The position numbers and the translations under genes were made by a program. From assembly GCA_036873755.1 (NCBI GenBank), contig JAVTVY010048011.1:169519-233518 (forward strand): a stretch of DNA of 64,000 nucleotides, in the 5' to 3' direction. Below, piece by piece: positions 1 through 64,000 of the stretch. The notes under the pieces are model-generated. The model was not told the origin of the DNA and made no database searches. It was given only the letters and a program-made list of their open reading frames with translations. Positions within the stretch are counted from its first letter, which is position 1, and each line of letters starts with the position of its first letter. The stretch comes from Hanleya hanleyi. Taxonomy: Eukaryota > Mollusca > Polyplacophora > Lepidopleurida > Hanleyidae.

Positions 1-430
1 CCTGTCTGTGGATGCACACCATAGCCTTACTTCCATAATACACCAGTCCAATCTGACGCTCCACCACGAGTGCTTCGCATTGACACCACGGATTGCCCAA
101 CTCGACCCCAAAACGACCATTCCAATGCTCTTTTCCCATAATTCCCTGCCTGCGCATGCACACCATAGCCTTACTTCCACTACACACCAGTCCAGTCTGA
201 CGTTCCTCCAACGAGTGCTTCATTTTGATACCCCACACAATCCATTCAGCCCAATATTGGCCCCTCCTCGACCCCAAAACGTCCACTGAAATGCTATTTC
301 TCTACTACTTTACGAGTAGTAGCAGCAGATTAACAACGGAAGTCGTGTGACCTTCGACTCCAGAAGTGGCCTTTGACACGGATATGACGTCGTCTGTGAT
401 GTCACGCCGTCAGCCTCACACCTCGGCCTC
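1..430. repeat. Diverged tandem units of the CTCGACCCCAAAACG family
   Basis: Units of about 125 bp recur here, each with a CACCAGTCCAATCTGACGC-type segment, an ACGAGTGCTTC segment and a CTCGACCCCAAAACG segment. The tail (from about 330) has GTGACC and TGACGTC motifs followed by CCTCAAAAATCCTAATGAATTT. The same order of segments is found at 18,860-19,800, and the core reappears inverted at 59,281-61,030. The open frame at 8-289 simply follows the repeats and is not a gene. Confidence 0.75.
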
Positions 431-469
431 AAAAATCCTAATGAATTTAGCGTTTATATGCTAGTTCCC

Positions 470-840
470 TGCAAGAAAGAAGCGGTCAGCAGTGTTAAGT
501 GACGTGATTTGATTGTGGCTTTTCATATCAGGATCCTGAAGTACATAGGTTCAAACGGCCCCTATCCCTGAATGGACTGTTTCTGTGTTTGGTACAGATC
601 CTTATATTAATTCGCATTTGCTGACAGGTGATGACATAATTTTTGCTAATTAGGGGAAGTGGAGCAAAAGCGCTTCCTTGTGCTCTATTTAGTATGGTCA
701 TGATATGTCAACGGGTGGATTATAAAGGTACATACTCAGTATTTAATATTAAACAAACATAATGCTGTTTATCCAGGGTACGTTTTAGTTTATATGGCGA
801 ACAAGGTTTTTTGATTGACGATCCGTTTTTCACCCCTCGT
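470..840. other. Gene-free stretch with a partial element A copy
   Basis: Positions about 480-590 carry the GATTGTGGCTTTTCATAT and TGAAGTACATAGGTTCA segments seen in better copies of element A (13,120-13,600). Beyond that, no gene or recognisable element was seen. Confidence 0.5.
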
Positions 841-879
841 TCAAAATGTAGCCGAAGGGTATTGTCGTCGTCATGTATG

Positions 880-1190
880 TCCGTCCAATTGTTCGTCCGC
901 ACGTCTGTCCGTCACAGCTTTCTCGTCACCAAGATATCTTTAGAACGAGTTAACCTAGGCACACCAAACTTGCAGTGCACATCCATATGCTCGTGACCCA
1001 GAGCCCCTATTGAATCTGGACCCGATTGATTTGGAACTTTGGCGGCCATCTTTTATTTATGCGAAACCATCACAGCTTTCTCGTTACCAGGATATCTTTA
1101 GAACGAGTTACCCTAGGTACACCCAACTTGCAGTGCACATCCATATGCTCGTGATCCAGAACCCTATTAAATCTGGACCCACCCCGTTGG
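880..1190 (+). repeat. Two tandem ~158 bp units
   Basis: CACAGCTTTCTCGTCACC starts at 913 and again (one mismatch) at 1071. Each copy is followed by AGATATCTTTAGAACGAG-like sequence, an ACTTGCAGTGCACATCCATA segment and an ATCTGGACCC segment, so the period is 158 bp. Confidence 0.8.
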
Positions 1191-1437
1191 GCTTCCGGGG
1201 ATTGACCTGGGATGTCGTTGTGCACACCGCAGGTCATGGTAAGAGTAAGTCTCAGCTCCTCAGAGAGCTTGTCGTAAGAGGCGACTAACTGAGGCACCCG
1301 TGGGGTTCCCGGGTGTGAGAAGGAATATGACCCCACCCGTGTGGTTCCCGGGTGAGAAAAGGAATAGGACCCAACGTCGTGATATGACTGTAATATAGTT
1401 GAAAGCGACGTTAAATCGTATTCACTCACTCACTTGA
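1190..1437 (+). mobile_element. 3' part of a SINE-like element with CACT tail
   Basis: The segment ends with ATAGTTGAAAGCGACGTTAAA followed by a short CACT repeat (1,393-1,435). The same tail is present at 12,302-12,346, and a related one follows the LINE stop codon at 39,690-39,735. The CCCGGGTGAGAA-type repeats at 1,310-1,360 appear to be part of the body. No tRNA-like head was seen, so it is probably 5'-truncated. Confidence 0.55.
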
Positions 1438-2070
1438 ATCTGGACCCGATTGGGTGGAAACATTGGCGACCATCTTTCATTTATGCGAAATCTTCAATGA
1501 TGTATATCTCTGATAAAATTTAATTGTTCTATACGAAACTTGGTATACAGCATCGATGTATCAAGAGACTTGCAATGAATAACCACATCAGTTCCTCTGA
1601 GTGACGGGAAGGATGGGCGGCCATCTTTAATTTATGTAAAATCATTAATGATCTCTATGATATCTCTGATACCGTTCGACGCTCGATGTAAACTTTAGTA
1701 TACATCATCGATGCACCAAGAGACTTACGATCAATGACAGAACTGGTTTATATGATTGCGCGGAAATCTTGGCGACCATTTTTAATTCATGCAAAATCAT
1801 TAATGATCTTTATCTGATACCATTCTAGTGCTTCATATGAAGTTATAAATCATTGATACATCAAGAAACTTACAATTAATGACAACCAGTTTTTTTCTGA
1901 TCAGGTGAAAAACTTGATTGCCATCTTTAATTTATGCAACATCTATACCTTTGGTTCTGTTCAAGTGTTTGATGCAAGACTTTGTATATAATATAATCAA
2001 GACACAAGTAATGACTGCCGGTTTCTCTGATTGGCCGGGCCATTTCTAATTGCAAAATTTTGATAATCTG
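1434..2070 (+). repeat. Tandem array, ~155-170 bp units (about four)
   Basis: Each unit contains GGCGACCATCTTTAATTTATG, an ATCATTAATGATCT segment, TATACATCATCGATGCA and AAGAGACTTACAAT-like segments. Divergence between units is high. No gene. Confidence 0.7.
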
Positions 2071-2122
2071 TATATTTGTCACTTAACTGCTTAGTGTTCC
2101 TGACGTTTTCAAAGTAGTATGG

Positions 2123-3490
2123 TTTTCCCCCGATGCCCGAAGGGCTAAAGGGGGATTATAGTATTGGAGTCCGCCTGTGCGTGCGCCCGTCTGTATTGCG
2201 AACAAATGATAGCTTGTGTGTCTTTTGCTACTGTTTTATATCCGTCCATCCTTTCGTCCGACTTCGTTTCCGGATAATAACTTATGGAAAACTAAACGGA
2301 TTTTATTCCAATTTGATGTGTGTGTACCTTGCCTCAAGCTCTCGCTTGGAATTGTTTTGTTTCCGGACAATAACTTTTGAAAAACTGAATGAATTATTTT
2401 CAAATTTGGTATGTGGGTACTTCTTCTCAAGATCTTGCTTGTGATTGTTTTCACGTTAATCCGCCTATAGATGTGAGCGTGTCGTGGCCGAAGTAGTTAG
2501 AGTGTTTGACTCTGACCCGGAGTGCTACAGCTGGCGTGGGTTCGCGCCTCGTCAGTGACCGCTTACATATATACACGCCTATTCACAAGGCGCTGGACTG
2601 ATTCGGTGTCCAGGGTAATATGGACTGATGGTGGAACTGGTTGCTACGCTAGACCTTCGCCAGCGGAGGCACTTGGGGAATAAAGTACCTGGGTGTCTTT
2701 CAGTGACCACTATATAAATCCACTCACAGTAGTACATCGCATACACCGCTAGGAAGCTCACATGGTTAGACTATCACAGCACTTTCAGGATAGTAGTTCG
2801 TCCAATTGTAGAATTGTATAAATGTTCACTTCACAGCACGATAGTTGAGCTATAAATGTTGAGTGGTTCCAATTGAATGTATATTAATATGTACTCCTAC
2901 GGAGGTGCTCCTATATAGAGGAGGGATTTACCTACTGAACTGAACTGAACTGAACTGATGGCGCCACGTAAGTTAAAATTTTGTTTCTAGACAATAACTT
3001 TAGAAAAACTCAACGGATTCTTCTCAAATTTGGAATGTGGGTACCTTGAACCTTGTGGGAACCTCGCCTTAAGATCTCGCTTGGGATCGTTTTTCACGCC
3101 GATCCTTTTCAGGTGGCGCCACTTGGGGGCAAAGTACAAATTCCATTTAAGGACAATAACTTTTGAAAACCTGAAAGGATTCTTTCCAAATTTGGTATGT
3201 GGGTAGGCCTATCTCTCCTCAAGATCTTGCTTGGGATTGTTTTTCGCGTTAATCCGCCTATAGGTGGCGCCGTCTTGGGCGGGGAGGGGGCAAGTTTAAA
3301 TTTTGTTTCTCGACAATGGCTTTAGGAAAACTGAACGGATTCTTTTCAAATCTGGTATGTGGGTACTTCGCCTGAAGATCTCCCTCGGGATTGTTTTTCA
3401 CGCCGATCCGCCTATAGGGGGAACCACCTTGGCGCAAAGTTGACTTTTGTATTAGGACAAATTCGGTAATTGTGGCCACCTCGCCACTGA
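2123..3490 (+). repeat. Tandem array of ~130-140 bp units
   Basis: Units share GGACAATAACTTTTGAAAAA, CTGAACGGATTCTTTTCAA, TTTGGTATGTGGGTAC, CAAGATCTCGCTTGGGATTG and CCGCCTATAGGTGGCGCC. Copies begin near 2,266, 2,360, 2,985, 3,145 and 3,305. The array starts beside GATGCCCGAAGGGC (2,131), a small hairpin resembling the termini of other elements in the window. A SINE interrupts it at 2,479-2,957. The reverse complement of the same unit forms the array at 13,860-14,770. Confidence 0.75.
2479..2957 (+). mobile_element. tRNA-derived SINE with (AACTG)n tail
   Basis: The head carries a pol III box A-like TGGCCGAAGTAGTTAGAGTG (about 2,485) and a box B-like GGGTTCGCGCC (about 2,539), at the spacing of a tRNA gene. 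The tail at 2,937-2,957 is four AACTG units. It interrupts a unit of the surrounding tandem array exactly between CCTATAG and ATGGCGCC, which gives both edges. It is a SINE head rather than a tRNA gene, because no acceptor-stem pairing is evident. Confidence 0.7.
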
Positions 3491-3639
3491 ATCTCACTTC
3501 GGATTGCTCTATATGGCGATTACTGAATCCTATGGTTCCAAGCCAAATCAATTGTTTCAATAACGTCGGGGAACTTCAACCGCTCGGGTTTTCATTCAGA
3601 TTGAATACATTATAAATGGCTATCGTCCAGAGTCAAGGG

Positions 3640-4020
3640 TTTTTTTCAAATGCGCAGCTTCACATTTCTCACTGGTTGAAAAACAGACCGCCGTGTGGGG
3701 CAAAATGGACCCCGTCCGGTCATCTTCGATGATGCCGAAAAGACATCATGATGTTCCAAAAATATGAAATCCGTATCGCTCCATATGATTTTCATTGTAA
3801 AGTCGTTAACTGGAGAACGATGTATCTCAGTCACGCTTTGATTGTGACTGTTCATATGAACATAATCAGAACCTTGAAGTACATGAGTTCATAAGGTCCC
3901 TAGCCCTGGGTATCGCCAAATTTTAGAAACATTGAGTGAAGGCGCTTGGTGATATAGTCCTGTTTTATAAGTTTTGCAATTATGCAATTATAATATTTTG
4001 TGACGTTGTTCAAACTCTTC
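3640..4020 (+). mobile_element. Element A copy (dispersed non-autonomous element)
   Basis: It contains the ordered segments GATGCCGAAAAGACATCATG, GAACGATGTATCTCAGTCAC, TTGAAGTACATGAGTTCAT, CCCTAGCCCTGG and GGCGCTTGGTGATATAG found in other copies. Better copies are at 13,120-13,600 (plus) and 29,955-30,535 (minus). No ORF belongs to it. The transposon class is unknown. Confidence 0.65.
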
Positions 4021-4141
4021 ATATTTTACAAAGCATCTAGCAAGTGCGAAATAGGCGAAATATATATACGCCATGCCGAGGTCTCGTTGGGATATTATTC
4101 TCCATAAAGGGATAGTTTACGATGTCGAAATTGCAATCTCT

Positions 4142-4490
4142 TCACTCGTCGTAAAGCCGATGGGAGATAAGACCCGCTTCAGTTTTATAGATGTCTAAAA
4201 ATGATGTATCGTTAGGGCTTCTGTAGTTTTCTTCAAATCCAATAAAGTTAGATATATATATATCCTTCACTGCGTCATTTATATAGCCATTATCCACAAC
4301 GAGAAGGTCGTCCATATAACGTTTGGTGAATGAGAAGGAACGGGCTTTGAAGTGATCGGTTTTTGAAAGCGTCTGCATGTTGTCGTATTCGTAAGAGGAC
4401 AGAAAAAGGTCGGCAAAAAGGGTTTAGTATCCATCGGAATATACCTATATGCTGTTGATATATTGTGTTGCCAAATTTCACATAGTTAGA
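4142..4490 (-). pseudogene. Reverse transcriptase fragment (YMDD), Penelope-like type
   Basis: Read on the minus strand, a 78-residue frame contains a TKRYMDDLLVVDN segment, the catalytic Y-x-D-D box of the RT palm. An SFLDIYKTEAGLISHRLYDE-type segment follows. Just upstream, in a shifted frame, lies an LFADLFLSSYEYD segment, which corresponds to the RT motif before the YMDD box (the ADLFL..YE pattern). At least one frameshift (near 4,400) and stop codons show that it is dead. The pattern resembles RTs of Penelope-like and related GIY-YIG retroelements common in molluscs and cnidarians; this assignment is by family knowledge and was not tested. GIY-YIG remnants on the same strand lie at 5,620-5,860 and 12,656-12,960, upstream of it on that strand. 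It may therefore be a second copy or belong to an element with permuted domain order. Confidence 0.7.
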
Positions 4491-5620
4491 TATTATTAAT
4501 GTGAAATTCTATCAACAAAGAAGCAACTCTATCAACAAAGAAACATCTCATGAATGATATACCTTGCAGGTGGTAGAGCTGAAGATTAATTTATGGCTTC
4601 TAACATTAATATAAAATCAGAGCAAATGCAGTTTCAGATTAAGTAGACGTATTCGATGATGGTGCGCTATACTCCATTCCTTAATCAGCACCTGTTACGG
4701 GTAATATTTACATATGAATTTTATATTATTTTGAGCTTTGTCTGCTGAGCTATGAGGAATGTACCCCGGAGATTTGCTAAAGCTTCTATCGAATTGAGGT
4801 TTCTCAGTACTTGTTTTGCTTGGGGAAGAGTACTTCTGTCAATATGACTGATTCTTTCAACGATCTTGGTCTTTGTGAGATTGCAGGTTCAACTTTTTCT
4901 CGCCTTACCCACTTGACGTACTGTTCCATTGGTATCAGGGTTATCTTTTGGTCGGCCTTCGGGTGTATTCTTCTCGGGTCTTTTTATTTAGTTCCATTCA
5001 TCAAAAGTGTTTTTAAGGTCTTCGTCACTCACTCAAGGTCACCTGTCACAATATGTGTGCAGATATATAGATAAAGTTCGACGATTCACAATCAAATCTA
5101 TAGCCTCCAGTCAAACTTCTTGACAGCATTATAGTAATTAGATATGTTGGTGGCTATAGATTTGGTATACTTATATGAAATGCAAGGGTTCTGTGAACTC
5201 AAAATAGCTTGGTACAGCGTTGCATACCTCTGGATCATTCAGAATTCCTGGTAAATTTATTATGTGAAGTAATTTATCCATGCAGTTTCGAGAAAAGCCG
5301 GTCTTGGGATGTTTCGATCATGTTCACTGGACGCTACATTCGAAAATACGCTATATCTTGACATACTGTATTTAGTGATTGTGGATGGGATTCTAATTCC
5401 TGAAGTCACAGACCGTTGTTATCTCTCGGACTACGCTCTGAGAGGTAACGCATACAGGACTAGACGCAAGCTATGTATAATGTTTTGTGTGTTAGTTAAA
5501 TCCACTAAGTAATTTAAATTGATATGATCGTGAATCAACGCACTGTTAAACTTTCTCCAACCATGAATGCGATGTCTTCTTCGTGGGGTTTAAATAGCTG
5601 GGAGATATTGGATATACTTG
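4490..5620. other. Gene-free stretch between retroelement fragments
   Basis: Probably retroelement-derived, given its position between RT and GIY-YIG remnants on the minus strand. No further domain could be read in any frame. Small frames (for example 4,811-5,074 and 5,309-5,512 plus) have no recognisable features. Confidence 0.4.
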
Positions 5621-5860
5621 AATGACGGTTTGTTACATTGCCCAACCCTTTGACATATAATTTAAACCATACGGAAACACTGACTCAAATTCTGGCATCC
5701 AGAATAGTTCCGCCTCTCGAATTTTGCTCTCAAATTCGAAGGGAGAATCATTGACAGATGGGTAGACGATGTTTATGATCTGAATACTAAAGTTGTCCAA
5801 GCCATGGTCGGGGTCACAAAAATGCTTACCTATAAGCAATTGCTTTTTTCTAACCCCCCT
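5620..5860 (-). pseudogene. C-terminal half of a GIY-YIG endonuclease domain
   Basis: The minus-strand frame contains KHFCDPDHGLDN, then FSIQIINIVYP, a REAELFWMPEFESVFPYGLN segment, and then the end of the ORF. This order (HF..pdH, a later R..E.FW, and P.GLN) is the typical distal half of GIY-YIG nuclease domains of Penelope-like retroelements. Its proximal half lies at 12,656-12,960 on the same strand, and the DIRS element at 5,861-12,655 sits exactly between the two halves. Protein and DNA edges both suggest one interrupted reading frame. Endonuclease activity is not expected from the split copy. Confidence 0.75.
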
Positions 5861-6061
5861 ATTTGCTTCCTAAATCGTAAACCTGCTTTAATTCAAATGC
5901 CTTAATCTCCATTAAGCTGCACAATCAAACGTAGAAAACGGAAGTTAAAACCAAAAGTTAACTCCCCTAGGAGAGTTGTCCGCCCCTAGGAGAGCTCTCC
6001 CACTCATCCCAGAGATGTTACTATAAAAAGGCACTGCTAAATCATTCTAGTCCTCTTTCTC
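5861..6061 (+). repeat. DIRS left inverted terminal repeat
   Basis: About 200 bp match the reverse complement of 12,432-12,620 nearly base for base. It contains two direct CCCCTAGGAGAG blocks (5,964-6,000) and the element's TATA box. The right copy has a longer outer extension, as is usual in DIRS elements. Confidence 0.85.
6022..6030 (+). promoter_or_regulatory. TATA box inside the DIRS ITR
   Basis: TATAAAAAG lies about 170 bp upstream of the gag-like ATG (6,194). The inverted copy is at about 12,463-12,471. It is a plausible promoter for element RNA; this is inferred from sequence only. Confidence 0.55.
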
Positions 6062-6193
6062 CTGTTTGCTCTCGACAGTGCACATCTAGAAGAAGTGTTT
6101 GACAATTACAACCGTTGTTGTTGTTGTTTCGCTGGTTATATCCTTTACCAAGTGTGACGTGTTCTTTATTTTTGGATTTCTTATTGCAATAGT

Positions 6194-6779
6194 ATGTCTG
6201 AGGTTCTGACTACTATTCCTTGTCGTACGTGTGGGCAGATTTTGTCCCCTTTGGACGCCCACACGGCTTGTTTTTGTTGTAAAGAGTTGTGTTATCGGGC
6301 GACCACGTGCGCCGAATGTGTGTTATGGGACGCTTCGACTTGGAGGAATTATGCCCAAGCTCGACGTGCTTACCTTTTACATGCGTGTGATGACCCGTCT
6401 ATTTCGGAGGTCGACAGACGGGTATTGGAAATTTCCCTGGTCAATGATATGAATGTATTGAGGTTCTCGACCGAGTTGGCTTGGATTTATCTCAGAGTAT
6501 TCAAGGTCCAGTTTCACCCGCGTCGGTATATATTCCTCCCTGTGGCACTATTCTACAGGGAGATAATTTTCGGCTGTTAGTCAGCTTGACCTGTACCGGT
6601 GCTGCATTGTCTGGGGTCTCTACCAAACCCGTTCCATTGTCCGGCTTAACAAAGACCAAGTCGGTCTTTCCGATGCATTCCATTGTCTCCGTCAGACAAA
6701 AGAATTCTTTGCCACATGTTATTTCGCCTTTCTATCGGTTTACCACATGTTTCTTTCTAAAAGAAGAAAGCAAATAAAC
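6194..6779 (+). pseudogene. DIRS gag-like zinc-binding protein, frameshifted
   Basis: The first ATG after the ITR opens a 128-residue frame. It has three C-x2-C pairs (C10/C13, C26/C29, C39/C42) plus H23, in the arrangement PCRTC...DAHTACFCC...TCAEC. Such Cys-rich N-termini are typical of the ORF1/gag-like proteins of DIRS and related YR retroelements. After about 6,480 the more protein-like reading continues in the neighbouring frame (6,481-6,774, rich in Pro, Ser, Thr and Val), suggesting one frameshift near 6,480. Its presumed role is to coat the element's RNA. Position between ITR and recombinase fits the DIRS gene order. I infer the identity from cysteine pattern and context rather than from a full-length match. 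Confidence 0.6.
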
Positions 6780-9340
6780 ATCGTCGTGTGTCAATTTCTC
6801 CGTTGCGGATTATATCTAAACATAGTTTATTTAATCCGTTTTCTCGATCTATGGAGGTTGTCGGGGCGAATGTTGGACTCGCTTGAGTCAGCCACGTGTT
6901 AGTGTCTTCGGACGTACGTTGCTAAAATTATTTTCCTTGTCGGAGATTTGTAAATTTTAGGCTTGATTTTTCTATATCTTGAAATGATCGTCTGACGATG
7001 TTTTTCTAAAAGTATTTATGAAATCTCATGCTTAACTAATAACACAGTCCTGCATTAGGGCAGTGTGTATTCAATTTGCGTCTCCACACAAACAATGAGT
7101 TTCGGCCCGCTGTGTTTGATGTGGGCTTTTATTGGCTCTCACCATTCCGTTTTGTTTGTCGGTCAGTATGTGAGCCTATTGGGATCTGGGCTATAAACGA
7201 ACAGGTTTTTGTTTTCGTTGATTCACGATTTTATCCATTGATTTGTTGTATAAATCTTTACGAGTATTGTGAATACTATCCTCGTTCTGACGCGGGAGGT
7301 TTTTCCCCGCCGGGGAAATCCGATTCTTTATTAGCAGTCCGTCAATGTTCCATGTTGTTGTTGTATCTTTTGTTCGGACTTGCAGTTTTTGGTAGTTTTT
7401 CACCTTCATGCATTCAATTCTTTGGTCCTACCAAAAAGGTAATTCTCTTGTTATATCAAGTATTATTATGTGATTTTGATATCCTGTGTTCAAGAGAGAA
7501 CTTACAGAGGTTTTATCTGTTTTTCATGTTTTTCGTGATTGTTGCATTTGTGTACGTAACCACAATTCAACCCTATTTACTACGACCATTTGTTGCATTT
7601 TAATGAGCTTCTTTACTGATCTCTTTATGTAATTGAGGGTGTGTCGAACAACAAAGAGATCACGTGTTGGTTTATCGTGAGTGAGTAAACCTATTCACCC
7701 ATGGTTTATTGTGAAAGTGTGCTATTCTTTGAAACACAAAATTCTGTTATTTGCATTGTGATTTGTTTGTTTCTCACCAAGTTGGTCCCATCTGTATACT
7801 GTATTACGCTTATAATTCAGATGGAGTTGAGCATTATTTTTTATTTTCTTCTCTCTGAGAAAATTTAAAATTGTTAGCGTGAGGGTGAGTGTATTTCTCC
7901 GGAAAATCTTTAGAAATACTCTCGTTCGACGATATGGAATGACACGCAAATTCGTGAAGTCTTCTTGATTACCGGTACAGTCTACAAGAACATCATACTG
8001 CTCTTTAGTAATGTACTTACCGTTTCTACTTCTCGACAACTTGTTCGTGCTAGGTCATTTCAAATTCTAAATTTTTAATAACCTTACCTTCCTGCCGACG
8101 AGAGACTTTAAATGTATTTCCTCTCTTCGGGAATTTTAAATTTCTTTGAGGATATTTCTCACTTACGTTGAAATCTCTTTGTTCTGGATGTCGGTGGTGT
8201 GACTATTTTTGGGTTATAAATAGTATCATTGTTTGTAAATGTGAATATTCTCTCCATATAAAACTCCAGTACTGCTTTTCATGTACAGGAGACAAATTAC
8301 ATCCGGAGAGATCATATTGTAATCATGTTCACTATCACAGTATTCATGTTCACTGACACAAAGATCCATAATACCAGTTAGCCCATTCAGCTTACGTGTG
8401 ATTAGCGCTAGGAACATTTAATGTGTTCTTCTCTACTGCGTTTCTATTTTCTAAAAGAAGGAAAATAATTACAATCGAATTCGGGGTTTCTGTGTTGCAA
8501 CTCTTTTCTCGCTTCGCACCTTTACGACGTTACATTACGTCGTCTCGTTGTCCTCGTACACCTGTACGTCGTTTCTCGCCGTTACGTCGTGTACTTTTAT
8601 AAGTTTGTATCCTGCTCTATTATGAGCATGTATGTACATTATGTTGCGAATGCGGAAATCACTACGTTGTTTATCACACACAACGTTTCTCTCATTTTTC
8701 CACGTTCCGGTACGCCATAACGCCGTGTTTCACGTCATTGCTTCATTTGCGAGATGTATATTTTATATCCATTCATCTTCGTTTTTTCGGCACTTCCTTC
8801 GATGCTCCATCGTCGGTCGTAGGCGGGAGTGGAAGTCCGTCTGTTTAGCGTCATCCTTCCATTTGTATCAGTTCCTCTCGGGTTTTTCACATGGTGATTT
8901 ACTTAGGTGCGTCGTTGCACTACGAAGAGAGTTTTTGTTCAAGCATTTTTGATTCCGGTTTTGTGTTGAGATAACAAAATTGTGTTGGAATCAACAGTAT
9001 TTGGTCTAATACTGTTATATGGAAAATGGAATAGGTCTTTGGATTATGGACGTGGATAGTGATGGTCGTCGCCTGGATTGTGAATGACGGTCTAGACTCT
9101 TGTAATTGAATTCAGCACAGTTTTGTGTTGATTTTTGTTTAACTCAGAACCATGTTGACTTTAACACACAACATTTTGTGTTGAGATCCGTTTACCTTAG
9201 GATTGTGCTTAAACGACACAATGGTTGTTCGTGGTGTACTTGGGGGACAGTTTTTCGACTTTCTCCATCAAGTACTTTATTCCCGTATAGACGGTTGCAC
9301 CAGTTGTTAGACTTTGACATTATGGTTCTGTCATCATCTT
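6780..9340 (+). other. DIRS interior where RT/RNase H is expected but not seen
   Basis: DIRS elements normally carry RT and RNase H here. No xxDD palm motif or other RT box was found in any frame. The longest frame (7,076-7,603, 175 codons, very hydrophobic and Phe-rich) has no recognised domain and no ATG-proximal features. A terminal fragment of element A (minus orientation) is inserted at about 8,968-9,105. The region is probably decayed or substituted sequence. Confidence 0.5.
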
Positions 9341-9342
9341 AG

Positions 9343-10320
9343 GGCTTTTCATTTCTATGCAGGACCTTACTCACTACGTTCGTTTTTTTACGGGTTCGGT
9401 CTCTGCAGCGGATTTATTTGTCCTGGTGCCGAGGACGTTATGCCGATCCCGACTCTGTCTCTATTTCCCTCGTTGCTGACTTCCTCCTTCATCTTCACCG
9501 GGATAGGAAGTTTCATATTAGCTCCATTGTAGGGTATGGATCTGCTCTGGCTAGGGTGTTACGTCTTACCTCTGGTACCGACATTAGCCTTAACGATTAT
9601 ATCTCTGCGCTTATTCGCGCCTTCGCCTTACAGTCGCGACGTACTCGCCTACTGTTACCGAAATGGGATATCGGTGTGGTTCTGTGTGCTTTGATTCGTC
9701 CGCCCTTTGAACCCTTTCTATCCGCTTCTCTAAAGCTGTGTCCTACAAGGCGGCTTTTCTCGCGGATTTTGCTTTGGCGTCTAGAGTGTCTAAACTTTTT
9801 CCTTTCGTTCCGTTCCGGAGTTTATCGCCAAAATGAGTCTGTTCGCTTAGGTCCGTGCGCTCAACGGTCGTACTCTATCCCTGCGTTTTCAGACTTCGTA
9901 CATGGGCTCGAAGACGACTCTTTGTTATGCCTTGTTCGAGCCATTCGCCACTATCTTACTCGTACCGATTCCGTTCGCGGCTCTCGGCGCCTGTTATTTC
10001 TGTCGTTTTTCGCCCGTCTGCAATGCATGACATTACGAAAAAATACCATTGACGCGTGGTTGAAGAAGACCATAAAATGGTCTTATCAATTGGCCATTGA
10101 CGCCTCCCCGCTACTGTATACTGCTTCTTCCCATGAGATTCGTGCCATCGCTACACATGGCCTTGATGGAAGAAATTGTCCCTCCATGACTTTGTCCAGT
10201 CTTGTGCCTGGACAGCAAACTCCACGTTCACAAATTTCTATCTGTGAGATATGTCGGTGCAATCAGATAGTGTGACCACGCTCGGGCCACTGGTGGCTAC
10301 CCAGCACGTGGTAAGTAATT
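9343..10320 (+). pseudogene. DIRS tyrosine recombinase, frame-disrupted
   Basis: A frame open from 9,343 to 10,275 has no ATG at its start. It encodes the N-terminal core-binding part (SISLVADFLLHLHRDRK, SSIVGYGSALARVLRLTSG, then PKWDIGVVLCALIRPPFEP), very like YRs of DIRS elements. Around 9,735-9,835 the better reading is in another frame (LASRVSKL), probably holding the first catalytic Arg. The main frame then resumes with the H-x2-R box (SSHEIRAIATH; His codon 10,132, Arg codon 10,141). The terminal box with the nucleophile (FTNFYL, Tyr codon 10,239-10,241) lies in a different frame and is followed directly by a TGA. The frame beyond it reads GPLVATQHVV, the usual DIRS C-terminus. At least two frameshifts and one nonsense change are therefore visible. 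The protein would integrate the circular DNA form without a staggered cut. Confidence 0.8.
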
Positions 10321-10499
10321 TCAGAAAAAGAGGGGGGGGGTGCAAAATTGTCACCATTGCAGCAAGGCAGCCATCTTGCTGTATCATCTCATCTCATCTC
10401 TCAATTATATCATGTGTCCACATTCAATATGATCATCTATGAAGGAAGAAATAAGTCAGATAGACGACCATGGGCTCTCTAATCATCAATCTAAGAGGC

Positions 10500-11150
10500 C
10501 TGACACTATGGTGAATTTAATCTTTACCTTAACTGCGGTTTTGCTTGTGTCTTTCAGGTTGTATCTGACTTCCTTCCACATGACCTCAGCTGCGTCACCT
10601 ACGCTCAACTCACAAGAACGAAGAACTGACACTTGTGAGTATTATTAATAATGTTTTGTTTCAGGTTGCCAGTGTCAGCAACATCGAATAAAGTACAGAG
10701 AGTTGACAGTTGCGTAGAGTTGGCTCAGGGAACACACGCAGTCGACTCCTAGGCATCCTACAAGACCTACTCAGCTTCAAGAAACAAGTTGAGAAGTTGA
10801 CGTAAGACGGCTTGTGGACTGAGAATGGTGTGGCTTGGCGCCCTCTAAGCCCGGACAGTTTACGCTTCACCCGACCTTAAAGGTTCAGCCAAGTTTCTGC
10901 ATGTATGTGCTAAAGTCGGCATTGCCCCAATCGGCATACAATCCTGCCAAGAAAACCTATCAGCCCTAGGGGCAGAGGATTCTAACATCTTGGTAGAGAT
11001 TGTATACCACACCACGAGCACAGCTACATGGATGGAGACATTCAAGATAAGTACTACTGTTTCTTATCCATGATTTAACCTTTTACGTCTCTGACCAGGG
11101 TTTCACTTGTTCATTGTTGATGTCTCATGTTTATGCCCATGTCTGTGTCA
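10500..11150 (+). repeat. Direct duplication in the DIRS 3' part, copy 1
   Basis: This segment is nearly repeated at 11,560-12,140. Shared landmarks are GTGTGGCTTGGCGCCCTCTA, TTTCTGCATGTATGTGCTAA and CATGGATGGAGACATTCAAG. Copy 1 carries an extra block with a second TTTCAG (10,659-10,664). Both copies start with a pyrimidine tract and a CAG resembling a splice acceptor. No recognised coding content. Confidence 0.85.
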
Positions 11151-11559
11151 TCCCTCCTACATGGAGGAAGACACTCAAAAGATAAGTTAGATAAGTATCT
11201 TCTATTACTACTCCATAATTACCCTCTGCATTACCGACCAGGGTTCTTTTGTTGAGATTCTTTGTCATGCCTGTGATCATTTTTAGATAGAGGCTGAGAC
11301 GGCCGTGTGGTCTGGTCCGTTTGCTGTTTCTGCTGGCGATTGGGTATCGAACTCTGAGGAAGTGGATTCGTGTCTCGCACAGTCTGACCTTTTTTTTCCA
11401 GCACTAGTAATTGTACCTTACTGAGAGACTGTTATCTTAAAAATAATTGGATATAAATGTTATCTTAAAAATTATTGGATATAAATGTTATCTACTCAGT
11501 AGTAATAGGTCAGTTTGGCAGCCGCTATCTCTCAAGTCATCATTTTAGACCTGACACAA

Positions 11560-12140
11560 TTCTGACTTTTAATCTTTGACTTTACTGCAGTTTTGCTTGT
11601 CATTTCAGTTTGAACTGACTTCCTCCCAGATGATCTCAGCTGGGTCACCTACGCTCATCTCACAAGCAGTGTCTCCACAGTCGAATAAAGTACAGAGTGG
11701 ACGATTGCGTAGTATTGACTCAGGGAGCAAACGCAGTCATCTCCTACAAGACCTGTTCATCTTCAAGAACCAAGTATGGAGAGTTGGACATAAGACGGTT
11801 TGTGGACTGAGAATGGTGTGGCTTGGCGCCCTCTAAGCCCGGACAGTTTACGCTTCACCCGACCTTTAAGGTTCAGCCAAGTTTCTGCATGTATGTGCTA
11901 AAGTCGGCATTGCCCCAATCGGCATACAATCCTGCCAAGAAAACCTATCAGCCCTTGGGGCAGAGGATTCTAACATCTTGGTAGAGATTGTATACCACAC
12001 CACGAGCACAGCTACATGGATGGAGACATTCAAGATAAGTACTGTTGTATCTTATCCATGTTTTAACCTTTTCGTCTTTGACCAGGGTTTCATTTGTTGA
12101 TTGTTGATGTCTCATGCTTATACCCATGTCTGTGTCATCC
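11560..12140 (+). repeat. Direct duplication in the DIRS 3' part, copy 2
   Basis: High identity to 10,500-11,150 in the same orientation. The 400 bp between the copies includes a short duplication of TTATTGGATATAAATGTTAT (about 11,438-11,490). Tandem 3' duplications recall the split direct repeats of Ngaro-type YR elements. Here, however, the outer ends are clearly inverted as in DIRS, so this is more likely a secondary duplication. Confidence 0.8.
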
Positions 12141-12207
12141 CAGCGGTTACTTAGCCTGCTTTTAGGACTACATCAAGGCCGAGGTTCCCACCACCATATG
12201 TTGGTAC

Positions 12208-12365
12208 TGAGGCATTTGAATTAAAGCAGGTTTGCGATTTAGGAAGCAAATATTAAACATTTATAAACAATGTTTCTATTTGTTACTAAATCAAACCTTA
12301 ATGTTGAAAGCGACGTTAAACCCTATTCACTCACTCACTCACTCACTCAAACCTGCTTTAATTTA
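12208..12365 (+). repeat. DIRS internal complementary region
   Basis: Positions 12,208-12,252 are the complement of the left outer end. Positions 12,253-12,297 plus 12,354-12,365 are the complement of the right outer end. The two meet at AAT/ATT with no gap. It is interrupted by a 49 bp SINE tail (next entry). Confidence 0.85.
12298..12346 (+). mobile_element. SINE 3' tail inserted in the DIRS internal region
   Basis: GTTGAAAGCGACGTTAAACC followed by CACT repeats. It is flanked by TCAAACC on both sides (12,291-12,297 and 12,347-12,353), a 7 bp target duplication. This is a severely 5'-truncated insertion. Confidence 0.65.
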
Positions 12366-12431
12366 ATGGTCCCTCCCATCCGTCCCCTCATCCCGCGGCC
12401 TTGTTCACTACTGGTCTCGGTTGATTACAAT

Positions 12432-12655
12432 GAGAAAGAGGACTAGAATGATTTAGCAGTGCCTTTTTATAGTAACATCTCTGGGATGAGTGGGAGAGCT
12501 CTCCTAGGGGCGGACAACTCTCCTAGGGGAGTTAACTTTTGGTTTTAACTTCCGTTTTCTACGTTTGATTGTGCAGCTTAATGGAGATTAAGGCATTTGA
12601 ATTAAAGCAGGTTTGATTTAGTAACAAATAGAAACATTGTTTATAAATGTTTAAT
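12432..12655 (-). repeat. DIRS right inverted terminal repeat
   Basis: Reverse complement of the left repeat, with CTCTCCTAGGGGCGGACAAC and the inverted TATA. It then extends outward by about 45 bp of sequence absent from the left repeat but present, complemented, in the internal region. Confidence 0.85.
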
Positions 12656-12960
12656 TTTTGTTACCCTTCACCCTCAGATGAAGTCTTTGGGTGGTCTTGC
12701 CAACGTAGTTGACTACACTCCTTACATGAACTAAATAAATACAGTGTGTAGTAGAAATGTGATCAACATATGAATTAACAGAATTATCAATTAACGTCGA
12801 ACTAAATGTATCCGATGTACGTGTATCAAGGAATGGGCAGACAAGATACCCACGGTGGTCACACTTAGAAATCGGGAAATTATCACATACACAATTCTGT
12901 GATAAACAATCATCAAGCACAATTTTACAAGGTTTGGTGTCTTAACCTTACTTTGCTTCC
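12656..12960 (-). pseudogene. N-terminal half of a GIY-YIG endonuclease domain
   Basis: The minus-strand frame ends with a YLVHVRSVVNYVGKTTQRLH segment. This has the Y(L/V)...YVG spacing and the following R of GIY-YIG nucleases, and then RVKG at the DIRS boundary. Upstream Cys residues (CVCDNF, DHRGYLVCPF) fit the linker seen before this domain in Penelope-like proteins. The remainder of the domain is at 5,620-5,860, on the far side of the DIRS insertion. Upstream RT sequence was not seen directly adjacent. Confidence 0.75.
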
Positions 12961-13119
12961 AGAAATATATCTGTCATTTGGATTGAAAAAGGTATCAATG
13001 CATTTCGATTTATTAGGCCGAGGAACCTGCACTTAGGTCCCTCGGATCCGTCTTAACATCATTCTCGTTAGTTGTATACAGTCATATTTAGTCCACCAGC
13101 AGAATCCAGGCGTACACGG

Positions 13120-13600
13120 GTTTATGATACAAGCGTCTAGTCCGTCATTATACATTCAGCTGTCGTCCATTAATAAATTTCCACTTCCATAATCCAAAGA
13201 CCTAATTCTTATCACAGCATTAGCACCAAATTAAAAAAAAAATCCTAGTATAAATAAACATAGGGTAGTTTCCTTCAAGAGAGAAACGGTCAACATTTTT
13301 CAATGATGCCGGCAAGACATCGAGATGGTCCAAAAATATCGAATCCGTGACGTTGATCAGTATTCTTGATTCATATGGTTTTTGCAGTAAAATCGTTATC
13401 TAGAGAATGATGTATCTGAGTCACGCTTGGATTATGAGTGTTCATATGAACACCATGAGTCTTGAAGTACATGGGTTCATACGGCCCCTAGTCCTGGGTT
13501 AAGTGGAAGTAGACGTAAATTACGAAACGTAACGCCATGGATCTTGCAAACTACGCTCGTTTGTATCGCCAAATTTGAGAAACTTTGAGTGGAGGCGAAA
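13120..13600 (+). mobile_element. Element A copy
   Basis: One of the longest copies. It begins near ACAAGCGTCTAGTCCGTCAT and passes through GAGAGAAACGGTCAACA, ATGATGCCGGCAAGACATC, TGAAGTACATGGGTTCATAC and GGCCCCTAGTCCTGGGTTAA, ending near TTTGAGTGGAGGC. Confidence 0.75.
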
Positions 13601-13859
13601 TACTGACTAACCTAAGAGCTGTATCTACGGTTAAATTCAATCCGTTCCATGAAATTCATCAGAAACCAGATAGAGTCGATCGAATATGATCGAGGAAGCG
13701 TTCATTATTTCGTAAGGTATTCACATAACAAAGAATTCATTAAGTCCTTCAGGTGGCATTTCCTATGGGTGTAGCCTATTTCGAAGGAAGGCAATGGAAA
13801 GCGAAAGGTTGAGACAAGATACTCACATACTAAATTAGAAAATAACCCAGTAAGGTGTT

Positions 13860-14770
13860 CTAAAAACTCAGAACCCAGAGAGTCCAGAAACGGAATGTCA
13901 TTTTATTCCTAAATGGTGCCACCTGTAGGCGTACCTGGATGGAACGCGATTCTAGGCTACGAAACATTGTGACATGATATCCACATTCCAAATTTGGAGT
14001 TTTTATTGTCCGGAAACTACAATTTCAGTTTTCTCAGGTTGCGTCACCTATGAAACAATAAGAGATTGTGGCGAGGTACCCAAATACTACATTTGCAAAG
14101 AATCCATTAAGTCATCCTAATTTCATTGCGCGGAAATTAAATTTCAAGTTGGCCTCTAGGTGACACCTCATGTGGATGAAATGCTCTAAGTCATTCTAAT
14201 TTCAATGCCTGAAGTTTAAACTTGGGAATTCTACCCCCCCCCCCCCCTCCCCCCCGGAATTATGGACGGAAAGTCATCCCAATCGATATCTTTTGACATT
14301 CTACATAACAGTTTGGAATAAAGTTTAGTGTCCCGAAACGTAATTTCAAATTTGACCTGCAGATGGCGCCAGCTATATGGACGTGTATGGACAGAAAATG
14401 AACTCAAGAAACATCTTGTGGCATGGTATCCACATACCAAGTTTGTAAGGAATCCATTATTAGTTGTTCCAATATTATTTTCGGGAAAGAAAATTTAAAT
14501 CTGGCCTCCAGATGACATCACTCATTGTTGTATGTGCGTGGATAGAACGGAATACCGAGCAACATCTTGTGGAAAAAAAATCTTTAATATCCTTTTATTG
14601 TTTTTATCATGGAAACAAAATTTGAAGTTGGCCTCAGCTGCCTATTGTGTACGTAAAGCGATCTAAAACTACATGTTGTGACATGATATCCACATGCTAA
14701 ATTTCTAAGAATCCATTGAGGCGTTCTAATCGTATTGCCTAGGAATATATTTTTTAATCCACCAAGTTCC
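13860..14770 (-). repeat. Tandem array, inverted relative to 2.1-3.5 kb
   Basis: Units of about 130 bp carry ATCCACATACCAAATTTG-like, GAATCCATTAAG, TTGCCCGGAAATTAAATTTC-like and GGCCTCTAGGTGACACC segments. These are the reverse complement of the 2.1-3.5 kb units. A C-homopolymer run (14,234-14,255) lies within it. Frames at 14,231-14,440 and 14,584-14,778 follow the repeats and are not genes. Confidence 0.65.
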
Positions 14771-15112
14771 TTACACATACATATGAGTATTACTGGGACA
14801 TGGATGTGAACCAGGCACTGAAGGTTCTATGGATACAAATGGGAATATACGCAAATCGGTACAGAAATCATGCATTGATCCAATAGCCAGCCACTATTTT
14901 GAGCCCGCACAAGACAGGAGCAAAAAATGTGAAGTTGATTGATGAAGCATTCCAAAGTTATGCGGCAGACAAGAAAAGTGGCGGAAGACTAAAACCAAGA
15001 AAAAGAAGAATGAAGTAAATGAAAAACACATAAGAGAGCACCCTCTACCGTTTCTCATCCACAGAAATGGAAAACAAAAGCGGATATCGGTCAAAATATA
15101 CTATTTACTATG
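14770..15112. other. No gene recognised
   Basis: Unique-looking sequence between the tandem array and the GCGATA element. Nothing was recognised. Confidence 0.4.
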
Positions 15113-15305
15113 ATGCCCGAGAGGGGCCATCGTCACTTCGCCATCGTACGTCGAAAAAACAGAGCGATGGAGCGATAGAGCGATGGCGATAGAGCGATAG
15201 AGCTATGGCGATAGAGCGATAGAGCTATGGCGATAGAGCGGTGGCGATAGAGCGATAGAGCTATGGCGATAGAGCGATAGAGCGAACTACATGACTGCGC
15301 ATGTC
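15113..15305 (+). mobile_element. Hairpin-ended element with GCGATAGA minisatellite, copy 1
   Basis: It starts with ATGCCCGAGAGGGGCCAT, a self-complementary end. CGTCACTTCGCCATCGTACG follows, then about 110 bp of alternating GCGATAGA / GCGATGG / GCTATGG units, then CTACATGACTGCGCATG. An inverted copy with the same flanks lies at 22,528-22,818, so the minisatellite is carried inside a mobile unit. Confidence 0.65.
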
Positions 15306-16148
15306 TCATAATCATGCATATTCATACGGTGATAATCATACCTCCAACACAAGAGAGCTCGCCGCTTAACTCTAGTTATTATCAGGCGGGTTCATGAATA
15401 CTATAGGGGCCAGCGGCATACCACAAAGATTACACAGATAACACAGAGAGATAGACCGATAAGTTTTATTGTATATGGGCTAAAATAATAAACATTGGCT
15501 AAAAGATCGACATAAGAATCTAATAAATAAAGCAGTGATATTCGCTGTCTGGTGAACATATACATCTGGAACATTTGAAATCAAGTTTTGTAATTAATGT
15601 AAAAAAATCAACGCAGAATAGAAATCGAAGAGGCAACTCTCCCCACTCCCAACTAAAATATTCGTGATCTGATTTATCCATAGTCTCGTAATTTTACGTC
15701 AAATTCAACTTCTAACTCCTCTGCAAGAAAAGACCAATTCGTCGATGCGTAAGTTGAATTATTTGAAGTTGTGGGTGCCGAACGCGGCCATTTCCGCGTT
15801 TTTATCGAAAAAGAAAGGCGGATGTCATATGAAACTGATAATTCATTAAGATTGTGCTGATCGTTGCTGGACTTAACACTAAATCGGATAGAGATATTTT
15901 TTTTATTTTTTTTTATTTTATGATTGATATCTCATTTCGTTTTCTTAGGTAATACACATTGTACATACAATATTTGATTGTACTAAACAAAAATGGTTGT
16001 ATTTGTAATTAGAAACTCATGTTATACAACCAGACAGATGCATCGTCATTACACCTCGATATATCTACGTAAACAACATCTATAAGAGTGTAAACAGTAA
16101 ATGCAGCGATGACCAATACTGGTGAAACAAGCGACATTAGCAGTTCTT
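15305..16148. other. No gene recognised
   Basis: AT-rich sequence with short homopolymer tracts (15,897-15,920). No gene or clear repeat was seen. Confidence 0.4.
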
Positions 16149-16151
16149 ATA

Positions 16152-16465
16152 CTCTCTAAAACAACTTGAGTGAACTGTTTCACTCAAGTTTGAGTGAAAT
16201 GTACCTGTTCACTCAAACTTGAGTTACATTTCGCTCAACTTGAGTTACTTTTCACTCAACTTGAGTTAAATCCACTCAAGTTCACTCAACTTGAGTGGGA
16301 ATAATTTCCACTCTTATGCTTGAGTGAATGTCACTCAAGTTGAGTGCATTTAACTCAAGTTAAGTGAAAAGTAACTCAAGTTGAGTGAAAATCTCACTCA
16401 AGTTTTGAGTGGGATGAATTCCCACTCTTACTTGAGTGAAATTTCACTCACCTTTTTTTAGAGAG
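16152..16465. mobile_element. TA-flanked MITE built of ACTCAAGTTGAGT palindromes
   Basis: Inverted ends CTCTCTAAA and TTTAGAGAG are flanked by TA dinucleotides (16,150-16,151 and 16,466-16,467), as for Tc1/mariner-type elements. The interior is about 20 copies of ACTCAAGTTGAGT or its halves, so it can fold on itself at many scales. It sits at the 3' end of a LINE fragment. Confidence 0.75.
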
Positions 16466-16467
16466 TA

Positions 16468-17520
16468 CTGGAAATATTTATCGGTTTCGTACGCTAATTT
16501 TAAAGCGTTTTGAACACTTTTCAAACAAGGGATTTTTTTAACTACTTTCATTTTATATATAGAAAATTTAATAATAGAAATACAGTAGTTGAGTGGCTGA
16601 TTTCTGGGTTGTAAAAGACCAAGTATAACTTTTTCTGGAGAAAATATTAGGAACACCCGCCAAAGCGAACCAATTTTCCAGTAAACTCCACAAAGGGTAG
16701 ATATGTTCACATTCCCAAAAGAGATGAATAATAGTCTCTGGAACTTTGTTACAGAATGTACATAAGTTAGATATATCAGGGTGAAGTTTATGTGCAAAAA
16801 TGTTGGTAGTCAATATTCGGTTAATAATTCTGTATTGAAACCATTTATATTTCACATCTCTTTGTTACATTATTATTCCATATATTCCACTCCGAATCAC
16901 TAGAATTTTTTCCAAGAACTGTTTAGTACAGTAAATCTAGAGTTCAAGAGAGGTCTATAGTACATTTTACAGCCTTTTCTTTTTACACTTATTAACAGTG
17001 ACATAGGGGCGGTATCAACGGTATTACATATTGTTTCTGTAATAGCCCAAATTCCATGTTGTTTGTTGCTTTCCGTACTGCCTGACATACTGATAAGTAT
17101 TCCAGAAAATTGGCTGCGCATTTATAAATGGACTGAAAAGAGTCGAATGGCAAAAAAATTCCGCTATTATCTAAAATATCATTGACAAACCGCACACCTT
17201 TTCCCTCCAAAATACGTTTTCCATCGTTGGTATCACAGTAGTTCTTAAGAATGCTGAACCATCTCCTATTTGGTCTATATTCTTTGGCATATACAATTTC
17301 AAAATATTACCCCATTTGGGATTATCAGCTTGTAATATTTTAATCCACGATATTTTTTGTGCCTGGATTATATATTAACAATAAGATTATCTAAACCTCT
17401 ATGGTCAAGTGGTTTAACAGAAATTTTTATCAGGTTTCGAGTTCCAAACAAATTCAAAACAGCGTTTCTGGAATTCATCTATAAGAGGTTCGAGTGGGTT
17501 TGGAAGAGAGGAAAATAGGT
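16468..17520 (-). pseudogene. LINE (non-LTR retrotransposon) ORF2 C-terminal remnant
   Basis: The minus strand carries, in three frames, the C-terminal part of a LINE polyprotein. Going 5' to 3': LIDEFQKRCFEFVWNSKPD (about 17,480), KISWIKILQADNPKWG, GVRFVNDILDNSGIFLPFDS (17,150-17,210), and finally KWFQYRIINRILTTNIF with CTFCNKVPETIIHLFWECEH (about 16,700-16,850). The last is the Cys/His zf-RVT motif found downstream of RT in many LINEs. Frameshifts separate the pieces, so the copy is dead. The RT palm itself is not visible. The TA-flanked MITE at 16,152-16,465 adjoins its 3' end. Confidence 0.8.
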
Positions 17521-18149
17521 TTCGGCAACAACAAGCTTTTTAAAATGACATTTCGTCCTAGGGGAGTCAATCCTCTTTTGGACCATATCGTTATAAGTAT
17601 GACAATATCTTTTAATTTATCTTTGTTACGGTGGCCCGTTAGGGCCATTGTCGTTTTCTTTCGATTTCCTGTGTTTTTCTTCTATTTCCAAAGAAACCAA
17701 CTTAATTTTCTAGGTTTTCTTTGTATTTTCCAAAAAATCAACTGAATTTTCAGCGAATTCCTAGCAATATTCTGCGATTTTTTCATGTTCCAGGACGTAG
17801 AAACAGAGCCATAGTCGAAGAAAAATCTACAAAATTCTTGAAAAAACACCAAATGTAATTTCCTCCGCGGATATAATTAATTTCCTCCGCGGAGGAAATT
17901 CGAACGTCCTCTACTAGTGGATGAACGCGAACGTCCGCTACTATTCGATGGACGTTTGCTTCATTTCACCAGGTTTAGAGAGGTTTGCCGCCTCTTCATA
18001 CGGAGCTCGCCAAACCCCCGCTATGACCTTAAGCCCTCCGCCAGCCCTCTTTTCTTTCTCTAACCCTTGGGCCGAAAAGTTTTCGCTCGAGGGTTAAGCT
18101 TCTTTACAGAGGGTTAGCGAAGGGTCCGCGGGCTTTCCCACGCGAATGA

Positions 18150-18720
18150 CTTTCACCTTGTCTGAAGGTCACAAGATATAGGCGGATGACCTCGATCTAT
18201 CAATATGCGACGACTCCGTGGCCTTTGCCTTTGAACAATGACATCGACTTTGACATTGATCCCGAAATTAAAAAATTATTATAGTCATTCCGAATAGGTA
18301 TGCTATTTTTTAAATTCGAGGTCAAGGTCAAGTTCAAGGTCATATGTTAACTGAAAGGCCATATAGGCTCCTCACATATCAAAAAGACAGTGACCGCTGA
18401 CCTCATCTACTATTGTAAAAAAAATCGTACATTTACTCAATTTTTTCCAACCACCATAAGTAGGTCAAGGTCAAGGTTAATCTGAAATCTGACCTCGGAT
18501 TCGTGATCAGTGAACTAGACAATAGTTATATGCCAATTTTCAGGTTAATCGGTGTAGGTGTAATTTTGACCTGCAGAAACGCCTTAAAATCGAGTATCCA
18601 AATGTTCAATAGTCGATTTCGCGGTCAAGGTCGATATTAAGGTAAATTTTGACCACGGATTCGTCACCAGTGACCCCGATAATACTTTAGAACGAAGTTT
18701 GGCATTTGGGGTTACGTATT
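18150..18720 (+). repeat. Diverged tandem repeats rich in CAAGGTCA
   Basis: About 125 bp units contain GAGGTCAAGGTCAAGTTCAA-like stretches, GACCTCGGATTCGTGATCAG / GACCACGGATTCGTCACCAG, and ACCCCGATAAT segments. Noncoding. Confidence 0.6.
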
Positions 18721-18859
18721 CCGCTTTTTACTTCCAGGGAAAACATACACCCGCTAACACAATCTGCATATCTTGGAAGCTTGGAACCATATTAACCCCT
18801 CTAGATCTTGTCGATAGGGTCATTTTAGGGGTAAAAACCGAAAACATGCACCCACCCAT

Positions 18860-19750
18860 GACTTGATCGGCCTGAAGGCGCGCTTCACATGGATACCCTC
18901 CCCGACCCAGTACGCCCATTATGGGCCCACCTCGACCTCAAAACGCCTATTGCCATACTCTTTTTCTACTGTGCACCATTGCGCTACTTTTACTCCACAC
19001 CAGTCCAGTTGGACGCTACCTCATGAGAGCTTCAAACCGATACGCTCTCCGACCCATTCGCACCACTATGGGTCCACCTCGACCCCAAAACGTCCCTTCC
19101 AGTGCCCTTTTCCCCACAATTCCCTGTCTGCGCACGCGCAGAATGTTGAAAACGGACGACATACTAGTCCAGTCGGACGCTCCCCCACAAGAGCTTCACG
19201 ATGACACCACCCACAGCCGAATCGAACCATTATTGGTCCATCTCGACCACCAAACATTCATTCAAATACTCTTTTTGACGATATTTCCACCCCACACCCA
19301 TCCAGTTGGACGCTCCCCCACGAATGCTTCAAACTGTTACCTCACACAACCCAATCGCACAATTATGGGTCCACCTAGACCCCAAAACGTCAACCTCGAT
19401 CTGCCTGCCTACTGCGCATGCGTCATCAGCACTTTTCAAAAAACGTTAACGTGTGGCCTCGAGACCCCTCCCATCGTGTTCTACAGAAGAAAACAAGGTG
19501 CCACAACCCATAGTAAAATCCACAAGAAAAAAATATGACCACCCCTTTCCCATACAGGCATGAGATTAACATTGGAAGTCATTGGGGTCTTATGTAGGGC
19601 CAGATAACTCTTGCTGGGCCGTCACGTGTCCGGAAGTGACGACACAGAAAGTGACCCGGATGTCACCGGATGCCACGTGACCGGATGTAACCTTTGACCC
19701 GGATGTCACCGGATGTGACGTCATAGTGACGTCATCGTGACGTTACCTCC
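18860..19750 (+). repeat. CTCGACCCCAAAACG tandem family plus TGACGTCA cluster
   Basis: Four or five ~125 bp units, each with CCTCGACCCCAAAACG, CCAGTCCAGTTGGACGCT and GAGAGCTTCA-type segments. They are followed (19,630-19,745) by GGATGTCACCGGATG blocks and two GTGACGTCA sites. Homologous to 1-430. The 205-codon frame at 18,921-19,538 follows the repeat period and is not accepted as a gene. Confidence 0.75.
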
Positions 19751-19825
19751 ACATCAGCCTCACTCCTCAGCCTCAAAAATGCTAATGAATTTGCCGTCTT
19801 CCTATACTAAAGTCACGTGGATTTC

Positions 19826-20195
19826 TTCCGCGGAGTAAGTTAATTATATCCGCGGAGGAAATTATTGATATCCGCGGAGGAAATATTATATCCGCGAAGG
19901 AAATATTATATCCGCGGAGGAAATGATTATATCCGCGGAGGAAATGAGTATATCCGCGGAGGATAGGATTATATCCGCGGAGGAGATATTATATCCGCGG
20001 AGGAAATATCATGTCCGCGGAGGAAATGAGTATATCCGCGGAGGAAATATGATATCCGCGGAGAAAATATTATATCCGCGGAGGAAATTATTATATCCGC
20101 GGAGGAAATATTATATCCGCGGGGGAAATATTATATCCGCGGAGGAAATGATTATATCCGCGGAGAAAATGTTATATCCGCGGAGGAAATTATAT
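19826..20195 (+). repeat. Tandem array of ATATCCGCGGAGGAAAT
   Basis: About 20 copies of a 17-19 bp unit, each containing the SacII palindrome CCGCGG. Two further copies lie at the inner edge of the left arm (17,862-17,900). The 95-codon frame at 19,923-20,210 is a by-product of the period. Confidence 0.9.
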
Positions 20196-20435
20196 TTGGT
20201 GTTTTTTTAAGAATTTCGTAGATTTTACTTTGACTTTGTCTCTGTTTTTATGTCGTTGAACACGGAAAATTCGCAGAATATTGGTATGAATTCGCTGAAA
20301 ATTCAGTTGATTTCTTGGAAAATACAAAGAAAACCTAGAAAATTAAGTTGGTTTCTTCGAAAATAGAAGAAAACATAGGAAATCGAACGAAAATGACAAT
20401 GGCCCTAATGGGCCACAGTACTTTGTAATTTTTTC

Positions 20436-20902
20436 AACCATTTCGGCCAAATTGTTTGTAAACACAAGACTTAATACATGAATTCCACCGTGACGGTATC
20501 ACCGTTGGGAAGACTTTTTTTTTTATTCAAAGCCATGTACTCCGAAGTTCCGCGGTCATACCCATGTAGTTTTATGTTTAGTTTGCTATTCTATATGACA
20601 TCTGTTCACGGATCCATGAAAAAACCACAGATGATCCAGCATTTTTCAGTAAATCATGCCTCGAAATGTCGTGACGGAATCACCTGAAACGGACATGACT
20701 GTTGACTAGTGTTGCCTGTCTATTTTTTGCGGCTCAGTTTCAATCTGATTATTCTTATATGCCATCTTTTACTAACATACAATACCCAAGGATGATAAGA
20801 TTTTTTTCCTCGTGAGAAACACGCGATTGGATCATCATAGGGGTTAAATCTAGTCCGTGACGGAATCACCAAAAAATCGTGACGGAATCACGAGCGCACT
20901 TT
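20436..20902. repeat. Spaced GTGACGGAATCAC motifs
   Basis: The near-palindrome GTGACGG-AATCAC occurs at about 20,489 (one change), 20,672, 20,858 and 20,878. No gene was seen; a frame at 20,478-20,687 has no recognised features. Confidence 0.5.
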
Positions 20903-20906
20903 TTAA

Positions 20907-21506
20907 CCCTACCTGGCCTGGGGGGGGGGGAAGTGCACCCCCCCCCCTCCCCACCCTAGTGAACTTTTCTCTGCTGCTCCGAAACGACAAAACCGAGGAG
21001 GCTGAAACTTGTTGACTTATCTTATTGGGTCATTTTGCGCGTATTTTCATTTACCCCCGGACAGAGGATCATGGGTAAATTCAAAATGGTGGCCATGCGG
21101 TATCCGCTAAAGTCGTGTTTTTCAATCTTTTCGCTCCATTTCTTCACATTTTCTTTGCCTAAAAGGCATTGAAAGTATTTTATTCATGCAAAACTAATTA
21201 TTCTATATTTTATTTTATTTTTTTCGAGAGAGAAATCGGAAAAATGAAAATTTCGAAAAATCGACCCCAAAAGGGCCGAACAATGGCTTCCGAGAAGATG
21301 ACGTCACTGTGACGTCATCATGGCGGCCATCTTGGATTTTTTTACATTTCCCGGTAGAGCGTGAACCCAAGATACTGTGTGTTAAGTTTCAGCGCTCTAG
21401 CCTTAGTGATAGAGAAAATATATAGGGGGGTCACTTTCCGCCCCCCCCCCCCCCCCCCGCCCCCACCAGGCTGCGATACACCCCAAATCGTCCAGGCCAG
21501 GTAGGG
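20907..21506. mobile_element. TTAA-flanked piggyBac-type MITE (600 bp)
   Basis: Perfect terminal inverted repeats CCCTACCTGGCCTGG / CCAGGCCAGGTAGGG are bounded on each side by TTAA (20,903-20,906 and 21,507-21,510). TTAA duplications and CCY-starting ends are typical of piggyBac elements; Kolobok is an alternative. The interior has poly-C tracts, TGACGTCACTGTGACGTCAT and a CATGGCGGCCATCTTGGAT (YY1-like) site, but no ORF. A diverged inverted relative lies at 24,940-25,335, and an isolated end lies at 61,403-61,417. Confidence 0.85.
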
Positions 21507-21510
21507 TTAA

Positions 21511-22527
21511 ATCTTCTCGGTAAAAGAGCTTTATTAATTACACATTTTCTGAAAAAAATATATATATATTTTGGGTGAATTTATCACTTCTACTTATAAA
21601 ATTAAAGCACTGAACTCCTATTTTAACCAAGGTATACAATTCCCGTCACATGTATATCATTTCTACAGATGTTTTAAAATAGTATAGTTTTCCGTAAAAT
21701 GCGACTTTTCTTCTTTGACAATTTCGAATTTCCTGAGTTCTTCAGGTTCAAAAATTGCGGGAAAAATATTTCGCGATTGAAATACATCATCTCTGTTATT
21801 GACATGTCCCTGGAGATCATAGGAAACGAATAGAAAAAACCCCAGCATGCTAATATATGGTCTACGAAAGAATGTGGAGTGAATTTTATGCGAAAAAGGG
21901 ATGTTTTTGGCATTGTCCGCTTTTCCGCGGAATTCATGAATAGCATAAAATCACCTTGTGACCAGTCTAAATTTCATTTAGTACGAAACCACTGAGAAAA
22001 TGTTGATACTTGGCATAAAACTGCAATTTAAAACCAGTCACGACAAATTTAGACCCGCGAAGGAAGAATTAAAGAGGTGGGTCGGGGTACACCCCCAGGT
22101 AATTTTAGATTTATTTCACACGCTTCTCTACTAATTTTCGACCCATTTCAAGGCACCCCCTCGTAATTATTGAGGGTGGAGAGACGAAGTGGTCCTTGGT
22201 CTCCGCTCTTTGAGACATTCCGTTCTTTGTGCAACGCGGAGGTAAGGGGAGAGGCAAATCTTAATAAATTAATATCCTATCAACGTTCCAATAATTGAAC
22301 ATTAATAAGCGTCAATCCCTCCCCCTCCGTGTCATTAATCAAAGATCTTTTTTTATATATTCATAATGGCATTCCTTGAATCAACTCCGAGTCGCTTTCT
22401 TGTGCAGAATTTTTCTTAGTATGCATGGCGTTGATATTCATTTTGATCGCCATGAAAATCTTGTACCGATAAATACCGTGAACACAAAGGTAGGCAAAAA
22501 TGTCGACTGGTCTCCTTTTGGTATAGT
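21511..22527. other. No gene recognised
   Basis: AT-rich, with short frames on the minus strand at 21,663-21,946 that match nothing I recognise. Confidence 0.4.
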
Positions 22528-22818
22528 CATGCGCAGTCATGTACTTCGCTCTATCGCCATCGCTCTATCGCCCTATCGCCATCGATCTATCGCTCTATCG
22601 CCATCGCTCTATCGCTCTATCGCCATCGCTCTATCGCTCTATCGCCATCGCTCTATCGCTCTATCGCCATAGCTCTATCGCTCTATCGCCATCGCTCTAT
22701 CGCTCTATCGCCATCGCTCTATCGCTATCGCTCACCATAGCTCTATCGCTCTATCGCCATCGCTCTATCGTTCTATCGCACGATGGCGAAGTGACGATGG
22801 CCCCTCTCGGCCACCATA
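22528..22818 (-). mobile_element. Hairpin-ended element with GCGATAGA minisatellite, copy 2 (inverted)
   Basis: The reverse complement of this copy starts GGTGGCCGAGAGGGGCCAT, continues CGTCACTTCGCCATCG, then about 200 bp of GCGATAGA-type units, and ends CATGACTGCGCATGAC. It is orthologous in layout to 15,113-15,305 but has a longer array. Frames at 22,376-23,027 reading SLYRHRSIALSP repeats are array artefacts. Confidence 0.7.
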
Positions 22819-24240
22819 ATTTACCGTTTGTCATGTCCTCGATGGCACATGATAAAATGATATACCAATACAGGAAGCATGTGCTCCCTTCGTATTTTCA
22901 CCTCAATACTACAGCATGGAGAATGCCTGACAAGCAAATGCTGTATGTCGAGTCTGGGCACATAAGGCATTCGTCAGTATGGTATCACAGATTTACGCTA
23001 CTATGTCAAACTGCATTTCCATGTTAAACAATATCACTCATTTTTATGTAGCATATTTATACATTTCTGTTCTCATATCTTTTTATGGGGCTTGTAAATG
23101 GGACTTTTTTCGGTAGGTAATTCCAGGAAATAAATAAATAAAATAAAAGATTAGAAAATTTCCATGGAATTCAATCGGAGTTATCCCCTTCTTCCACAAA
23201 TCCACAGAAGGGGCTATTTCTACAAAACTCTGGTGAGCAACAAACAGCTCGAAAAGTCGTCTTGAGTAATGTTGTTCCCGAAATCACTTCCCGGCTATTC
23301 ATTGAGGTCAAACCGACTACTATAGACCATTATGCAGTAGAATTGATGGGTAGATTGTGGGTATTGACCGACCTGTTGTATTTCCATCTACTTACATTGA
23401 CATGAGATGAGGATATTAAAATCTCAAAGTTGGTGAGATTGACTTGTCCCCATTCCGCGTTCTTGAAAGTAGCACAGTCGATTATCAGTCTGGTGGACTC
23501 TAGCATCTGTGGGTTTAAACGTACTATTCCAGCTGTACATAAGCTCTCAGACAGATAGGGTCGGCATTTGTACCTTTCTCCTGGTGAAGGGATATTTCGC
23601 TGTTATGGTGTGGCATCACTTGCATATACTTGTCACATGTTTATATGTTAAAATATTTAATCATACCACAAAATGTTTTAATAAAGTATATATGAACTAA
23701 CTGCGAGGAGATAATTGGATAGAAAGAAAATCGACTGATATTCTGATCTTTAGATATGTTCGTTATCTAACTGAATACGCCTCACCACCCAACATTTCAG
23801 CTTGCGGTGAAAACTATGTCAATATCTAAATCCCATCCATATGTTAATATAAGGGGGATTATTTTAAACTAGTGATAACTGGCTTAACTGTAGTTAACAT
23901 GCTTTATATTACCATACTCTTGAAAAAAGTGTCATATTTGTTACCAAAATGAAAAGTGTGGTATCTTGAGTTGGAAATATCTCAGTTGTCACTCAATAAA
24001 AAGGGTAATATAAAAACAATATGAGGACGAAATTGTCAACGAATACAAGTACGGAATTATATAATACGGGAAAAACGTTGCTTCTTATTTTCAAAAAGGG
24101 ACAGAAGATGCAGACACATACAATTAATATACAGTCATGTAATTTAAAACTATCCAAACTGACAGAAACAGAAACGAAAACCTCCGCGCTGAGAAATGAT
24201 AACAGTCTAGGATTGGATGGTTCCAAATCTTTTAGAGGTA
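22819..24240. other. No gene recognised
   Basis: Unique-looking AT-rich sequence without recognisable coding content. Confidence 0.4.
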
Positions 24241-24254
24241 GTCAGGGTACTAAT

Positions 24255-24280
24255 TCTCTCCCTCTCTCTCTCTCTCTCTG
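24255..24280 (+). repeat. (TC)n microsatellite
   Basis: CTCTCCCTCTCTCTCTCTCT-type run. Confidence 0.8.
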
Positions 24281-24539
24281 CTACTTCCGGCAGTTTTACG
24301 TAATTTCCAAGATAATGGACCTTTTGGGATGATAATTCCTATCAGATATTTGCTACTCAGGATTTCACATCTTTTTTATGTTTCTTGATGCTTCCGTCTG
24401 CGCGTTTCGAGCATTGTCAGATCAACATAATTAACATGTCGTCGGTATCAGTGCATGATGAAGCTGTTTTGGACACCTCAGAATCAAATGATGTTAATGC
24501 CGCGTTAGTCATTAACTGAGTATTGTATCTAATACCGCT

Positions 24540-25580
24540 TATACCGGTGCTAGGGGCCGTGTGGTCATGTCATCCAAGTTGCCACATGAACAGGTATACA
24601 ATAAAGCGTACCTGAGATACAACACATTTCACGAATCGTTAGATTTTTTGATATGTGCTTTAGAATAGGTTAACCGGAAGACTATACTGTGAAGTCATGT
24701 GGCTTTGTCAATATGTCGGCACCTCTTCCCACTTCCCTTATATGTGTTGTAATTCATATATCGTTTATTTCACTGGTATGTGTTTGTAAAGTTGAACAAT
24801 TTTTGTCACCGAAGATCAAGGGATATTTCACGTAACCCCAAAGCTCCGAACAACCCCGGAAGTGTCATCAGCAATGTATGGTTGGTCGGTGGACGGACCC
24901 CTTGTTGCCAATTCCCGATGTTCAAGCCTACCAGGCCTGTGCAATTTGGGATCTCTTCCAGTCTGTCCAGGAGGGCATTTTGTGTCTCCCCCCGCGCCCC
25001 GCCCTATTTTTCTCGATATCCCTTGAGGTAGAAGGATGAAACTTTTCATACTATATATTTGGATCAAGCTCTAAAACAAAAGGTAAATACATCCAAGATT
25101 TTGTGAGGACGTCACAGTGATGTCATCTTGTCGAAAGTCATTTTTCGCATATTTTTTGGACCGCTTTTCCGATTTCTTTATTATTTCTTGATATTTTTTC
25201 TCAAAAACTAATTAATATGATAGAGAATAATTAGTTTGGGCAAAATAAATCCTTTTATGCCCTTTTAGGCATGAAAAATGCGGAAAAATGGACAGAAAAG
25301 TCTGAAAACACGATTTTCTGAGGACAACTTGTCGCCGCTATTTTCCTTTGCTTCAAGGATTATGCAAATAGTAACCGTGCGGTAATGCCATTCAAGATGT
25401 CCACATGAACAGCTACAATAAGAGCGTGGCTGGAATACAAATCATCACAGGGATCAGTTTTGATTCTTGTGGTGTGTTTTTTAGAAATATGCTGCCTGTT
25501 GGGTCATATGACTTCTTGTCAGTACGGCGTCATCTTTTTTTCATCACCCTTGTTGTGTTGTGTTTAATTGCGAGACGATC
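24540..25580 (-). mobile_element. Element A fragments flanking a piggyBac-MITE relic
   Basis: 24,545-24,760 and 25,380-25,575 are related in direct orientation (CACATGAACAG, ACAATAAAGCGTACCTGAGA / ACAATAAGAGCGTGGCTGGA) and resemble element A on the minus strand. Between them, 24,940-25,335 is a diverged inverted relative of 20,907-21,506. It has GACGTCACAGTGATGTCATC, AACTAATTAATATGATAGAG-like and CCTTTTAGGCATG segments. Confidence 0.55.
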
Positions 25581-27131
25581 AATGGCATTGTTGAACTTGG
25601 CGAACCTATTTCAACATCGCAATGAAAAAGGAAGAAAGGTCATCATGTTATTGAAATGGACAACTGATATGTATTGAAAATGCGGTTTACAAGTTTATAC
25701 AAATTAAGACGTATAAAAACGGGGGTATTTGAATATTATGAAGCTTTATTTAAATAGTGTGTTATCGAGCGGAAAACTGGAGACTATTGGCCGTCATCAT
25801 AGACACGTTAGTGACGTTCAGAACATGACCAGGGAAGCCCAGGAGAAAAGGGAAATGAAAAGAGTCGAGTAGTCGTACCTGACAGACGCTGAGCATTGGC
25901 TCACATATAAGCTACACGATATGAAGTCGATATTCCGTCAAGCAATCGATATTCACCGGACCCCGTCTGCAAATACCTCATACTGTTACTGCGTGCGTCA
26001 GCGTGGCCGGGACACGGCATCATCGGCCTCGGTAAACTCTAATTCTTACAAAGACCTGGCCTTGCTGCTGGCGACGAAAGGAAAAGCTAGCCGCCAAGCT
26101 TAAGATCATTACACCCAAAGATCATTACCTCAAGTGGGAACAAACGGAGAGACGCGGATATCATTGATGATATAGCATGCATTGTCATACCATTCTTGGC
26201 ACAGACTGGCAGACGGACCACTGAATATGCGTGTATCTAAATTATTCTAACAGCCAAAGATCCCAAAGACGCAATATCCCAGGTAAATAACATCATTCTT
26301 GGTCTATGTTCAGCTTATATTTCCTATCGTTCTGTATTTTCCCCCGTCCTGTACCAGTAGAGATGAACGATTGCACATGTTTTCTCCGTCGGTGATGGAT
26401 AAATAAACACAGATCCTGTTTTTTTGTATGTATACAGTCATAACGCAATAAGAGGCATAATACACTTAGGCTGGACAATTCAAGCACGTGCTAGCAGTAT
26501 AAGCTTATTTCCTATTATTCATTCTTGGTGCAGATTGTTCCATAATTCCGCTTCACGGGGCATAGACAAGCACCCTGCATCTTGGACATAATCACAAATA
26601 CCTATTCTTTCTGGATTCGTTGTGAATAACAGTTTATAGATCTGGGAATACACTTTAGAAATGGTATTTGTCTGCACGGGGGACATATTAACAATTGTAC
26701 TGTATCCAACTGACTGAGATTATGGATTCAGTTGGTCATCCTGTCTTTACCATAATTGCACACTCTCCACAGCTGAGTGGTCGTTCTGACGCGATGCCTA
26801 GCCATCATAAGTTGCCATGCAGTCTTGCCTACTGACGTTGACATACGTCAAAGCTCTCTTTTAGCTCTTGACGCGTATCTAGGGCCTGATAGCTGGGCTT
26901 GTAAAAACCTGCATTTACACACATACCATCTTCGTACTTCAGTGATTTCGATTAGATGCAGAAGCATGGCTGGCTGGTGACTGTTTCGGCTGGTGGAACC
27001 CTGGCAGATTTCCCTGGAAACTGATGCTATTGTGATCAATTAACATCGCCAAGTGAACAGTCGAGGAGGCCAGGCTGGGTCCAAATTCGCCGTGCTGCAT
27101 GCATCTACAACCATAGATCATAATATATATC
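25580..27131. other. Upstream flank of the SLC16-like exon
   Basis: No repeat or other exon was recognised. The promoter or 5' untranslated exon of the downstream gene may lie here, but nothing diagnostic was seen. An in-frame TAG at 27,114 precedes the start codon. Confidence 0.4.
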
Positions 27132-27540
27132 ATGCCTCTCGTCACGATGCAGGAGGCTGCAGCACCCGGCGGTCTCACAAAAGGAGGGGCCATATTCAAG
27201 AAGGATATATGTCCGTTTTGCCAGAACTCCCCCGGGATGGGGTCTATGGGAGGAGACAGTAAGAACAGCAGCAGGGATAGTAGCAGAAGCACTCCGTCCC
27301 AAGGGAGTAGGGAGCTTGTGCCATCTCCTGCTAAACCCGCACGCAAGAATGACTTAAAACAGTCACAGTCCACGACAATCAGGATTAACTTTGGCGATTT
27401 CTACCCCGAAGGAGGCTGGGGCTGGGTGGTATGTGCTGCAGCAGGACTAGTCTATGTGTTGTGCCATGGATTTCACTTCAGTTATGGAGCTCTTTACCTA
27501 ATAATTGTCGGGGAATTCAAATCGGAGCTAGCTGATGCAG
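27132..27540 (+). CDS. Monocarboxylate transporter-like (SLC16 family), first coding exon
   Basis: SLC16 proteins are 12-helix major-facilitator carriers in the plasma membrane, many moving lactate, pyruvate or related monocarboxylates. This exon encodes a 91-residue cytosolic N-terminus rich in Ser (SKNSSRDSSRSTPSQGS). The family signature follows at residues 92-100 (PEGGWGWVV, matching [D/E]G[G/S][W/F][G/A]W) and then the first transmembrane helix (about 97-118, with an FSYGALYLIIVGEF continuation). ATG 27,132 is supported by an in-frame TAG 18 bp upstream; ATG 27,147 is an alternative. The frame breaks at GATGCAG|GTGAGT, a strong donor leaving phase 1 (one base of codon 137). No downstream exon encoding TM2 could be placed with confidence within the window, so the first intron is long or the gene is truncated here. 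The substrate cannot be told from this exon. Confidence 0.9.
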
Positions 27541-28814
27541 GTGAGTATTACCATTTTCCTTAACTCATATATTATGTAATATACCATGTAAAAGACCTTT
27601 TCTGCAAATACATCAGATAATGTACCGAAATGTCACTGAACTGAGCCCATATAGTTCATAATTTGCTACTATGCCGTTAAGATATATTAATATAAGTCTC
27701 GCCTCTTTCAACAACAGAAGCCATCAGTTGTCATTTGAAAGACCTGGCACGTGTTAGGGATGACAATACAGTCTGTTAACAATTACACCTAGCAGATGCA
27801 GGCCTATATCTTAGCGTATTGATGAGGCGACAGGTGAAAAATGAACACGTAAAATGAATGGTCAAATAGTTTGTCTAATGATGAAGAATATACAGAATTG
27901 TTAATACGGTCGAAGGATTGCCATGGCAACTGCCCTTTATCTGTTACAGCCACTAGCAATTTCTGATAGCCGCTTTTGAGCTATATACGCTGTCTATACT
28001 ACCTGAGAATCAGCTGCTAATTGCGGACTGCAAACGACACAAAGAGAAGCTGCCTATAACTTCATATGATTATCACCTGTGCCTACCTGGTTATGTCTTG
28101 TATTCTTGTATGCTGGTAACGATGTTACATTGGTTTAACAAGGTATTATAGCAAGGACCTCTATACCTAAAGTTAATCGTAATTAACAGTATTTAAGTTG
28201 AGGTAATTCTACAAGAGTTTAATCGAGATAATTAGCATCACACAATGTATTGTCAAAGAGACAATGTCGAAGAGCTATGCGACACCTCTGCATGGGTTTC
28301 CGTTGCTATGGAGACCATTTGGCTGCCTAATATTGCAGAGATAATTCTTCTAGATCGAATATCTAATGCAATCTCTTACCGTTATGTAATTTTCAAATAC
28401 TAGAACAATTTTTAAGAAAAGAAGCTTCCACATATACGTCTAAATACCAGTTTCGCCAATTTATTCAACATCCAAGAAAGCATTGAACATTGTTGAATGT
28501 TTGAGTGTATGCTGATATGATGCCTTTTTCAATTTTCTGAAAATACAGTTACGGTATATTCCAAAAGATCTTGCTCGGTGTAACGATAGGAGATGATTAC
28601 ATTTTTATAAATTACAGTTATACCTTCCTAGATTGCATTACGCCATATATGCAGACGATGTTTATGCAAAGACTCTTCGCATCAAGCATGACAGCGCCCA
28701 AATTCTGACAGGTTAATTCGAAATGCTAGTTGAAAACAACCAGGTTTTTCCATCAATTCCTCATTACTGGCAAACTTATATTCTTTTAGAAAAGTGAATT
28801 TCCGTCTTAGATTT
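27541..28814 (+). other. Presumed intron 1 of the SLC16-like gene, first part
   Basis: Starts with GTGAGT. AT-rich, with no coding or repeat content recognised. Confidence 0.6.
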
Positions 28815-29278
28815 TGGATACCTGTCAAGCTCTGATTGTGACTATCGTAGAGTTAAGGTACCGGTCAAGCTCTGATCGTGCCTCTCTTACAGTTAGCATA
28901 TCGGTCACGCTCTGATTGTGGCTATCGTAGAGTTAGAACACTGGTTACGCTCTGATTGTGGCTATCTTACAGTTAGGATACCGGTCACGCTCTGATGGTG
29001 GCTATCGTAGAGTTAGAACACTGGTTACGCTCTGGTTGTGGCTATCTTACAGTTAGGATACCGGTCATGCTCTGATGGTGGCTATCGTGGAGTTAGAATA
29101 TTGGTTACTCTCTAATTGTGGCTATCTTAGAGTTAGGCAACCCGTCACGTTCTGATTGTGGCTATCTTAGAGTCAGGATACCTGTCACGCTCTTGTGGTT
29201 ATCTTGGAGCCTGGATATCGGTCACGCTCTGATTGTGGCTATCGCAAAGTTAGGATACCGGTCAAACACTAATTGTAG
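28815..29278 (+). repeat. ~42 bp minisatellite
   Basis: About eleven copies of GGATACCGGTCACGCTCTGA followed by TTGTGGCTATCGTAGAGTTA. Alternate copies tend to share CTTACAG versus CGTAGAG and CCGGTCAC versus CTGGTTAC, which indicates an 84 bp higher-order unit. Confidence 0.85.
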
Positions 29279-29954
29279 CTAGTCACCACGCAGATAGAGT
29301 ATTAACTTACCGTTTTATCATTTTATTCAGCAAATTCCGTCTCTATGAACGTTTGTGCACGATGCATTGTATCAGACTGTCCACACGCTCACCTCGTGTA
29401 TGGTTGGTTGGTTGGTTTGATTGGGCACTACATCGTAGTATACGGATCTCTTCCTCCTGTATACCTTGTCTGTTTTCTCTGAGCCCCTACATGTGAACCT
29501 ATTCTAATATTAGCCATGTAGCTCACTTGTCAGCGATGCCATCTGAATAGCCTACATGGGATAACTTCCTGGTTTGTCTGTCCGCAGATGTTCGGTCAAT
29601 AGCCAACATAGAGTTTCCACCCGAACGATAGAAGCTAGGATTTTTTTCACAATTAATTATTTAATCAGTTCCATTTATCCTAATGAGAGACCGCTCCCAG
29701 ATCACCGTGTGTTATACTCCAAGGATTAACCGACGCCGAGCATATCGAGTTAATTGCATACTCTTGTCTAAATCTGTTCAACTAATACTCTGGATGGATG
29801 TAGCGGAAATTTGGATGGTACTGTAGCAGACCCGATCAACTTCGGGATTACATAGAGGTTATTTTATCAAACATTGAGTTGTTAGCTTGCCTCGTGAATG
29901 CATAAATGAAACACAATTGTAAGAGAGCTATATTACAACGGTCGATCTTTAAAT

Positions 29955-30535
29955 GTGACGATTTTAATCAACGTCACAAAACATGATTGTTGCAGAAACT
30001 TATAAAACAGGGCTATTCCACCAAGCGCCTCCACTCAAATTTCTCAAATTTGGCGATACATATCGCATGCTGATAGCAAAATACGAACGTAGCGTGCAAG
30101 ATCTATGGAGTTACGTTTCGTAACTTGTGTCTAATTCCGCTTAACCCGGGGCTAGGGGCCGTATGAACTCATGTACTTCAAGATCTTCATGGTGCTCCTA
30201 TGAACAGTCACAACCAAAGCGTGACTGAGATACATCATTCTCTATATGACGACTTTACAACGATTATTATGGATTAAGAATACTGATCAGCGATACGGAT
30301 TTTATGTTCTAGGAACATCACGACGTCTTGTCGGCATCATTGAAAACTGTTGACCGCTTCTCTCTTACAGGAAGCTAGCCTATGTTTGTGTATACTATGA
30401 TTGTCTTTTTGAATTTGGTGCTAATACTGTTATATGGAATATGGAATAGGTCTTTGGATTATGGACGCGGATATTCTTTAATGGACGTCGGCTGACTTAT
30501 GAATGACGGACTAGACGCTTGTAATTTGCTAGTTA
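29955..30535 (-). mobile_element. Element A, near-complete copy
   Basis: From CAACGTCACAAAACATGATT to GACTAGACGCTTGTAATTT. All segments of other copies are present in reverse complement: CCTCCACTCAAATTTCTCAA, GGGGCTAGGGGCCGTATGAA, ACTTCAAGATCTTCATGG, CTTGTCGGCATCATTGAAAA, ACTGTTATATGGAATATGGA. No ORF and no clear terminal inverted repeat. The class is undetermined. Confidence 0.7.
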
Positions 30536-30588
30536 AATGAAAAAAATGGGCTGATAATGCGTCTGCAATGAAACAATGACCACTTTAA

Positions 30589-31739
30589 GGATAGCTATCC
30601 CCTTAGAGGCAGTTTTTGCACCCCCATGACAATTTGTCGTCTGTATCAATAAATATACAAGATAACCATAATAAACTATATATTTTATGAAAGCATACAT
30701 CGTAGGGATTCCAAATATATGATTTGTATAACTGACGCTGCTACTGTGTAGAAAATATTCCAATTTAAAAAAATTAAAATTAAAACAATAGCGTCCATTT
30801 TTCAATTGAAATTTCATGAAAACTGTTGGTCTTGTTTCAACTTTGATGGTATACCTTGGTAGGAGACAATTCGAACTAGTAAAAGTTATCTCATTTTTTA
30901 AAATTTTTGCCTGGTTTTGTTTTTATAACTATTTTACTAAAATAAATTGAAAAAAATGTACTTTTTTACGGTCGTTTGTCTTAAAAGTTCGATAATTAAA
31001 AAACAAAGCCGAACTTACAAAAAGTGAGATAGAGTTTTCTAGATCACCTTATAATTAACAAGCATGCCAAATTTCAAAAGCGTAGCATGGATACTTTTTG
31101 AGAAATAAACGTTTGAATTTCGGATTTTGTACAAAAATGAAAGGCTAGAAATCAGGCAAAATGTGTCCAGCTATACATCTGATGAATTAATCCCTATTTT
31201 TTGCTTGAATTCTATTGTCAAATACATTTTTAATCTGTCTAATGGGACCTACTCGAATTCCTGTTTATTCTGGATAACTATTACACTAAGTTTTTTACAT
31301 CAAGTCGGTTTAAAGTCCAATTTAAACTTTAAAAACCTGCTAAAACTTGTTCACACCTGTGTAGATTACTTCACGGCGGGTGTCTGAGTGAAGTGCCACT
31401 GTCCTAATTAGAAACAAAAATAAGGATGTTTGCATGGTTTTGGTCAGAAATGTAAATAAGTAGGACTGATAGATAATTAGCTTACCATAATACTGCGGAA
31501 ATGAGTTTTGGAAAGGGAAATTTAACAGACAGAAATAATAGTAGCCAAGCCCAAGCTAAGGCAATCTGTTTAATTGTTCCAGGGCCTCGGAAACTAAATT
31601 TTTAATCCTAATATTGAAGCACTTCTATTTATAATTTTTATTTCATTTTTTCACCAAATGTTAGAGGAAATAGTGAATATTTGAATGAAGAAATAAATAA
31701 AAAATGACCAATTTTGACCCTCTAAGGGGATAGCTATCC
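30589..31739. mobile_element. TTAA-flanked non-autonomous DNA transposon (1,151 bp)
   Basis: Ends GGATAGCTATCCCCTTAGAGG / CCTCTAAGGGGATAGCTATC(C) are inverted, and each is bounded by TTAA (30,585-30,588 and 31,740-31,743). The outermost 12 bp, GGATAGCTATCC, are themselves a palindrome. Frames at 30,533-30,817 and 31,127-31,387 are AT-rich and have no transposase motifs. Confidence 0.8.
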
Positions 31740-31743
31740 TTAA

Positions 31744-32295
31744 CAACAGCAATAACGTAGCAACTTTCCCAGATTGTTTTCTCAGCAACATTTCTTGTCA
31801 CTTTACCCGTCGTTTACAAAGTAGCCAAACGATTGATCCAACGTCGTTGTGGCCAATTATGTCAGTCCTACTGAAGCTACAGGTCGAAAATATAAACTTT
31901 GTCCCAGCGTTCAACACATAGCGAATCTTCTGTACCATGCAATTTAAAAACGCCCGACTTATTTACTGAGGGCTTACGTCACAGGAATTGTTTGATGGTT
32001 GGTTTAATGCAAACATTTCTTCCTCAATGCAAGGCGTCTCGCGATAGTCACATCATAATCGGTCATCCTCTTAAATAATCCTATCGACAGACAACATATT
32101 CATACATTTGTGGGTCGGGTTTATCCTCGACATGCAGCGGATTTCATGGGTGGCGTATTTCATGAAATTACAACCACTCCATATGGGTACCTCTTAGTGG
32201 ATTTAAAACCCCATACGTCGGAAGAAACACCCTGACAACCAATGTAGTTAGTTATATGCGATGGAGTCGTACAAGAATGACCCAAATCATCTCAC
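31744..32295. other. No gene recognised
   Basis: Nothing recognised. Confidence 0.4.
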
Positions 32296-32665
32296 CATTT
32301 TCCTATACGAAGTAGGCTCTCATTTGCAAATTGTCCGGTAATGAGTCAGTCAGTCAGTCCATCCGAATCCTTTCGTCGGCAAAATAAGGAGAACCGTTGA
32401 CATTAGAACCTTAATTTTTGGCATGAAGGTGCATTAGGGGACCGTTACCAGCAAGTTCTGAGCTTACCTACTTTTGATTAAAATTGCTGGTGATTTTTGA
32501 TGGAAATCACTGGTCATTCTGACTTGGGCTGTGCCCATCTTAATATAGGCAGGATTTCAACTGGGGTGAGAATTTCCAAGAGTTCAGTTCGCGTCGGAGT
32601 CCTAATGCCTACACTACTTCGTAGGTTCTGTGATGTTAGTCACACTGCTCATGTACATATCTCAC
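32296..32665 (+). mobile_element. Element B (ends ACGAAGTAGG...CTACTTCGT), fullest copy
   Basis: Starts at TACGAAGTAGGCTC and runs through ATTGTCCGGTAATGAGTCAG, TCCGAATCCTTTCGTCGGCA, AGGAGAACCGTTGACATTAG and CAGCAAGTTCTGAGCTTACC. It ends near CCTACACTACTTCGTAGGTT. Other copies: 33,505-33,575 and 34,040-34,235 (minus), 36,865-37,060 and 38,266-38,515 (plus). Confidence 0.7.
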
Positions 32666-32770
32666 CAATTAACTGGGGACTGTCTAGTTCCAATTCATCG
32701 TCCGATTCTGGAACTTGCAATGATCCAAATATTTGAGTTTTGATAATAATCCTCCGGAAATCATCACAAA

Positions 32771-33121
32771 TCAGTTCTTGAAATACATCAATGGGAGATT
32801 CTCGTAACTTACCTCAGTATGCATAGGTATTATATGTTTTGTTGACCAATGGTAAATTGATCTGGGAGAGGTAATTATCAAGGGTGGCTGCGGGTGAAGG
32901 GAGGCACGCGGCATGTACAGTGACCCCTGCCAGAGCTCCTGCTTTGTTGCCATGACTGGGTCACTAGGTCGGCCAGTGACGCACGGAGATTGTATCGACT
33001 CGCCCGGCCTGCCTTGTCTTGCAGAAGAAAACCTGCTTATCTCACGACTCGTCCCAGACGTGGATGCCTCGTTGTCTAATCTGGCCATAAATGTGTAATG
33101 TAGTCGATAAACTGCATACAT
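32771..33121 (-). other. Unsupported 116-codon frame
   Basis: The frame has an ATG and mixed composition with a Ser/Arg-rich middle, but no domain, splice context or codon pattern that I recognise. It lies in repeat-flanked sequence; most likely spurious. Confidence 0.1.
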
Positions 33122-33504
33122 CGGTGCATCATGTAGAATTCCAGTAGCCGAATTGCCAATGTACCGCGTTTTAAGCTACTTTTCTACAAGGTATATAATA
33201 TGACAGAATCTTGGGAATGTATCCCTCCAGACCAAATGTAACAGGAGAATATGGCGAAGAATATATAAAGGCGTCAAGGCCGACAATCGCTAGATCGCTG
33301 TCGCCGATCAAGACCTCCCGAAAATCTGCTGACCAGGCTTGTTAATGTGATGATTGTTTTTCCTATCGAAAATTGAGATTCTACGCATGCGAAAACGAGT
33401 TCCTTGGATTATGACTAATGTGTCTTGAATCTTTTCTTTAACAGCAAATAGTTCATGCCAGTAGAATCAGGAATACATTCCAAAATTGTTTTGCGTTTGA
33501 AACA

Positions 33505-34235
33505 CATGAGCAGTGTGACTAACGTCACAGGACCTACGAAGTAGAGTAGGCATTAGGACTCGATCGCATTTTCATTGAGATATGATGTGACCCTCCCCTA
33601 CGGTACGTTTCATCATAATATGGTACATGTACAGCCTTCCATAACAGCCATAGGTTCTCTTTATAACATGCCTTTTGTGAGATTGAGCAAGATTATATTC
33701 TGGGTATTTATATATTTACATCGATGTGTTCGTGCCACAAAAAATGAAAGTATATTGGTGAATGTTCTGGTCATTTAGTGATCCGGCCCTGGTACATCAA
33801 GCAGTTGAATAGACTCGGAGTTAAACACATTAATACTGGGCTCCACCAGCCTCCGTCTATAAATAGTTCGCTCAGCTGTATTGAGGTCGCTGTCCTCAGA
33901 TCTGGCGGTTGAATCCAACAGCGAGAGAGCACCAGGCATGCCAGGGCTGACAGTTCCCAAATTCCATGGTGTCATGTTTCCCTCGCTTAAATGATCGGAC
34001 TTTTCTCCGTATGATCTATAACAATATACTGAAGTGTTAATTATAAATCTAATTTTAATCAGAATTATTTCAGATCAGAACTTGCTGGTAACAATGCCTT
34101 AATGCTCGTTCATGGGTTCTAATGTCAACGGTTCTCCTTATTTTGCCGACGAAAGGATTCGGATGGACTGACTGACTGACTCACTCACTCATTACCGGAC
34201 AATTTGCGATCTGTAGCCTACTTCGTAGGAATTTG
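33505..34235 (-). mobile_element. Two partial element B copies around unique sequence
   Basis: 33,505-33,575 carries GTGACTAACGTCACAGGACC, CTACGAAGTAGAGTAGGCAT and TAGGACTCG. 34,040-34,235 carries CCTTATTTTGCCGACGAAAG and GTAGCCTACTTCGTAGGAAT. Both are in minus orientation. Together they may be one element with an insertion of about 460 bp (33,580-34,040). Confidence 0.6.
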
Positions 34236-34435
34236 TTGTTTGTCTATTGTTTCACCTCCATACCCGGAGCCAATTGAACGGACTGCTTTTTACTCGTTTA
34301 TGGAGTAAAGGTATTCAAAATCTTAGGGCATGATAAATGTTTATGTGGCTCGTATTTCAGTGTGTAAAGTTCGAAAAGACAGATTTGGCAGATTTAAGAA
34401 TGCATATACGTATCATTTATTCGGAGTTAAGGAAA

Positions 34436-35155
34436 TGATATACATGTGTGCTCAGCTACCATTGATCCGATTACTAAATATCTAATATTTTTGGTGAGCA
34501 ATATCATATCCAAAATGTTTCCCAAATCTTGCTGAATGTGAATATGGCATCTCTTTAAATAGACAATGCAAATTGGAGAAACTAATTACAAAAACAAAGC
34601 TTCTTAGCACTGCCAGCAGAAGTCAATAAAGAATAGACACCCACTATTGAACAATGGTCCTGAAAAACAGCTGACAAAACCGATTCCGTCCATTGGGTGA
34701 GCTCTGCAAACAATACATTTTATTTGCAGGTAATTTGCTTTAGATTTTATGAATAGCAACCATATCTGACTGACATAAAATATATGGACTGAGACTGTTC
34801 TATGCTTATATGTACAGTGTACGAGAAAATATCTTTAAAAATCACTTTCCTTCCTAATTTCCATTTCTGACATAGGCTTTGTTGTAGCAGTGATTTCATA
34901 CAATTCTAAGATCATCTTTCAAGAGTGTGTGTATATTCTTTATTGACTTCTGCTGGCATTGCCCAGCAGCATTGTTCCCGTGATTATATTCTCCAATTCA
35001 CATTGTTTATTCAAAGGGGTGTCATATTCACATGCAGCAAGGTTTGCGGAACATTTTGATATATGATATTGGCTACCAACTATATTGCCTATTTAGTAAT
35101 CAGATCACCTGTGAATATATGAAAAACGGTAGCTGAACATAGATCACCGCCTTAA
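34436..35155. mobile_element. Foldback MITE with ~215 bp arms
   Basis: The left arm (34,436-34,650) and the inverted right arm (34,930-35,155) share CAGCAGAAGTCAATAAAGAA, CATGTGAATATG-like, GATTACTAAATA and GTTCAGCTACC-like segments. The spacer is about 280 bp. Arms have diverged to roughly 75-80 percent by eye. Flanking duplications could not be set. Confidence 0.65.
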
Positions 35156-36860
35156 CTCAGCCAAAGTTCCAATGAAGCTTTTGGCTTTAATTCCGGTCTT
35201 TTCTTGCAATTTTGATGTTTATATTGAATGAGGGCGGGCAAAGCTGTCTGACTTAATTAAAATAATAAATAGGATGTAAGAGTTTTTAATTGTTTGTCAT
35301 AGGTATTACCGTTATGGTAATACGGCGTAATGTACATGTCTTCGCGGAGTAATTAACTCGCTAGAGAAAGGAACAGAATCTTCTGTCTGCATGGGCCAGA
35401 TTAGGTCAGACTAAGAGCATATTAAACAGATGTCTCCATATTTGGAGTCCATTCGTTTCAGCTATCTCTTGATTCAGACTCAAAATTGTTTGGCAGTCAG
35501 CAAAGTCTGGTGACCTGTGAAAGGTGAATACTCAATTTCTTATTTGGAAATTGTATATGCATCAGGAATTTGAGGGCGAAATTAAAGTCTCAGTCGCCTT
35601 TGTGTTCAGTGGTTCGTGTGAGATTGAAATAACTACAGTACTAGCACATCACCCGATACACTATACCTTCCTCGCCCTCCCCCCCCCCGTACAATCACAG
35701 AGCCCCATTTCTAACATCATGTCACTACCCATCCTCTCCACAGCGCATGTTCCATTTCACAGGTTCATTTATCATCCCTGCCTCCAATAGCGGAAGTTGA
35801 CCTTTACTACGTTGATATGACGTATAGGGGAAACCCCACGTACGCACGGTTCAGTTTGAATCCGGCCGAACAACTCCTTCAGTTTTGCACACGAGCGAAC
35901 TACTTTTCATATGCTCTGTCCAGATAAACAGGGAAAATAATCTCCAGATAATTCTGTTTAATGCTAGGTCAACAGAGGTATTATGCAGACTTGAAAAGTA
36001 ATCGAAATGTTCGGCAAACGTCTATTTTACTATATATGATATCACTTCCGACGAAGTGCGCGCGGCCATGAATCCTGTCCAAAAATCTGACTGGTGGCTG
36101 GGGTATTATTAGACCCCAGCGAGGTGGTTGATCACTATTACCCAGTAGCACACACGGCTCACACACTGCATGCTCCTTTCATACTACTAGCCAGTGGATG
36201 GGCCCTTGAGATCCGAGTCGCCTCGGACGTAGGTACGTCTCCTTTTATAGAACAGATTTGTTTTGTCATATGTCCCTGTGGTAGTCGCGGCTTCTTGTAC
36301 ATGTACTGTGTTGTTCAACATCGCAAAGTTCGTTCAGATGAAGGCTGTGGTAACAGGAATGCCGATATTCCTAGAATGTGTGTATGGAAACAGAAGCCAA
36401 AAAGCAAGATAACCTGACCAGGGCATAGCTATAAATTCTGAACTCAAAAGGATGTTTATTTTGAAAAATCCAACGGCGTGTTGTTTAAATTTAGCATACT
36501 TGGACTTCGATGTAGTGTAAATGCACATATGACGATTCATGAAGACTAGTCGGTGTGTTCTGTCATTGTGTATCCAGGGCATACACATGTGCTCGATGAA
36601 TGTGCATTATCAACATACGAATTGTTTACACTGTTTCTATGTCTTGATATTGTCCTTGTTTACCACAAAGTCTCTCGCCGAGGGATCCACGGCGAATGCA
36701 TAAAATATTACCCATGCATGATCATCGATTCATCCACAGATGACTACCCGGGTTTAACCTCAGGACAAACTTTTTTTTATGCTTTTCGACGGAGTCATAT
36801 ACGCCTACTGCCTTCCTCTGTACTGCCTCGTATATGGCGGTAACAACCGAAATGCGGAGG
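35156..36860. other. No gene recognised
   Basis: Includes a short poly-C tract near 35,680. Frames at 35,524-35,790 and 36,094-36,417 lack recognisable features. Confidence 0.4.
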
Positions 36861-36864
36861 GCCA

Positions 36865-37060
36865 TACTTTTCCTACGAAGTAGGCTACAGATCGCAAATT
36901 GTCCGGTAATGAGTGAGTCAGTCCATCCGAATCCTTTCGTCGGCAAAATAAGGAGAACCGTTGACATTAGAACCTTGATTTTTGGCATGAACGTGCATTA
37001 CGGCATTGTTACCAGCAAGTTCTGAGTTGACCGAATTCTGATTAAAATTTGATTTATAAT
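36865..37060 (+). mobile_element. Element B partial copy
   Basis: Starts CCTACGAAGTAGGCTACAGA, then ATTGTCCGGTAATGAGTGAG and AGGAGAACCGTTGACATTAG, ending near CTGATTAAAATTTGATTTAT. The mirror of 34,040-34,235. Confidence 0.7.
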
Positions 37061-38265
37061 TATTTTTTTATTATTTATTGATAGCTCAGCGAGTACACTG
37101 TCATGCCCATCGGGAATCCTTGGCTGTATGTTTCACTGTATATATAACACAGTGGTGGGATATGCCATTCGTAATTGTTTTTATGAAATAGGAAATGCTA
37201 ATTTTCCATCATTTGTTAGTGCATTTATCTACACCGCTATGCCAGCCTTAATACACACAATTCAGTATATTGTTATAGATACATGTAAACTGTGGCCTTT
37301 AACGTGTATCCTATTTCACATCCAAACATTTCATCACTGACCACAGCACGCTTCAAATTCAGGTCAGATTACTCACTGATGGTGAAATATCCTACATCAA
37401 CCAATTAAGTCAGCGTGGTGTAATAACCCAGCAGAAGAAAGAAAGATGTGGTATCATCCTTCAGATTAGTCTGTGTGAGCGACAATGATAACAGTTTACT
37501 GAGGGCGAAACAAAGCCATGACGGCATGTTTAAAGGGTCTTCTTTTGGTAGAATTTAACTAGATAAAGTAACTTTGATCATGATGTGGAAATATGATAAC
37601 TTGAGTTTTTTTTGTACCTCTTGAATATTGACTAGGCCTATATATCACACTTGGATATAATTTAAACAAAAACTTACATGTGTAAACAAAATATGTCTAA
37701 ATTTTTCTTGTCATTTCAAATCTTGATCCATTTTGATTCCCTGATTAGGGGACACAGAATCACTGCCACGGAGTGTGTTGGTGTGTCACAGCAATGCAAT
37801 TCCGATTCACACAACGAAGCTGAGGTGGTTTAACGTTTATCAATGAAGAAAATCACCGATCAACCGCCATAGAATATAATGTGAAACAAGAAAACCGGAA
37901 TAGTACATTCATCAGATTGCCGATACCCAAAATGTGTTCTCATATATCTAGATAACAACGTGACGTAGAGACGCTATTTATTCGTCTTTGTACCGGTTAT
38001 GCTCAGGAGAATGACATAGAATCATTATTATCTTGTGCAGAGAAGGTGTTGGTCTTGAGTTGAACTACCGTGAACTACATAAATGCAACCTTTCTACTAT
38101 AGTACTATATATAAAAATATGTTGTATTGTTGGGAAAATAATGTGATTCAAAACGTTGTTTTGATCCTGGACAAGGGCACTGAAAACCATTAAAGAGATG
38201 TAAATGTATTTTCACACGTAAAGCTTGAAATCTACTGAACCTTTATTATTCAATCTGTTTCCTTT
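37061..38265. other. No gene recognised
   Basis: AT-rich unique-looking sequence. Confidence 0.4.
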
Positions 38266-38515
38266 AGTTAAAATGAAGGCGCATTAGAAGACTGTTACCA
38301 ACAAGTTCTGAGCTGACCTACTTTTGATGAAAATTCCTGGTGATTTTTGATGAAAATCACTGGCGATTCTGACTTGGGCGGTGCCCATCTTAATATAGGC
38401 AGGATTTCAACTGGGGGTGGGGATTTCCAAGGGTTGAGTTCGCGTTCGAGTCCTAATGCCTACTCTACTTCGTAGGTCCTGTGACGTTAGTCACACTGCT
38501 CATGTATGTAAATGA
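38266..38515 (+). mobile_element. Element B, 5'-truncated copy
   Basis: Contains ACCAACAAGTTCTGAGCTGA, TTCCTGGTGATTTTTGATGA, GGCAGGATTTCAACTGGGGG and CCTACTCTACTTCGTAGGTC, then GTGACGTTAGTCACACTGCT. Confidence 0.7.
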
Positions 38516-38589
38516 CTGACAAAAAAAAAATTCAAACCAATGAAATTGCATGAAATAAATTTCTGCCTTGCCTATAGTGCCATGATTGT

Positions 38590-38900
38590 GAGAGTATTTA
38601 GCATGTGGAGAGGTTAGATAGATACAAGCGACTAGTCCATCTTTCAATAATCAGCCGTCACCTAGTAAAGTATTTCCGCGTCCATAGTTTAAAAACTCAA
38701 ATTATATAACAGCACCAAATTCAAAAACAATCATGCTATATACCTAGGCTAGTTTTCTAGCAAGATCAACAGTTTTCAATGATGCCGGCAAGACATCATG
38801 ATGTTCCAAAAATATCAAATCCGTATTGCTGATCAGTATTCTTCATCCATATTATTAAGAGTCGTTATCAAGAGAACGATGTATCTCAGTCACATTCCCG
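38590..38900 (+). mobile_element. Element A copy
   Basis: Contains ACAAGCGACTAGTCCATC, TTTTCAATGATGCCGGCAAG, ACATCATGATGTTCCAAAAA and GAACGATGTATCTCAGTCAC. Confidence 0.7.
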
Positions 38901-39400
38901 ATTTAAAGATTTTCACATGGGAACCGGAGTTCAGACATAAACTCGTTCCACCCTGGCAGATCACTTCAACAATTTTTCCCAATGCATTTATTAGGAATGA
39001 TAAGGGCCTAGGCACTGTGATCTTACACCAGACATATAGATGGTCATGGACTATTGCTAAACTTGGCTTGGTCATGGACAACTGCTAAACTTGGCATATA
39101 CACCCGCCCGTCTGTTTTCCCATTGCCACTATTTCTCAAGAATGAAGTCCTAGGCCTAGAAACTACATATGCATCTAGTAGCAGAATAGAAACCCATTGC
39201 AAATAGTTAGGAGTTACCTATTTCTTTTTGGGTCAAATTTGTCACTAATTGCTTGTTACCACCATTTCTCGATAACGATAAGTGAACTTACCCCAGACTC
39301 ACATCTGGTCCGGGCTACTGCTAAAATTAGCTTTGGGTTATGGTCATCATGTACGAACATGATCTGTTTTCTGTTTTTTGCGCGTCTGTTTGTTCGTTAA
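38900..39400 (+). repeat. Diverged tandem repeats interrupted by a LINE end
   Basis: Repeated segments such as CTTGGTCATGGACAACTGCT / TCTGGTCCGGGCTACTGCTA, CCATTGCCACTATTTCTCAA / TTACCACCATTTCTCGATAA, and again GTTGCCATTATATCCCAAGA at 39,737. So 39,740-39,960 continues the same array on the far side of the LINE fragment. Confidence 0.5.
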
Positions 39401-39414
39401 CTCACGAACATTTA

Positions 39415-39735
39415 ATAAAAAAGAGCCAGTCCCAAATTCCATGCCATAAAGATCGCACCGTCAAACATATTCTTATCGAATGCATAGATTTTAAGATTGT
39501 AAGAGATGCTTTTCATCGAGCGACTACTTTGGAAGATCTTTTTAGTCGGATGAGGGAGGATTGCATCTTGGGTTATTTGAGAGAAATCGGTTTGTTACAT
39601 AAGTTTTAATGTGTGTATGTTTTAATGCGTTGGGTTACCAAGTTATTGGCTTGAGTACTTCGAATTTTGTTTGATCGTCGCTATATAGCTGAAATATTGC
39701 TGAACGCGACATTAAACCTTAATTCTCTCTCTCTC
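39415..39735 (+). pseudogene. LINE 3' end (CR1/L2-like ORF2 C-terminus, 3' UTR and tail)
   Basis: About 64 codons ending with TAA at 39,607-39,609 read CHKDRTVKHILIECIDF, then RDAFHRATTLEDLF and CILGYLREIGLLHKF. This is the C-terminal zinc/helix region after RT in CR1/L2-like LINEs (the pattern T.EH.L..C...R and a final LGFL.EIGLY.K.). A 3' UTR of about 120 bp follows. It ends with TATAGCTGAAATATTGCTGA, ACGCGACATTAAACC and a TCTC microsatellite. The end resembles the tails of SINEs in this window, as expected if they share the LINE's reverse transcriptase. A severely 5'-truncated dead copy. Confidence 0.75.
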
Positions 39736-40533
39736 TCGTTGCCATTATATCCCAAGAACGACTGTGCCTTAATTTAGATTCACACATGTATGCATGGTGT
39801 TGCGGAACAGAAGCTCAGTATTACCGATTATTTGTTGCCACCAATTTCTTGTCCCTGAACTAAGACCCTATTTGAGTACACGCAAGGGTGTGGGGTACTC
39901 AGTGCTTTGCACAGTTCATGTTAGAGTTCAATGCTACATGTGATATTGTTCCAGGAACGTTATTTCAGCATGAAGGCAATATTGAATGTTCTTCTAGATA
40001 TATTCCGCTGCATATCTCCGAAAAGTGGAAAATGTAGATTGGGTACGGTATCCAGGGTGCCAATTCAAAGCTAAAAACCTTATTCTATAAGACGTACTAA
40101 CTGTGCGTATATCTGGAACTTTTTGGCGCGTTTTTGAGAAATCTAGCCTACACGTGAAATGTTGACAAGTGCAGGCGTTCATTTGGAAGATTCCATTTTA
40201 CAAAGGAGGTGAGGAATGAAATTTCTATCTCAAGCTTATCTGTTGTTTCCATCGTGAATTGATTGATAGAGCGACATAAATAGACCTGTATCAATGTGTG
40301 TTTCACACAGTCTGTTTCAGGAGGCGGAATTCCCCCAATAAGTGACCAGATACACACGCTTATTGATATTGGCACGTGACCAATTGACACGTTTCAACAA
40401 ACATTGCAATGGGGGAGAGAGGTAGCCAAATTTCACAATATTTTTCAATCTTAAGTTCTAATCTTTGCTGATAATCAATTTAATCAGAGCTATAGAATAG
40501 AAATAATGTTTTCTTAGTCGTGCTGAATGTTTT

Positions 40534-40622
40534 TTTGACGAACGGTTAGTGTGGGCAGGGAAAGTTGATAAATTAGGGCGCGCCGTACAATATGAACTTT
40601 CCCACACTAACCGTGCGTCAAA
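40534..40622. repeat. Small perfect-ended hairpin (89 bp)
   Basis: TTTGACGAACGGTTAGTGTG ... CACACTAACCGTGCGTCAAA with one mismatch in the stem, then GGGAAAGTT/AACTTTCCC inside. Possibly a minimal MITE. Confidence 0.7.
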
Positions 40623-40660
40623 TAACTATTGAGCACGCCTATGATAACATTATTTCTTAA

Positions 40661-41096
40661 GGATGTCCGCTGGTGGTTTTTGACTTTGGCAGCCAATTTG
40701 CCTGTTTTTCTATTGGGTTATCTCCCTTCCCTAGGTTAAGAGATGGGGATTTCCTTTAAAAGCCTTCTAGCCGAGAATTTTGCACACCAACATCCATCAA
40801 ATTTGCTAAATTTTGATAGACATTATGATTATCTGCAAACAGTTAGAATATAAGAAAAAGTTAAATACTATTTATATGAATTTTTCATGAAAATACTTCA
40901 AAACTAGGGCTATTCCCTATGCTTTCTGGGTTATCAAATTGAGCATGGGTCAGTCCACTTAACGTTGCCTACAGCTAAAAAATGCACACCAACCTATATT
41001 TTTTTCTTTGTTTTTCCTCATATTACACAATTATGAACGCAACAACACACATTATTCAAAAATTTAATTACTTTGATTTACCACCAGCGGACATCC
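40661..41096. mobile_element. TTAA-flanked MITE (436 bp)
   Basis: Inverted ends GGATGTCCGCTGGTGG / CCACCAGCGGACATCC are each bounded by TTAA (40,657-40,660 and 41,097-41,100). No ORF of note. The outermost GGAT is shared with the 30.6 kb element, hinting at a common transposase family. Confidence 0.85.
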
Positions 41097-41667
41097 TTAA
41101 GTACGTCATGTATGACAATTTCAGTCGGGTGCACTGTGTGCAATATAGCTTATCAAGTAGCTTTTTACGGTTCAACAAGGTTCCTTAAATGTAGTCACAT
41201 ATTGCATTTGGCTGACATGACGAATAGGCCGCTAAAACGCTGACCGGTCAACCTCGTCATCCAAAGTGCAACTGGCACAATTACTAACAAACGAATGCCA
41301 CTTTACGACCATATTCACGACTGGAATAATTAGATATGTCAGCAGATATTGTGCAGTAAAAATATTCTCAAAAGACACAAATCCTATAAAAAAAAAGTGC
41401 TCTGGCTTGAGAGGATGAGGTCAGGTTGAACATTCTTCTGTCCATTATCTGTACATAATCATTCCATTCGAGAAAAAGATTATAAAGATAATGCTAATCT
41501 GAAGGGGGTTTGATTGCAAAAAAAAAGGCTGGGCATCAAATCCCAGCGGACCAAGTCCCTGACTTGCGAGAATGACGTCAAAGAGGTTGTGATCAGATCT
41601 TAAATGAAAGAGCTCCTTTCAGAATATACATGTGAAAAAATATGCTTGTAAAGAAAAGTGCATAATT

Positions 41668-42931
41668 GGTCCGTGTAACCTTGCACAGTTCAGTTTTCGT
41701 TTTCGATTGTGGTTTCTGAAAATCAAAAATTCAAATTCGATCGCCAACTTTCGTTTTTCGTTTTATTTCGCGCAAAATGAAAATCAAATATTGTCCGTTT
41801 TTCGTTTTTTGATTTCAACTTTGACGTAACAAGGTTAAGTGCGCTCGCACAAGGTTATGATGTCACTGCCGGTCCACGGAGTAGTATTGAAAGCGCAAAT
41901 CGGGTCTTATAGGCAGATGTGAAGCATAATACGGAAAACCAGTGGGGTGAAAGATATGGGAGTTTCACTATACAAAAGAAGATACCTGGAGCCTGGCATT
42001 CCCACTGGGGTAGTATAATAAATAGTTGGGTACCCTCATCATAACCTCATAAGGGAACTTTCCCTTATGTGTGTGTGTGAAGTTAATGCGTTGAAACGAG
42101 ATGATGCCCACATTAAAGTGTTGAAGCGTTTTTGACGCCCGGCGGCGATGCGGTGAAGCGTTTGACACACACACTTAAAGCGTTGAAGCGTTATTGCCGC
42201 TTATCATTGACGGGCGTCTGAACGCTCCGATGCTTCTGGTTTCAAAAATAGTCTTGTATGAGTGGACTTGAAGCGCTGAAGCATTCATACGTCTGAGGTC
42301 AATTGTGGCGGCTGTGTGCTTCTTTCGCGGCTCATCAGCGCGATGCTTTATTCATATTGATATTACATGATTTGTTGATATCTTTATAAGTACAATATTT
42401 GAAAACAATAATTAAATATGTGCACGAATGCTGTTCGCTTAAGAACGCTCTAAACATCTATTTTTAGAACTGGGAAAATCCGAGACTGAGTCCTGATTGG
42501 CTAAAGCCCCAGTACTAATAATCAATGAAAACCTGTCCGGCAGCTTCGTGAATGCCAGGCACCATGCAGGCATCTCGTTTGGTGAAACTCACTTGTCTCT
42601 TACGCTGAGCATCTCCTATACGATCCGATTTGCGTTTTCTATTCTACTCCTCGTATCGTAAGTGACGTCATATAACCCTTACGCGCGAGAACTTACAATT
42701 GATACGTTTAAGATAAAATCAAAACAACGAAAACGGACAAGTCGAGGCAAATTTCAATATTCGATTTTCATTTTTGCTCAAAGTAAAATGGAAATTGAAA
42801 ATTGTCAAATTTCAATTTTTGATTTTGAGAAACCGAAACAAAAAATCGAAAGTTGACTGTCAAATTTCAAGTTTTATTTTGAGAAACCAAAAGGAAAAAA
42901 GAAAATTGAACTGTGCAAGGTTACATGGACC
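41668..42931. mobile_element. ~1.26 kb TIR element with GTGTAACCTTGCACAGTTCA ends
   Basis: The left end is GGTCCGTGTAACCTTGCACA; the right end is the inverted TGTGCAAGGTTACATGGACC. Beyond the ends, about 130 bp of imperfectly inverted T/A-rich TTTTCG-type sequence continues inward on both sides. The middle (42,080-42,290) has many GCGTTGAAGCG motifs. No transposase frame. Target duplication unclear. Confidence 0.7.
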
Positions 42932-43980
42932 ACTATTACACTGATAAATGAAAAAACAACTGACCGGTAACGCTACTGTTGTTACAGATCTCAGATGTCC
43001 GTGAGCAGCCTTCTATCACATGTGAGGCGTTTCTATGGATACCATTGCATGCGTATATGGCTATTTTCCGATCAGAGCTATTCTTGGCCTCATTCGTCAC
43101 GAGCCGTATTTTATTGTCATTACATGTACACGTGTTAATCATTCACGGAGATCCCATCGACAGATTAGCAGAACAATGCAAAAGAACGCTTAAAAAGATA
43201 AAAAGCGCTGCAAAATGATTGATTTTTCAATATGTTGGTGATATATATTATGTAAGATGTTTAACCTCTCCTGTTGATGTAGCCTTGAGCAGGTGCACGT
43301 CCAAGACCCTTGGTTGAATATACTTGGTTATACCACAAAACAATGCGGCCAGTATTGGTCACGATGCATTCTCGGTTACAATGGATTTAGGGGTAGAAGT
43401 GAGGTGATGTTGTTTTTACGTCATTAGCCTTGTGGTCTATAGAGTAAGTTTTGTTATCTAATAGAGTCAGAATATTACCGGTTATATGATGATAGCACCT
43501 TGTGTTGCTGATCGAATCGAGTCAGATGGGATATATTCTATAGGCATCTTCTATGAACTCATTCAGAATTTCTCATCGCGATTGAGCTCGTACGAATCAC
43601 CATATAAGCCTAACGTATGTTAGTTCTTGAAGTTGATAATATTACAGTACCCTTATTATTACGCATCTTCTCTCAATATAAACCATGTTGAACAAAATAA
43701 TTCCGCGTTTCATGGATCTTTCATTGGACATCGTACTTGTGACTTCCAGAGTCTGTTATGACTCGAGCCAACACATCGAATACATGTATAGAATATTGGT
43801 TACAGGACACAGTACAACCCTGGGGTAGCATTGTAGTCTGATTAAATTTAGACCTAAATATCGCTGAGCTCTTGCCCTGAAACCTGATGACGTTTTACCC
43901 CACTTATATCCCAGGGTGCAATGTACATCCATGATAATTAAATGGCAGATGGGGATCGCAGTTTTCCTGCCACCTCCCTT
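42932..43980. other. No gene recognised
   Basis: Nothing convincing. 43,830-43,860 (TAGTCTGATTAAATTTAGAC) resembles the terminus of the foldback at 44,095. Confidence 0.4.
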
Positions 43981-43982
43981 AT

Positions 43983-44066
43983 ATAACGCGACATCAATTT
44001 AATTGCCAATATAACGCGACATCAATTTAATTGCCAATATAACGCGACATCAATTTAATTGCCAAC
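43983..44066 (+). repeat. Three identical 28 bp tandem units
   Basis: ATAACGCGACATCAATTTAA plus TTGCCAAT, three times, adjacent to the MULE-like foldback. Exact identity implies a recent origin. Confidence 0.95.
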
Positions 44067-44094
44067 GCGAGATCTCTGGCACAGTCGGAATGGC

Positions 44095-44493
44095 AATCTG
44101 ATTAATACTCAGACTTAATAACCGCTCCTCTATCGGACATGTCGCTAATTAAGATCTGGGACAGTCTGTATCTTAAATCTGTCGCGCATGTCAGACTGGT
44201 GACCAATCACAATCCAACTTCAACGGGCGAATAGGTGCATATCCGATTATTTCTGTAGTGATCGAGGCGCAGAAAAATCCAACCCGGGCGGCTGGCGAAG
44301 TTCTTGCTCTCCATGAGCAATCACCGAAGATTATTATTTGCTCGGATAGGCACCCATTCGCCCGTTGAAATTGGACTATGATTTGTCGCCAGTCTGACAT
44401 GCGCGACAGATTTAAGATACAGACTGTCCCAGATCTTAATTAGCGACATGTCCGATAGAGGAGCGGTTATTAAGTCTGAGTTTTAATCAGATT
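44095..44493. mobile_element. MULE-like foldback MITE with 11 bp target duplication
   Basis: Inverted arms of about 165 bp run from AATCTGATTAATACTCAGAC to its complement and share GCTCCTCTATCGGACATGTC, GACAGTCTGTATCTTAAATC and ACGGGCGAATAGGTGC-like sequence. The loop is about 70 bp. GTCGGAATGGC is duplicated exactly on both sides (44,084-44,094 and 44,494-44,504). Long arms with 9-11 bp duplications are typical of Mutator-like elements. Confidence 0.85.
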
Positions 44494-44504
44494 GTCGGAA
44501 TGGC

Positions 44505-45640
44505 AACCTTTAATTTGGTGTATCGGGTTACATACGAGATCTCACGCCTTGCAGCACAATGCACTATGGGTTGACAATTAAATTAGTGTCGTGTTACACA
44601 AGCGATGCTAGATTTCAGGCTAATTAATTACCTATCATACAGAGAAATGAATGCACAAATCATCACGTGATTCAAAGATGGTTAATACGTCATGATGGTT
44701 TGGATCTGTAAGTCTAAAAAGAAGCCCATATAGTTTGTGTCCGCTGCCCTCTAAATTGAAATATGACAATGGTCAAATCGACTGAGTCGACCCATCGCGT
44801 CAAGCTTCAAGCCCCGCTCACAATCGATTTTCAAATGTTTTGTTTTTGACGGTCTCGGTGTAAGTAGGAAATTCCAGTTTCTTTTTTGTAGGCGGGACTC
44901 CTGCAGACTCACGGATGTGGTTGAATTTCTTAAACCGTTTGATGCAGATTTCTCCTGTAAGTTATCAAAACAATGCCAGTCTGTTTAAAATTACGGCGAC
45001 AATAAACGGTTCCTCCATGGATGAAGCAGGCCATCTATTACTGGTATCCAGCACATAGGCTTTACTTCAGACCCACCATATCGGACTGAGCATTGTCAAT
45101 ATTATTTCTAAGATCTTCTAGATATATCACCATATGTGCATGCTCGCTATAGTATTATACATTACCGGTACTGAAAACTTGCAAATGGGAGGTTCAACAG
45201 TTATGATACCGTATTGATTTTCGGGAATATAAGATAGACAGCGATATGCAACAGATACCGACAAGAGAAATCAGTCTATAAATATCTCGGTCGAATATTC
45301 CATAACACGATTCGAAAATTACAGTTAAACATATAAAGAGCGGCGTGATATCGCAGTGTGATCATGATATGACTATCAGTTATAAACCCAAAAATATTAT
45401 TCGTCTCATTATTACTACCGTGGAAACATCGAATAATAAAACCGGTCATCCCAAATCTGCCGTCCGTATGACACTTGGATGAAATAACCAATAGCACTCT
45501 GTTCTGATTTCTGTATGGATTGGGGGTCTGCTTCGGTGGCAATGCTAACCGAGTTGACGTCATTGTCTGTGTTATTCGAACCATCCTTGCCATGTGAACC
45601 TCGTCATGTTTCAATTCGAACCGGTTTAGATAGGTTCAGA
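44505..45640. other. No confirmed gene; one exon-like segment
   Basis: 44,892-44,956 is bounded by TTTCTTTTTTGTAG and GTAAGT, is open in the phase left by the SLC16 exon, and is 65 bp long. Its peptide (GTPADSRMWLNFLNRLMQIS) does not resemble SLC16 TM1-TM2 sequence, so it is not annotated as an exon. The rest holds nothing recognised. Confidence 0.2.
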
Positions 45641-45644
45641 GCAG

Positions 45645-48600
45645 CACACCCCGTCATCTACCAATAGGTTCAGAGCAGCACACCCCGTCATCTACCAATA
45701 GGTTCAGAGCAGCACACCCCGTCATCTACCAATAGGTTCAGAGCAGCACACCCCGTCATCTACCAATAGGTTCAGAGCAGCACACCCCGTCATCTTCTAC
45801 TAATAGGTTCAGAGCAACACACCCCATCATCTTTTACCAATAGGTTCAGAGCAGAACATTCCGTCATCTTCTACCAATAGGTTTAGAGCAGCACACCCCG
45901 TCATCTTCTACCAATAGGTTCAGAGCAACACACCCCATCATCTTCTACCAATAGGTTTAGAGCAGCACACCCCGTCATCTTCTACCAATAGGTTCAGAGC
46001 AGCACACCCCGTCATCTTCTACTAATAGGTTCAGAGCAGCACACCCCGTCATCTTCTACCAATAGGTTCAAAGCAGCACACCCCGTCATCTTCTACTAAT
46101 AGGTTTAGAGCAGCACACCCCATCATCTTCTACCAATAGGTTCAGAGCAGCACACCCCGTCATCTTCTACCAATAGGTTCAGAGCAGCACACCCCGTCAT
46201 CTTCTACTAATAGGTTCAGAGCAACACACCCCATCATGTTCTACCAATAGGTTCAGAGCAGCACATTCCGTCATCTTCTACCAATAGATTTAGAGCAGCA
46301 CACCCCGTCATCTTCTACCAATAGATTCAGAGCAGCACACCCCATCTTCTACCAATAGGTTCAGAGCAGCACACCCCGTCATCTTCTACCCATAGGTTCA
46401 GAGCAGCACACCCCGTCATCTTCTACCAATAGGTTCAGAGCAGCACACCCCATCTTCAACCAATAGGTTCAGAGCAGCACACCCCGTCATCTACCAATAG
46501 GTTCAAAGCAACACACCCACTTTTCTACCCATAGGTTCAGAGCAGCACACCCCATCTTCTACTAATAAATTCAGAGCAGCACACCCCATCTTCTACCAAT
46601 AGGTTCACAGCAGCCCACCCCATCTTCTATCAATAGGTTCAGAGCAGCCCACCCCATCTTCTATCAATAGGTTCAGAGCAGCACACCCCATCTTCTATCA
46701 ATAGGTTCAGAGCAGCCCACCCCATCTTCTACCAATAGGTTCAGAGCTGCACACCCCGTCTTCTCCCAATAGATTCAAAGCAGCACACCCAATCTTCTAC
46801 CCATTGGTTCAGAGCAGCACACCCCGTCATCTTCTACCAATAGATTCAGAACAGCACACCCCATCTTCTACCAATAGGTTCAGAGCAGCCCACCCCATCT
46901 TCTACCAATAGGTTCAGAGCAGCCCACCCCATCTTCTACCAATAGGTTCAGAGCTGCACACCCCGTCTTCTCCCAATAGGTTCAAAGCAGCACACCCAAT
47001 CGTCTACCCATAGGTTCAGAGCAGCACACCCCGTCATCTTCTACCAATATGTTCAGAGCAGCACACCCCGTCATCTTCTACCCATAGGTTCAGAGCAGCA
47101 CACCCCGTCATCTTCTACCAATAGGTTCACAGCAGCCCACCCCATCTTCTATCAATAGGTTCAGAGCAGCCCACCCCATCTTCTACCAATAGGTTCAGAG
47201 CAGCACACCCCATCTTCTATCAATAGATTGAGAGCAGCACACCCCGTCATCTTCTACCAATAGGTTCAGAGCAGCACTCCCCGTCTTCTACCAATGGGTT
47301 CAAAGCAGCACACCCAATCTTCTACCCATAGGTTGAGAGCAGCACACCCCATCTTCTACCAATAGGTTCAGAGCAGCACACCCCATCTACCAATAGGTTC
47401 AGAGCAGCACACCCCATCTGCCAATAAGTCCAGAGCAGCACGCTCCATCTTCTACCAATAGGTTCAAAGCAGCACACCCACTTTTCTACCCATAGGTTCA
47501 GAGTAGCACACTCCATCTTCTACTAATAAATTCAGAGCAGCACACCCCATCTTCTACCAATAGGTTCAGAGAAGCCCACCCCATCTTCTACCAATAGGTT
47601 CAGAGCAGCCCACCCCATCTTCTACCAATAGGTTCAGAGCTGCACACCCCGTCTTCTCCCAATAGATTCAAAGCAGCACACCCAATCTTCTACCCATTGG
47701 TTCAGAGCAGCACACCCCGTCATCTTCTACCAATAGGTTCAGAGAAGCACACCCCATCTTCTACCAATAGGTTCAGAGCAGCCCACCCCATCTTCTACCA
47801 ATAGATTCAGAGCTGCACACCCCGTCTTCTCCCAATAGGTAGCAGCACACCCAATCTTCTACCCATAGGTTCAGAGCAGCACACGCCGTCATCTTCTACC
47901 AATAGGTTCAGAGCAGCACACCCCATCTTCAGCCAATAGGTTCAGAGCAGCACACTCCATCTTCTACCAATAGGTTCAGAGCAGCACACCCCATCTTCTA
48001 CCAATAGATTCAGAGCAGCACACCCCGTCATCTTCTACCAATAGGTTCAGAGTAGCACACCCAATCTTCTACCCATAGGTTGAGAGCAGCACACCCCATC
48101 TTCTACCAATAGGTTCAGAGCAGCACACTCCATCTACCAATAGGTTCAGAGCAGCACACCCCATCTACCATTAAGTCCAGAGCAGCACGCTCCATCTTCT
48201 ACCAATAGGTTCAGAGCAGTACACCCCATCTTCTACCAATAGGTTCAGAGCAGCACACGCCGTCTTCTACCAATACGTTCAAAGCAGCACACCCGATCTT
48301 CTACCCATAGGTTCAGAGCAGCACACCCCATCTTCTACCCATAGGTTCAGAGCAGCACATCCTGTCATCTTCTACCAATAGGTTGAGAGCAGCACACCTC
48401 ATCTACCAATAGGTTCAGAGCAGCACACCCATCTTCTACCAATAGGTTCAGAGTAGCACACCCCGTCATCTTCTACCAATAGGTTCAGAGCAGTACACCT
48501 CATCTACCAATAGGTTCAGAGCAGCACACCCCATCTTCTACCAATAGGTTGAGAGCAGCACACCTCATCTACCAATAGGTTCAGAGCAGCACACCCATCT

Positions 48601-48975
48601 TCTACCAATAGGTTCAGAGTAGCACACCCCGTCATCTTCTACCAATAGGTTCAGAGCAGTACACCTCATCTACCAATAGGTTCAGAGCAGCACACCCCAT
48701 CTTCTACCAATAGGTTCAGAGCAGCACACCTCATCTACCAATAGGTTCAGAGCAGCACACCCATCTTCTACCAATAGGTTCAGAGCAGCGCACCCCGTCA
48801 TCTTCTACCAATAGGTTCACAGCAGCACATCCCATCTTCTACCAATAGGTTCAGAGCAGCACACCCCATCTTCTACCAATAGGGTCAGAGCAGCACACCT
48901 CATCTACCAATTGGTTCAGAGCAGCACACCCCATCTTCTACCAGTAGGTGTAGAGCAGCACTCTCCATCTTCTAC
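45645..48975 (+). repeat. Satellite array, ~34-39 bp units, ~3.3 kb
   Basis: Unit CCAATAGGTTCAGAGCAGCA followed by CACCCC(G/A)TCATCTTCTA. It begins with five near-identical 35 bp copies (to about 45,790). Later copies vary in length (CATCTTCTA versus GTCATCTTCTA versus CATCTA) and form longer higher-order blocks, for example repeated around 48,370-48,760. Confidence 0.95.
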
Positions 48976-48988
48976 CAAAAGTAGTATC

Positions 48989-49210
48989 GGTGGCCGAGTG
49001 GTCTAAGGCGTTTCGCTGGTGACCGCTAACCTCACACTGCTGAACCGGCACGGGTTCGAGCCCAAATGGTCCATGTGTGAAAGTTTGTCAGTTATTTGCT
49101 TAAGGGCGGTGGTTCTCTCCAGGTACTCCGGCTTCCTCCACCAACTAAACTGAGTGTCACCATATGATTGAAATAAACTTCAGTGTGACATTAAGCCAAA
49201 TCCTCCCCCC
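48989..49210 (+). mobile_element. tRNA-derived SINE with mollusc-type core
   Basis: The head has a box A-like GTGGCCGAGTGGTCTAAGGC (about 49,000) and box B GGGTTCGAGCC (about 49,051), Ser-tRNA-like. A core with GGTTCTCTCCAGGTACTCCG and GCTTCCTCCACC is widespread in mollusc SINEs. The tail is TTGAAATAAACTTCAGTGTG, ACATTAAGCC. It lies immediately after the satellite array. Not a functional tRNA gene. Confidence 0.85.
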
Positions 49211-49323
49211 CCCCTCCAAAGTAGCAAAGGAGCCATGGTGGATGTTACGTAACGTTACGTAGAACTTTAATGTGTATATGCTCTCATTGCATGTTGTACG
49301 GTAACGTTGCTCTTTATCCCTAC

Positions 49324-50031
49324 CACAGGCCCGCAAAGCAAGAGTTTTGGGGGGTGTGAGTGGTGGTATTCGGGAGAAGTGTCGAAATATGGGATCTCTA
49401 TATATAACTCCATGCTTTATATAAATCCACATTTGAAACGCACTTTGGGTGAATCGAGAAATAAACGGTTTAGCGCCAAACAAAATACATCAGCATATTC
49501 TATCACTTTATATATTCCCGTCGTCAAATTAGTAAATTTGTGCAATTTTTTACCTTTGCCGGGCGATTCAAAATCCAACGTAACTGTCCATCCATCTAGG
49601 AACAGTTAGATTATGGCGGGCTTCGTTCTCAATTCTAATTGATCAATCGCGACACGCCTCCGGCAAGAGAGGTCAAACACTGATCAGCTGTCGCGACTGA
49701 CCAATCAGAATTGAGAACGAAGTCCGCCATAATCTAACTGTTCCTAGATGGATGGACAGTTACGTTGGATTTTGAATCGCCCGGTAAAGGTAAAAAATTG
49801 CACAAATTTACTAATTTGACGACGGGAATATATAAAGTGATACTTGTAGAATATGCTGATGTATTTTGTTTGGCGGTAAACCGTTTATTTCTCGATTCAC
49901 CCAAAGTACGTTTCACACCTTCATGTGGATTTATATAAAGCATGGGGTTATATATAGAGACCCCATATTTCGATACTTCTCCCAAATACCACCGCCCACA
50001 CCCCCCAAAACTCTTGTTTTGCGGGCCTGTG
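49324..50031. mobile_element. hAT-like foldback MITE (708 bp) with 8 bp duplication
   Basis: Arms of about 320 bp are inverted almost throughout (ends CACAGGCCCGCAAA / TTTGCGGGCCTGTG; inner GAACGAAG(T/C)CCGCCATAATC). The spacer is about 65 bp. ATCCCTAC is duplicated at 49,316-49,323 and 50,032-50,039. An 8 bp duplication fits hAT. Complementary frames at 49,157-49,609 and 49,734-50,141 are the two arms read on both strands, not genes. Confidence 0.85.
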
Positions 50032-50039
50032 ATCCCTAC

Positions 50040-51450
50040 CAACCCCTTACACACAATAGGCCTACACTGGCGAACTTGTGGGATTGTGTGGAGCAAGCTT
50101 TGTGGGGATCAGGTGGGAAATATGTAGGGGAGAGTATGTGAGAAATGCGCCACAGTCGTTGCAAGATCAAGTGTCCGCTATTTCCATACTTGGTTGACAC
50201 CCCATGTACGTTTTTTTAGGGCACCCTGTTCGATACATTTTCCAATCAGAAATATACTGCCCCACAACCACGGCACATGTGGGATATTGTTTGCGCACGC
50301 AACATCTACCGTATTACTGCGCCACATGTGGGGATATGGCGATTCCTTCCCGGATCCCTGAGGTAAGCATGGCTACCTCACTAGTCGTAAGGTTGTGGAG
50401 CATTCTAGCCCATTTTGAAATGGTTGCCCCACTAGTTAAATAAAAGATGTGGGTATTTAGAGGAATATTGGTTTGCACCTGTTCGTCCGATCGTCCTAAA
50501 TATGTTGTTCACGGAATTAGTAAAAGAGCATTCAACATGGACCAATGAAAAGTTTCTACATTTTTACATATCCACCTGACATGGAAGATGACCTGATCAC
50601 ATTTATCAGACTTTCACATAAGCTTTTTTTGTGGGGTGTGGGGGCGTTCAACTGTTTGGGGCTTCAATATTACTGTTACTGGGTAGTGCCAGAAGTTAAT
50701 AAAATCTGTATTTTATGAACTTTTGGTAGTGCCCATGTGGATTGGGGGGGGGGGGGGGTGCATGTGCATGTGCATCGGAAATAATACTCCCGTTTTCGCT
50801 TCATCGGCATGCATTCGAAATAACCGCAATTCAATGAGAAAATGTTCATTGAATATGGCAGACACAAGCTGAATCGAAATACCAGCTCAATTGCTAGTAT
50901 GCGGTAGAAATAAGGGTTGCTTAGCTGTCAATGTTGGGGTGCCTGCTCCGTGAGCAGACGTCGTTTAATGGGGGCCCCGAGTCAATAATCGAAATATTTG
51001 TCATTGTTCATTTGAATACACTGAACGCATATTGCTCACAGGTACTCAAACGCGGAGCCTAACTAAGTTTGTGGAATAGTTGTATTGGGAGTCGAGAAAT
51101 GAATATCGTGCAGCTGGATACATTTCTGCACTGTACATGTCCGTTCACAGAGGATTAGATTATTCGTTTCAACTTTTATTCAAATAGGAGCAAAATTTCG
51201 CTAACCCGGCCTATGTAATGTGAAAATGTGTTATCTGGATGCGAAGAATGCTAAAGATAAACAAAACTGTTGCCCAAATTAGAGAAATGATACAAATATG
51301 CGAGAAACAGCAAAACATTGACGATAATTTAGGAAATCAACAGCTTATGCTTATATATATAGCGACTTGATCGAAGTTAAGCTTTTCGTCGTTAGACAGA
51401 TGTCAGTCAGTCCTTTAGCACCTCTCGAGTTGTGACTCAATAATCGTCAC
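50040..51450. other. No gene recognised
   Basis: Contains a G-homopolymer (50,742-50,757) followed by alternating TGCATG. No coding content recognised. Confidence 0.4.
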
Positions 51451-51451
51451 C

Positions 51452-51625
51452 ATGACCCGATTATTTAGTTCCGACGCCATAATTCGATTATTTAGTTCGT
51501 GCGCCATGATCCGATTAGTTAGTCCCGACGTCATGACCCGATTAGTTAGTCCCGACGTCATGACCCGATTAGTTAGTCCCGACGTCATGACCCGATTAGT
51601 TAGTCCCGACGTCATGACACGATTA
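51452..51625 (+). repeat. 27 bp minisatellite
   Basis: About six copies of GACGTCATGACCCGATTAGT plus TAGTCCC; the first two are diverged. Each unit contains GACGTCATGAC, a CRE-like half. Open frames on both strands here are period artefacts. Confidence 0.9.
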
Positions 51626-51984
51626 ATTCGATGGATGTTACATGGGGATTATTACAGGGTGAACAAACTAAAATTAAGATAGACTGATTGGGCGTGCTCC
51701 TGATTCTTGCGCTAAGCCTCCCCGAGGATCGTAATCGATCCGTCTTACAAGAAAGTGATGTCGAGTGTATACGTACGTATTAATGCTGTTTCTAGAGCGT
51801 GCCTGTGAGACGGTGCTCAGTGATGTTCATTTCGATGAGTTTGTGTTGCAACAATATATTTGGGAGTACAATACCAAATTATATACCCCTAGCCTCGGAT
51901 TGTGTTTCACGCCTGGATATAAGAGCACTGGAACTGGTTTATATTGAGATGATATGGAAATCGTCGAGGACCAGACAATCAGAA

Positions 51985-52400
51985 TAATCGTAGGTACATA
52001 GGAAACAAACAAGTGCCATATCCGACGTTCATAAGCCAGCCGCCGTCCATAAGCAATGTCCGCGTCCATCGTCATAGTACAAAAAAATCATTAGATCGTA
52101 TCCACCCCGAACTCCATGCTGCATAATCTAAATGTATATCAACACAAGCTAGTTTTCTTGCAATAGAGAAACGGTCATCAGTTCTCAATAATGGCGATAA
52201 TACATCACGAGGCTCCTATCGTTACATCTCTATAACGTATCTCCAATTGATCAGCATGTCGTTCTCTTATGAGTATTGTATCTCAGTCACGCTTTCATTG
52301 TGGCTGTGCGTATGACCATCGTGAAGAGCTCGCATAACATGTTGTTCTTATGGTCTCCACTAGCCAGACCATACGTTGTTCATACGGTCCCTAGGTTAGG
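51985..52400 (+). mobile_element. Element A copy, diverged
   Basis: Contains CAGCCGCCGTCCATAAGCAA, GAGAAACGGTCATCAGT, GTATCTCAGTCACGCTTTCA and TTCATACGGTCCCTAG. Confidence 0.6.
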
Positions 52401-53783
52401 GATTCATTTGATCGCTATGATGTGCATGCCTTCGTTTCTGTTTCGCCTAAATTATAATTTCCAATCATATTCAATAATTCTGAAGAAAGAAAAGAGTTAA
52501 GAGTAAAAATTGAAATCGGTTGACCAATGGGTCAACAATACCTCCCTGAAAGATGCGTCACTGTGACGTCACCGATGAGATTCTGATTGCACATTCTGAT
52601 GGCGTTTTACGGGAGGGGGCGGAGAGGCATGGGGACATTCGGCGTGATACGGTCAAACATTTCAAACATTTGGTACAGATAAGACAGGCAGATAACTAAC
52701 TTGTTTGTGTATATGTATATAGCCACGTAAAATAGCAACAGCAATAGTTTCCACCTCCATATGGCATTTTATAAGCCGAAGATCCAGAATCTGGAATAGG
52801 GGAAACATATGTTACTCGAGGCCTACACTCAGAACCAGTGGTCTGTGGTATCTTTGTTGTAATATAGAGCTGAAATACTCCCATTGTTCCTCACAGTACG
52901 GTATCGCATATTACTACTGATGTTCCAGGGCGACAGAAAAGGGAAGAGCATGTAGTCAGATGGCCTGATTGCTCGTTACCTGGATAATCGTCTCTGATTC
53001 TCTGAATCGATTATCCATGTAGTGGTCAATCTCGAACCATCGGGGTGTCCGTTCTTTTCAGTCAACCTTCTCAGGAAGCCATCGATGGTAACAACCCAAC
53101 TGACCAGTAGTATACACTCACGATTACCCACCATTGGTAATACAGCTCTGTGGACGGTGTAAAACAAGACCAATCTCTCGATTATTGACCAAAATTAATT
53201 GAGACCAAAAGCTACCGAGCATATGTGAATCTCTGTGAAACTGAACCATTCCGCAATTTCCTTGAATCTCAGCGATTTTAATGCCACATGATATGTTATG
53301 CTGCTGCATTTTGTTCCTGGCTTCCCCCTATTGGTTGAAATATACTATTGATTTGTCCCATTACGTCCCAGGTTAACAGGTTCAGTTCGCCCCTGGAAAA
53401 CTGACCTTCTCCTCCTTTAGTCTGGAATTACATACTGATGTTGTTGATTACCACTCCTAGCTCCCACTTCACATGAAATGTACCAAACCACACTCCAAAC
53501 CAAACGATTTTTGAGAACACAATTTGTGTTCCGAGACGAGCACTTTTTATCCGTCTGAGCTGGTCACGTGAGTATCGTCGTTTGATTGTGTCCTGAACAG
53601 AACACATGGTCGCAATTGTCACAATTTTTTTCAGGAAGAAATCGAGACTTACCAAGTAAGCGGAACAATAAAAGTTAGCTATGATATTTTCCAATAATAA
53701 CAAAACTGAGCATTTAATGCGGGATATTCTTAACCACGAACATCGACCTTTAGCGAAAGTGACGTCATTTACTGTATTTTAGC
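52401..53783. other. No gene recognised
   Basis: Nothing recognised. Short frames on the minus strand (52,976-53,309 and 53,428-53,703) have no known features. Confidence 0.4.
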
Positions 53784-54286
53784 CTATTCCACTTCATAGG
53801 CCTTGTGTTGAAATGCTGTCCAGTATGGTCATTTTTTAACGTGGCACATCAAGTCTTGCTCTCTATATACTAAGATCAAGTTCAAAGTGATCAATATGCT
53901 ATCTCTAGGCTTGCGAGGGCTATATAAGGTCATCTTTCTGTGGATTTTCAAGAAAAATCTCACTATTATTGAGAATTGGACCATCCCGCGAAACAGGGCT
54001 GATGTGCGACTTAACAAATGTGGAGCAATTTGTTTTCTAGATTTTCCGAGTTATCTCAACTGTAATTCCTCAAGAAAAATCTGCAAAACTGGGTATAATA
54101 AATCCTACTAATGGTTAGATGGCTTGGGCGCGACACATCGCCGGAAATGACGTTAATAAAGTACGACTTATAGCCCATTTTCCGGTTAATTTTGAGTTCG
54201 TTTGCGGCGTATCAATTGTTTTGAACATGGTTAAAAAGGTGTATTCACTGTATATAAATTAATGCAAAAGTTCGCAAATTGGAGAG
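53784..54286 (+). repeat. Left member of a ~500 bp inverted pair
   Basis: Matches the reverse complement of 57,730-58,249. Shared segments include AAGTGATCAATATGCTATCT, CTAGGCTTGCGAGGG, AACAAATGTGGAGCAATT, AATCCTACTAATGGTTAGAT and ACTGTATATAAATTAATGCA. Either a long terminal repeat pair of one ~4.5 kb element or two independent copies. Confidence 0.75.
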
Positions 54287-54520
54287 ATATGTAAGATGTG
54301 GGTAAATTGAAGATGACTGGCGACTGAATAGCAACCAGATCACTCCACAGGATAACTTCTCTTGGCGCCTCGCGTTCAGACTGGAATACAGGGAATTCGC
54401 AGTCGCGCTTCTATCGCAGAGGTTCTTCTGAAGACTATGAAGCCACCACACGGCCCTTGGCGCCGGCTTAAGCGGATTTAGATACGCTAGCTCGGGGGCT
54501 GTGATGACGAAGCTCAAATA

Positions 54521-54940
54521 CCCTATTTCTTCTAATTATTCAGACTGCAATACTTAACTTCAGGCATCTGCGGAGAGAAATTCTAATTTTTCGAACAACA
54601 AGCAGAAAAAAACATATTCATGCCAACTGATGATAAATGCTGTGGCTGGGATATGTTATTTATCCCAAGAGCTGAAAAAATAACTGGTGAAATTTGTATG
54701 ACATGACGTCACACTTCTATCTGCAATGGTGGCCCGCAAGGGCTAAACTATTAGTTTTTAATTCGCAATATCCTGCTTAATAATCCACTTAAAAAAATAT
54801 GACTATCTTTGTAAACCCATGGCTGAGCTCTTCCAATTAAAGTAAACTTTTTCCTAGAGTGGCCTTTCCCTTTAACAGAATTTCCCTCCGCAGATGCCTG
54901 AAGTTAAGTTTTGCCGTCTGAATAATTAAAAGAAATAGGG
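54521..54940. mobile_element. MITE with ~65 bp TIRs (420 bp)
   Basis: Ends CCCTATTTCTTCTAATTATT / AATAATTAAAAGAAATAGGG. Arms continue through AACTTCAGGCATCTGCGGAG. The middle contains GGTGGCCCGCAAGGGCT (54,725), like the hairpin termini of other elements here, and TGACGTCACAC. No ORF. Target duplication not certain. Confidence 0.75.
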
Positions 54941-55179
54941 CAAGTAACTCATCTGATTTTAATGGATGAGCATCGTGGGATTCTGATGGAGTACATGGCT
55001 CAACTTGATTGGGGTGAACATGACAAATGCAAGAATACCATCAAAAATAACCTGTAACTCAAGGCTATACCACAATTCTGGTTGTTATCTTGTCACGTGA
55101 TGACCATGTCATTAGTTCAACTCCTCCTGTTGATGACAGGGACAATGTTCAAGTGCAATGGTATGGATTAATACCAAAT

Positions 55180-56462
55180 CTGATGACCACAGCATGATGA
55201 CGAGCACAACATATGATGACCACAACATAATGATGACCACAACATGATGATGACCACATGACGAGGACCACATGACGATGACCACAACATGATGATGACC
55301 TCAACATGATGATGACCACAACATGATGATGACCATATGACGATGACCACAACATGATGATGACCACATGACGATGACCACAGCATGATGATGACCACAA
55401 CATGACGATGCCCATGCACAGCATGATGATGACCACATGACGATGACCACAGCATGATGATGACCACAACATGATGATGACCACAGCATGATGATGACCA
55501 CAACATGACGATGACCACAACATGACGATGACCACAGCATGATGATGATGACCACAACATGATGATGACCACAGCATGATGATGACCACAGCATGATGAT
55601 GACCACAACATGATGATGGCCACAACATGATGATGACCACAACATTATGGTGACCACAACATGATGATGACCACAACATGATGATGACCACAGCATGATG
55701 ATGACCACAACATGATGATGACCACAACATGATGATGACCACAGCATGATGATGACCACAGCATGATGATGACCACAGCATGATGATGACCACAACATGA
55801 TGATGACCACAACATTATGGTGACCACAACATGATGATGACCACAACATTATGGTGACCACAACATGATGATGACCACAACATGATGATGACCACAGCAT
55901 GATGATGACCACAACATGATGATGACCACAGCATGATGATGACCACAACATGATGATGACCACAGCATGATGATGACCACAACATGATGATGACCACAGC
56001 ATGATGATGACCACAGCATGATGATGACCACAGCATGATGATGACCACAGCATGATGATGACCACAACATTATGGTGACCACAGCATGATGATGACCACA
56101 GCATGATGATGACCACAGCATGATGATGACCACAACATTATGGTGACCACAACATGATGATGACCACAACATGATGATGACCACAGCATGATGATGACCA
56201 CAACATGACGATGGCCACAGCATGATGATGACCACAGCATGATGATGACAACAACATGATGATGACCACAACATGACGATGACCACAGCATGATGATGAC
56301 CACAACATGATGATGACCACAACATGACGATGACCACAGCATGATGATGACCACAGCATGATGATGACCACAACATGACGATGACCACAACATGACGATG
56401 ACCACAACATGATGATGACCACAGCAGGATGACGACCACAGCAGGATGATGACCACAACATG
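55180..56462 (-). repeat. Satellite of a 17 bp unit (CATGATGATGACCACAA), ~1.3 kb
   Basis: About 75 copies, alternating GACCACAA and GACCACAG versions, with occasional insertions or deletions. On the minus strand no frame contains a stop, so long overlapping frames (up to 271 codons) arise. Because 17 is not a multiple of 3, each frame encodes the same 17-residue repeat (VIIMLWSSSCCGHHHAV type). I regard them as non-genic. Confidence 0.95.
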
Positions 56463-56985
56463 AATTAATGGTCCGGAGGATACACCATATGCCCTAACAC
56501 CGTTCATGGTGTTAGCCAGCATCATTATTCGGTGTAAAAACATGCAATCATCTCGCCTCGTTTGATGATGTGTGAACCTGAGAGAACTTCACGCAATAAT
56601 GTGCCTCACAGCGTACGTTAAAACTTAGAGCGAATACAGTTGTGTTACCAAGAATCAAACACTCACACGTGCATGTTTACCCGTATGTATTAGATGATAT
56701 CAGGTTGTCTTTATCATTCTAGCGTGTGTTGCTAGCATATCGAGGCGTTACCATGACGACCAAGAGAATTGTTTTGATCTCATTTCAAGAAAGTTATTTA
56801 CCAGCCTTGTTGTGTGTCTGTCACATGGACGACCACAGACATCGCCTTCCTTTGCATGATAATTAATATGTGTACGGTATATGTCAGCTATACATCACGA
56901 ATTATGGCATCTATAAGAACGAAATTGATTAATAGATTCACATCACGAAAACATACTTGCTTGCAAGATACTGGTATGATGTGTA
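56463..56985. other. No gene recognised
   Basis: Nothing recognised. Confidence 0.4.
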
Positions 56986-57029
56986 AATTATTGGCAAACA
57001 GTCCCCCTTCCCCCCCAACAAGAGGCAAA

Positions 57030-57290
57030 TAACTCGTATTAATAACTCGTACAGAACACATGAGTAGTTAGCGAGTTATTAGACACGAGTTATGTACGAG
57101 TTAAACACGACATTTTTCGCATGCAAATGAGCTAATAACTCGTGTTTAGTAACTCGATAACAACTAGCATTAATAAATGGCTAATAGCTCATGAGTTCTG
57201 TACGAGTTAAACACGAGATGTTTCGCATGCAAATGAGCTAATAACTCGTATGGAATAACTCGCACATAACTAGTGAATAACAGGAGACTT
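57030..57290. repeat. Cluster of ATAACTCGT / ACGAGTTAT inverted motifs
   Basis: At least ten ACTCGT or ACGAGT motifs in both orientations, with a ~115 bp direct duplication (TACGAGTTAAACACGA, TTCGCATGCAAATGAGCTAA). Similar in style to the palindrome-rich MITE at 16,152. Termini are not defined. Confidence 0.6.
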
Positions 57291-57730
57291 ACTCGTAACA
57301 TCCAAACAACATGGAGTACCATGCATGCATATGTCTGATTGATACATGTAGATGTACAAATCATGCTGATATCATGTATGCAACATTTACCATGTGTACG
57401 AATACTAAATTTTAAGTCAAAATTACATAGGAGGTTTAGGGCATACTGTATCAAAATGGAGCTAGTATCTTGCTTGTGTACATGCAGGCTATACATGCAT
57501 GTCTTGACAGTTAGGATCTCTCCATTTCAGAAAAATTATATAACACATTTACAATGTCATCACTATTAGCAGTATTCAGGCTTACATCTGGGCATATTAG
57601 AACCAGTTAAATTGCCTAAATTCTTCCTATTTCCTACTTCAAACCTTTTCTTGCGACAAATGATCAGGTCCTCCCTCCAAATTTTGAAATTCAAACAGAT
57701 AACAGTTAGCGCCCTCTGGATTTCCCATCC
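57290..57730. other. No gene recognised
   Basis: Nothing recognised. Confidence 0.4.
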
Positions 57731-58249
57731 TTTCCAATTTACAAAACTTTGCATTAATTTATATACAGTAAATACACTTTTTTAACCAAGTGCAAAACAA
57801 ATGATACCTCGCTAACGAACTCAAAAGTAACCGAAAAAATGGGTGAAAAAGGTCGTTTTTTATTAACTTCACTTCCGGCGATGTGTCGCGCGGATGGGAA
57901 TGCTGTCCAAAATATCTAACCATTAGTAGGATTATTGTTATTGTCCTCAAGAGGATTATTCTCTTGAGGAATTATGCTTGAAATACGTCGGAAAATCTAG
58001 AAAACTAATTGCTCCACATTTGTTAAGTCGTATATCAGCCCTGTTTTGCGGGATGGTCCAATTCTCGATAATGGTGAGAGTTTTTCTTGGAAATCCACGG
58101 AAAGATTACCTTATGTATCCCTCGCAAGCCTAGAGATAGCATATTGATCACTTTGAACTTGCTCTAAGTGGAGGATAAGACTTGATGTGCAACGTTTAAA
58201 AATGACCATACACGACAGCATTTGACCGCAGGGCCTATGAAGCGGAATA
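57730..58249 (-). repeat. Right member of the ~500 bp inverted pair
   Basis: Reverse complement of 53,784-54,286. It has a small internal CTCAAGAGGATTATTCTCTTGAG hairpin (about 57,948-57,970) that the left copy lacks. Confidence 0.75.
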
Positions 58250-58283
58250 AGAGAGTAGTAGGGAGGATTGATCTTTTGTACCA

Positions 58284-59290
58284 CGGTTTTCACTGCGCAT
58301 GCGCAGAAATTATTTTGTGGGCGTGCGCATGCGTGAGTTTATGTTAATGAGTGGGCGTGGCCTTTTATGCAAATGAGGTCATTGGGTGCATTGGGTATAT
58401 TCAAGATGGCGGCTTGTTTTTTCTAGGTTAGGGTGGTCGGCTTCAAGATGGCGGCCAATTGCACTTGTTTGACCCTTCATTTGCATATTTTCAAGATGGC
58501 GGCCTGTTTTTTCTAGGTTAGGGGTGGTCGGATTCAAGATGGCGGCCTGTTTTTGTAGGTGCGGACACTTGCACTTGTTTCGCGCATCATTTGCATATTT
58601 TCAAGATGGCGGCCTGTTTTTTCTAGGTTAGGGGTGGTCGGATTCAAGATGGCGGCCTGTTTTTTTGTAGGTCAAGGTCAATTGCACTTGTTTCGCTCGT
58701 CCTCATTTGCATATTTTCAAGATGGAGGCTTGTTTTTTCTAGGTTAGGGGTGGTCGGTTTCAAGATGGCGGCCTGTTGTCCCCCGTTTTATGCAAATGAG
58801 GTCATTGGGTTCATTGGGTATATTCAAGATGGCGGCTTGTTTTTTCTAGGTTAGGGGTGGTCGGCTTCAAGATGGCGGCCAATTGCACTTGTTTCACCCT
58901 TCATTTGCATATTTTCAAGATGGCGGCCTGTTTTTTCTAGGTTAGGGGTGGTCGGATTCAAGATGGCGGCCTGTTTTTGTAGGTGCGTACACGTGCACTT
59001 GTTTCACCCTTCATTTGCATATTTTCAAGATGGCGGCCTGTTTTTTCTAGGTTAGGGGTGGTCGGATTCAAGATGGCGGCCTGTTTTTGTAGGGCGGTCA
59101 ATTGCACTTGTTTCGCTCGTCCTCATTTGCATATTTTCAAGATGGCGGCCTTTTTTCTAGGTTAGGGGTGGTCGGTTTCAAGATGGCGGCCTGTTGTCCC
59201 CCTGAAAATATGCAAATGAGGTCTCTGGGTTTTTCCCCACTGTTTTCAAGATGGCGGCCTGTTTTTTGTAGGTTAGGGGTTTGATACCTC
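58284..59290 (+). repeat. Array of YY1-like, octamer and NRF1-like motifs
   Basis: Degenerate ~110-130 bp units, each with CAAGATGGCGGCCTGTTTTT (YY1 consensus AAGATGGCGGC), a CTAGGTTAGGGGTGGTCGG segment, and CATTTGCATATTTTCAAGAT or ATGCAAATGAGGTCATTGGG (the octamer ATGCAAAT in either orientation). About 16 YY1-like sites and 9 octamers were counted. The left edge has TGCGCATGCGCA (58,285-58,296, a perfect NRF1 palindrome). Frames reading FAYFQDGGLF are array artefacts. Isolated further sites lie at 60,302-60,490. Confidence 0.85.
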
Positions 59291-59660
59291 ACTCGACCCC
59301 ATTGCACCACTAGGGACGCCTCTAACGCCAAAAAGGTTATTTTGCACATCGATATCAACATCTGGTGTACGAAGTTTGTTTTGTTTTTTTTTTTATTTTG
59401 GCGGTAGTGGATCGAGTGAGGTATCCAATTGAAGCTGACGTGAAATGCTTCACAATGATACCTGACTCGACCCGATTGGTCCACTAGGGGCGCCTCTAAC
59501 CCCAAAAAAAAGGTATTTTGAAGATTGATGTTGATTGATGTTGATATCGATGTTTGGCGTTAGGGCAGCCCCTAGTGGTCCAATGGGGTCGAGTGAGGTA
59601 TCAATGTGAAGCATTTCACGTCAGCTTCAATATGATACCTCACTCGACCCGCTACCTCAA
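59281..59660 (-). repeat. CTCGACCCC family, first cluster near the Polinton-like genes
   Basis: GATACCTCACTCGACCCCAT at 59,281, GATACCTGACTCGACCCGAT at 59,458, TGGGGTCGAGTGAGGTATCA at 59,584 (inverted) and GATACCTCACTCGACCC at 59,634. Each is joined to an ACTAGGGGCGCCTCTAAC-type segment. Related to the units at 1-300 and 18,860-19,540. Confidence 0.75.
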
Positions 59661-59861
59661 AAAAAAATTTCTTGACCTTGTGTACGAAATTTTTTTTTTT
59701 TTTTTTTGAAAAAAAAAAACAAATTTTCTGAAAAAAAATTTTTTGGGGGAAAAAAGCATGATTGGAGCTGATGTTAAGTTGGTGTGCTTATGAAAGAAGT
59801 TTCTCTTTCGGAAAGATGGGTTGGCCCTGAAAAGGGCCTTTGATAGTGTGATACGACACAC

Positions 59862-60164
59862 TTAAGCGCGGAATATTCGCTTCACCCCTCCTACATGTTT
59901 TCGACATATGGGACATCTTATCTTGAAATGCACCTCTCCGGCGTCAACGCATCGGCATAGGGCTCCTTCACACGTCAGTTGGATCCAGCAATCCTTGCAC
60001 ATACACAGATGTCCACAGGGTAGAACCGCGTATAAGCTTTCTTCATTCGTGCAGATACTACATTGTTTGATTTTTTCTTCATTATGTCGTAGTTTCTTTT
60101 GTCTGGCAATTTCCTCTTCCATTCCCGTCATTGTGGTCTCCATTCCCAACATCGCTCCCCTCAT
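59862..60164 (-). CDS. Coiled-coil RING-HC protein of the Polinton-like element
   Basis: From ATG 60,164 the 100-residue product has a Glu/Met/Lys-rich helical start (about 1-33, heptad-like) and a C3HC4 RING: CSIC (35-38), LPCGHLCMCKDC, and CPIC near the end (RCPICRKHV). RING-HC proteins are zinc-binding E3 ubiquitin ligases, and this form (PCGHxCxCxxC) is closest to those at the C-terminus of IAP-type proteins. The reading frame is open for a further 36 codons upstream (to a stop at 60,273-60,275), and these also look like coiled coil (TETRARCRHTDEISRLNEQI), but they contain no ATG. The real start may therefore be upstream (non-AUG or after splicing). A TATA box is at 60,273-60,281. Two tiny upstream frames begin at 60,213 and 60,199. 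The gene is divergent from the PC4-like and integrase genes. Confidence 0.75.
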   Translation of the reverse strand: MRGAMLGMETTMTGMEEEIARQKKLRHNEEKIKQCSICTNEESLYAVLPCGHLCMCKDCWIQLTCEGALCRCVDAGEVHFKIRCPICRKHVGGVKRIFRA

Positions 60165-60272
60165 GTCGATAATTTGTTCGTTGAGGCGTGATATCTCATC
60201 TGTGTGTCGGCATCGTGCTCTTGTTTCAGTGTCTGCAGTCGAGGTGGTTGTTGTCGTATGTGAACATACACG

Positions 60273-60281
60273 TTATTTATA
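60273..60281 (-). promoter_or_regulatory. TATA box of the RING gene
   Basis: TATAAATAA on the minus strand, 109 bp before the first in-frame ATG. The same TATAAAT core precedes two genes on the plus strand of this element. No clear TCA initiator was seen at the 31 bp position here. Confidence 0.55.
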
Positions 60282-60299
60282 GTCGGCTGTGTGTGTGTG

Positions 60300-60500
60300 T
60301 TTCAAGATGGCGGCTTGTTTTTTGTATGTTAGGGGTAGTCGGTTTTCAAGATGGTGGCCAATTGCACTTGTTTTCGGTCCTCATTTGCATATTTTCACTT
60401 TCCAGATCCCCAGCATTCCACTTTCCCGATCCCCAGCCTTCATTTGCATATTTTCAAGATGACAGGGGATTTTGAAAATATGCAAATGAGGTCAATGGGT
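60300..60500 (+). repeat. Further YY1-like and octamer sites behind the RING promoter
   Basis: CAAGATGGCGGCTTGTTTTT at 60,303, CATTTGCATATTTTC at 60,381 and 60,440, ATATGCAAATGAGGTCA at 60,478, and a duplicated CTTTCCAGATCCCCAGC-type segment. They resemble the array at 58,284-59,290. Confidence 0.75.
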
Positions 60501-60679
60501 GCATGTGCACTCATTGACACCGGTGTCAATGTGTGCACCTCCACGAAAAAAAAAAAAAAGTTCCGGCAAAAAAAAAAAAAAATGTATTCATGCGCGGTGA
60601 TGCGGTTTGGCCGTGGTTTTGGCGGTAATTCGGTTTCGGGAAAAAGCTTCCGCGGAGAAAAAGTAGTCCCTACATAAAA

Positions 60680-61030
60680 TGGTCCGATTGGGTCGAGTGA
60701 GGTATCAAAGTGAAGCTTATGTGAAGGGGCATCTAATGGGCTGGGTGTGGGGTTGAACTATCGGCCTTCTGCGCATGCGCGGTGGTCGAAGGGTATGAAA
60801 ATAGCCGTGTTGGAGCTAGGCAAGCCCCTAAGGGTCCGATGGGGTCGAGTGAGGTATCAAAGTGAAGCTTATGTGAAGGGGCATCTAATGGGCTGGGTGT
60901 GGGGTTGACATATCGGCCTTCTGCGCATGCGCGGTGGCCCAAGGGCATGAAAATAGACGTTTTGGGATCTAGGGGAGCCCCTAATGGTCGAATGGGGTCG
61001 AGTCAGGTATCAACGTAAAGCCTAGGTGAA
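60680..61030 (+). repeat. CTCGACCCC family, inverted ~160 bp units with NRF1-like sites
   Basis: Units start GGTCGAGTGAGGTATCAA (60,692; 60,843; 60,999, the last with GTCAGG), then AGTGAAGCTTATGTGAAGGG, GGGCTGGGTGTGGGGTTGA, and TTCTGCGCATGCGCGGTGG (NRF1-like) at 60,768 and 60,920. The reverse complement matches the 18,860-19,540 and 1-300 units. Confidence 0.8.
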
Positions 61031-61045
61031 GGGTATTTGATGGCT

Positions 61046-61297
61046 GGGTGGCTGCATGTAAAATTTTTCCTGAAAAAAAATACGGAACACGGACTTTATC
61101 GAAAAACCTGGGAAAATGCCTATATGGGGTATGAGGGGTATATAGGTCGCCGGGCTTAACGGGGCTTGTCTATCAACAGAGTTATCTTCCCCTAGTTCCA
61201 GGGTGGGTGTATGTAAAAATTTTCCTGAAAAAATACGGAATACGGACTTTATCCTAAATTACGGGAAAATGCCTATATGGGGTATGGAGGTATAGGA
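61046..61297 (+). repeat. Two direct ~95 bp copies upstream of the PC4-like gene
   Basis: GGGTGG(C/G)TG(C/T)ATGTAAAA, TTTTCCTGAAAAAA, TACGGAA(C/T)ACGGACTTTATC and GGGAAAATGCCTATATGGGG occur at 61,046-61,147 and 61,201-61,297, 155 bp apart. Possibly regulatory. Confidence 0.85.
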
Positions 61298-61402
61298 CCA
61301 TCCTGGGAAACGTACTTCTATACATTTGCGGTAGGGTTGTGAGGTCTCGTTTTTCTTTCCAAAGCACACCCAACTAACACCAGCTCCCAGCATTCTTTTC
61401 CC

Positions 61403-61421
61403 CCAGGCCAGATAGGGTTAA
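61403..61421 (-). mobile_element. Isolated piggyBac-type MITE end with TTAA
   Basis: CCAGGCCAGATAGGG|TTAA matches the right end of the 20,907-21,506 MITE with one change. No partner end was found nearby. It ends only 22 bp before the TATA of the PC4-like gene, so it may mark a deletion or internal recombination. Confidence 0.6.
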
Positions 61422-61442
61422 CAATGAAAAATTGAATCGCTC

Positions 61443-61479
61443 TATATACATGTGTGTCGGGCTAATATTTTTGTCATTC
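61443..61479 (+). promoter_or_regulatory. Core promoter of the first PC4-like gene
   Basis: TATATA at 61,443 with TCATTCTT (initiator-like) at 61,474, 31 bp downstream. ATG 61,486 follows within 12 bp. Confidence 0.55.
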
Positions 61480-61485
61480 TTCAGT

Positions 61486-62187
61486 ATGGCATCGCGGGGC
61501 AAAGAGCTCGCGTTCTTTCAAGTGACGTCTAAGGTGCTTCTTAGCGTATATGAACATGAATTACACCTTATCGAGGAACACCCGATCGAAGTGAAATTAA
61601 TTTTAAGCCTTGACGGGTGGACACAATTGACACGTGTTTTACAAGCCAAAGAACCCGAAGTCGATTTTTTACCTGTCGGTGTGGATGTGTACCTGCGGCG
61701 GAGTAGAGAGAAATCATTTTTTCCCCGGTTAGAACAGTGCGGTGGTCACGGAATTGTACTTTGGCCAGCATTATGGGCGGCGCTGAAAACTATCATTAGC
61801 CAAGTTGACGCCGTACTCTATCCGGACATCCAATCCACCATCATAACCCGTACACTCACCTCGGATTGTACCCTAATAATATATCCTGATCGCATCGATC
61901 TCATTGCCGATGATTCCCGCTGTTGGTGCGTCCCAGAGCCCGCCCGTGTCTCTTTATCTTCCGAAGGCTGGACGACCTTGAAACGTGTGTTATTCGGTCA
62001 TTTGAATGGAAATACTATCTACCTGGATCACGATGTATACATTTTTCGCGGCCCTTTTTTTGCCCGATTGATCTCTCTCAAACGAGGCGGATTTACACTC
62101 GATCCCGAACTATGGACGGCTTTACAAAAAATAGTTCCTGTGGTGGATAAAGTATTTTCTGCACACGACCCGCCTCTCACAGAATAG
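61486..62187 (+). CDS. Tandem PC4-like repeat protein of the Polinton-like element
   Basis: I chose ATG 61,486 (MASRGKEL...), giving 233 residues. An in-frame ATG at 61,450 would add MCVGLIFLSFFS, a possible signal-like stretch, but it lies upstream of the predicted transcription start. The protein is two copies of a ~100-residue unit: LSLDGWTQLTRVL...VYLRR...LWPALWAALKTIISQVDAVL and VSLSSEGWTTLKRVL...VYIFRG...FTLDPELWTALQKIVPVVD. The end of each unit resembles the C-terminal strand-helix of transcriptional coactivator PC4 (ISLNPEQWSQLKEQI type), a fold that binds single-stranded DNA. The role in DNA replication or transcription is therefore an inference. No known catalytic residues. The stop codon (62,185-62,187) abuts the TATA box of the next gene. 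Confidence 0.75.
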   Translation: MASRGKELAFFQVTSKVLLSVYEHELHLIEEHPIEVKLILSLDGWTQLTRVLQAKEPEVDFLPVGVDVYLRRSREKSFFPRLEQCGGHGIVLWPALWAALKTIISQVDAVLYPDIQSTIITRTLTSDCTLIIYPDRIDLIADDSRCWCVPEPARVSLSSEGWTTLKRVLFGHLNGNTIYLDHDVYIFRGPFFARLISLKRGGFTLDPELWTALQKIVPVVDKVFSAHDPPLTE

Positions 62188-62225
62188 TATAAATACCAGG
62201 GGAAGAGACAGAGTGTGTATCATTT
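62188..62225 (+). promoter_or_regulatory. Core promoter of the second PC4-like gene
   Basis: TATAAATA at 62,188-62,195 starts on the base after the preceding stop codon. TCATTT at 62,220 is 32 bp downstream. ATG 62,247 follows after 27 bp. Confidence 0.65.
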
Positions 62226-62246
62226 GGACATTGAGAGCAAGCAAGC

Positions 62247-62900
62247 ATGTCGTTTCCACTACGTGCCATTTTGCCTCTTACACACAGTGTGCGCTTATAC
62301 GTGTATGCAGATAAAGTCAAACTGGCGGAAGACCATCTAGCTATTTACTGGACCCCCGCAGAAATGTTATGGAATCCCGTGACACTAGAGCGTGATGGGT
62401 GGAATAAGTTGAGACGGGTATTGCGCGGGGAATTGGACGGAGAGCTCATCCATCTGGATAATGCCATGTACCTCTATACCCTATCCTCCCACCGCATACG
62501 TCTAGGCCGGTACAAAGATGCGCGCAGTATCAGCATAACTCTCTCTGTGTTTGACGCCTTGAAGAAAATAATGCCTATTGTCGATCAGTTAATGTCACCG
62601 GACGATCGATCCCCTCAGCAATTAGCGTGGGTTCGTGCTACAGAAGAGGCGTTCCCTGAACCGGGTGCAAGACTAGCAAAATTTTGTTTCTGTAAGACTA
62701 CTACAGCCGAGAAAAAAAGGCCTATATGTGGAAAATGCAGAGCGGCTAGATGGTTAGTATCACCCTGGGACGAAGAGGAGACGGACGGGGCGAACTCAGT
62801 ATCACCCCGGGAAGAGATCGACTCACCTGTGACGGAGGCCAACGAAGTGTGTGATGCGGCGGCAGTCGAGGAACAAGGAGATTCACCAAGTATTAACTGA
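62247..62900 (+). CDS. PC4-like repeat protein with C-terminal zinc motif
   Basis: 217 residues. Residues about 12-116 are a third copy of the repeat of the preceding gene: VRLYVYADKVKLAED, VTLERDGWNKLRRVLRGEL, IHLDNAMYLYTL, ITLSVFDALKKIMPIVDQLM. C147-x-C149-x11-C161-x2-C164 (CFC...CGKC) looks like a small zinc ribbon. An acidic, Ser-rich tail follows (DEEETDG, PREEIDSP), suggesting a linker or partner-binding region. The 3' 47 bases overlap the integrase frame in another phase. Probably an ssDNA-binding or transcription factor of the element, by analogy with PC4; not proven. Paralogous to the previous gene, presumably by duplication. Confidence 0.75.
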   Translation: MSFPLRAILPLTHSVRLYVYADKVKLAEDHLAIYWTPAEMLWNPVTLERDGWNKLRRVLRGELDGELIHLDNAMYLYTLSSHRIRLGRYKDARSISITLSVFDALKKIMPIVDQLMSPDDRSPQQLAWVRATEEAFPEPGARLAKFCFCKTTTAEKKRPICGKCRAARWLVSPWDEEETDGANSVSPREEIDSPVTEANEVCDAAAVEEQGDSPSIN

Positions 62901-63897
62901 TTTGTATTATAATCCAACGAGTGCAGCTGCCTATAGTGGTGTGGGGGCATTGACTCGAGCGGCCCAAGGCATCAGTCGAAGTGAAGTTCGAGACTGGTTA
63001 AAAACCCAAGATACGTACAGTTTACATCGAGCTGTCCGACGTCATTTTCGTCGTAACCGAGTCATTGTGGGAGGCATCGACGCGCAATGGCAGGCGGATT
63101 TGGTCGACATGAGTCGATTTGCACCTGACAATAATGGAAATCGATACATATTGACCTGTATCGATATTCTATCGAAATATGCCTGGGTCCTACCCGTGCG
63201 TACCAAAACAGGAGAGAATCTCATAGCCGTGTTTCAGCAGATTTTCAAGACGGGACGCAAACCTCTTTATTTACAAACAGATGAAGGCACAGAATTTCTC
63301 AACCGACCCTTTCAAGCCTTTCTTAAGAAAAAGAAGGTATTTTTTTTTCACACGTACAATGAGACGAAAGCATCGGTAGTGGAACGCTTTAATCGCACCT
63401 TCAAAGGACGCATGTACAAATATTTTACGGCTCAAAACACGCGACGCTACCTGGATGTACTTCCTCAACTGGTACAAGGCTACAATAGGGCCTATCATCG
63501 CAGTATCCAGCGAGCGCCCCGTACTGTGACAGAAGGGAACGAACATCAAGTCCGTGCTACGCTGTACTCCTCCTCCAGTGCACCCCTGACGGCACCCCGT
63601 TACAAACGGAGAGATACGGTGCGGATCAGTAAAGTGAAAGGCCAATTTGAGAAAGGCTATTTACCGAACTGGAGTGACGAACACTTTGTCATCGTGCGCC
63701 ATAAACCTCGACAACCCCACGTCTATCAACTGGAAGATCTACAAGGCGAGAGACTGCAAGGCACGTTTTACGAGGCAGAATTACAACCCATAGTGAAAAC
63801 ACCGAAAGACTACGGTGGAAAAGATTTTGAAAACGGAACGTCGACGTGGGATTCCCTATCATTTCGTCAAATGGCAAGGCTGGCCTCGTTCCTTTAA
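62854..63897 (+). CDS. Polinton/Maverick-type rve integrase
   Basis: DDE integrase that inserts the element's linear DNA into chromosomes. From ATG 62,854 the product is 347 residues. Numbering here counts from the GTG at 62,851. Features in order: an N-terminal helical region with LYYNPTSAAAYSGVGALTRA and SRSEVRDWLKTQDTYSLHR, the usual Polinton integrase N-terminus; the catalytic core with D83 (WQADLVDM), D144 (LQTDEGTEF) and E178 (KASVVERFNRTF); and a C-terminal SH3/chromo-like part (RRDTVRISKVKGQFEKGYLP, NWSDEHF, GTFYEAELQPI). Length and order match intact family members, and no stop or frameshift is visible. It starts inside the 3' end of the preceding gene (+1 phase relative to it) and has no TATA of its own, so it may be made from the same mRNA by leaky initiation or frameshifting. 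Retroviral or Ginger-type integrases are less likely because of the N-terminus. Confidence 0.92.
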   Translation: MRRQSRNKEIHQVLTDLYYNPTSAAAYSGVGALTRAAQGISRSEVRDWLKTQDTYSLHRAVRRHFRRNRVIVGGIDAQWQADLVDMSRFAPDNNGNRYILTCIDILSKYAWVLPVRTKTGENLIAVFQQIFKTGRKPLYLQTDEGTEFLNRPFQAFLKKKKVFFFHTYNETKASVVERFNRTFKGRMYKYFTAQNTRRYLDVLPQLVQGYNRAYHRSIQRAPRTVTEGNEHQVRATLYSSSSAPLTAPRYKRRDTVRISKVKGQFEKGYLPNWSDEHFVIVRHKPRQPHVYQLEDLQGERLQGTFYEAELQPIVKTPKDYGGKDFENGTSTWDSLSFRQMARLASFL

Positions 63898-63929
63898 TTC
63901 CTGGGTATCCGGCCGTGACATGAAACGTC

Positions 63930-63966
63930 TATAAATGCTAACGCCTATCACCACCCACCTTCAGTG
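63930..63966 (+). promoter_or_regulatory. Core promoter of the gene after the integrase
   Basis: TATAAAT at 63,930-63,936 with TCAGTG at 63,961, exactly 31 bp downstream. TCAGT is the classic invertebrate initiator. Confidence 0.7.
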
Positions 63967-63978
63967 TAGGACTGTACC

Positions 63979-64000
63979 ATGGATAGTACACGTCTACCCG
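63979..64000 (+). CDS. Start of a further gene, cut by the window edge
   Basis: ATG 63,979 in a favourable ACCATGG context, 18 bp after the initiator. Seven codons are visible (MDSTRLP). Identity unknown. In this position a Polinton would be expected to carry one of its replication or structural genes. Confidence 0.6.

Follow-up and report, generated by a model that had tools for sequence, protein, structure and literature searches.

PC4 contributes one β4-α half per chain, and Whirly and MRP1/MRP2 are organellar proteins of plants and kinetoplastids, respectively. Adenovirus and phi29 possess dedicated ssDNA-binding proteins that cover the strand displaced in protein-primed replication. PUR domains are members of the PC4-like family: the accessible part of the source describes them as binding both DNA and RNA and as carrying a wedge that can unwind duplexes (PMC7990775). 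Among mobile elements, vertebrate Mavericks contain accessory regions with diverse ORFs beside their core modules, according to the available sections of PMC8097293. The sequence-only reading of the locus described here knew of no Polinton or adintovirus product with such a layout, and none was found in the literature either, as far as its accessible text extends. No publication was found that joins Polinton with PC4, Polinton with Whirly, or the PUR domain with a DNA virus. In the accessible text, no PC4-like or PUR-like product is described among Polinton/Maverick accessory genes, no single-strand-binding protein is named in Polinton gene lists, and the literature covering both topics yielded no description of an ssDNA-binding protein in Polintons. 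Three papers that deal with adintoviruses or Polintons (PMC11071296, PMC11071308, PMC4028283) do not use the term PC4 in their main text, to the extent available. The fold superfamily and the element type are both known; their combination, with a tandem arrangement and a variable number of units, was not found described in these partly accessible sources.

The window, a stretch of 64,000 nucleotides from the chiton Hanleya hanleyi, harbours two adjacent ORFs on the plus strand: P1 (61486..62187, 233 aa) and P2 (62247..62900, 217 aa), both located as first reported. P1 consists of two units, A (residues 1–118; 61486..61839), delimited by sequence comparison, and B (residues 119–233; 61840..62184). 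P2 comprises a single unit, C (residues ~1–121, with the aligned stretch reaching 125; 62247..62621), followed by an acidic tail that contains a zinc-like motif. The proposal that one repeated unit is present in three copies holds: Smith–Waterman scores of 103 (A–B), 83 (A–C) and 133 (B–C) lie far above the best scores of 2000 shuffles, which are 57, 55 and 48, respectively. In the three-way alignment 18 columns are invariant, among them G-W...R-V-L and A-L..I...V-D, and the identities to unit B are 31% and 34%. Each unit measures about 115–125 residues, rather than the ~100 originally estimated. P1 is slightly acidic (pI 5.8), and unit C has a pI of 9.0. A TATA-like stretch discerned by eye between the two genes (62188..62195, plus strand) is a possible promoter of P2's own.

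Conventional searches disclose no relatives of these proteins. As single sequences, P1 and P2 match no Pfam family at E ≤1, no PHROGs family and no relative among 5.8 billion proteins at E ≤0.001; against PDB sequences P1 retrieves nothing and P2 one chance row (E 1.2). The PC4 family PF02229 gives no profile match to P1, P2 or single units, nor does the PurA family PF04845 to P1 and P2 (E ≤1) or to 17 units (E ≤5); the Pfam scans of single units returned chance rows only (DUF6085, E 0.14; LisH_2, E 4.8). Scanning viral_contigs with the unit alignments, with the integrase as protein, motif and alignment, and with the ATPase produced no confirmed relative. For a deeper alignment, 49 extracted units were thinned at 85% identity to 27; 26 of these, a few after trimming, were combined with six from the window's family into the 32-row alignment A7, and alignment A8 is A7 minus one row. 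When a profile of the second half of the unit is compared with the PDB, human PC4 comes first, below significance (E 0.15–0.18; E 0.7–0.8). Across the PDB profile searches PC4 appears with E 0.15–1.3 where listed, and it is absent from one search. A duplication of half-units within the unit, not seen by sequence in a shallow alignment, is weakly visible in the deeper one.

Structural modelling predicts for units B and C that β4-α halves pair into one domain, and VIA-align places both models closest to the PC4-like/PUR/Whirly superfamily, above unrelated folds. Foldseek gave E-values >0.001 for the unit models, with other folds first in its own ranking, and a BFVD match to a T4 y05I-like putative transcription factor has an E-value of 0.015. 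The fold predicted for units B and C is PUR/Whirly-type, with two halves per unit, β4-α-β4-α. The sequence-only reading had likened the end of the unit to PC4. A PC4/PUR/Whirly fold is indeed predicted for B and C, with the superfamily as best match; however, it is the entire unit, not the end alone, that would fold in this way, and as a PUR-type double half rather than as one PC4 subunit. The likeness to PC4/Sub1 lies in the strand-helix end, G-x-x-L-x-P-x-x-W-x-x-L, and in the first PDB rows of the second-half profile, whereas the sequence match is not significant and each unit here has two halves fused. Compared with PUR repeats I–II of Pur-alpha (PURA), the units are only 9–14% identical in alignments, with no Pfam match; in contrast to Pur-alpha, they belong to a mobile element, which encodes two of them in one gene and the third in another. 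Whirly and MRP1/MRP2 yield no sequence match.

The affinity to PC4 raises the question of whether P1 and P2 act as transcription cofactors, operating at the element's promoters like PC4 or phage PC4-like factors and not in replication. PC4, nearest to the second half by sequence, serves as a cofactor of Pol II, P2 is immediately preceded by a TATA-like stretch, the BFVD row points to a putative transcription factor, and unit number varies between families, all of which is consistent with such a role. Pur-alpha and MRP, on the other hand, are closer in fold and are mainly ssDNA/RNA binders, and a cofactor function is regarded as rather unlikely.

The two genes are highly repetitive in the H. 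hanleyi genome (2.48 Gb, 52,793 contigs). P1 is present in at least 150 copies that are 86–100% identical, with an internal stop in 4 of the 150 listed; P2 likewise has at least 150 copies, roughly a third of those listed containing an internal stop. Within the window's family, 26 distinct places, the window included, were read out of these ≥150 copies: P2 follows P1 in every one (26/26), and the integrase comes next in 25/25 places where the contig extends that far. Further families were reached with a chiton integrase 59% identical to that of the window as query, which located 111 places, 20 of which were fetched. In all 20 the unit genes lie directly before the integrase on the same strand, and their complement is variable: a two-unit gene plus a single-unit gene (10/20, some frame-broken or cut), a two-unit gene plus two single-unit genes (3/20), two single-unit genes only (4/20), one single-unit gene (2/20) or a two-unit gene alone (1/20). 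Across families, an element thus encodes between 1 and 4 units. The 20 window-family and 20 other-family places were chosen for spread and flank and are a non-random sample, one other-family place having been skipped for its short flank. The expected recurrence beside Polinton integrases was found at all readable fetched places, 25/25 and 20/20. A host gene family devoid of element linkage was considered and rejected, as every fetched, readable place is beside a Polinton integrase. Unit B of other families is 67–77% identical to unit B of the window and hence more alike between families than A and C are to B within the window (33% and 31% in this comparison), which suggests that the duplication predates the split of the families.

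The integrase of the window (62854..63897, plus strand; Pfam rve) starts within P2, overlapping its end by 47 bases. It matches rve only, with the chromodomain out of frame; another copy encodes an in-frame protein with rve and Chromo both over the cut-off, indicating that intact copies exist. The protein collection contains 3312 homologues of the window integrase at E ≤1e-5; the best listed is from the chiton Liolophura sinensis (69% identity), and a chromodomain is present in most of the best 120 of the 3312. As the window stops at the end of its contig, the element is represented in it by its left arm alone, and other copies were read for the parts further right. In the copy with the in-frame integrase, the region to the right of that gene contains a small ORF, a P-loop ATPase that matches Adeno_IVa2 and Pox_A32 weakly and below cut-off, and additional ORFs resembling Polinton capsid genes by eye, with no Pfam family over the cut-off. 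A third copy (L061) harbours, 11.5–12.4 kb to the right of the P1 start and on the opposite strand, an ORF that aligns with the beginning of a PolB ORF (88 columns, 42%, E 3e-18); the reference PolB ORF has DNA_pol_B_2 over the cut-off, and the L061 ORF itself has no Pfam match. A ~110-bp minisatellite lies left of the genes in the window (58400..59280, plus strand; 16 matches), and the same motif recurs in opposite orientation beyond the PolB-like ORF of L061 (8 matches). Its inversion at the two sides of two different copies probably marks the inverted terminal region of the element. On these sequence features, the element is interpreted as a Polinton whose ends are probably inverted; homology between copies begins at ~61400 in most and at ~60258 in a subset. 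Between the left minisatellite and P1, a RING-finger ORF (59862..60164, minus strand; zf-C3HC4_3, E 5.4e-09), probably in the left arm, is probably another accessory gene. L044 and L054 likewise show weak RING matches to the left of their unit genes. P2 and the integrase form one continuous open frame in some copies (L025, 2272–3957), and two overlapping frames in the window; a long open frame is listed at the L015 place too. By eye, the integrase precedes the ATPase in L010 and L025.

The unit genes occupy the same place, beside core genes, as the accessory genes of vertebrate Mavericks, as far as these are covered in the available part of PMC8097293. Their constant position directly before the integrase would also suit a scaffold, in which the PUR/PC4 fold is retained and the work consists of protein–protein contact, for instance with the adjacent integrase or in the particle. 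The acidity of P1 is compatible with such a task, and a shared fold by itself shows no function, as VIA-align itself cautions. As PC4-like domains are described as nucleic-acid binders in the accessible text of PMC7990775, a scaffold role of this kind is judged very improbable.

Comparison between copies discloses that the units are maintained as proteins. The median dN/dS is 0.21 for P1 (unit A 0.20, unit B 0.21), 0.54 for P2 (unit C 0.43, zinc-motif linker 0.85, tail 0.55) and 0.14 for the integrase (residues 1–320), all calculated on full-length stop-free copies only, which biases the values towards constraint. The estimates derive from 26 places for P1 after dropping two duplicates (25 distinct), nine copies for P2 (8 distinct) and 11 for the integrase. 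P1 is under purifying selection, and coding constraint joins the repeat, the recurrence and the integrase linkage as an established property of P1 and P2. The faster evolution of P2 and its nearly neutral linker may alternatively reflect a contest with the host: the modules would bind RNA or host factors, for example to counteract silencing, and their duplication would stem from that contest. The fluctuation between 1 and 4 units, the acidic P1 and the apparent restriction to one lineage fit this scenario, as does the RNA binding of MRP and Pur-alpha, the latter also recorded in the accessible part of PMC7990775. The strong constraint on P1, unlike that of a typical arms-race protein, argues against it, and such binding of RNA or host factors is regarded as rather unlikely.

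The CxC-x11-CxxC motif previously noticed in the second protein is present (62685..62738, plus strand), and its surroundings are close to neutral in their evolution, with a pooled pN/pS of 0.94 over P2 residues 122–170; this region is hardly constrained. Among the nine full-length P2 copies without a stop in the window's family (8 distinct sequences), eight retain the motif, its spacer being 11 or 13 residues long. None of the 26 single-unit ORFs of other families contains it in the one spacing pattern searched, three of these being only 139–142 residues long and possibly without a tail. On this count (0/26) the idea that a zinc finger is central to the system was rejected: the motif is seen in the window's family only and, judging by these sequences, is no general part of the system.

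The favoured reading is that P1 and P2 are encoded by the element and assembled from a single PC4-like module, of the double kind known from PUR and Whirly proteins, and that their genes belong to the accessory left arm of a Polinton, where they immediately precede the integrase. The analogy with Pur-alpha, Whirly and PC4 suggests that nucleic acid, single-stranded or melted, would be bound on the curved sheets. The protein-primed polymerase of Polintons should expose long single strands, and the most likely use of the proteins would be to cover or open such strands during strand-displacement copying of the element. Binding of nucleic acid, probably single-stranded, and a role in replication are inferred from these likenesses; replication is favoured because in adenovirus and phi29 the displaced strand is covered by the viruses' own binding proteins. 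Two observations count against single-strand binding in replication: P1 is acidic, and 12 integrase loci of other origin lack the unit. As a whole, the reading of P1 and P2 as PUR/Whirly-type proteins serving on single strands in replication has roughly an even chance of being correct. A more specific version, in which an animal Polinton lineage has built its own single-strand-binding machinery of tandem PUR-type domains, 1–4 units per element, covering the displaced strand as a counterpart of the adenovirus DNA-binding protein from an unrelated fold, is put forward tentatively. Being constrained, integrase-linked and multi-copy, with a predicted Pur-alpha/PC4 fold, P1 and P2 constitute a concrete ssDNA-binding candidate in at least one lineage. 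If the reading is right, a nucleic-acid-binding module has multiplied inside a mobile element, with a pair of units in one gene and a further one or two in its neighbour.

The 12 loci of other origin (L029–L040 range) are integrase loci in assemblies labelled bacterial, and probably represent eukaryotic (or host) contamination. The unit was not found in them: the best match, with E 0.04 in one search and 0.11 in another, falls both times on a single ORF that runs antisense to the integrase, and it is not credible. Because a number of the 12 contigs are short, absence there is weak evidence; the distribution looks like that of a lineage-specific accessory set and not of a universal Polinton product. 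In four of these loci (L029, L032, L033 and L039) the ATPase comes before the integrase, by eye.

Pfam assigned no family to three further ORFs. Elsewhere in the window, an open frame of 310 residues (9343–10275, plus strand) resembles by eye the tyrosine recombinase of a DIRS-type retroelement, and another (27117–27563, plus strand) appears by eye to contain a monocarboxylate transporter-like exon; neither has a Pfam match. A long run of a short tandem repeat occupies 55149–56543 on the minus strand, where it is open in several frames.
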